Of a stretch of DNA of 36,031 nucleotides, positions 1-36,031 are shown in pieces (position 1 is the first letter of the stretch; each line of letters begins with the position of its first letter). Origin of the DNA: a virus; the IMG/VR virus record IMGVR_UViG_3300033143_002120, positions 1 to 36,031 of that record, one strand, 5' to 3'. The notes under the pieces were generated by a model, which was not told where the DNA came from, ran no database searches, and saw only the letters and a program-made list of their open reading frames with translations. The position numbers and the translations under genes were made by a program.

Positions 1-654
1 ACTTATAGGAGTACGGTCTTTTTTATCAGCATTAACTACTAATCCATCAATTAAGATGTCTTCTGATAAATTACCAGTAGTTTGCTCTTGCCCTTTAGAC
101 CCAATTTGCTGAAATACACCTGTACTTGGTTTAGTAAGGTTTACTAAATCAGTTAATTTGTCTATTCGAGTATTAAGAGCAGCTAAGTTAGAATCAGTGG
201 CTAATTTAGGTTTAGTAATCAATACATTTAACTTATTAATCAATAAAGCACGTAATTTAACAATTTCTGCTGTATTTAACTTATCATTTGGAATGTTCTC
301 TAAACGTTCCAGAATTGCAGGAACATTTTGGTTAGTGGTCACTAACTTCTCAGGCTCAACAGGAGCCGGTTTAACAAGAGTTGTTGGTTTGCCAATAATT
401 GATACAAGTGTACGTGGTTTGAGTACTACACCATGTTCCTGTGCAATATCAGCTAATGATTCACGTTCTGCCAAAGCTTCTTTAGTTAAAGTCTCTAAGG
501 CTTTATATAATGCTTGTTTTTCGACAGTAGTATTAGCTAAATCTAAATCAGTATCAGAGATGATATCCAGGTGTGTTTCATACACTTCGATAAGTTCAGC
601 ATTATCTTCTTTAGTGAGATTATTCTTACCGTAAATACATGCTTTCTTTGGCAT
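1..654 (-). CDS. Partial gene, late-operon protein of unknown function
   Basis: A minus-strand frame opens at an ATG at 654 and stays open for all 218 codons to the left edge, so the C-terminus is missing. The start overlaps the stop of the upstream gene as TAATG, the coupling used at several other junctions here. The visible part begins MPKKACIYGKNNLTKEDN and is mostly helical and charged, with a Pro/Lys/Thr-rich linker (around residues 85-100) followed by heptad-like Leu/Ile stretches. I recognise no family. As the most distal gene of the virion operon it could be the start of a large virion or ejection protein. The coding strand is supported by operon direction and by AT-rich third positions. 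Confidence 0.8.
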   Translation of the reverse strand, partial: MPKKACIYGKNNLTKEDNAELIEVYETHLDIISDTDLDLANTTVEKQALYKALETLTKEALAERESLADIAQEHGVVLKPRTLVSIIGKPTTLVKPAPVEPEKLVTTNQNVPAILERLENIPNDKLNTAEIVKLRALLINKLNVLITKPKLATDSNLAALNTRIDKLTDLVNLTKPSTGVFQQIGSKGQEQTTGNLSEDILIDGLVVNADKKDRTPIS

Positions 655-908
655 TAAATTATTCCTGATTCTACTGCGGCAACGATGATTGCAATTATCT
701 CCTCATCTTCCCGCATAATTTGAGCTAAATATTTATCTTTATCAGCTTTGGGCATTTCTTTCTTGTAGACAGTATACTCGTCATCAGGACCAGGAGCACT
801 ATCTTCTTCTGCTTTTGGTTTCTTTCGAACTACTACTGTTACAAGAATATTAGGACCAAAGTATGTCCCACCGAAATAGGTCTTACCGAAATAAGCTGTC
901 CCAAACAT
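654..908 (-). CDS. Small protein with N-terminal YFG repeats
   Basis: An 84-residue protein whose first 18 residues are a perfect short-period repeat: an FG/YFG unit every five residues (MFGTAYFGKTYFGGTYFG). A short hydrophobic segment (NILVTVVV), a basic/acidic Lys-Pro-Glu-Asp linker and a C-terminal helix ending in hydrophobic AIIVAAVESGII follow. The start ATG overlaps the stop of the 644-residue gene (TAATG at 906-910), and its own stop overlaps the next start at 654, so it is translationally coupled on both sides. From its position it may be a small virion or tail-associated protein. I do not know a function. Confidence 0.8.
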   Translation of the reverse strand: MFGTAYFGKTYFGGTYFGPNILVTVVVRKKPKAEEDSAPGPDDEYTVYKKEMPKADKDKYLAQIMREDEEIIAIIVAAVESGII

Positions 909-2842
909 TAGGCTGCATCCACAGTGACCGAGGTACGATTACCATTATTATCAGTTATAGCAGCAACACGAGGTTTAGATTTATCCATAGCCATAAATAT
1001 TGGATTCAGAGTATCTAATCCAGCTACTTCACCACTAGCAACTGCAGCAATAACTCGTAATACATGTGCTAATGAATAGTTACCTTCAATTTTTTCATCT
1101 ATATTTATTTTTGATTGCATTTCATTAACAACATTAAAACCAGTTGTTTCATTAACAAATTTACCTAATCCCCGGGCAATCATTTGTCCATCAAATAGAA
1201 GATTATTAGTATTATCAAAAGTTAATGAACCTTCTGATATTTCTGCAGTAACTTCATCAAGAATATCATTACAATGTTTAATGGTTAATCCACCACCATT
1301 CTTACGCACACTTAATTTACATGAACCAGCAGCATTCATACTTATTGTTGGTCTTCCTAATCCAGCAATTGCTGAAGCATTTTGTGTCATGTAAACAGTT
1401 CCACCATCAACACAGAATAAATCACCACCAAGGCCATTCTTTTCAAATGAACCATTTAACCAAAAACCACTCTTCAAATAAGATTCTTGAACAATTATTG
1501 CACCTATATAATCACCTTCCATTTGACAATGCCAAAATTCAGATTTTGATAAGTTTTGTCCATTACAATCAATTGTTGGTGTACCTACTCCAATAATTTT
1601 AAAGTTTTTAAGTTGACGGTCTAATACAATATCAGCGTAAACATAAAGTGTTTTTATATTATATTTTTCTGCATAATCAATAGCTGTAGTTAAAACATTA
1701 AAAGGAAATCTTTGTGAACCATCTCCTGCAATTAAAGATTCAGTATCTATCCAAATTGCTTGTTCTAAATGTTTTATAGTTTGTCCTGACACTGTATTAT
1801 CTTTTAATAAATCTACATTATCACTATATGTATCATCAATTCCAATTGAACCAGCATAAGCAATTGTACCACCTATATTAGATGCGTCAGTTATCACTAT
1901 TCCACCAGTACCAGATACACCAATAAATGACCCTGCAACCATATTAATAGGACGAATACGACCAGCAGACCAATCAGCAATAATAACTGTCTTTGCCAGG
2001 TTATCAAAATCAATTGTAATTTCTTGATTAGGAGCTGTATTAGCAATAAAACAATCTTCAAAATTAGTATTATCTAATATAGTTAATGTACCAGCTAAAG
2101 CAGATTTATAAATAAAACCATTAACATTAGTTAAATCACCAACAATACATTCCCAAACAATATTAAAAGCATCTAATTTCCCTGTTAAATAACAATCTTG
2201 AAATTTACAATTAGTTACGTCAGACCCTATATCACAATTAATATTAACTGATTGAGGATTATCACCAAAAAATACATGACCAACAGAATGGTCACCCGTT
2301 ATATTTATACTATCTAAAATATATATATTATGAAAACCACGGGTTTCCGAAATCATATGAAAATTCATTTCTGTTTTACATGGAGATTGGCGATTACCTA
2401 CAGGATACTCAACAGAATCTGTGCCTGTTGATTTAACACTAACACATAAACCTTGTTTACCAACGAAGGTTGGTATTTCTAAGAAAGTAGGGTCAATAAG
2501 AGCTGCAGTATTATTTGTACCAATACTTACCTGGTTACGAATTTCTACTGTTCTCCAATTAACATTGCCATCAATAAAATCGACACTATATAACCCATCT
2601 TCAAACTGTATAGTATATCCATTAATAATATCCACAATACGAGGAGTACCCGTAGTAGGTGAAGTATTTAAATATAAAGGAAAACCAATAGTTTCAGCGA
2701 TACCTTCAGCACTACTATTAAGTTCTCGTAGTAATTGAAAATAGTAAGTTACATCTAAAGTGTAATACGTTCCCCCAACCAGAGTTAATTCTGATTGAAG
2801 AATTGTAATTACTTTAGTAGGCCAATCACATGATAAAGGCAT
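908..2842 (-). CDS. Large beta-rich tail/structural protein, right-handed beta-helix-like
   Basis: A 644-residue acidic protein. The central region is a long run of short strands with many Asn, Gly, Ile and Thr (for example NCKFQDCYLTGKLDAFNIVW), typical of right-handed beta-helix or stacked-strand phage tail proteins. Near residue 370 the segment GDGSQRFPFNVLTTAIDYAE resembles the start of pectate-lyase-like tailspike folds (G-DGS-x-x-PF-x-T/L...A), followed by LKNFKIIGVGTPTIDC. The C-terminus (VAAITDNNGNRTSVTVDAA) resembles the ends of other phage baseplate or tail proteins. It lies in a chain of structural genes, three bases after the stop of the 550-residue gene. No enzymatic residues are evident; a structural or receptor-facing role is inferred. 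Confidence 0.85.
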   Translation of the reverse strand: MPLSCDWPTKVITILQSELTLVGGTYYTLDVTYYFQLLRELNSSAEGIAETIGFPLYLNTSPTTGTPRIVDIINGYTIQFEDGLYSVDFIDGNVNWRTVEIRNQVSIGTNNTAALIDPTFLEIPTFVGKQGLCVSVKSTGTDSVEYPVGNRQSPCKTEMNFHMISETRGFHNIYILDSINITGDHSVGHVFFGDNPQSVNINCDIGSDVTNCKFQDCYLTGKLDAFNIVWECIVGDLTNVNGFIYKSALAGTLTILDNTNFEDCFIANTAPNQEITIDFDNLAKTVIIADWSAGRIRPINMVAGSFIGVSGTGGIVITDASNIGGTIAYAGSIGIDDTYSDNVDLLKDNTVSGQTIKHLEQAIWIDTESLIAGDGSQRFPFNVLTTAIDYAEKYNIKTLYVYADIVLDRQLKNFKIIGVGTPTIDCNGQNLSKSEFWHCQMEGDYIGAIIVQESYLKSGFWLNGSFEKNGLGGDLFCVDGGTVYMTQNASAIAGLGRPTISMNAAGSCKLSVRKNGGGLTIKHCNDILDEVTAEISEGSLTFDNTNNLLFDGQMIARGLGKFVNETTGFNVVNEMQSKINIDEKIEGNYSLAHVLRVIAAVASGEVAGLDTLNPIFMAMDKSKPRVAAITDNNGNRTSVTVDAA

Positions 2843-2845
2843 AGT

Positions 2846-4498
2846 TTACGCATCTGGAGTTCGTACAACTTTAACAGAGAACCCAGTATCACTAAATGTA
2901 CCTGATATTGGGAATGGTTTAGTAGGTGAACCACCTGCATCTACAACTTGTCCAGCAAGGTCAGTGTCAGCAGTATATACCCAAGTATTAGATTCACTAG
3001 ATAGACTTGCTAATTTTTCAAGAATAACTGGGTAAACATCTACACCAGTACCATAAGTAGCTGATAATGTTACTGCATCTAAAGTAAACGTTGTACCACT
3101 ATACCCAGAATAAGGATATAAGTCATCACCAACACCATTATCAATACGTACCCAACCAGAAGCAGGGATATTACCAATAGCAGCATCTACTTCAATAGTA
3201 CCATTACCTGAGTTATTACCAGCAGCAGAAGAGTATTCTGATTTATTAATACTTACACCAGCATCAATAGATTTACCAATGATAATATAATCTTCACCAG
3301 CAGCAAGACCTGTAACAACAACATTTTGATTATTAGGTGGAGCTTGTGATACACCAAGTAAATCAAGCATGGAATCAGTTGCACCAACATCAGCAATTGC
3401 CATTGCAACACCAAGAGATGTAATCCAAGAACCAGTAAAATTACCAGCAACAGATTCAGCACCTAATGCAGTAGTAGATACAGCATTCGCTGTTCCAGTA
3501 GCACTACCATTACCTGTAATAAGATTAGTAGTAGGAGCAACACCGGTAAGTAATTGCATATACAATTTAGAAGTTGCAGTAGCATCAGTATCATCAACTG
3601 CTAATAGTTGCCCTGTACCTGCTGTTACACCTGTACCCCATGATAATGATTCAGGTTCAACCCATAATCCAGTACCAGGTGTAATATCAATTTCATGTGT
3701 AACACCACGATATAATTCACCATTAAGACCATACATAGTCTCAGCAGTACTATCACGAGATTCATATTTAATACGATTGTAAACATCAGGTTTAGCACGA
3801 GTACCTTTAGTCCATAATGCATAATAAGGTTGTGCGCCATTACCATTGTTATAATCAACAGTTTGGTAACCTTCTGTATTAGTAATATCTGTATAAGTTG
3901 CAATCGTTGCTAATAGAACAGTGTTAAACGAATCTAATGCAATAGCACCTAGAGATGCTACAGATTCATTTGCTTCCAATAGTGTTGAAGCTTCACGATA
4001 CTGATAAGTATAACCACGAGTTTGTACTCGTACACGACCACCATCAATAGTGACACCACCAGTAACAGATTTAACAAGGATACGGCATGCATAACCTTTT
4101 GCAGCATCTGGACTAAAACTGAAACCCCAGTAACTTGAGAGTTTTATATTATTTTGAATTACTTGTGGAACTGCACCAGCATTAAATACACCACCAATTG
4201 CAAGACCAGAATATCGTTCAGCACCACTACCATAAGTGATAGAACCACCATATAAAAATTCTGCTGTGGTTGCATCAATATTTACATTACCATTTAAAGT
4301 AATATCTGTATCAGATGCACGAGAACTTGGAACAAATAAATCAGTGATATCAAGTAAATCATCACCAGCTTTTGTTGCTCCTGCTGCTAAACTACGTAAA
4401 TATACGTGAGAATCTATTACAGGATATCGTGTTGTACCAGACACATGACGTAAATCACCTGTTACTACATCAAAACTAAAATCATCAATGAACGCCAT
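2846..4498 (-). CDS. Virion structural (tail-type) protein
   Basis: A 550-residue protein with no Cys-rich, signal or membrane features except a single Cys near residue 142. It is rich in Gly, Ala, Thr and Asn, with alternating hydrophobic strands, as in phage tail proteins. The N-terminus MAFIDDFSFDVVTGDLRHVS and the C-terminal PISGTFSDTGFSVKVVRTPD are clear beta segments. The end resembles the end of the neighbouring 753-residue protein (PISGTIPTAGLTLNVSMVPE), suggesting a shared C-terminal domain. An AGAGAGG-like ribosome-binding site precedes the start, inside the end of a small overlapping gene. Role inferred from context only. Confidence 0.85.
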   Translation of the reverse strand: MAFIDDFSFDVVTGDLRHVSGTTRYPVIDSHVYLRSLAAGATKAGDDLLDITDLFVPSSRASDTDITLNGNVNIDATTAEFLYGGSITYGSGAERYSGLAIGGVFNAGAVPQVIQNNIKLSSYWGFSFSPDAAKGYACRILVKSVTGGVTIDGGRVRVQTRGYTYQYREASTLLEANESVASLGAIALDSFNTVLLATIATYTDITNTEGYQTVDYNNGNGAQPYYALWTKGTRAKPDVYNRIKYESRDSTAETMYGLNGELYRGVTHEIDITPGTGLWVEPESLSWGTGVTAGTGQLLAVDDTDATATSKLYMQLLTGVAPTTNLITGNGSATGTANAVSTTALGAESVAGNFTGSWITSLGVAMAIADVGATDSMLDLLGVSQAPPNNQNVVVTGLAAGEDYIIIGKSIDAGVSINKSEYSSAAGNNSGNGTIEVDAAIGNIPASGWVRIDNGVGDDLYPYSGYSGTTFTLDAVTLSATYGTGVDVYPVILEKLASLSSESNTWVYTADTDLAGQVVDAGGSPTKPFPISGTFSDTGFSVKVVRTPDA

Positions 4499-4658
4499 TG
4501 CTAACCACCTCTCTATTTTTAATAATATTAATTACTTCACTACCACGAGTTACATCTTTCGCGTAGTAAGATTTATATTTTTTGAAAGACATACGTTGCT
4601 GTAGCATAGGCTTCGAGTCATATATTTTTCTTAGTGCTTTTACTTTTTTACTATTCAT
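4485..4658 (-). CDS. Small basic protein, 57 residues, hypothetical
   Basis: A short frame fills the apparent gap between the 753- and 550-residue genes. Its ATG overlaps the upstream stop as TAATG at 4656-4660, and its TGA overlaps the next gene start by 14 bases. It contains the ribosome-binding site of that gene. The product begins MNSKKVKALRKIYDSKPMLQ and is strongly basic (many Lys/Arg, Tyr-rich middle), with a predicted helical N-terminus. Tight coupling on both sides and operon direction argue that it is translated; the function is unknown. Confidence 0.65.
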   Translation of the reverse strand: MNSKKVKALRKIYDSKPMLQQRMSFKKYKSYYAKDVTRGSEVINIIKNREVVSNGVH

Positions 4659-6919
4659 TATTCAGGAACCATTGAAACATTAAGTGTTAATCCTGCAGTT
4701 GGAATAGTACCACTAATTGGTTTAGCTACGTGAGCATTACCTAAAGCATCAGCTACTAATCCAATAAAAGGTTGTCCTCCTGCTAAAATAGTTGCAGATA
4801 CTGTGCCATCTATACCTGTTATTTCTGGGGATATAATAACAGTTCCAGTAGGTAAAGGGCCACCCGCTGCTGCTTCCATATATACCATAGCATCATCTAT
4901 TAATGCTTGTGTTATTTCATCTCGAACAACGACTGAAATAGGTACTGTAATAGGAGGTATCCAGGTATTTCCATTATCATCAGTGAAATATCCAACTGTT
5001 CCTCCCCCACCATTAATAACTATTATACCTTTTCCATTAGAACGTTCAGTATAAAAATCTGTACCTGCTTTAAATAATGCACGAGCTATCTGACCACGAC
5101 CCCATTCATGTACAATTTCACCAATAGCATTTAATGTTGGTACTTCACTTGTACGAGCAGCCCAATAATCATATTGTATTTGATAAGTTTTAGAATTTGC
5201 ATCAATCCAAATACTAAATTCTTGTTCAGAGGCAGCTGTCATTGTTGCTGTCCAGCCTAATCCGCTATTATTTATTGACTCGCCAGCTGCTGAAAAAGGT
5301 GTGGCGCTACGATTTTTAAGATGAATAGTTCCAGTAACACTATCCCCATCGACTATTTGTGTGACTACTCCAGTTGCTCCAGATGTATCTCCAACAACAG
5401 TAGCACCAACGGTTAATGTTCCAGCACCACCAGTAAATTCAATTACTGATGATGGATTTGTATCTTCATTCCAAATAATACCTGAACCATTAGTAATAGC
5501 AGTAGCTGGTACAGCCTCTATTACATTACTATCTGTATTTAAAGTAAATACTCCTGAAATTTTTTCTGTTGATGATTGGTCAGCAACAAAAGGAAAGTAT
5601 CCATATTTATCAATACGTAATGCATGACCACCATAAGTTGTACGCGTTAAAGTAGTTGTAGTAGCATATACATATTTTTCATGAATAAAATAACCTTCTG
5701 CATAGCCATTAACATCTGTTACTTGTTCAAGAACTAAATCACCAAGTTGAGTATGTTCATAAACTATAAGTTGAGCATCTTGTAATAATGTACCATCAGG
5801 TTCTTGTGCTGTTACTTTAACTGAATAACCTTTTTCAAGTTGATTACTAGTATTAACAGGAAAAGATAATTGGTCTTGTGTACCAATATCAATAACCCAA
5901 CCAGAATCTGCTGGGTCAATAACAAGCCAAGATTTATTTGCACGAACAGTAACAAGCGGTGCAGAATTAACCCAAAGTACTTCATCAATACGTACTATTT
6001 CTACTGATGTATCAGCATTTAATGTATCAAAACCCGCACAATCAACCATTGTCCATTTAAGAACTTCAGTATCGGCAGTTATTTCATAATAATTATTAAC
6101 ATTATTAGAGCCAGTTACGTTAAAATCCTCAAATACTCCATATCCAAGTATTGGATTATAAGAAAGAAATAAAGATTTAAAACCTTTGAAGTAAACTTTT
6201 GTTTTATCTTGTACACCACCAGCAGCAACTCGCCACTGTAAATCAAAAACTGGATTTAATAATGTAAAATCAAAAATAGATACAATTGCTCCATCTTCAA
6301 TTAAGAAGGAATCTTCCCCATCAGCACCAGCTGCAATACCGTTTTCATTGATAGCATTAGAACCATTTATAGTTCTACCATCTTGCACATAACCAACAGA
6401 CCATCGACCACCTGAAGCAACGGTAAATTCAGCAGGATTACCTTGTGAATCATTAATTTCAAATTTTAATTGTGAAACATGTTGAACAAAACCACCTGAA
6501 TTAACATTAAATTCATTGGTATAAGTGTATTCTTTTGTTACTGCGTTTACTGTTATACCACCAGAAGCAGTTCCATTCTCAACATCTATTAATCCATTTA
6601 TTGCTATATCAAATGTGTCACTAGATACTGGATTAGCAGCCCAATCTTCATTTACAGTTAAAATTCTTGTTGTGGTTGTTCCCGCATCATCAGCAATAAT
6701 GACACGTTCCTCTGTATGAGGTCCCCAATTAACAATGCACTTACGTCCAATATAAGAATTACCAGTAGCTGGCATACCTGTAGTAATTAAATTATCCAAC
6801 ACATCAGAAACTACAACTTGGTTATTACCAACTTGTTGTGATTGGTCACCAAGGGTTAACTGATTAGTACACCCTGTAGTAACAACTGTTCCTGGTGCTG
6901 CTCCGTAAGTAATAGACAT
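4658..6919 (-). CDS. Large multidomain virion protein with Ig/regulatory-like beta domains
   Basis: A 753-residue protein. Several domain signatures are visible. Near residue 340-430 is a transthyretin-like module of the CarboxypepD_reg type (SVKVTAQEPDGTLLQDAQLI with following TDVNGYAEGYF). Around 490-550 is the repeated phage-structural motif G-x-T-V-G-x-x-V-x-G-D-T-S-G-A-T-G-x-V (VGDTSGATGVVTQIVDGDSV). A second carboxypeptidase-regulatory-like domain forms the C-terminus (SVVVRDEITQALIDDAMVYM to LTLNVSMVPE). Such domains occur in tail, baseplate and fibre proteins and act in assembly or carbohydrate contact. The end resembles that of the following 550-residue protein. Structural role inferred. 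Confidence 0.85.
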   Translation of the reverse strand: MSITYGAAPGTVVTTGCTNQLTLGDQSQQVGNNQVVVSDVLDNLITTGMPATGNSYIGRKCIVNWGPHTEERVIIADDAGTTTTRILTVNEDWAANPVSSDTFDIAINGLIDVENGTASGGITVNAVTKEYTYTNEFNVNSGGFVQHVSQLKFEINDSQGNPAEFTVASGGRWSVGYVQDGRTINGSNAINENGIAAGADGEDSFLIEDGAIVSIFDFTLLNPVFDLQWRVAAGGVQDKTKVYFKGFKSLFLSYNPILGYGVFEDFNVTGSNNVNNYYEITADTEVLKWTMVDCAGFDTLNADTSVEIVRIDEVLWVNSAPLVTVRANKSWLVIDPADSGWVIDIGTQDQLSFPVNTSNQLEKGYSVKVTAQEPDGTLLQDAQLIVYEHTQLGDLVLEQVTDVNGYAEGYFIHEKYVYATTTTLTRTTYGGHALRIDKYGYFPFVADQSSTEKISGVFTLNTDSNVIEAVPATAITNGSGIIWNEDTNPSSVIEFTGGAGTLTVGATVVGDTSGATGVVTQIVDGDSVTGTIHLKNRSATPFSAAGESINNSGLGWTATMTAASEQEFSIWIDANSKTYQIQYDYWAARTSEVPTLNAIGEIVHEWGRGQIARALFKAGTDFYTERSNGKGIIVINGGGGTVGYFTDDNGNTWIPPITVPISVVVRDEITQALIDDAMVYMEAAAGGPLPTGTVIISPEITGIDGTVSATILAGGQPFIGLVADALGNAHVAKPISGTIPTAGLTLNVSMVPE

Positions 6920-6924
6920 TTATT

Positions 6925-7614
6925 TTACCAATCGTAAAGATTACTTGAGCCAATATGACGTAACCAATTTCTTTCAGGTTGCGGTATAGTGGGTAAATTA
7001 ATTTGTTCATAAGTCCAAATAATAGAATTATCAATTCTATCTGCGGCCATCAATGTAGCACCACCTGCACATGTTAAGGGAATACCATGACCAAATAATA
7101 AAAATTTTAATGCACGTTTTTGTTGTAGCGCATTTAAACCTTCTATATCCATTTCAGTAATAGAGTCCGTTACAATATCTTTTATCTTATCTTCATACCA
7201 AAACGCTTTGAACCAAGTACGTTCTTCTGTTCCTGGTAACCAAATATCATTATCATCTCGTGGAAAATCATTGCCGCGTATAATAGTACAGTTATCCCAA
7301 AGATGCATATAAATGGGTGAGCGATATTGAATACCTTCTGTACCAGCATCTATATCATCCCACGGACAACGAACATCATCTCCATCCACTTCACAAAATC
7401 TTGATTCTTCCCATGTTGTTTCATTAGCACCTGTTTGCTGAATAAGGATAATTGGATTATCAAACATTAAAACAACACGTCGATTATCGTACTCATGACC
7501 AACATCGTCAATAGCATACAAATCAATACTTAAACCAACACGATTAGTTACTGTACATACAGCAAATATTTGTGTTGTAAATAATAATAAAAATAAAGTT
7601 AGTAATTTTTTCAT
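6925..7614 (-). CDS. Protein with Sec signal peptide, Cys-containing, unknown function
   Basis: A 229-residue protein starting MKKLLTLFLLLFTTQIFAVC, a textbook Sec signal peptide: two Lys, a Leu/Phe-rich core and a probable signal peptidase I site after IFA. Cys follows Val rather than the Gly/Ala/Ser of a normal lipobox, so lipidation is possible but unlikely. The mature part has five Cys (C20, the pair CEVDGDDVRC, NCT and LTCAGG), suiting disulfides in the periplasm, plus many Trp and Asp. The C-terminus is KNWLRH-like (ERNWLRHIGSSNLYDW). It lies five bases from the next virion gene. A signal peptide is unusual inside a tail/virion operon; an envelope-targeted role such as superinfection exclusion is only a guess. 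Confidence 0.85.
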   Translation of the reverse strand: MKKLLTLFLLLFTTQIFAVCTVTNRVGLSIDLYAIDDVGHEYDNRRVVLMFDNPIILIQQTGANETTWEESRFCEVDGDDVRCPWDDIDAGTEGIQYRSPIYMHLWDNCTIIRGNDFPRDDNDIWLPGTEERTWFKAFWYEDKIKDIVTDSITEMDIEGLNALQQKRALKFLLFGHGIPLTCAGGATLMAADRIDNSIIWTYEQINLPTIPQPERNWLRHIGSSNLYDW

Positions 7615-7615
7615 A

Positions 7616-7945
7616 TTAATTTCCTCGAATTACATCTACAGTAGTTAGCATATCTTTTTTATTACGATTAACTTTTAATTGAGTAACTTGATTACCCTTC
7701 ATAACTTTAACCATATCAGTAAGAAATACTTTGTTATCATTAATTATATTAACAGTTAAGTCCTTCGCTGCATTCGCAGCCTTAACGGCTGCTTCTGCTG
7801 CTTGGACAGCAGCAATCATTGTAGGAGAAGAATCTGATATATCAATAGCTTTAGATAAAGGTTTAGCTTTAGGAACAACTTCAATAGATGCACCTTTACG
7901 TTTTAACTTTGTTATTGCTTCTTTGGTAAGAACTTTTTTAGCCAT
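7616..7945 (-). CDS. Small helical protein, hypothetical
   Basis: I place the start at the ATG at 7945, whose AT overlaps the TAA of the 867-residue gene (TAATG). An upstream in-frame ATG at 7963 would need an 18-base overlap. The 109-residue product starts MAKKVLTKEAITKLKRKGAS. It has a basic N-terminus, an Ala-rich amphipathic helix around residues 48-70 (AAVQAAEAAVKAANAAKDLT) and a mixed C-terminus ending TTVDVIRGN. No family recognised. Its coupling to the large ejection-type protein suggests a virion-associated role. Confidence 0.75.
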   Translation of the reverse strand: MAKKVLTKEAITKLKRKGASIEVVPKAKPLSKAIDISDSSPTMIAAVQAAEAAVKAANAAKDLTVNIINDNKVFLTDMVKVMKGNQVTQLKVNRNKKDMLTTVDVIRGN

Positions 7946-10548
7946 TATCCACACCGTTTCCAAATTTCTGCATAAGCATCTAATTTATTATCAAGTAAGG
8001 TAAGTTCAGTTGCAATATTTTCTGTAATTTTAATTGTATTACCAGCTTCATCTAAAGCCTCAAATTCAATATTAACATCTTGTAATATTTGAATTGGAGT
8101 TTTTCTATCCGGGGTAATTTTCTTTTCCCGGGGTTCAATTTTCTTTTCTACTTTCTTTTCTGGCGTTGGTTTAGTAGCAGTTGGTTTTTTAGCTTTTAAA
8201 CCAAAGTGCTCAACTCCCATATTAATTGCTTGAGTAATGGTAGCTTCTAAAGCAGCAATTTCACCTTCAATAAGTTTACGTGTTTCTTTAGTATGAGGAA
8301 CATACTTACCATCTTTCAAATAACCTTTGGATAATTTAGCTTTTTGATGACGCAAAAAAGCATTTAATTCTTTTACAATTGCTATTGCTTCAGTACGATT
8401 ATCTAATGCTATTGCATTAGACATATTACGCATATGTTGAATAATACCAGTAAACTTACCATCTTTACTACCTTGCATTACTTCAGCATTAACCTGTGCT
8501 GATTTCTTACTTGCTGTTGCTGTTCTTACTGCAGCAGTTTTATCAACAAAGTCTTTATAATCTTCAAGAATTTTTATATCTTCTGGTTTAGCAGTATCTT
8601 TAAAATCAGTACTACCTAAAACTTTTTCAGTATCAGTTGGTGATAGGTCAGTATTTGTTACTGCACTTTTAACAATAGATTCAACAGCAGTTTTCTTTAA
8701 TGCTGGTGTAACTGTTACATTTTTATCTTGTTGTTCTGTAATAAGATTTACTGAATCAGCAATATCCTCTATTTCATTTTTTAAACGAATATGTGTTTCA
8801 ACCATTCGTACAACAGTATCACTATATTCTTTTATCTTAGCTGCTTGTTCTTGATAATCTTTAGCATCAGGAGTTTTTTCAATTTGTTCTTCAAACTTAG
8901 TTATTAATGCATCTAATTGTTTAATATTATTAACACGAGTTTTAGAATCTAATTTAGTTAAATCTTCATCAATAAGAGCTTGAATACCAACTTCATGTTT
9001 ACCAGTTTCTTTTGCTTTAGCAACAACTTCTTCTGTAGTACCAACACCACGACCTTTACCAAATTCTGCAACAGCAGCTGTACCTTTATGTACTATTTTC
9101 TCTGCACCTTTAACTGCAGGACTAATAGAGGCAGCAGTTGAAGTAACACCTGAAATTTGTCCACCTGCTACTGCACCTACAGCAACATCAGTTAATACTT
9201 CAACTGGGTCAATTTTAGATATGTCTTGTTTACCAGCAGCTTGAGCAAGAATATTTTGAGCACCCTCAGTACCACCTTCAACAAAAGTTGATTTAACTGG
9301 TTTACTTGTTACCACTTTAGCTGTTAAACCTAATGCTGTTTTAGCAGAAACTTTTCCAGCTTCTTTAATATTTTCTTTAGCAGCAGTAACAGTTGCTTTT
9401 GCAGTTTCAACTCCAGCAGCTTTTAAACCAGGTAGTTTTTTAACTAAGTCTTTAGCACCTAAAACAAACTTAGCACCAACAGCATCCAAACCAGCTGAAG
9501 CTAATGATAGAATACCAGCAACTGCTTTTTCAGAATCATTAGGAGTACGTTTATATTCTTTTTCAAATTCTTGTATTGCTTCGTTATAACCAGCAGAAGA
9601 AAGTGATGTAACACCAAGAACTGCATTTTTAGCCAATACATACATTTGTGGTAATGATTGAATAGTAAGTTCTGTTGCAGCAGCAGGGTCTTTAAGTGCA
9701 AGGTCAGATATAGCACCCATAAATGTACCAATACTACTTAACTCATTTCCTTCTTTAAATTTAGTAACTGCTTTACCTGCAGTTTTACCCAAACGATTTA
9801 ATGCAGCAGCAGTTTTCTTATTGTTAGCATAACCTTCAACTGCTTGAATACCTATTTGGACACTATCAATAAAAGTTTGACGATTTGCAATAGTTTCTAA
9901 TTTTTTAAATTTAGAAATACCTCGAACAATTGTTCGTCCTTTTTTATCTGTGGTTGTTGTTGGAGTAGTTAACCAAGCAGATTCTTCTGAAGTTAATTCA
10001 ATACCTGCAGATTGTTTACCTTTAATTTCTTTATAAATTGCAGTATCTTCCGCAGTTATACCAATACTATCTAAAGCATTAAGTAAACTTGAACCAGCCG
10101 TTACTGTTTCACCAACAACCCGGGAAGCACCACCAAATGCTTTTAAAGCAAGATTGGCAGCACCACCAGTAAACGTATCTGCAGTTTCATCAGAAAGTAA
10201 TGATTGTTTTTCACGTACACGCTTTTCTTCAGCAATAGCTAATTCATATGGTGTTGGGGCATTACGTTCTACTTTTTGAAAACGAGTAATTGCTTCTTCT
10301 TTTTTAAGAAGTAAATTTTTAAGTTTATTAAATTTTGTTCCAGCTAATAATTGTCTCTTTGCTTCTAGGGGAGACAAAATTGGAGCAGTATCTGCAAATT
10401 GTTGTTGAGCAGTTAAAGCAGCTAAATCAGATATTGTTGCTTGATTAGTTGTAGGAATAGCAGAAGGAGGAGGCAGCATGCTTCCATTTTCAGGAGAAAC
10501 TTCAGAGGTATCTATTGATACCCCTGGATTATTAAAATTAATTGCCAT
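7945..10548 (-). CDS. Large internal/ejection-type virion protein
   Basis: An 867-residue protein. The N-terminal third is Ala/Leu-rich and helical. Residues about 285-480 contain hydrophobic segments (ELTIQSLPQMYVLAKNAVLG; AVAGILSLASAGLDAVGAKF) followed by VEGGTEGAQNILAQAAGKQD and VLTDVAVGAVAGGQISG. The pattern E-x-G-x-E-G-x-Q...Q...D...A-x-G-A-x-x-G-G recurs in DNA-ejection proteins (T7 gp16-like) and in the N-terminal part of N4 virion RNA polymerase gp50. The C-terminal half is Lys/Glu/Thr-rich coiled coil, ending in FEALDEAGNTIKITENIATE and KRCG. No RNA polymerase motif or lytic transglycosylase motif is seen. Probably packaged in the head and released to line the envelope channel; inference from composition and position. 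Confidence 0.8.
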   Translation of the reverse strand: MAINFNNPGVSIDTSEVSPENGSMLPPPSAIPTTNQATISDLAALTAQQQFADTAPILSPLEAKRQLLAGTKFNKLKNLLLKKEEAITRFQKVERNAPTPYELAIAEEKRVREKQSLLSDETADTFTGGAANLALKAFGGASRVVGETVTAGSSLLNALDSIGITAEDTAIYKEIKGKQSAGIELTSEESAWLTTPTTTTDKKGRTIVRGISKFKKLETIANRQTFIDSVQIGIQAVEGYANNKKTAAALNRLGKTAGKAVTKFKEGNELSSIGTFMGAISDLALKDPAAATELTIQSLPQMYVLAKNAVLGVTSLSSAGYNEAIQEFEKEYKRTPNDSEKAVAGILSLASAGLDAVGAKFVLGAKDLVKKLPGLKAAGVETAKATVTAAKENIKEAGKVSAKTALGLTAKVVTSKPVKSTFVEGGTEGAQNILAQAAGKQDISKIDPVEVLTDVAVGAVAGGQISGVTSTAASISPAVKGAEKIVHKGTAAVAEFGKGRGVGTTEEVVAKAKETGKHEVGIQALIDEDLTKLDSKTRVNNIKQLDALITKFEEQIEKTPDAKDYQEQAAKIKEYSDTVVRMVETHIRLKNEIEDIADSVNLITEQQDKNVTVTPALKKTAVESIVKSAVTNTDLSPTDTEKVLGSTDFKDTAKPEDIKILEDYKDFVDKTAAVRTATASKKSAQVNAEVMQGSKDGKFTGIIQHMRNMSNAIALDNRTEAIAIVKELNAFLRHQKAKLSKGYLKDGKYVPHTKETRKLIEGEIAALEATITQAINMGVEHFGLKAKKPTATKPTPEKKVEKKIEPREKKITPDRKTPIQILQDVNIEFEALDEAGNTIKITENIATELTLLDNKLDAYAEIWKRCG

Positions 10549-10551
10549 AAA

Positions 10552-11979
10552 TTATCTATTAACTGCACGATTCGCTAATGCTTGACGTAAGTTTAAATTT
10601 CTATCCTTATTTACTCCACCTCTGGATGCTTTCAACCGTGCAGTAATATCTTTAATACTTTGTGTTGATGCAGCATTAACAGCAGCTTGAGATTTAAGAT
10701 ACTCTTTCTGAAGTGTTTCTTTGTATGCAATCGTTTTCTTATTACCTTGTTTAACTACAGATTTTTTAAGAAATGCAGCTAAATCATCATCATCAACAGT
10801 TCTATCTGCTAATAATGGGTCAGAAGGATGCTCTGTTGCACTTGCTACAGCTTCACGCAATAAAGTAGGTTCTACCGCATATTGTTTACCATCAACAGTA
10901 ATACCATCAGCAATATATTTTTGTAAAACAGCAGTAAGTTCCTGTCCACCTAAATTACCTGTAGCTGAACTAAGGAAACCCGGGTCAGGAAATTGTTTCT
11001 GTGTGTACTCAAATAATGATGTTGCTTCAACTTGAATTTCTTCATCAGATTTAGTTTGATTCAACTTAATTTGAGAAAGTCTAGTATCTAAATTTTGCTT
11101 TAATAAAGCCAATTCATTAGCAGCAGCAGTTGTAACAGTATTAGTTTGTTCTGTTATTTCACTTTTTTCTTGTGCAGAAATATTATCTGAATTAACAGTA
11201 GCACGTAATACATCACGTACTTGCTGACGAAATTTAGTTGGAAGTGAACGAGTAGCTATATCTGCTTGAGCAACTTTTTGTTCAAGAGAAGTATAGTTTT
11301 GTAAACCACCTTGTTGTTCCACAATACGTGAAAAATTAACTTTATCTTCTTCAGCAGCAGCCGGATTAAATACTACTTCACCTACAGGACTAATAGTTGC
11401 TAACGGAGCTTGTCCTTCAAAAGAAGGATTCAATTGATTAAATAATTGCAAACTCTTATTAATAACAGAATCATTATTTGATTTAATTTCTTGGTCAGAA
11501 GGAATACCACGAATAGCAGCATCAGCTGATTCTTGGTCAGCATATGTTTGTTGTTGACGACGATATTCTTTATCACTACGACCAGTTAATACTTTTTCAC
11601 GAGCTAAACGACGGTCACGGTCAGTTTGACCTTGCTCATATTGGAGGTCAGAACGTTCTTTAGTTTGGATTTCATTTAATTTAGTATCAAATGCTTTACT
11701 AACTGCTTGTTCATTAAAGTTACCAGCACCAAATTTTTCAGTAGCTGCAGATAAACTTAAATTTTCTTTTTGTGCTTCAAAATCTTCAGCAGTATTAACC
11801 TGGCGTAAAGCATCCAGTGCAGCAGCAGTATTAGTTGTTTCTAAATCTTTTTGAGCTGTTTTAGCCACACCAGAGAATTTATCAAAGGCAGCACCAAATA
11901 AAGAACCAGCATTTTTTAATGCTGATGAACCAGAAGCAGTACTTTGACCAATAACATTTTTCCAATTTAAAGAACCCAT
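10552..11979 (-). CDS. Internal virion protein candidate, coiled-coil
   Basis: A 475-residue hydrophilic, helical protein beginning MGSLNWKNVIGQSTASGSSA. It is rich in Gln, Ala, Ser, Asp and Lys, with long predicted coiled-coil stretches (RSDLQYEQGQTDRDRRLARE around residues 115-135, and residues 280-330). It ends in a basic tail. The opening (Ser/Asn-W-x-N/K-V followed by an Ala/Gly-rich helix) is common for internal virion proteins of podoviruses. It lies between the 156-residue protein and the 867-residue ejection-type protein, three bases from the latter, matching the two- or three-protein ejection cassettes of T7 and N4 relatives. A TAGGAGA ribosome-binding site precedes the ATG. Confidence 0.75.
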   Translation of the reverse strand: MGSLNWKNVIGQSTASGSSALKNAGSLFGAAFDKFSGVAKTAQKDLETTNTAAALDALRQVNTAEDFEAQKENLSLSAATEKFGAGNFNEQAVSKAFDTKLNEIQTKERSDLQYEQGQTDRDRRLAREKVLTGRSDKEYRRQQQTYADQESADAAIRGIPSDQEIKSNNDSVINKSLQLFNQLNPSFEGQAPLATISPVGEVVFNPAAAEEDKVNFSRIVEQQGGLQNYTSLEQKVAQADIATRSLPTKFRQQVRDVLRATVNSDNISAQEKSEITEQTNTVTTAAANELALLKQNLDTRLSQIKLNQTKSDEEIQVEATSLFEYTQKQFPDPGFLSSATGNLGGQELTAVLQKYIADGITVDGKQYAVEPTLLREAVASATEHPSDPLLADRTVDDDDLAAFLKKSVVKQGNKKTIAYKETLQKEYLKSQAAVNAASTQSIKDITARLKASRGGVNKDRNLNLRQALANRAVNR

Positions 11980-11991
11980 AAACTTCTCCTA

Positions 11992-12462
11992 TTAAATGGC
12001 TTCACCAGAAACTTTACGAGGAGCTAAATATGATTCCAAATCTTGGGCTAATTGTGCACGACCAGTTTCAGTAGTTCGGTCATATCGACCAGAACCTGCT
12101 AATCGTGATTGTTGTTGTGATTCTAATTGGGTATTTAGTATGGAAGCTTGGTTTGCTAAATTTTTATTGAAACTATCTTTTGTGAATGCAAATTGCTTTT
12201 CACCTAGTTTTAAATTCTTAAAACCTAAATAAGCATCTGCTAATCCACTAATTGCATTGATACCGGCAGTAACACCCTTATAACCACCAGGGCTTTTATC
12301 ACCACCAGGCACACCTTCAACACCACTATAATTAGCCAAAGTGGAATAATCTCCAGAAGGATTTACACTATCAAAAGATTGTCCAGCATATGCTGGTTGT
12401 CGATTAAAAGCTTGTGTTGTATTAAAGATTGATGGTTTTTCTGTAGCATCGAAAATACCCAT
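11992..12462 (-). CDS. Small internal virion protein candidate
   Basis: A 156-residue protein (MGIFDATEKPSIFNTTQAFN...). The first half is Gly/Pro/Ser/Tyr-rich and probably disordered. Residues about 67-95 form a hydrophobic-amphipathic helix (GINAISGLADAYLGFKNLKL), followed by a Gln/Asn-rich coiled coil (KQFAFTKDSFNKNLANQASI). This resembles the T7 gp14-like class of small ejection proteins in overall architecture, with one amphipathic or membrane-seeking helix. It is the first of three consecutive genes (156, 475, 867 residues) that look like an ejection cassette. A GAGGG ribosome-binding site precedes the start. Assignment is by architecture and context. Confidence 0.7.
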   Translation of the reverse strand: MGIFDATEKPSIFNTTQAFNRQPAYAGQSFDSVNPSGDYSTLANYSGVEGVPGGDKSPGGYKGVTAGINAISGLADAYLGFKNLKLGEKQFAFTKDSFNKNLANQASILNTQLESQQQSRLAGSGRYDRTTETGRAQLAQDLESYLAPRKVSGEAI

Positions 12463-12499
12463 TTTACTGCCCTCGTATCATATTTTAAAAGTATATCAC

Positions 12500-14692
12500 C
12501 TAGCTATAAGGAGAACTAGGGTCAAATGAGTATATATCCAATTCTGGTAATCGTAGTAAGTTGGCGTGATACCCACTAATCTGGTCTAACGTTAAAACAC
12601 CCGGGTTTCCTGTATGAATTGTCCGTTCATAAAAATTAGCAGGACTTTCATAAGGATTATGTGGGAAACGTGTTGTTACATCATAATCACCAGTAATATC
12701 TAATAAATCATTGATATCATTGAGTTCTTCTTGTCTTTCCTCTGCTGATTTAGTCCAAGAATCAATTTCTTGTTCTAAAGCATCTCTTTGTAAACTAATA
12801 TCTAATACTATGGCTTCAACAGTAATTTGTACTGCTTTTAATAAGGCTTCTGCTGTTCCTAAGCCTTCTCCTCCTCCAGCACCATAATAAGAAGCAACAA
12901 CATATGCAATAATTGCAATAGCTTTTGCAGTATCATTATCTGCATATTGAAGAAGTAATTCTTTTAAAATTAGTGATAATGCATATTGTATTAATATTTG
13001 TTTAGCTATTTGCCATAATATTGCAGACCATTTAACACTTGAACCCCAGGATAAATATAATAAAACAATGCTTATTACTTTAATTACAATAGAAAAGAAA
13101 GTTAAAAATGCTATTGTTTCATACCATTTTAAAAATTGACTATCAGAAGCATATACTACTAAGGTTAATGCCTCATATAATAATGCTTCTTTTTCTGTAT
13201 AACTAAACTCATCAAGAATTGCATAAGGCATAGGAATAATAAAATTATTCATATCATCAACATTAGTTGATAATTGAATTAAACTAGATTTAATTTCTCC
13301 AGCAACTGTTAATACATTAGACATGTAAATCAAACCATGCACTTCAAGTTGTATGTATTCATTATCATCATACTGAGCACGAATTGTAACGTAACTATTA
13401 ACACCTCCTCCTAAACCTGTTTCTGGGTCAGGAGGAGTATTAGCTAATACAGTAATTTCTATATCAACAGTACCCACAGAACCAATAGAACCGGTATTGT
13501 CAGCAAAATTTATATAATTAAAAAGTATTGATGCATTAAATGATTGTTCTTTTATAGATATAACATTTACCGGAGGAGTATCACTATCCTTTCCTGCTTC
13601 ATACTGTTCTTGACTAACATCAGCATGCTGATAAATATTTAAAAAATAATAATATAAATATTGTTTGCCTATATTACTTTCTGTATATAAATTAATAGCA
13701 AAAAGAATAAAAGCATCTTCAATTTGGTCTATGTCAGGATTTTCTTCTATTGAAGCAACAATATCATCAAAATTTAAACCAATACGTGTTAATAAAGTTT
13801 TACTTGTAGGATATGCCTCATCACCTTCTTTAACACTTATAAAGTTTTTACGTAAAGGTACAATAGGAACTGTATTAGTTTCATCTTCACTTATTTGTGC
13901 TGAAGCATCTAATGAGGGATATGTGCCTAATTCACGTAGGTATTCCCAATAAATATATTCACCTGGAGCTGAGTCTAAAGAATATTTTACATTATAATAA
14001 GTTTTAGATTCTGCAGGACCAATTAACGTAGGGTAATCTGAGTATACCCATACAGTAGTAAATCGTTTTAAATGAACAGTGAATTCACCTGTTGTTGCAT
14101 TTTCTGTAAATCCATCATATAACCAAACAACAGAAGCTACAGTAATTTCACCAACCCATTCTTCATATCCTTCATTTTCTTGAAGATAATATTTAACCCA
14201 ATATTCATCTGGAGGAAGTGTTAATGAAGATGCAAGTATAGTAATAGGCTCACCAACAATACCTGTTATAACAACATCAACAGCATCTTCATCTAGAACT
14301 GTAAAAGCAGATATAGCAGTTGGTAAACCGTGTATATAAACATTTTTTCCATAAGAAACATAAGAACCAAGAGAACCTACTGGACCACTAAGAATAGTAA
14401 ATTTGATTCTATCTGTAATAGATTGGTTTTGTGTTATTGCTTCTGCAAGAGCAAAACTTAAACCATTCTGTTGTTCTTCTGGAATTAATCGAGTGGTAAT
14501 AACTTGTATAGAATAAACAGTTTCATCTTCAAACCCTAATAGGTTCATGACAAATTCTATTTCTTTATAGAATACGTTTTCCCATAAAATTCTAAGAGAT
14601 TCTTCCGTAAACTCACGTAAATCATCCCAAGCTTCTTTTAACTTATCTTTTACATAACTAAAAGGATTCTTAAGAAAACTACCTAAACTCAT
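12500..14692 (-). CDS. Large virion protein with C-proximal membrane segments
   Basis: A 730-residue protein. The first ~45 residues are a charged amphipathic helix (KEAWDDLREFTEESLRILWE). The middle is acidic and beta-rich. Residues about 525-620 contain three or four hydrophobic stretches (FLTFFSIVIKVISIVLLYLS; ILWQIAKQILIQYALSLILK; AIAIIAYVVASYYGAGGGEG), which could be membrane helices. A coiled coil and a Pro/Tyr-rich tail follow. In N4-type order this slot, between capsid-proximal genes and the ejection cassette, is occupied by virion proteins, so an internal or tail-tube protein that inserts into the host envelope is plausible. I do not recognise the family. Confidence 0.8.
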   Translation of the reverse strand: MSLGSFLKNPFSYVKDKLKEAWDDLREFTEESLRILWENVFYKEIEFVMNLLGFEDETVYSIQVITTRLIPEEQQNGLSFALAEAITQNQSITDRIKFTILSGPVGSLGSYVSYGKNVYIHGLPTAISAFTVLDEDAVDVVITGIVGEPITILASSLTLPPDEYWVKYYLQENEGYEEWVGEITVASVVWLYDGFTENATTGEFTVHLKRFTTVWVYSDYPTLIGPAESKTYYNVKYSLDSAPGEYIYWEYLRELGTYPSLDASAQISEDETNTVPIVPLRKNFISVKEGDEAYPTSKTLLTRIGLNFDDIVASIEENPDIDQIEDAFILFAINLYTESNIGKQYLYYYFLNIYQHADVSQEQYEAGKDSDTPPVNVISIKEQSFNASILFNYINFADNTGSIGSVGTVDIEITVLANTPPDPETGLGGGVNSYVTIRAQYDDNEYIQLEVHGLIYMSNVLTVAGEIKSSLIQLSTNVDDMNNFIIPMPYAILDEFSYTEKEALLYEALTLVVYASDSQFLKWYETIAFLTFFSIVIKVISIVLLYLSWGSSVKWSAILWQIAKQILIQYALSLILKELLLQYADNDTAKAIAIIAYVVASYYGAGGGEGLGTAEALLKAVQITVEAIVLDISLQRDALEQEIDSWTKSAEERQEELNDINDLLDITGDYDVTTRFPHNPYESPANFYERTIHTGNPGVLTLDQISGYHANLLRLPELDIYSFDPSSPYS

Positions 14693-14718
14693 TATAAATC
14701 CTTGTTATAGAATTTTTA

Positions 14719-15207
14719 TTATAAAGTTATATTAATACCTGATGCGATTTTTTCAATAAATTTATCAATATCAGTATCTTCTGCTTTTGTGGGAGGAACA
14801 GTAGCATTATCTGTTGTACGTCGAATAGTCCAACTATCCATCATAATTTTTAATGCTTTTTGTTCTGCATCACGCTCAAAACCATCAGTTTGTGCTTGTA
14901 ATAAACCTTGTTGTTTTCCAACTGTACCAGCATTTATATCTGTAGTTTGAGCTTCTTCAGTAATAATCTTTTGAGCAAGTAAATCACCTTGCTTATCAGC
15001 AGTTTGCTCACCCAAAAGAAATTGTACTGCTTGTGCCATAGCACTTTGCATAGAACCCAGGTAAACATTTGCATAATCAGTACCTGTAATACGACTTTTT
15101 TCGTATTGTGATAATAATTGTGCATTAACTGCTTTCATTAAAACATCAAAGACACCACTACCTTCTACTGTACCTTCTGTAAGTTGTGCAATTGTTATAT
15201 CAGCCAT
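14719..15207 (-). CDS. Putative virion protein of head block
   Basis: A 162-residue protein whose first 95 residues carry a pattern I recall from N4-capsid-type phages downstream of the capsid gene: GSGVFDVLMKAVNAQL, then RITGTDYANVYLGSM, then QFLLGEQTADKQGDLLAQKI. The rest is a Gln-rich helical segment and a Thr/Asp-rich linker. Function is not known to me; a neck, head-completion or tail-tube-associated role is inferred from location between the capsid genes and the large 730-residue protein. No membrane or signal segment. Confidence 0.75.
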   Translation of the reverse strand: MADITIAQLTEGTVEGSGVFDVLMKAVNAQLLSQYEKSRITGTDYANVYLGSMQSAMAQAVQFLLGEQTADKQGDLLAQKIITEEAQTTDINAGTVGKQQGLLQAQTDGFERDAEQKALKIMMDSWTIRRTTDNATVPPTKAEDTDIDKFIEKIASGINITL

Positions 15208-15233
15208 ATTTATTTACCTGGTTATAATAGAAT

Positions 15234-15821
15234 TTAATCTATGTTGTTGCCCATTGCTTGTTGTGTTGCTAATTCCTGTATCTCAACAGGAGTTAGTGGT
15301 GTTAAAACTTCAATAGCAAATTCTTTAATTAATTTACCTTTACGAATTTTATTACCACGAGGACCTTTAACAGTTTGGAAAATCTGACATTCACGTTCTA
15401 ATAAATGTTTATAAATAATATTAGGAACATGCCAACCATCTTCGTTATTAAATGGGACAAATTTCTTATGTGTACCAACTGCAGAATTACTTACAGTAAA
15501 TACTTCACCTTCCCATTCTTTCTTATTTGGATTCATACATGAAATACGAATACGTATTAACCGTGAAGCTTCTTTACGTAAGCGAGCTAATTTAGCTGCT
15601 TTAGATTCTACAACAGGCATAATAATTTTATTAGGAATAGCTGCTACTGGAGCAACAGTATTTTTCGTTGGGGGATTCAATTTTGCATTAACTTTTATAC
15701 GCAATTTATCAACACCAATATTTGGATGGTATTGAACACCAAGCTGTTTAGCCCGGGCTTTTAATGTATCTAATTCTGATGGTAAACCATCATCTGTTAC
15801 TTGTGCATTTTCTTCTGACAT
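15234..15821 (-). CDS. Putative capsid-associated protein downstream of major capsid gene
   Basis: About 195 residues. Two in-frame ATGs (15827 and 15821) follow an AAAAGG ribosome-binding site; the second has the better 9-base spacing, so I use it (MSEENAQ). The N-terminus holds a small helical module with DTLKARAKQLGVQYHPNIGV, similar to SAP/HeH-type helix-extended-loop-helix folds that bind nucleic acid or protein. The C-terminal half is basic, beta-rich and carries RIRISCMNPNKKEWEGEVFT and FVPFNNEDGWHVPNIIYKHL. This combination is often the gene after an N4-gp56-type capsid gene. Exact function unknown; a decoration or assembly role is inferred. Confidence 0.75.
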   Translation of the reverse strand: MSEENAQVTDDGLPSELDTLKARAKQLGVQYHPNIGVDKLRIKVNAKLNPPTKNTVAPVAAIPNKIIMPVVESKAAKLARLRKEASRLIRIRISCMNPNKKEWEGEVFTVSNSAVGTHKKFVPFNNEDGWHVPNIIYKHLLERECQIFQTVKGPRGNKIRKGKLIKEFAIEVLTPLTPVEIQELATQQAMGNNID

Positions 15822-15857
15822 TTTCATCTACCTTTTTATAAGAGGGTGATACCTCTG

Positions 15858-15895
15858 ATTTTAATAAAAGCATTCCCCCACTTATGTGGGGGGAT
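15858..15895 (-). terminator. Hairpin terminator after major capsid gene
   Basis: Read on the minus strand just after the capsid stop, arms ATCCCCCCA and TGGGGGAAT (15887-15895 and 15872-15880) pair over nine base pairs with one G-U, around a six-base loop. GCTTTTATTAAAA follows. The GC-rich stem and U-rich tail fit an intrinsic terminator that limits, but probably does not abolish, read-through into the downstream genes, which have no obvious promoter. A second small hairpin (AGAGG/CCTCT, 15841-15856) sits before the next ribosome-binding site. Confidence 0.7.
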
Positions 15896-15912
15896 ACCAT
15901 CTAACTTTTAGC

Positions 15913-17316
15913 TTATAGTTCAGCTACGCACTTAACTAATGCAATACGTTCAGGGCGCAAAATCATAGTACCATAGTACCATTTGATGCTGTAGAACCCG
16001 ATTTCACCGTATGGGTCATTATAGTCAGCCGTTTCAGTACCAGGCTTCTTATGAGTAATCTTGAACTTCACAGTTTTACCATCAGTTTGGAAACCGATAG
16101 TTGTGAAAGAACCATCACCAACAACTAACATTGGGAATACATCATAATTACCACCAGTAGCACGGTAACCATCATTAACACCTTCAACAGCACCTGCACC
16201 AGCCCAATGCAACATTTCAGGTACAACTATAATGCGGAATTGGTCAACTGAACCAATTTCACCAACTGCAACAGAACCTGCAGCTGCATAACGTTGTACT
16301 GCAATGAATGCTTCATTATCATGCAAATCTTTCATGCGCTTAACTGATGGAATCAGTTCAGAACCAAGATACATGTAACGAGCTGCATCAATTGTTTTAG
16401 TATCAACTAAACGTGTACCAGTGATGATTTTAGTCTTCTTAGGTGTACGGTTATTGTCTAAATCAATTGAAAGACGCATTAAGTCTTCGTATGAAACAAC
16501 AGATGGAGTATCAGCTAATACACCTGTAATTTCAGCAGTAGTAGTTGCGATACCAGCATAACGAATTACACCTGCACCATTTAACAAATCAATTTGAAGA
16601 GCATCTTCAGTTAATTCGTTTGCACCCATTACAGCTTCACGAGTGATATGCATTTCAAGTTCAGCATCTGAATCGAAATCCAAAGACTCTTGAGTATATT
16701 CATCAAAGAAACCGAATTTCTCGATTGTACCTTCAAGTTCAATACGCTTGAAACCAACACGGTTAACACGTCCACCAGTTTCAGATAAAGCTGGAAGCTT
16801 ACCTGTGATAGTACCAACATCTTTACTTGAACCATATAAATTACCAGATTCAGGTACAGCAGCACCTTCAGTGATAACCCATGGTGGGTCTAATGCTTCT
16901 TGTTGTGCTTTAGTAACTGCATAACTAGTTAAAAATACACCGATAGTTGTCCAATAGGCAACAATCAATGCTTCAGCAGCAGTTAATGCAGTACCAGCAT
17001 CTACACCTTCACCAACGAAGTATAAAGATTCACCATCACCATTAGTATTAGTAATAGTTACTGATTGGTTTACTGATAAACCAGCAGCATCAATACCTTG
17101 GTCATTGACATTACGGTCATCAAGTAATGGTAAGTAATGGAAGCGTTTAATCTTCTTACCCATATTCTTAGGCATAGAAGTAACATCTGCTAACTGACCG
17201 AAATATTGTTCTTTCTTCGCTTCAATTAACGCTTTCTTCTGATAGTAATCCGTCCGTGTTTGACTACCGATACTGGATTCTGAACCACCAGCTGGGTCAT
17301 TGTAAATTTGTGCCAT
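15913..17316 (-). CDS. Major capsid protein, N4-gp56 family
   Basis: A 467-residue protein starting [20 protein letters not shown]. It shows the features I know from N4-gp56-type HK97-fold capsid proteins: an N-terminal helix with [20 protein letters not shown], the E-loop region with basic [11 protein letters not shown], the spine segment [20 protein letters not shown], then [32 protein letters not shown], and [20 protein letters not shown] in the A-domain. It forms the icosahedral shell. The gene has an AGAAGG ribosome-binding site, lies directly after the scaffold-like gene and is followed by a strong hairpin terminator. Its codons look less extreme in AT than its neighbours, fitting high expression. 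Confidence 0.95.
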
Positions 17317-17340
17317 TGTTTTATACCTTCTGTAAATAAA

Positions 17341-18531
17341 TTATAATAAAAATTTATCGCTGGAAGCTTTTTCAAAGTCTTCATCAGACATAGATAAAGG
17401 ATTAAATTGTTCCTTTGTCTTGCCACCAGCAACGCTTTTTGTGGAACTCGCAGCTCTTTTTCTATCTTTTAATTTTGGGTCCGAAGTTTTTTTACTAGTT
17501 TTTTCTGTATTAGTGTCAGTGTTTTCTTCAACATTATCTGGTTTAGCTTCAAAACTTCCAGCATCATGCATTGCATCACCAACTTGCTTATACGCATCCA
17601 AATCCGTTACGCCTGTAAGTCTGCCTAACGCTCGTTCTTGCTCAACCACCTCCGAAATTTGTTCGTAAATGCCTGTCGCAACATGTTCATTAATTATCTT
17701 AATGATATTTGGATTTTCTAATAATACCTCTCTACTGGACTCATCCATCTTATTGCTTATGATGTCGATAGTTTGGTTGAAAGAGTCTGTGTCTTGAATG
17801 TCATCAAGTATTCCATCTAGTTCCACTTCTTTATCATTTACAGTGTAAGTCTTGGTGTTTTTATACCCAGTTTCACCTTCAATGTCAATTTCTAATGGGT
17901 CTAACCCACTTTCTTTGATTAACTTCTTAATAGCTTCTGGATTTTTCTTTTCCAGGTCTATTAAGTAAGTTAATTTACTTTCATCAAGTAAATCATTATT
18001 TTCTAACATTTTAATAAGTTTTAGGTTAGGTTTCAAGCCAGCCATTTTCTTATTATAATTAGCACCCATTTGCATGAGTGTTCGTGCATCATCAACGTTA
18101 TCAATCTGCATATCCCGATTATTAGCACGGAAAGGTGCAGTTAACCGTTCATACTCAGCTTTATAGTCAATATCTGAAGTTTCATCTGTTTTAGAATCAG
18201 TTTCTTCATCTTTATTATCTTTAGTATCAACATCATCTTCTTTTGTATCAGAATCATCAGTTGAATCATCAGAAGCATCAGTATCTTCTTTTTTATCAGA
18301 ATCTACTTCGGAATCTTCTTCATTGGCTTCTTCTTCTTGCATTTCTTCTTTGCCATCATCAGATTCCTCTTCATTGTTATCATCTTCAGCTTTTTCGGCA
18401 TTTTCTTCTTCTTCTGCAGTTTTTTCATCATCTAAATCATCTAAAGAAAAATTAGCAAAATCTTCATCTGAAACGCCCAGGGGACTCGTTTCCAAGTCCT
18501 CCTGTTCTAAATCTTCATTTTCATCAGCCAT
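17341..18531 (-). CDS. Scaffolding protein candidate (highly acidic)
   Basis: A 396-residue protein. Residues about 1-125 are extremely acidic and low-complexity (runs of Asp, Glu, Ser, Lys), the middle is helical, and the last 50 residues are basic. This polarity, and its place immediately before the major capsid gene, are typical of phage scaffolding proteins that bind the capsid through a basic C-terminal helix. The short motif SDEDF occurs near both ends (SDEDFANFSLDDL at residues 20-32 and SMSDEDFEKASSDKFLL at the C-terminus), a possible duplicated docking peptide. No protease residues are evident, so a separate or host protease would be needed for any processing. Confidence 0.75.
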   Translation of the reverse strand: MADENEDLEQEDLETSPLGVSDEDFANFSLDDLDDEKTAEEEENAEKAEDDNNEEESDDGKEEMQEEEANEEDSEVDSDKKEDTDASDDSTDDSDTKEDDVDTKDNKDEETDSKTDETSDIDYKAEYERLTAPFRANNRDMQIDNVDDARTLMQMGANYNKKMAGLKPNLKLIKMLENNDLLDESKLTYLIDLEKKNPEAIKKLIKESGLDPLEIDIEGETGYKNTKTYTVNDKEVELDGILDDIQDTDSFNQTIDIISNKMDESSREVLLENPNIIKIINEHVATGIYEQISEVVEQERALGRLTGVTDLDAYKQVGDAMHDAGSFEAKPDNVEENTDTNTEKTSKKTSDPKLKDRKRAASSTKSVAGGKTKEQFNPLSMSDEDFEKASSDKFLL

Positions 18532-18533
18532 GA

Positions 18534-18878
18534 TTATTCTTCCTCATTCAACAATTCGTTGTGAGTTTGCTGGTCAGCAGCAATTGCATTTTGTGCCATA
18601 CGGCCCATTTGCATAATTGAGGTGAAATATTTACGAACTTGACCAATTGCAACCATTTGTTTATCAATGGTAGTTTGAGATTCCATATCTTGCATTTGGT
18701 CATCTTCACGGAGTAATACCAGGCGAGATGCTTCACGCTTAAAATAATTTTCTTCAATAACTTCCTTAAAGTCTTTACTTTTAGCTAAACGCTGAAAAGA
18801 TTCCATTAATTCAATAGAACCTTTTGCTTGTTCAATTGATAATTCTACTTGTTCTAACTGCTCTTGTGCTTCGCTCAT
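18534..18878 (-). CDS. Small coiled-coil protein between portal and scaffold genes
   Basis: A 114-residue, almost wholly helical acidic protein (MSEAQEQLEQVELSIEQAKG...), with Met/Gln-rich middle (QMQDMESQTTIDKQMVAIGQ) and a short C-terminus ending NEEE. It lies two bases before the scaffold-like gene, with a GAGGAC-type ribosome-binding site. In N4-like gene order the slot between portal and capsid holds small head genes of unknown role. A head-assembly function is inferred from position only. Confidence 0.75.
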   Translation of the reverse strand: MSEAQEQLEQVELSIEQAKGSIELMESFQRLAKSKDFKEVIEENYFKREASRLVLLREDDQMQDMESQTTIDKQMVAIGQVRKYFTSIMQMGRMAQNAIAADQQTHNELLNEEE

Positions 18879-18931
18879 TTTCTCGTGTCCTCTTGTTGAG
18901 TTGAGATAAACAATATTTTTAATTTAATTGT

Positions 18932-20839
18932 TTATAGTTGTGTTGATGCAGGTGCACCTTCTTCTTCATCTGGAGACAATATACTATCTGCCGCCTTTAA
19001 ATCTAATTGTGTTGCTCGGTCATGGTCTTTCTTAGTTAATTCACGACTTTCTGTAACACCATCTTCTTGTTCAATAAAGTTCAAATCACTTTGGTCAGAC
19101 TCACTATGTAATTTACGTGCTTTACCAATTTCAGTATCTGTTTTAGCTTTCTTAAGGTCAACATCCACTGTATTTTCTTTTGCTTTAGCACCTTCATTAG
19201 CAACTTGTGCACGAAGTAACTCAATTTCTAATTGAGCTTTTTCTACTGCCATTGGGTCTGGTTCTGGTTTATATTCTTGTAATTCCTTAGCTAAAGTAGG
19301 CATTTTACGTAACCGGGCAATATCTACAAGTATAATTTTAGACATTGATGCATCCATATTATTACCCATAGTTTGTAACATAAATGACAATTCACGAGCT
19401 TTAGCGTCATCTGCTTCTGCAGTACTAATTGTTAAATTTATATCAAAATTACCTTCTAAATCATCCCGACGAACAGTAATAAATTCTTCATTAGTAATGC
19501 GAACTATTTCCTCTTCATCTAAAAATTCAGCATTCATACTAATTATTTTACGGGCAATATCTTTCATACCTTGAGCCAAACGACGTAATATGCCTAATTC
19601 TCGTTTAGCAGTAGCATCTAAAGCATTATGTTGACCACCAACAGTATCGCCTAATGCATTACCTGTAATCCCCTGGTGAAATGCTTTAATACCGGAAATA
19701 CTCTCTGCTTCTGCATGCTGAACATTAAGCATAAATTCTGCACTACGAGGAATTTCAGGGAAAGTATGCATATAAATTGAATTTTGTGGATTATCACCAG
19801 GATTAGCATTAAATTCGTAATCCATACCTTTATCAAATTTACGTTTATTAGTAACGTCTAATGCACCTTTTTTAATACCGGTTTGTGCATTTGCACTACG
19901 ACCCATAATATCTAGCATTCCCCGGGTAACAGCACCAATAATTTGTTGATTATCTTCTAATAATTCGCCATCAGGCTCACCATAAACAGATTTACGGACC
20001 GGTAAATATTGTACTGATATAAATGGGAGTTTTTGGTCAGGAAAAGGATTCTCTTCCAAACGAATCATTACATTTCCTACCCAGGTAGAAACAATAGGTT
20101 TTACTTCACCAGAACCATCAATATCCCAATATCCCCAATATTCATATGCTACAAATTTCTTACGGGGTTTATCAGAAAAATTAAAAGAACCTTCATCTTG
20201 ACTAAAATGGTCTGGTTCAGAAAGGACAGAATTATTTTCAACATTAATTTTATCTAAATTTTTATATTTACCTGTTTTCTTTAAATCACTTAAAGAAGTT
20301 TCAAAACTATAAATAATAAATTTAGCTTCAGATAAATCACCTTTACATGATGGGTCAATTGTTAAATTACGATAATCACATACTTCTACTGTAGGATGAT
20401 TTTTAAGAGTAGTAATTTCTTCTTCAGTTTGGGTATCAATCTGAATAGCAACTAATGGTTGCCCACGTTGCATTGCTGCTTTATGAGTATTTTGTTCTTC
20501 AATAGGTAATTCAGCAAATGCTTCTGGATTAGTTTGCATTAAATAATGACGTTGTTGAAATTTACGCAAATCATCAGGGTCTTCTGATACTTGAAGTTCA
20601 TAAACAGGAACTTCTATTTTTTCTACATTTTCTTCAAATGCCCAACCAACACGAACAACTACTGTACCTTCATCAACTGCAGTACGTACATATTCATCAA
20701 TAAATTTAATTTTTTGAATTTTAGTATTAAATTGATTATTGAGTACCAGGCCATTTTGAATTGCAGCATGCTTATCTTCGTAACTTACAGGTGCTGTATT
20801 AAAAATATCATCAGTGCTTAGAAAAGGTTCACTGCTTGT
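18932..20839 (-). pseudogene. Portal protein, main body (frame-disrupted gene)
   Basis: The reading frame is open from 20839, just after a TAA at 20840-20842, to the stop at 18932: 635 sense codons. It has no ATG or GTG start until well inside; the only nearby start is a TTG at 20569 without a ribosome-binding site, so this is not an independent gene. The upstream part reads SEPFLSTDDIFNTAPVSYED, then QFNTKIQKIKFIDEYVRTAV and VVVRVGWAFEE, a sequence pattern I know from N4-type portal proteins, and then continues through the annotated middle (TIDPSCKGDL, GITGNALGDTVGGQHNALDA). The acidic C-terminus follows. The portal ring is the DNA entry and exit vertex. The N-terminal part lies in another frame at 20818-21090; see that entry. 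Confidence 0.85.
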
Positions 20840-21090
20840 TTACGAATTAACTTAGGTACTATTGAAGATTTCCCTTTAACTTTCGCTCGTTTGGCTTTAC
20901 CAGTAATATTTAAGTTATCTAACCATGTATCTACGTTTACTACATGAGTATCATGGTCAGATTTAGAATCTTCTAAATCTTGTTTTAAATCACGAACAGT
21001 AGGTTCATTTTCCCAATCAGTAAATGAATTTTCTGGGTCAGAACTAACATCAATATCAACTACATTAATATCTGTATCATTAGATGACAT
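20818..21090 (-). pseudogene. Portal protein, N-terminal fragment (frame-disrupted gene)
   Basis: A 90-residue frame with an AGGA ribosome-binding site six bases before its ATG. The first 60 residues are acidic; then KGKSSIVPKLIRKQAVNLF precedes a TAA. N4-type portals, as I recall them, read roughly [23 protein letters not shown] here. In this window KQA is in this frame and SEPFLST follows in the minus-one frame, with the EWRYSAL part absent. A loss of 22 bases between the codons for KQ(A) and S(EPF) explains both the missing residues and the frame change. It is a real deletion, an assembly error or, less likely, a site of ribosomal frameshifting. Together the two parts make about 720 residues, a normal portal length. 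Confidence 0.85.
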
Positions 21091-21166
21091 AGATTGTTCC
21101 TGTTCTTATTTGTAATAAAATAACCATATTATCGGATTGTACCCATGTTTTATTCAATAAACCAGA

Positions 21167-21670
21167 CTAATCTTCTTCAAAAGCAGGTGGAACAGCTAAC
21201 TGCTCTCTTCGTTTTTCTGCTTTTTTAGCTTTAAATGCACTTTTCATTTCACTAAATTTTGAAATAGCATTAGGCACATCTTTAAAGATTACACGAGAAC
21301 CAAACCAAAAAGTAATAACAGTCCACATAATATTAAGAATTACTGGGTCAATTGTTCCTGTATCTGGAGCAACCCACCAACCAAATAATACACCCATTAC
21401 CCAGAAAGTAATAAATGGTCTAACAGACCGGTTCATTCCATCAATAAATATATCAAACCAACTATCATGATGAGGTATTACCATAGCCCGGGCACTTTCC
21501 TGGGATTTATCTCCAGCAGCCAGGTCTTCTAAACTATTATTATGAATTGTTTCAGCTGAAGGATTCCATCGGTCAACAGCATCAGAAACTTGGCTTACAA
21601 CACCTTTACCATTGGAACTTGAGCCAAACAACATACCAATACCAGAACCTAATACTGAAAAAATATTCAT
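21167..21670 (-). CDS. Holin of 3TM (GTA_holin_3TM-like) family
   Basis: A 167-residue protein resembling the 3TM holin family: an N-terminal Gly-rich hydrophobic segment (FSVLGSGIGMLFG), the signature DRWNPSAETIHNNS, then SWFDIFIDGMNRSVRPFITF leading into a first clear membrane helix (about residues 84-101, FWVMGVLFGWWV), and a second (about 108-125, VILNIMWTVITFWFGSRVIF). The charged C-terminus (KAKKAEKRREQ) would be cytoplasmic. Holins form timed lesions in the inner membrane that release the endolysin. The amidase gene is about 0.7 kb upstream in the same operon, with two small membrane genes in between. Confidence 0.8.
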   Translation of the reverse strand: MNIFSVLGSGIGMLFGSSSNGKGVVSQVSDAVDRWNPSAETIHNNSLEDLAAGDKSQESARAMVIPHHDSWFDIFIDGMNRSVRPFITFWVMGVLFGWWVAPDTGTIDPVILNIMWTVITFWFGSRVIFKDVPNAISKFSEMKSAFKAKKAEKRREQLAVPPAFEED

Positions 21671-21671
21671 C

Positions 21672-21959
21672 TTATTCGCCTTTTAAATTTTTAATTTCTG
21701 TTTCAACATTAATTATCAATGCTCGAAGCATAGCTTTCTTTTGTGCACTTTGTTCATATAATAACTGAGTTTGATACGCAGCAATTTTACTATTTAATCT
21801 ACGAATTTCTGCTTTAATCTGGCTAACTTCATAACTAACAATAGTTACATATCGTGCATCACCAGCCCAAGTAATGACATTATAACCAGCAATCCAAAAA
21901 ACCAATATAGAACCCCATATAGTTTTTGCGTTACTAAAAAATTTAGCTAATTTTTCCAT
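21672..21959 (-). CDS. Small membrane protein with coiled coil, possible spanin-like
   Basis: A 95-residue protein with one membrane segment near the N-terminus (about residues 14-32, WGSILVFWIAGYNVITWAG). A long charged coiled coil follows (VSQIKAEIRRLNSKIAAYQT and the rest of the C-terminus). An N-in, C-out anchor followed by a periplasmic coiled coil is the layout of inner-membrane spanin subunits (Rz-like), and it lies in the lysis block, one base from the holin gene. I see no lipoprotein partner nearby, so the spanin label stays tentative. It may instead be an accessory lysis or membrane protein. Confidence 0.7.
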   Translation of the reverse strand: MEKLAKFFSNAKTIWGSILVFWIAGYNVITWAGDARYVTIVSYEVSQIKAEIRRLNSKIAAYQTQLLYEQSAQKKAMLRALIINVETEIKNLKGE

Positions 21960-21962
21960 AGT

Positions 21963-22385
21963 TTATTTACGCTTTGTTATTTCTTCTATTTTATCTAATA
22001 TTATTTGATTAGACATATGTAAACTTTGTTCTGCATGTTTCCGTGCATCCCATGCTTGAAATGCTGCAGTACCAGCAATCGTAAGCATTATTAATGTAGC
22101 ATATATTTTTAAGTCCGTTTTTTTCACAAAAGCCTCATAATATTCAGCAGAGTGGTCTTCCATTTTTTGTTTTAAATTAGCTTCACATTTACGTCTATCA
22201 TTATTAGCGTGTTCAATAGCAGTTTTAATTTCTATTGAATCTTTATTTTCACTAGCAATACTTTTTAAAACACTTTTACTAATTTCAGCACATGTCTTTT
22301 CAATATTTGTTAAACGAAAATTAGTATTCAAACTATCTTTTATTTCTTTTACATCTTCTTCTGTGTATACCTTTGCTTCTGGCAT
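21963..22385 (-). CDS. Membrane protein with N-terminal coiled coil, lysis-region
   Basis: A 140-residue protein. Residues 1-100 are charged helix with two Cys (KTCAEIS, RKCEANL). Residues about 113-131 form a single membrane helix (IYATLIMLTIAGTAAFQAW), and the short C-terminus is charged (SNQIILDKIEEITKRK). The position between amidase and holin genes, and the single TM, suggest a lysis regulator or class-III-like holin or antiholin; no family motif decides this. It starts seven bases after the amidase stop. Confidence 0.7.
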   Translation of the reverse strand: MPEAKVYTEEDVKEIKDSLNTNFRLTNIEKTCAEISKSVLKSIASENKDSIEIKTAIEHANNDRRKCEANLKQKMEDHSAEYYEAFVKKTDLKIYATLIMLTIAGTAAFQAWDARKHAEQSLHMSNQIILDKIEEITKRK

Positions 22386-22392
22386 TTTCTTA

Positions 22393-22872
22393 TTATCCTA
22401 AATCATTTAAAAACTGTTGCCAGGGAAAACCTACCCCCGGGTCTACTTTACGTTCAGGAGATATATCACTATGACGTACTATTTTTTTAATAGGCCATAA
22501 GTCAATCCATTCTCTAACTTGCAATACACCTGCTTCATATTGCTCATCTGTTATGTAATTATGTTTGATTGCTTCAAGAAAAGACATATAACTATGCTGT
22601 CCTGGTACTAAAAATTCTAATCCAAGTGAATTAGTATTAAAACCTGCTGCATGATAAGCACTTTCATTATCATTTCTACAACGATAATTTGTACCATCTG
22701 GTGCAATTAAAGAATGTGCAGATAAACCAATACTATTTAAATAATGTACTGCATGATTATTCCATTCATTACCAGCAATAAATTCACCCATAGCATGAAT
22801 AACTATTGTATCTGGAAATTGTATACCAAGTTTATCTCCAGCATTTAAATGTATTTCTTTATTTATATTCAT
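22393..22872 (-). CDS. Endolysin, N-acetylmuramoyl-L-alanine amidase (Amidase_2 family)
   Basis: A 159-residue zinc amidase that cleaves the bond between MurNAc and L-Ala in peptidoglycan. The family's zinc ligands are visible: His26 in DTIVIHAMGE, His134 in IVRHSDISPERKVDPG and Asp144 in the same segment (KVDPG). The substrate-side segment NSLGLEFLVPGQHS, the AHSLIAPDGTNYRCRNDNES strand pair and YHAAG also match the fold. The length is that of the bare catalytic domain, with no signal peptide, so export depends on the holin downstream. The ribosome-binding site region is short, and the gene lies 14 bases after the beta-propeller gene. Confidence 0.9.
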   Translation of the reverse strand: MNINKEIHLNAGDKLGIQFPDTIVIHAMGEFIAGNEWNNHAVHYLNSIGLSAHSLIAPDGTNYRCRNDNESAYHAAGFNTNSLGLEFLVPGQHSYMSFLEAIKHNYITDEQYEAGVLQVREWIDLWPIKKIVRHSDISPERKVDPGVGFPWQQFLNDLG

Positions 22873-22886
22873 CTAATATTTTTATC

Positions 22887-23843
22887 CTAAACTGGTGGAA
22901 CCCAAACAATATCATTTATATTACTTGCTGGATTAGTTCTTACTGTCCATGTAATTAAATCTGGAGATGTATATAAAGCAGCTGATATAGCAAGAGCATA
23001 CAAATCTAACTCAGGACTATATGAAAGAGCAGTAGCAGTAGACGTAACAAGTGGTCCAGTTTTTTGTGACCAAGTAATACCATCAGCTGATGTTATAATA
23101 TATGGGCTTCCTGCATTTGCTTCATATGTTCCTGATGCAACAAATTGTGAACCATCCCAAATAATGTCATATAATGATTCACTATATCCTGTACCTGTAC
23201 TTCTTTGTGTCCAAGTAATACCATCAGGGGAAGTATATACTTGTGAATCACTTGTTATTGCTCCACCAACTGCACACCAAACAGAACCATTCCATGCTAC
23301 ACCAAATAAATTAGATGCACTTTGTGATTCTGTCCATGTTATTCCATTTGAAGACCGCATTATGTTCTCACCAACAAGTATCCATTGAGAACCATTATGA
23401 GTCACATCTCGACTTATTTTTCCTGTTCCTGGATTAGTTCGTTCAATCCAAGTAGTGCCATCTATTGATGTTATAATATATGTATCTAAAGCATCATCAC
23501 CAACAAATATAATCATACTTCCATCAGAACCACCACCACGAATAGAAACATTATCAGGTGCAGAACGTTGAGTCCAAGTAAGACCATCATCTTCAGAAGA
23601 ATGTAATAATGAATCTCCAGTAGCTGCATTACCACCCGCAGCCAAAAAACCATTATCAAGTGCTGCTTCAACAGCGTAATGATGATGATTACCATCATTA
23701 GAAATTTCATCCCACGTAATACCATCAGTGGAACGAAGCATTGTTGTATCTCCAGACAATGCACCTACAGCCATAAAATAATTACCACTTATTCCACCAG
23801 CTTGTGCTCGATGTCCTGCAGCTGCACGTAAACCTTTAAGCAT
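22887..23843 (-). CDS. Seven-bladed Asp-box beta-propeller, putative receptor-binding protein
   Basis: The ATG at 23843 overlaps the stop of the upstream fibre gene (ATGCTTAA), so I prefer it to a TTG at 23855. The 318-residue product contains seven copies of the S-x-D-G-x-T-W Asp-box (RSTDGITWDE, HSSEDDGLTW, TSIDGTTWIE, RSSNGITWTE, TSPDGITWTQ, TSADGITWSQ, TSPDLITWTV), with the Trp residues at 44, 90, 132, 170, 211, 258 and 299, about 42 apart. This is the layout of BNR/sialidase-like beta-propellers. No sialidase Arg triad or FRIP motif can be seen, so binding rather than hydrolysis is likely. It sits last in the fibre block, before the endolysin. Confidence 0.85.
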   Translation of the reverse strand: MLKGLRAAAGHRAQAGGISGNYFMAVGALSGDTTMLRSTDGITWDEISNDGNHHHYAVEAALDNGFLAAGGNAATGDSLLHSSEDDGLTWTQRSAPDNVSIRGGGSDGSMIIFVGDDALDTYIITSIDGTTWIERTNPGTGKISRDVTHNGSQWILVGENIMRSSNGITWTESQSASNLFGVAWNGSVWCAVGGAITSDSQVYTSPDGITWTQRSTGTGYSESLYDIIWDGSQFVASGTYEANAGSPYIITSADGITWSQKTGPLVTSTATALSYSPELDLYALAISAALYTSPDLITWTVRTNPASNINDIVWVPPV

Positions 23844-25695
23844 AATTCTGTCCAACTAAATTAGCTCGCCAAGTAGTACCGCTATCATAAGTAAACATTG
23901 TTACAACATCTTCATTACCAGCAGTAGTTCCCCATGTTGGAACTGTACCACCATCCCACTTAACAGAAGCAGGAAACGTTGGAGTACGTCCAGCACCAGA
24001 ATGTTTTAATATAAGTGTTGCAGTTATTGTTCTTGTGGTTATAGGAATATTTGAAAAAGTAAGTGCCACATCACCTGTCATTGTTATTTCAAATACTGAA
24101 CCATTAGTAAAATTAAGGTCATATGCAGAAGCTTGTGTAGTAGCTAATTGTTTTTCTGAAAAATGATTAGCAAACATACCACCTAATTCAGTTACAGCAG
24201 CTAAAATACCATTAAAGAAAAGCTGAACATAAGGAGTTGCGCCACCAATTAAAATACCATTTTTACTTACACCTGATGAATTATAAGATGCAAGGTTTAT
24301 TGTTCCTCCGTTAACGTACTCTCTGATGTATAATATACCAGTCGTGTTTTCAAAGATTGCATTGCTACCACTATGAAGCCATCTAGCATCGTTAGTAGTT
24401 CCTAAGTATAAAATCTTATTATCAACAAGACTTATATTTCCACCAAAGGTTGCATTGCCTGAATTATCTAAGGTTAAAGATGTTGTCCATGATATAACTG
24501 TATCTTCTGTACCAGAAGATGCGACCTGAAAAGTATGGGTGCCATTATTTTGAGTATGATTAGCAGCTTCGTTAGTTGTTATATATTTCCATGCTCCATC
24601 AAAGTAAGCGTTGTCTGAAAAAATAATGCCTGAACCGGCTTTTGTTGCAAATAAAGTTCCAGTTAAACCAATCTGTAGTGCAGATTGACCAGCATCCCAC
24701 GCTTCAGGAGTTACACCAATACCAACATTCTCATTTGAATCAATTGTTATTGCTATAGCATTAGCAGCGGAATCTATTGCTACATCTAATGCAGCTAAAA
24801 ATGATTTTTCAGAATCTGAATACTCGTTAGTATCTGCATTGCTTTCATAAGAAATTTTAATAGAAGCAGCATCTAAATTTTTATTAAGAACTGTCCAATG
24901 TGATTCAAGAGTTGGGTCATCCTGTTCTGCAATAAGAACATCACCAACCTCTAAATTTACTGTAAAAAATGCTGTACCTGCTACTTCAACTGCATACATA
25001 TAACCACGCAATATTCCAGCAGGAGCGGTATCTAAATTTGGGGTATTAGTTGATGCGTTATAGCCAGATTGATATGAAACATTACTTGCAACAGTGTCAT
25101 CAACATATTTTTTAACTGATTGTTGCGTAGGAACTTTAGTTGCTAAATCAGAGGCCATAGTATCTTCATCAATAACAAATTGCATTGATGCAGTACTGGT
25201 ATCACCTTCTTGTACAGCAGTATCTAATAACGCTCCATCAGCAGAAATATCACGACCATCAATAGTTTCACTAGCAGCCATAATAATACTATTATTAAGT
25301 GTTATGTCACCAGTTGAATTATTAATAGAAACAAAATCTACAGCACCATCTTTGCTTTTAATAATAAAACCAGTTGAATCAGCGTAAAGAATATTACTTT
25401 CTAAAAAATTTGCAGCAAGTAAATTTGTACCTAAATATAAGTTTGATGTAACTATTAAATCAGCAAGTGCCGTAACATTTTCACTTGAATCAATAGATAT
25501 TGCTGTAGAATTAGCAGCACTAGAAATAGCAGTAGTAAGTAAATCTAAAGCAGAACCATCAGTAGCAATATCCCGACCTTCAAGAGTATTAAGTATAGTA
25601 ATACTTCCATCAGCAGCAATTGTTATTGCAACAAGGTCTTGTGCAAAAGCTTGTATAACTTTTGCTATTTTAGAAAGATTATTAGATTGTCCCAT
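23836..25695 (-). CDS. Tail fibre protein (paralogue of the 559-residue fibre)
   Basis: A 619-residue fibre-like protein starting MGQSNNLSKIAKVIQAFAQD, similar to the start MGNSKNLSHIGESL of the 559-residue gene. Residues 167-278 (STASMQFVIDED to NKNLDAASIK) form a module clearly paralogous to residues 135-246 of that gene. Internal repeats occur: EGRDIATDGSALD with DGRDISADGALLD, and AISSAANSTAISIDSSENV with AIDSAANAIAITIDSNENV. The C-terminal domain (TFPASVKWDGGTVPTW ... FTYDSGTTWRANLVGQN) is a beta-sandwich end known from phage tail fibres. Presumably a host-recognition fibre. Confidence 0.85.
   Translation of the reverse strand: MGQSNNLSKIAKVIQAFAQDLVAITIAADGSITILNTLEGRDIATDGSALDLLTTAISSAANSTAISIDSSENVTALADLIVTSNLYLGTNLLAANFLESNILYADSTGFIIKSKDGAVDFVSINNSTGDITLNNSIIMAASETIDGRDISADGALLDTAVQEGDTSTASMQFVIDEDTMASDLATKVPTQQSVKKYVDDTVASNVSYQSGYNASTNTPNLDTAPAGILRGYMYAVEVAGTAFFTVNLEVGDVLIAEQDDPTLESHWTVLNKNLDAASIKISYESNADTNEYSDSEKSFLAALDVAIDSAANAIAITIDSNENVGIGVTPEAWDAGQSALQIGLTGTLFATKAGSGIIFSDNAYFDGAWKYITTNEAANHTQNNGTHTFQVASSGTEDTVISWTTSLTLDNSGNATFGGNISLVDNKILYLGTTNDARWLHSGSNAIFENTTGILYIREYVNGGTINLASYNSSGVSKNGILIGGATPYVQLFFNGILAAVTELGGMFANHFSEKQLATTQASAYDLNFTNGSVFEITMTGDVALTFSNIPITTRTITATLILKHSGAGRTPTFPASVKWDGGTVPTWGTTAGNEDVVTMFTYDSGTTWRANLVGQNYA
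24862..25197 (-). repeat. Duplicated tail-fibre module, copy 1
   Basis: About 112 codons of the 619-residue fibre match the same-length region of the 559-residue fibre at protein level: TKVPTQQSVKKYVDD, GYNASTNTPNLD, GDVLIAEQDDPTLES and NKNLDAASI have counterparts in order and spacing with no gaps apart from one residue. A duplicated adhesion or attachment module. Confidence 0.8.
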
Positions 25696-25698
25696 AAA

Positions 25699-26277
25699 TT
25701 ATACCGGCCATGTTGGTGTATTTATTTCATCATAAGCAATAATATTTGTAATAGTAATAAAACTATTTACATTAATAATTGCATCTTTTCCTGCTTGCCA
25801 TATATCAATTACATATTGAAAATCTATTGTAGGTGTTCTTGCAGCAGGAGTAATAGATAACCATTGTTCTTTTATTAAATCTAATTGGTCAAAAGAACTA
25901 ACTCCTGGTATTCGTAATTGTATACGGCGTAATCCTTCATTTTTAATAGTAATAATTTTACTTTGTCTTTGTTCTTCTAAAGATAAAGAAGGTATATTTC
26001 GTAATGCTTGCGCTGCTAATAAATCGTCATAAGCATTAATAATATTTTCTATTTCTAAATTAATTTCAGGTATTATATCTTTTAATCCAGATGAAGTATT
26101 AATAGCAAATCTATTAGCACTATCATCTAAATCATAAATAATTTCATTATATGGATTTACAGGAAGATACCCTGCTTGACCATAATCAAGTGCAAAATTT
26201 TCTAAAGTTTCCATGTAATTGTTATTATCTATTTTAATAAAAATTAAATTATGCGGGTGATAATGATAAATTTTCAT
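25699..26277 (-). CDS. Tail fibre assembly/chaperone-like protein
   Basis: A 192-residue protein with an AAGGAT ribosome-binding site seven bases before its ATG. The N-terminus (MKIYHYHPHNLIFIK) is strand-rich, followed by PVNPYNEIIYDLDDS. Then come long helices with SLSLEEQRQSKIITIKNEGL and QLRIPGVSSFDQLDLIKEQW. Small fibre-assembly chaperones are often encoded directly beside the fibre they help, with a short N-terminal beta part and helical C-terminal part; the position between two paralogous fibre genes supports this. No named family is certain. Confidence 0.65.
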   Translation of the reverse strand: MKIYHYHPHNLIFIKIDNNNYMETLENFALDYGQAGYLPVNPYNEIIYDLDDSANRFAINTSSGLKDIIPEINLEIENIINAYDDLLAAQALRNIPSLSLEEQRQSKIITIKNEGLRRIQLRIPGVSSFDQLDLIKEQWLSITPAARTPTIDFQYVIDIWQAGKDAIINVNSFITITNIIAYDEINTPTWPV

Positions 26278-26289
26278 TGTTATCCTTAT

Positions 26290-27969
26290 TTAAGAAAGCG
26301 TATACATATAAGATAAAGTACCAGCACCTGTTTGGGTTACTCTCCAATAATCATCTTTTATTACATTCATTGTAATAGACCCATAAGAACCTTCACGACT
26401 ACCATTTCTGACTCTTAAAGTGGCAGCACCTACACCTGAATCTGTATATCCTCTTAAATCTTGAACAGAATTATCAGCTCTATAAATAGTTGCAAATACT
26501 ACCATATCAACAGAAGCTCTATATACAGTATTTATACTATATGACCCCCAAGATGTAAAACCTCCACCAATTGCACCTATTGCTGCTTGAACAAAAGCAG
26601 TTGTGGCTAAACGAGTAGTATTATTTCCTGCCGTTTGTGTAGGTGCTGTTGGTGACCCTGTTAATCCTGGACTATTTAATGGAGCAGCCCCAATATCAGC
26701 AGGTGTCAATGTACGTGTTCCCATTGCTGTTATAACACCATCTGTAACAGTTATATAATCAATAATTGTAGAACCAGATGTATTAATATCAGCATCTGTT
26801 CCTATAATAGTATTATACGTACCTGCAGCTTGTGCACCTATATTTGCAGGAGTAATATTTCTTGTAGCAATAGCTGTAACAATACCATCAGTTACAACAA
26901 TATTACTAAATACAGTTGCACCACTTAATACACTTGATGCTCTATCAAAAGTAGAATGTATATGGTCAGCTAAAGCCAAGTTTAAGTTGGAAATGAAATT
27001 TGCAAGTGTTTGTTGTTGTAAAATGCCATTACTGTTTTCAACAACCATAACATGAGTAGGGCTAGTACCGGATGCTGGTGCTGTTTGTACAATTTTATCA
27101 ACGGTCACACGGCCATTAACATCACGCTTTACGACAGTATTTGCAGTATCGGCTACGTCTGGCAAAGCACCCTGTAAAAAGTTAGCATTTAGCCCTGAAT
27201 CATCTGCATCAACAGTAAGCAAAGATGCAAGTATAGAGTTAGCATCCAAATTTTTATTAACTATTGTCCAATCAGATTCTACAGTAGGATTATCAATTTC
27301 TGATATAACAACATCACCAATTTCTAAATCAACAGTAAAAAATGTACCTGCAACAGTACATGTCCACATATAACTTTTATTAATTCCAGTAGGAGAGGAA
27401 TCTAAATTAGGAATATTAGTAGAAGCGTTATAACCACCTTGATATGCAATAGCACCCGCAACTACATCATCAATATATTTTTTAACTGATTGTTGTGTTG
27501 GTACTTTTGTAGCAGAATTAGAAATTAAATCATCTTCATCAACTACAAAATTCATTGCTGCAGTAGAAATATCTGATTCCATTACAGCACCAGCAGCTTC
27601 AACATTTACATCATCAGTTACATCAGCTAATGCTTCAATATTATTTACTTTAGTCAGTAAATCATCAGTAAAAGCATTTGTATCATCATTAGTTTCATAT
27701 GCAGTTTTGATTTCTGTATCAGATAAACGAAGTTCTTTCCAAGAACTACTTGTATAATAATAAAATTTACCAGAAATACTATCAACAATTAAAGGAATTC
27801 TTCCTACTAAAATAGTTGGAATACCTATAGGAATTCCTGGACAACTTCCTATAAAGAAAAAACCATCAGTTGCAGTAGTAAGTAAAGCACCTTTACCAAT
27901 TGCAATATTTTTTTCTTTATCTGCTTGTAAACTTTCTCCAATATGAGAAAGGTTTTTTGAATTACCCAT
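26290..27969 (-). CDS. Tail fibre protein (paralogue of the 619-residue fibre)
   Basis: A 559-residue fibre. Residues 135-246 are the module shared with the 619-residue fibre (ATKVPTQQSVKKYIDD, GYNASTNIPNLDSS, DNPTVESDWTIVNKNLDANS). Two copies of VTDGIVTAIATRNITPANIG / VTDGVITAMGTRTLTPADIG (about residues 360-440) form a short repeat. Then comes the classic fibre motif LNSPGLTGSPTAPTQTAGNN ... LATTAFVQAAIG. The C-terminal domain (residues about 470-559) ends SYMYTLS and is a possible receptor tip. Many short shaft-like elements. Starts directly after the 624-residue gene with a weak ribosome-binding site. Confidence 0.85.
   Translation of the reverse strand: MGNSKNLSHIGESLQADKEKNIAIGKGALLTTATDGFFFIGSCPGIPIGIPTILVGRIPLIVDSISGKFYYYTSSSWKELRLSDTEIKTAYETNDDTNAFTDDLLTKVNNIEALADVTDDVNVEAAGAVMESDISTAAMNFVVDEDDLISNSATKVPTQQSVKKYIDDVVAGAIAYQGGYNASTNIPNLDSSPTGINKSYMWTCTVAGTFFTVDLEIGDVVISEIDNPTVESDWTIVNKNLDANSILASLLTVDADDSGLNANFLQGALPDVADTANTVVKRDVNGRVTVDKIVQTAPASGTSPTHVMVVENSNGILQQQTLANFISNLNLALADHIHSTFDRASSVLSGATVFSNIVVTDGIVTAIATRNITPANIGAQAAGTYNTIIGTDADINTSGSTIIDYITVTDGVITAMGTRTLTPADIGAAPLNSPGLTGSPTAPTQTAGNNTTRLATTAFVQAAIGAIGGGFTSWGSYSINTVYRASVDMVVFATIYRADNSVQDLRGYTDSGVGAATLRVRNGSREGSYGSITMNVIKDDYWRVTQTGAGTLSYMYTLS
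27232..27567 (-). repeat. Duplicated tail-fibre module, copy 2
   Basis: Counterpart of the module at 24862-25197, within the 559-residue fibre. The two are separated by the chaperone-like gene and by the remaining fibre sequence, so the duplication is of a segment, not a simple tandem whole-gene copy. Confidence 0.8.
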
Positions 27970-27982
27970 TAAAATTTCCCAA

Positions 27983-29857
27983 TTATCGAGTTATTACTAT
28001 AATTTGACCGTTACCGCCATCACCACCGTCACGACCAACAACACCAACACCACCGGAAGCACCAATTACATCTAAAAAACCATTATTTGTTATAACTCGG
28101 GCAACAAGAAGAATAAAACCACCTGCTCCACCACCGCCAGCTGCAGCATAAGCACCACCACCTTCTCCTGCTTCTCCAATACAATTTATATCACCAGAAG
28201 CAGTAATTTCTATTTCATCAGCAATAATAATAACTACACCACCACCATTACCACCATCTGCAGTCAAACCATCATTTGTTGTTCCTGCGCCGCCACCACC
28301 ACCACCATAAAATCTTTCATCAAATGGATATTGCTCAAGTAATTTTGCTTTAGCAGCATCTACACTTTGTCCATTAGAACCTGCACCAAATGTTGCATGC
28401 CCTATACCGCCAGCAGAAGTTTCTCGATGATGTGTTGCACTTCCACCATCACCAGCTTTGAGATTATCATCAGCACCGCCACCGCCACCGCCACCACCCA
28501 TTCCACCAGGGTTACCATCATTAAGCGAACCCCCTTGATTAAGAACAGAAATACCACCTGCAGCACCATGACCAAATAAATCAATTGTACCTTTTAATGT
28601 AAATTTACCGGTACAACGGAATACAAAATATGCATTAGTAGCTGAAACAGGGTGCATTATTAAACCGGAATTTAATGTGTAATTTATAAAATTATATTCA
28701 CCATTAGCTAAAGTTGGATTACTTGCTGGTTCGACAGTACCATCACTTCCATCACCTAAATTATAATATTGTGGGTTTATTTTAAAAGTATGTGCATCAG
28801 TACTATTTTTAACAAATTCTGTAGTTGCTAATTTTTGAGAACTATTACCAATAGCTTGTGTTACACCAATTGCATCAGTAGGTAATTCAGGAGTACCAGT
28901 AAAAATAGGACTAACTAATGGAGCATAAATTGCAGCTATTTCTGCTAAATCTACTGTAGTTTTAATCCATATAGCAGCACCAACAGTAGCATCCAAACAA
29001 CGATATGCTTCATCTGCAGCAATATCTAACCAAAGAGAACTTTCACTATAACCATCATTAGCATCATCATTACTTGTTGGTGGAATAACGGCATCTACTT
29101 TATTTAATACATAAACAATATTAGCAACAGCTGTTTCGACATATTCAGTTGTAGCAATTTGTTGACTATTATTATTAGCAGTTGCAGTTGGAGCAAGAGG
29201 AATACCAGTTAAAGTAGGGTCATTAAGAGTACTTGCTTCAATTAATGCATTATTTAAATTAGCAACATCAAATGTACCAAAAGCTAGAATTTGAACTTGT
29301 GAGTCAACTGCTACTGCTGGCATTGTAATAGAAGAACCATTAGATGCAGTATATTCAGTTGGATGTAACCAGGAACCATTTACACCAATATTAATAAAAC
29401 CAGGGGTATAAGATAAAACAAGGGCATTATCATCTGCTCCTGTAAATACTGTTTGGTCTGCAGTAGCAGTATATTCAAAAACTTCTGAAGTGGATTCACC
29501 AACAATTTGTTGCCACTCAGTACCAGTATAAACACGAAATTTCTTAGAATTCGTATCAAAATATAAATCACCCTCAGTTAAAGGATTACCTTTATTATCA
29601 AGTACTGGTTCAACTGCTTTTGGTCCTAAATATGTGTTATCAAATTGGTCAATGATTGCAACTGCTTCTATAACAGCATCAATTTTACCTGCATTAATAT
29701 CATCAGCTACTGTGTTCACATTTACGATATCAGTTGCTACAGTAACAACAGAACCCATATTAACTGAAACAACTTTTACAATATCGTATGAGGTATTAAT
29801 ATATAGGTCAACTAATGCAGAACCGTCTTCATCACCTACTGTTGGTTTTAAAGCCAT
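27983..29857 (-). CDS. Tail fibre/appendage protein with glycine-rich C-terminus
   Basis: A 624-residue protein. The N-terminal part (MALKPTVGDEDGSALVDLYI) is the likely particle anchor. Residues about 75-180 include DNKGNPLTEGDLYFDTNSKK and FRVYTGTEWQQIVGES, a common phage-fibre element. Two fibre motifs follow: LTGIPLAPTATANNNSQQIA with TTEYVETAV, and SPIFTGTPELPTDAIGVT with LATTEFVKN. The last 200 residues are extremely glycine-rich (GMGGGGGGGGADDN, FYGGGGGGAGTTND, GGNGGGVVIIIADEIE, YAAAGGGGAGGFILLVARVI). Glycine-rich loops also form the receptor-contact domain of the gp38-type adhesins of some myoviruses, so the same role is plausible. The start overlaps the adaptor gene by ten bases. Confidence 0.85.
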   Translation of the reverse strand: MALKPTVGDEDGSALVDLYINTSYDIVKVVSVNMGSVVTVATDIVNVNTVADDINAGKIDAVIEAVAIIDQFDNTYLGPKAVEPVLDNKGNPLTEGDLYFDTNSKKFRVYTGTEWQQIVGESTSEVFEYTATADQTVFTGADDNALVLSYTPGFINIGVNGSWLHPTEYTASNGSSITMPAVAVDSQVQILAFGTFDVANLNNALIEASTLNDPTLTGIPLAPTATANNNSQQIATTEYVETAVANIVYVLNKVDAVIPPTSNDDANDGYSESSLWLDIAADEAYRCLDATVGAAIWIKTTVDLAEIAAIYAPLVSPIFTGTPELPTDAIGVTQAIGNSSQKLATTEFVKNSTDAHTFKINPQYYNLGDGSDGTVEPASNPTLANGEYNFINYTLNSGLIMHPVSATNAYFVFRCTGKFTLKGTIDLFGHGAAGGISVLNQGGSLNDGNPGGMGGGGGGGGADDNLKAGDGGSATHHRETSAGGIGHATFGAGSNGQSVDAAKAKLLEQYPFDERFYGGGGGGAGTTNDGLTADGGNGGGVVIIIADEIEITASGDINCIGEAGEGGGAYAAAGGGGAGGFILLVARVITNNGFLDVIGASGGVGVVGRDGGDGGNGQIIVITR

Positions 29858-30555
29858 CCGTTATCTCCAAATTTTTGATTTGCATTATTATCAATATTTA
29901 ACATTCCTAAATCTTTAATCAATGCAACTGCAGATTCAAATTTAGCATAATAAGAATTTGCTTCAGCTCTTTCACCAACATTAAGTGGTGCAAAAATACG
30001 CCAGGCGACATATGCAAGTAATGCTTCTGTAAATTGGTCAGGTAATTCTATTTCAACTGATGTTGCATCTGCAGTATCCATTGGAATTTTTACTGGTTGT
30101 GCACGATAAACAATAGCTAATGCATTTTCATTACTTGAATCAGGAACTTGTAAAGTTATAGGGGTGGGAGTAAATACAGAATAATCTTCATCTAAGTCAT
30201 TTAAAGGAAGTTCTTCACCTATTTCATTATAAACATGAGTAATAAGTAAAATATCATCACTAAAAGGATGAACTAGTGCACCGTCAGTTATATATTTTAT
30301 TGGTTGAAGGGATTCAGTATTACTTTCTGCATAATCAGTATGTAAATTATACATAGTAATCTGGTCATACAATTGTAAAGGAACTTCACGAACTTTTAGA
30401 TTAAATCGTTTATGTAACTCAATCATTCCTAAATTAACATTAGCAATTATTCTAGGATAATCCCCAACATCTATCGTACCAGCATCAATACCACCAATAG
30501 ATAAGTGCGATAATTCCCCAAATGTAAGATATTCGAATATTTCGGAAAGCAGCAT
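29848..30555 (-). CDS. Head-tail adaptor (DUF6682/tail-tubular-A-like)
   Basis: A 235-residue protein starting MLLSEIFEYLTFGELSHLSI. It has the recurring features of podovirus adaptors that sit below the portal ring: an N-terminal helix with GELSHL(S/A)IGG, the helical repeat RIIANVNLGMIELHKRFNLK, and a C-terminal helical core, ELPDQFTEALLAYVAWRIFA, then KFESAVALIKDLGM. In N4-type order the adaptor lies next to the terminase. A TATAAT-containing promoter-like sequence precedes it. Assignment by motif memory and context. Confidence 0.75.
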   Translation of the reverse strand: MLLSEIFEYLTFGELSHLSIGGIDAGTIDVGDYPRIIANVNLGMIELHKRFNLKVREVPLQLYDQITMYNLHTDYAESNTESLQPIKYITDGALVHPFSDDILLITHVYNEIGEELPLNDLDEDYSVFTPTPITLQVPDSSNENALAIVYRAQPVKIPMDTADATSVEIELPDQFTEALLAYVAWRIFAPLNVGERAEANSYYAKFESAVALIKDLGMLNIDNNANQKFGDNGWL

Positions 30556-30587
30556 ATTATTGGCCTGGTAATTATGTAATAAATCAG

Positions 30588-30615
30588 ATTATACACAATT
30601 TTACCTAAAAACCAA
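30588..30615 (-). promoter_or_regulatory. Candidate sigma-70-type promoter before adaptor gene
   Basis: On the minus strand, TTGGTT (30610-30615) is followed after 16 bases by a perfect TATAAT (30588-30593), about 30 bases before the adaptor start. The site lies in a 60-base gap between the terminase stop and the adaptor gene, the kind of gap rare in this operon. No phage polymerase or sigma factor is known, so use is unproven. Confidence 0.45.
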
Positions 30616-32280
30616 TTAAACAATATAAGATTCTATTCCCGGGTCATCATATACATCATCATCTTCCCATAATTCAGAACCATGTTCTTTAATGTTAGGA
30701 GTTACCTCACTTGGCTTCCAAGGCTGAAGACTACCCAACATTGATATAGTATCAAGACAATCATCGTGTTTTGACTTAAATCCAGAAGGACTTGTTAAAG
30801 ATAGTTCATTAATAAACTCTACTATTCGTGGGTCTGTTTTAAATTCCTCTGGAAACCATATTTTCTTGGTTTTAAACAAAGGAACCATGATATTAAATCG
30901 TTCCATTTTATTAGTATTAGGACGAATACCTGGTTTATTACTATTATTATCAGTAGCCATATTAAAGTAAACATTACGGGTTACCATTTCAGTCATAATC
31001 CAAGAAATGAATCCTGCTTGTTGACCAGAAACTTCTATACCAACACTTGTTGGTTTATATTCAGTAACCAGGCGAAACAAATCATCAATATTTTTATTCA
31101 TTAATTGACGTTTCACAACACCATCAACCCATAACCAATCACCATGGTTATTATAGGCCCACACTGAAGTAACACTAAAATCACTTGCAGCTTTCTCACT
31201 GGTTGCATAATCAGTTGTAATATAAAAATTGAATAAGTGCTTGTTTTTTATAACATTTTGTCGCTTATACCAAGTAATATCAGAATCTTGAATTAATCGG
31301 TCTTCATCAGACATGATACGAAGCATTAATTCTTGGTTAAAAGTGTCAACTTTACCCATTTTTACAGCTTTCGTATATTGACGTAATACATAATCATAAT
31401 CGAAACGGTCTTCCCAGGAACCTTTGAATTCTTCTCGTGTACATGGAAAATTTTCGCATACCGGGTAAACATTTACATTCCATGCCCCAGACTCAACTGC
31501 TTTATATAATGGGTCCTTTGCATTGAAGGGTGTACCTGACCAAATAATCTTACGTTTTTGTGGATGTAACGCATAATCAATAGCTTTATAAACTGTATCT
31601 TCTACATCAGCAATTACTGTTGCAGACCGTGCATCAGCATCAGATATCAAATCATCCAATAATGCTAATACTGGACGACTACCATTCTCACGAGTACCAC
31701 GAACACCGGTTTTTGCGCCATATCCGGAAACCACAAAAGAGTTTCCATTTATATTTATAAATTCCCAGCGAATATCAGTAAATTGAATTTTAGGGATATA
31801 TTTCTGTAAAAATTTAGAGTTATTCCACCGATACTCCAAACTCTTACGCATTTTCTTAACACCATTATCAATGCTGTCAGAAACATAAATAGCATAAGGA
31901 ACCTTACCAAAACCAGGTAACTTGCCATATACGCCGAGATATAGGATTAAGTATTCTTTTAAGGTGGATTTAGCGATACCACGATGACACATATTAAGTG
32001 TGTCTTTACCATTATCCGCAACAAAATTATCCAACATTTTAAAGTGAACAACTGGAGTTTTATTCTCAGATTCACCACCATCAACCATTTTGATGAAATT
32101 AACAAATTCAAGGGCAAATTCACTGGGAATATAAAAACTATCTGCAGCATAATCAATAGTATTTAGATAATCTTCAACTGATAGTTCTTGCACCGGTTCT
32201 TGCATCAACAAGGCTTCTGCAGCACGATTTGCATACAAACTTCGAATAGCCGGGTTATTTGGATTACCTTGGTTTTGCAT
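30616..32280 (-). CDS. terL: Terminase large subunit (DNA-packaging ATPase/nuclease)
   Basis: A 554-residue packaging motor. The Walker A-like motif is CHRGIAKST (residues 98-106), a variant P-loop like the RG(A/S)AK(S/T) form of N4- and T7-type terminases. Walker B is VLALLDDL (204-211). The C-terminal RNase H-like nuclease shows the expected acidic residues: TTDYAT with Asp357, VGIEVSG with Glu416 and KHDDCLDTIS with Asp506/507/510. It pumps DNA through the portal and cuts concatemers. The ATG overlaps the upstream TAA as TAATG. The gene is preceded by two tiny genes and the small-subunit candidate. Confidence 0.9.
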   Translation of the reverse strand: MQNQGNPNNPAIRSLYANRAAEALLMQEPVQELSVEDYLNTIDYAADSFYIPSEFALEFVNFIKMVDGGESENKTPVVHFKMLDNFVADNGKDTLNMCHRGIAKSTLKEYLILYLGVYGKLPGFGKVPYAIYVSDSIDNGVKKMRKSLEYRWNNSKFLQKYIPKIQFTDIRWEFININGNSFVVSGYGAKTGVRGTRENGSRPVLALLDDLISDADARSATVIADVEDTVYKAIDYALHPQKRKIIWSGTPFNAKDPLYKAVESGAWNVNVYPVCENFPCTREEFKGSWEDRFDYDYVLRQYTKAVKMGKVDTFNQELMLRIMSDEDRLIQDSDITWYKRQNVIKNKHLFNFYITTDYATSEKAASDFSVTSVWAYNNHGDWLWVDGVVKRQLMNKNIDDLFRLVTEYKPTSVGIEVSGQQAGFISWIMTEMVTRNVYFNMATDNNSNKPGIRPNTNKMERFNIMVPLFKTKKIWFPEEFKTDPRIVEFINELSLTSPSGFKSKHDDCLDTISMLGSLQPWKPSEVTPNIKEHGSELWEDDDVYDDPGIESYIV

Positions 32281-32468
32281 TAATATTTTTCCCAGATATT
32301 ACTTAAGGCAACTAACTGTCCTTCAAACAAATTACCACTATCATGGTATTGCTCAGTAATATCAGCAATAAAATTTACTTCCCAATCATTTAAATTAGGG
32401 TTTTTACCTAAATTAGTTAAGACAAAAGAAATACTTTCATCATCATTATTAAATGAATATTCACTCAT
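32280..32468 (-). CDS. Small protein preceding terminase large subunit
   Basis: A 62-residue acidic protein: MSEYSFNNDDESISFVLTNL, then NLNDWEVNFIADITEQYH and QLVALSNIWEKY. The pattern L-x-x-W-E-x-x-F-I...L/F-x-x-x-Q-x-x-x-L...I is a short helical module I recall in several phage replication or packaging proteins. It might modulate the terminase. It overlaps the upstream gene by four bases (ATGA) and the terminase by a TAATG. Confidence 0.75.
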   Translation of the reverse strand: MSEYSFNNDDESISFVLTNLGKNPNLNDWEVNFIADITEQYHDSGNLFEGQLVALSNIWEKY

Positions 32469-32662
32469 TTTTTAGTTCCTTGTGTCAATAAATCTTCCAC
32501 TATTCCCATATTTTTTAAATGGTCTAAATCAGCATCATCCGGGGCGTTTAAAATATTATTTTTATCTGAATCATCATATTCAGGGTCAGCCATAACTTCC
32601 TGGTCAAAACAATAGTCAGCCAGGTCTGTCTGAATACAAGATTTTTTGTTTTCTTTATTCAT
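32465..32662 (-). CDS. Small acidic hypothetical protein in packaging block
   Basis: A 65-residue protein, MNKENKKSCIQTDLADYCFD, rich in Asp and Asn, with two Cys. No recognisable family. It overlaps both neighbours (eight bases with the small-terminase candidate, four with the next gene), which supports translation from this frame. Confidence 0.7.
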   Translation of the reverse strand: MNKENKKSCIQTDLADYCFDQEVMADPEYDDSDKNNILNAPDDADLDHLKNMGIVEDLLTQGTKK

Positions 32663-33368
32663 TTTCTGATACTAATTCCGATTCACCAACAATAACTTCA
32701 GAGTGTGCCACATCTTTAGGTGTCATAGCACCAGCTTCTATCATTTGGCGTTGTCGTTTTGCTAATGCAAGTGTGGCTTCTCGAAGTTCATTAATCGACT
32801 TATCTTCTTTAACACTAACATCCAACTCAATTTTTTGAGTTTCTGGTGTCTTTAAATGAGTCAATAAACTATTAGCAGCATCAGATTGTACTTTTTCTGA
32901 ATTAGCATTAGTCATCAGGAACGCCTGGCGGTTCAAAGCTTTCTGGTATAAATCAGCATTTAAAATATGAACAGGAATAAGAGTCTGTTCCATTATTTTA
33001 TTTACTAACTGAGTTTTATTATAAGCTGTGGAATAGCTGGCAATTGTTTTATCTTCAGCTTGCTCATCAAGTAATCTTTGATAACGGTCTGGGAACGTTT
33101 TTGTATATGCTTCAATATTACTTGCACCAAGCAACTTAAAAGAAACATAACGAACCGCATTAACATAATCCCCAATTTTGTACTTACCATCAGCCATTAC
33201 TCCTGTGTAACTCAATAAGTTATCACGAAAATTTTCACGAAGTTGTTGGTCACCCATTAAAGAATTAATGTTGGCTACCAATTCATCAGTAACCCGGGTC
33301 TTTACCTGCTTAGGTAAAACCCGAATAAACTGCTCTTTAGTAAGGGTTGCTATTGCAATATCAGACAT
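32655..33368 (-). CDS. Terminase small subunit candidate
   Basis: A 237-residue mostly helical protein (MSDIAIATLTKEQFIRVLPK). The first 150 residues contain a helical core with LLSYTGVMADGKYKIGDYVN, AVRYVSFKLLGASNIEAYTK and FPDRYQRLLDEQAEDKTIAS. The C-terminus is a charged coiled coil (KSINELREATLALAKRQRQM) with an acidic tail. Position upstream of TerL, size, and a helical N-domain plus oligomerising coil fit a small terminase that recognises the packaging site. No clear helix-turn-helix can be proven by eye. It overlaps the deaminase gene by eight bases. Confidence 0.65.
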   Translation of the reverse strand: MSDIAIATLTKEQFIRVLPKQVKTRVTDELVANINSLMGDQQLRENFRDNLLSYTGVMADGKYKIGDYVNAVRYVSFKLLGASNIEAYTKTFPDRYQRLLDEQAEDKTIASYSTAYNKTQLVNKIMEQTLIPVHILNADLYQKALNRQAFLMTNANSEKVQSDAANSLLTHLKTPETQKIELDVSVKEDKSINELREATLALAKRQRQMIEAGAMTPKDVAHSEVIVGESELVSENE

Positions 33369-33822
33369 TTGAATATAACTCTGAGTATTTAAGTCTTAAT
33401 ATATTAGCATTTCGTGATATATCAGCACCCATATTATTTGGGTAAGCTTCTTTATAAATAATCTTAGAAATACCAACATTAGCCAAAGCACCTGAACACA
33501 TTACACATGGTTCGGTTGTACAATATAAAGTACTATTTTTCAGTGAGATTCCTTCCCGGGCCGCATTAGCAATTCCATTGGCTTCAGCATGTGCACAACC
33601 GCACATATCTAATTTTTCACCAGAAGGAACATTTTGCTCTCTTCGAATACAAATTAATGGATGTGGTGTTTTAGCAGGTACACCATTAAATCCTGTTGTT
33701 AAAACACGATTGTCCTTGATGAAAACTGCACCTACTTTTCGTCCAGCGGCACAGGTACTCATTTCAGCAGCATGCTCTGCGGCTTCCATCCAGTGTGTGT
33801 CCCAAGATTTTCTTTTTGACAT
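33361..33822 (-). CDS. Deoxycytidylate (dCMP) deaminase-like enzyme
   Basis: A 153-residue zinc-dependent deaminase converting dCMP to dUMP for dTTP synthesis. The family motifs are present: a CAHAE catalytic segment (residues 76-80; His78 zinc ligand, Glu80 proton shuttle) and EPCVMCSGAL (Cys106 and Cys109 zinc ligands). The N-terminal CAAGRKVGAVFIKDN and GFNGVP substrate segment also match, as does the extra zinc-binding CGCAHAE/Cys-rich insert of phage enzymes. The AAAGGAT ribosome-binding site lies just below a hairpin with a T-tract. A nucleotide-metabolism gene between the accessory and packaging genes is common in lytic phages. Confidence 0.9.
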   Translation of the reverse strand: MSKRKSWDTHWMEAAEHAAEMSTCAAGRKVGAVFIKDNRVLTTGFNGVPAKTPHPLICIRREQNVPSGEKLDMCGCAHAEANGIANAAREGISLKNSTLYCTTEPCVMCSGALANVGISKIIYKEAYPNNMGADISRNANILRLKYSELYSNV

Positions 33823-33836
33823 ATTTTTATCCTTTA

Positions 33837-33910
33837 AGAAAAAGTGGCTTCACCCAACCCCGAAGCTCTCTTTAGAAAGCTAAGTATACGTAAAGAGTTG
33901 GTGTGAAACC
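33837..33910 (-). terminator. Hairpin with T-tract between acidic-protein gene and dCMP deaminase
   Basis: Arms on the minus strand GGTTTCACACCAAC (33897-33910) and GTTGGGTGAAGCC (33846-33858) pair with one bulge. An inner stem CTCTTTA/TAAAGAG is also present. The lower arm is followed at once by ACTTTTTCTT, as in an intrinsic terminator. It sits in a 95-base gap, right before the ribosome-binding site of the deaminase, so it may be an attenuator or processing hairpin rather than a full stop. Confidence 0.6.
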
Positions 33911-33917
33911 GTGGTAT

Positions 33918-34403
33918 TTATTTACTATCTGGACCGTCGATATTACCATAACCAGCAGCTGATTCACGACTACCTGGAACAATTTCCGGACGACCAGGCT
34001 TACCACCACTATCGGTTGGGTCATTCTTTTCTGCTATGACAGTTTTATCTTCGCCGGGTGCAGCCATATCAATACCAACTTTTACTGCAGCAGGGTCAGT
34101 TACATCAACTTCATTTAAAGAACCATTTGCTACTTCATCAGTTGTTTCTTCACCATCATTAGCAACTAAACCTTCAGTTTCATCAGTGGATTCACCTGCA
34201 GCAGCCATATCCTGAGCTAAAAACATTGATTCATCAGTATTACTTTCAGGAGCTTCATCTGCAGCAGACAATGCAGCAATATCTTCATCAGTTAAATCAA
34301 CCTTATCAACATCATCAACTACTGGTTCAGTTGCCAAAACATCTTCATCACCAAACGCTTCACCTTCACGATTTTCTTTACGCATTTTTTCTCGTAAACT
34401 CAT
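33918..34403 (-). CDS. Acidic hypothetical protein
   Basis: A 161-residue protein with about 27 percent Asp plus Glu by my count. The N-terminus is basic (MSLREKMRKENREGEAFG). The centre is an Asp/Glu/Thr/Ala low-complexity stretch and the C-terminus Gly/Pro-rich (KPGRPEIVPGSRESAAGYGN). It seems largely disordered. It lies between a Tad2-like gene and the deaminase. Many phages carry such acidic proteins upstream of packaging genes; I know no function. A DNA-mimic role is possible for any very acidic phage protein, but nothing specific supports it. Confidence 0.75.
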   Translation of the reverse strand: MSLREKMRKENREGEAFGDEDVLATEPVVDDVDKVDLTDEDIAALSAADEAPESNTDESMFLAQDMAAAGESTDETEGLVANDGEETTDEVANGSLNEVDVTDPAAVKVGIDMAAPGEDKTVIAEKNDPTDSGGKPGRPEIVPGSRESAAGYGNIDGPDSK

Positions 34404-34430
34404 TTTTCACCTACCTATTTAAATTAAAAT

Positions 34431-34649
34431 TTAATTACTTGGTTCCCATTCTTCAGAAAACATTTCAATCATTGTTTCCTTCCAGGGGACCTTACCAAAC
34501 CGAGATTCCACATATAAATATGGAGCAGTCATCTTACTGTTTTCATCCGGTCGTTGAACCCGAATATTTACATCTTCTGACCAAGAAGGTAATCGTATAC
34601 CACCGATACTGCCTTCCAATAATTTATGTAGAGCTAATCCAAAATCCAT
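34431..34649 (-). CDS. tad2: Tad2-like (DUF2829) anti-Thoeris protein
   Basis: A 72-residue protein matching the DUF2829/Tad2 pattern as I know it: M-x-F-x-x-A-L at the start (MDFGLALHKLLEGS), G-x-R-L-P-x-W (residues 17-23), a central strand and the segment M(T)APYLYVESRFGKVPWKETM (Pro43-Tyr44 and Pro55-Trp56), then the C-terminal EEW (66-68, matching D-W). Known Tad2 proteins form tetramers that sequester the cyclic ADP-ribose-type signal made by Thoeris and so stop NAD depletion. The start overlaps the upstream stop (TAATG). Family fit is by motif recall; DUF2829 members are not all tested as anti-Thoeris. Confidence 0.75.
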   Translation of the reverse strand: MDFGLALHKLLEGSIGGIRLPSWSEDVNIRVQRPDENSKMTAPYLYVESRFGKVPWKETMIEMFSEEWEPSN

Positions 34650-34960
34650 TATCCACCTACCCGTAATGACAATTTTTCAGCTAACAAGAAACCAAATAAA
34701 GGCCATAATTTCTTAATAGCATCCTGGTGAGCATAAGTTTCACCAATATCAGTATTGAAATTAGCAACATCAACACACGCAGATTCCCCACGGACAGAGT
34801 ACCCATTATCTAAAATAATATTACAGATTGTGGTGGTAGTACCAGGCAGGATGATAAATTCGGTTTTTTGAATACGGGAATGAATATAATCAATTGTTAT
34901 ACGGTCACCTGGGAGATTTTCTAAAGCTTGTTCTAACATTTCAGGACTTAATAAACTCAT
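34649..34960 (-). CDS. N4 Gp49/Sf6 gp66-family protein
   Basis: About 103 residues. The ATG at 34960 lies nine to ten bases after GAGGA; a GTG at 34966 with short spacing is an alternative. Key family segments are FIILPGTTTTICNIILDNGY, GESACVDVANFNTDIGE and AIKKLWPLFGFLLAEKL, matching the Gp49/gene 66 family (typically I-LPGTTVT-C...NGF-V-GESACA...F....G...A...A...W..LGY.L). Function in N4 and Sf6 is not established to my knowledge. The start/stop overlap to the Tad2-like gene suggests co-translation. Confidence 0.85.
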   Translation of the reverse strand: MSLLSPEMLEQALENLPGDRITIDYIHSRIQKTEFIILPGTTTTICNIILDNGYSVRGESACVDVANFNTDIGETYAHQDAIKKLWPLFGFLLAEKLSLRVGG

Positions 34961-35022
34961 TTGCACTTTTCCTCTATGTGATTTGAGAAAAGCAAATATA
35001 GTCTTTAGTCTGAGTTAAGTCA

Positions 35023-35128
35023 AATATTTTATTCGAGAAAATTCGAATGAGTGATGTTGCGCCAGGCCAAGGCCGTAGGCACGAGGCCAAGCAACATCAC
35101 GAATGAGAATTTGAACGAATAAAATATT
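35023..35128. repeat. 106-bp interrupted palindrome
   Basis: Perfect 13-base outer arms AATATTTTATTCG (35023-35035) and CGAATAAAATATT (35116-35128) enclose a 10-base perfect inner stem GTGATGTTGC (35051-35060) with GCAACATCAC (35091-35100). A partially matching middle and a GC-rich loop with repeated GGCC units (35061-35090) complete it. The gap 34961-35199 holds no gene. It looks like a folded-back or miniature mobile element, or a strong structural element for packaging or replication. Confidence 0.75.
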
Positions 35129-35142
35129 ATAAATAATAACGC

Positions 35143-35161
35143 GATTTCCGGAGCGGAAATC
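35143..35161 (-). terminator. Perfect 8-bp hairpin after membrane protein gene
   Basis: On the minus strand GATTTCCG, loop CTC, CGGAAATC is a perfect stem. GCGTTATTATTTATAATATTTT follows, T-rich but broken by A. It lies about 40 bases after the stop of the membrane protein gene, so it may act as a terminator for it, with the downstream palindrome adding to the effect. Confidence 0.5.
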
Positions 35162-35171
35162 ACTAGCTCGT

Positions 35172-35192
35172 GCTTACGCCTCGCGCTAAAGC
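35172..35192. repeat. Small GC-rich hairpin
   Basis: GCTTACGC and GCGCTAAAGC pair through CGC/GCG and GCTT/AAGC around CTC, directly next to the stop of the membrane protein gene. The GC content is much higher than in the rest of the window. Confidence 0.4.
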
Positions 35193-35199
35193 CACTTAT

Positions 35200-35562
35200 C
35201 TAACAGTGACCACCTTCTTCAAATGGGTCCAATAAATAAGTACATACTTTATGTGCTCTATACAATTGAATACCATCACCTTCCATATGTCGCTGGCATC
35301 TACTTGTAAACAAAAACTCTTTATCAAATATTTTAGGCAATTCTCGGAAATAAACAGTACCAATAATAAAATTAAATAAAACATCCATGGCTAATCCAAT
35401 AATCAATAATGGATATAACCCATACCAAAGTACACCTAACTTATCTTTCAGCATCACTCGATGCTTCTTAATACCCATTAAAGCAATATAAAAGAACCAA
35501 GTACCATAAAATAATACATACAAGAATAAACCAAATAAACCAAAATTAATTAAATCTGACAT
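35200..35562 (-). CDS. Two-helix membrane protein, widespread phage family of unknown function
   Basis: A 120-residue protein with hydrophobic helices at about residues 8-29 and 45-69 (GVLWYGLYPLLIIGLAMDVL). A conserved-looking cytoplasmic or periplasmic tail follows: ELPKIFDKEFLFTSRCQRHM, then RAHKVCTYLLDPFEEGGHC. I recall the motif LP(R/K)E...T-x-R-x-x-R-H...LLDPF(D/E)...GH as recurrent in small phage membrane proteins of unknown role. It is bracketed on both sides by GC-rich hairpins, a moron-like arrangement. A role in envelope or superinfection control is only a possibility. Confidence 0.8.
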   Translation of the reverse strand: MSDLINFGLFGLFLYVLFYGTWFFYIALMGIKKHRVMLKDKLGVLWYGLYPLLIIGLAMDVLFNFIIGTVYFRELPKIFDKEFLFTSRCQRHMEGDGIQLYRAHKVCTYLLDPFEEGGHC

Positions 35563-35596
35563 CTAAACAATTCCTTATAATTTATTAAATAGGAAA

Positions 35597-35644
35597 CTCC
35601 TGACAGTCGGGGCTACGGGCTACGCCCTGCCCCTCCTGCAGTCG
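35597..35644. repeat. GC-rich hairpin flanked by 12-base direct repeats
   Basis: GGGG(CTA)CGGGC, loop TAC, GCCC(T)GCCCC (35609-35633) forms a strong hairpin in an AT-rich phage. Near-identical direct repeats flank it: CTCCTGACAGTCG (35597-35609) and CTCCTGCAGTCG (35633-35644). It lies in the gap between the 120-residue membrane gene and the basic protein gene; it may be a terminator for the latter (no clear T-tract), a REP-like element or a mobile remnant. Confidence 0.5.
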
Positions 35645-35672
35645 CCATAAACAGGGGAGAAAGAACCAATAA

Positions 35673-35942
35673 CTAGAATCCTTTTCGTGGCAAATGCCCT
35701 TTATTCTTACGTAAACTCTTAACTAAATCTTCAGCACTTCCACCTGATTTAACCGAGGTAGCACTACTACCACTGGGGGCATAACTCTTAAGAGTTTCTA
35801 AACCAGTACCCTGGATAGGTCTATTCTTAGCTGTCTTTTTACCAACACTTTCACGATACCGTTTAATATTAGCAGCTCGAATAGCAAGTTTTTCTTCAGG
35901 AGTTACTTTAACTTTCTTCTTCTGTCCGTATCGTACTGGCAT
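35673..35942 (-). CDS. Small basic protein, hypothetical
   Basis: I place the start at the ATG at 35942 (MPVRYGQKKKVKVTPEEKLA), seven bases after GGGGA. An ATG at 35948 lies too close, and 35993 has no ribosome-binding site. About 89 residues, very basic (many Lys/Arg), with a helix-forming KLAIRAANIKRYRESVGKKT and a flexible Ser/Gly-rich C-terminus ending RKNKGHLPRKGF. Nucleic acid binding is plausible from charge. It is the first minus-strand gene of this window. Confidence 0.7.
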   Translation of the reverse strand: MPVRYGQKKKVKVTPEEKLAIRAANIKRYRESVGKKTAKNRPIQGTGLETLKSYAPSGSSATSVKSGGSAEDLVKSLRKNKGHLPRKGF

Positions 35943-35979
35943 AGTCATTTCCCCAGGGAATATATAATATTTAAATTTG

Positions 35980-35988
35980 AGTATAACA
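35980..35988 (-). promoter_or_regulatory. Candidate extended -10 promoter for minus-strand late genes
   Basis: TGTTATACT on the minus strand matches an extended -10 element (TG, one base, TATACT), about 38 bases before the start of the basic protein gene. No good -35 is visible. The region faces a plus-strand start at 36016, so it would be a divergent control region. Confidence 0.35.
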
Positions 35989-36015
35989 GACATAAACCAT
36001 AAAGGAATTACTCAT

Positions 36016-36031
36016 ATGATTGGATTTGAAC
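36016..36031 (+). CDS. Probable start of a divergent plus-strand gene (partial)
   Basis: An ATG at 36016 (MIGFE...) follows AAAGGA with a nine-base spacer on the plus strand. Only five codons are visible before the edge, so this rests on the ribosome-binding site and on lack of a minus-strand gene here. If real, it marks the switch from the minus-strand late operon to genes read the other way. Confidence 0.35.

Follow-up and report, generated by a model that had tools for sequence, protein, structure and literature searches.

Two overlapping small genes upstream of the terminase genes in a 36-kb virus record (the window, by which the whole stretch of DNA analysed is meant) probably form a counter-defence cassette of an N4-like phage that encodes two sponges, one of the Acb4 and one of the Tad2 family (Table 1). 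In such a cassette the Acb4-family protein would trap CBASS-type cyclic dinucleotides, and tad2, which lies downstream of acb4, would be translated through the TAATG overlap to give a short sponge with the Tad2 fold, predicted to trap the TIR-derived ADP-ribose-type signal of a Thoeris-like system, the effector of which would stay off once its signal had been trapped. As the short Tad2 departs from canonical members in its pocket motifs, the ligand may not be gcADPR. It seems likely that the two window proteins are sponges, and rather doubtful that gcADPR in particular is the ligand of the Tad2-like one.

Table 1. Features of the window and of related loci referred to in the text
Feature	Record	Position	Strand	Evidence or annotation
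Terminase large subunit (TerL), anchor of the positional survey	window	30616..32280	(-)	phrog_38, E 5.8e-96
Likely small terminase subunit, reference point for the insertion site	window	32655..33368	(-)	phrog_2109
dCMP deaminase-like gene	window	33361..33822	(-)	phrog_174, E 1.8e-40; synteny with L080
Short-subfamily Tad2-like gene, 72 aa, predicted nucleotide-signal sponge	window	34431..34649	(-)	PF11195, AF2 model, Foldseek
TAATG stop/start overlap coupling acb4 to tad2	window	34647..34651	(-)	sequence; likewise N4 gp48/gp49
Acb4-family gene, 105 aa, predicted anti-CBASS cyclic-dinucleotide sponge	window	34649..34966	(-)	PF13876; alignment with N4 gp48 and SPO1 Acb4
Sigma-70-like promoter TTGACT-17-TATATT (tentative)	window	34995..35023	(-)	10/12 matches; 29 nt before the acb4 GTG
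Terminator-like hairpin parting the cassette from upstream genes (tentative)	window	35141..35163	(-)	hairpin search
N4 gp49, extra domain plus Tad2-like domain	L138	8004-8486
Acb4-Tad2 fusion ORF	Pasteurella phage Pmp13 (L279)	1504-2061		annotated hypothetical protein
Acb4-Tad2 fusion ORF	Pasteurella phage Pm86 (L280)	1501-2058		annotated hypothetical protein
Acb4-Tad2 fusion ORF	L231	3001-3537

The Tad2-like gene and the short subfamily

A first-pass annotation had assigned a 72-residue open reading frame of the window to DUF2829/Tad2, and both the gene and the assignment held up. The frame has an ATG start, relatives of its product with 36-81% identity were found at 45 IMG/VR loci, and 12 comparisons gave 230, 144 and 402 base differences at codon positions 1, 2 and 3 respectively, indicating that the protein is under selection. 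The HMM search and the structure prediction that had been proposed as checks were both run. PF11195 (Tad2-like) matched residues 1-69 with 29.8 bits (E 8.6e-7), the gathering cut-off being 25 bits, and phrog_1048 matched at 7e-7. A single-sequence AlphaFold model of the 72-mer had a pLDDT of 50 and was set aside; with a 14-sequence alignment (A1) as input, AF2 gave a model with a pLDDT of 90.1 and a pTM of 0.75, for which the sole PDB matches at a Foldseek probability of 1.00 were SPO1 Tad2 (8wje; TM 0.68, E 0.008) and Myroides Tad2 (8v3e; TM 0.70, E 0.037), all later matches having a probability of 0.11 or less. The modest E-values reflect a query of only 72 residues. When the same model was used for a structure search among viral models, the named top matches were mostly 'Thoeris anti-defense 2-like' proteins. 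Single-sequence phmmer with the 72-mer did not retrieve Tad2 from the PDB and retrieval was by alignment only: the A1 profile, which contains three canonical members, found solved Tad2/AcrIIA7 chains, and profile-profile comparison of the short subfamily only with a profile of the SPO1, Myroides and N4 proteins gave 95.7% (E 9e-9). No model in PADLOC or NCBIfam matched the protein. By HMM, profile-profile comparison and fold, the window ORF encodes a Tad2-family protein, and sponge activity is known from the work of others for the SPO1, Myroides and other Tad2 proteins.

The presence of AcrIIA7/HgmTad2 chains among the profile matches, together with the name 'anti-CRISPR protein' given to some phage homologues, raises the question of whether the protein could instead block Cas9 in the manner of AcrIIA7, a PF11195 relative named as an inhibitor of type II CRISPR-Cas. 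This is highly improbable, as the relation is distant and at the level of profiles only, the AcrIIA7 chains have motifs of the canonical type, AcrIIA7 is itself a signal sponge according to structure entries and reviews, and the pairing with Acb4 points to nucleotide signals.

The window protein has the FG..A start, P21-x-W23, P55-W56 and E66-E67-W68. The start, PxW and EEW positions to which the first-pass annotation had pointed are therefore all present, but LPxW is typical of a short subfamily, the canonical forms being RxGWNGKG and EDW. In an alignment of 132 sequences, 38 were of this short type and, with one partial row, were grouped on the tree with an SH-aLRT of 100; the label short or canonical changed twice over the tree, compared with 33 times in shuffles. 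Canonical Tad2 proteins conserve G-W-N-G at 95-100% and the S, Q and D of SQxD at 92, 81 and 95%, whereas the short type has R-L-P-x-W-x-(gap)-x-D-V, one residue fewer, at the first of these places and W-K-E-T-M-I-E at the second, the replacement motifs being mostly 78-100% conserved within the subfamily. The insertion after beta2 is also missing. Set beside SPO1 gp34.65, ModTad2, HgmTad2/AcrIIA7 and SptTad2, the window protein is alike in passing the cut-off of the family HMM, in its fold, in its start and in its conserved tryptophans, and unlike in its length, in having no insertion, and in carrying LPSWSEDV (LPxWxxDV in general form) for GWNGKG and KETMIE for SQxD. Both canonical motifs are thus absent from it, though these are common features of PF11195 rather than formal requirements of the family.

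To the gcADPR pocket one protomer contributes its beta1-beta2 loop, beta3-beta4 loop and strand beta4, and another contributes its beta1-beta2 loop, beta4-alpha3 loop and helix alpha3 (PMC12043709). Judged by sequence position, both replaced motifs would fall within these elements, so that gcADPR should not be assumed to be the ligand of the short Tad2, and we infer an altered ligand preference. The long insertion has been credited with cyclic-dinucleotide binding (review PMC12043709), and its loss suggests that the short type would not bind ligands of the cGG type. It could be argued that the window protein is nevertheless an ordinary Tad2, which binds 1''-3' gcADPR as SPO1 Tad2 does and blocks type I Thoeris, with motif changes that leave the ligand unaffected; it is of the same family and fold, and the short type retains tryptophan behind the first strand, in PW and close to the C-terminal end. 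However, the changes strike the very elements reported to form the pocket, the conservation of the replacement motifs suggests a different function rather than drift, and ModTad2 demonstrates that the ligand can vary among members of the family (PMC13299392), which leaves the ordinary Tad2 a somewhat unlikely explanation.

Members of the short type are found in Enterococcus and Latilactobacillus phages, which hold the closest relatives of the window protein, and on contigs of Lachnospiraceae, Parabacteroides, Pelotomaculum and Flavobacterium. From such unrelated settings the gene appears to travel among phages of very different hosts. The subfamily lends itself to the question of which TIR-made signal is recognised, and it may lead to a signal for which no sponge is known as yet. 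Short-type and canonical-type Tad2-like genes stand in tandem on two contigs (L006, 283-1006; L036, 3957-4390), and in the former an Acb4 gene comes next, which brings the run to three putative sponges. Elsewhere a diverged short-type domain lies near the start of a long protein (L021, 6001-6156, and also L022-L024 and L026), an open frame of about 287 aa in which there are also a Cys-rich stretch and a charged tail.

The Acb4-family partner and the junction

The gene upstream of tad2 had been described as an N4 Gp49-family gene of no known function, a description that is out of date, since PF13876 is now the Acb4 family and includes SPO1 Acb4 (PMC11722364). The accompanying suggestions, that the cluster might hold further host-take-over genes and that the TAATG coupling might reflect a functional link with this partner, are better supported now that PF13876 is known as an anti-CBASS family. 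PF13876 matched the whole of the partner protein with 77.1 bits (cut-off 27) and there was a weak phmmer match to PDB 9e4w (Acb4); on these sequence grounds the gene belongs to the Acb4 anti-CBASS family. Its start is equally likely to be the GTG at 34966, which gives 105 aa, or the ATG at 34960. Sponge activity is known for SPO1 Acb4 and eight homologues, all 8 of the tested homologues binding 3'3'-cGAMP and those from phages of Gram-negative hosts binding 3'3'-cAA as well (PMC11722364), and for N4 gp48, an Acb4 that is both required for triggering the Panoptes defence and able to do so by itself (PMC12657230). The window protein is 21% identical to SPO1 Acb4 (gp1.3) and 38% identical to N4 gp48. 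The SPO1 adenine-pocket residues F62, N63 and I66 are kept, and F48 is replaced by Tyr (contacts from PMC11722364), but the protein differs at K36, E49, Y57 and T70, which contact guanine or phosphate. The active N4 Acb4 also departs from SPO1 at these four positions and the window residues are mostly as in N4.

The coupling itself is evident in the sequence, the stop codon of acb4 sharing 1 nt with the start codon of tad2 (GGTGGATAATGG), and an AGGTGG Shine-Dalgarno-like stretch lies within the 3' end of acb4, ahead of tad2. Directly upstream of acb4 there is an inverted repeat (35023-35128) with 38-nt arms that are 82% complementary and a folding energy of -42.8 kcal/mol (z -8). Rfam gave no match at the hairpin or the inverted repeat, and no DNA relative of the region upstream of acb4 was found in phage records. 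Promoter matches around the cassette did not exceed those in shuffles, and the region contains five terminator-like sites against a shuffle mean of 2.4. The hairpin at 35143-35161 could conceivably be an N4-type early promoter, to which it bears a loose likeness. Tentatively, the promoter, hairpin and repeat would fit with acb4 and tad2 being an independently transcribed unit.

Pairing and fusion of the two families

In phage N4 itself, acb4 (gp48, 33632-34003) is followed by a DUF2829 gene (gp49, 34003-34485) with the same one-base overlap of stop and start as in the window. The N4 arrangement differs in that gp49 has a canonical Tad2-like domain preceded by an N-terminal domain of about 80 aa, and in that the pair adjoins the virion RNA polymerase (vRNAP) gene whereas the window pair is near the terminase. 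Further N4-like phages also have genes of the two families side by side, or almost so, on the same strand. Pairs of this kind, several of them in unrelated phages, are present in Escherichia phages Huey and IME10, Acidovorax phage AP1, Pseudoalteromonas phage XG4 and the IMG/VR contigs L006, L109 and L224, and in the siphovirus ctpbd312 the two genes are adjacent with a 4-nt overlap. In all of the listed paired loci both domains are on the same strand and 2-719 bp apart. The two domains are joined in one ORF in three records, Pasteurella phages Pmp13 and Pm86, the fusion proteins of which are near-identical, and IMGVR_UViG_2524614508_000001; in the Pmp13 and IMG/VR proteins both PF13876 and PF11195 exceed their Pfam cut-offs.

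The named phages were chosen for carrying both families, so that the count of contigs alone is a fair test of linkage, and it is a small one. Of the eight IMG/VR contigs that carry both families, the window being left out, five have the two on the same strand and within 500 bp of each other, and permutation of gene placement on the six long contigs with both gave a P of 1.5e-5 for three or more being linked. Most contigs and phages carry one of the two families only. We rejected the notion that Acb4 is the usual partner of the short Tad2 itself, as PF13876 was present on only 1 of the 45 contigs of the short subfamily. The linkage is one between the families at large, and it is not universal. 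Neither family is new; their recurrent pairing or fusion was not mentioned in the open-access papers searched, the Acb4 and Panoptes papers among them.

The N-terminal domain of N4 gp49, which has the pattern YIGTK...SWSP...F..AY and no match in Pfam, precedes the Tad2 domain in N4, IME10, Huey, AP1, ctpbd312, XG4, L080 and L109; in six other loci (L230, L258, L264, L267, L277 and L278) it is joined to Acb4, and phrog_9467 covers both this domain and Acb4. Its fusion to either family is further evidence, in the form of domain swapping, that Acb4 and Tad2 work in one setting. The pairing suggests a counter-defence module directed at two signals, gives N4 gp49 a testable role, and leads to the prediction that neighbours of PF13876 and PF11195 genes would also be anti-defence genes. 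A bolder proposal, which is possible and is put forward only tentatively, is that the pocket of the short Tad2 has been rebuilt for a signal other than gcADPR or His-ADPR, and that phages repeatedly pair or fuse Tad2- and Acb4-type sponges into one module against TIR-type and CBASS-type alarms at the same time.

Position in N4-like genomes

In the window, TerL is 61-68% identical to that of many N4-like phages, the portal protein matches phrog_1216 and the major capsid protein phrog_1357, from which it follows that the window is part of an N4-like (Schitoviridae) genome. An ORF of 867 aa (7945-10548) matches the N4 virion RNA polymerase family over residues 511-739 only, corresponding to positions 519-735 of a profile of 3406, and the other window ORFs tested gave no match to that family; the vRNAP of this phage may be short, split or located elsewhere in the fragmentary genome.

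As the first-pass annotation had noticed, tad2 lies near the packaging genes. Homologues of the likely small-subunit gene of the window are found directly upstream of TerL in most N4-like loci, and the Paxi homologue is annotated as a terminase small subunit. A positional survey covered 37 TerL-anchored N4-like loci for which 2.5 kb or more of upstream sequence was available. In 9 of these, a gene for Acb4 or for a Tad2-like protein lay 0.9-2.1 kb upstream of TerL, and none occurred at 2.2-7 kb in the upstream DNA present in each locus; in the window, tad2 and acb4 are 2.2 and 2.4 kb upstream.

It may be asked whether this location reflects an accessory role outside defence, in the late or packaging programme, the fold being used to bind some other small molecule or a protein. 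The pair is on the same strand as, and near, the terminase genes and the dCMP deaminase, and N4-like phages repeatedly have genes of this sort at this location. Their presence is sporadic, however, the closest relatives of the window Tad2 are in the unrelated Enterococcus and Latilactobacillus phages, and the N4 pair has the vRNAP gene as its neighbour instead, so that a role of this kind is distinctly unlikely. The spot upstream of TerL looks like a recurrent slot: L080 has the small terminase, dCMP deaminase and Tad2-like genes in the same order as the window, with a Tad2 of the canonical type, and in the window phage the slot would be occupied by another type of Tad2.
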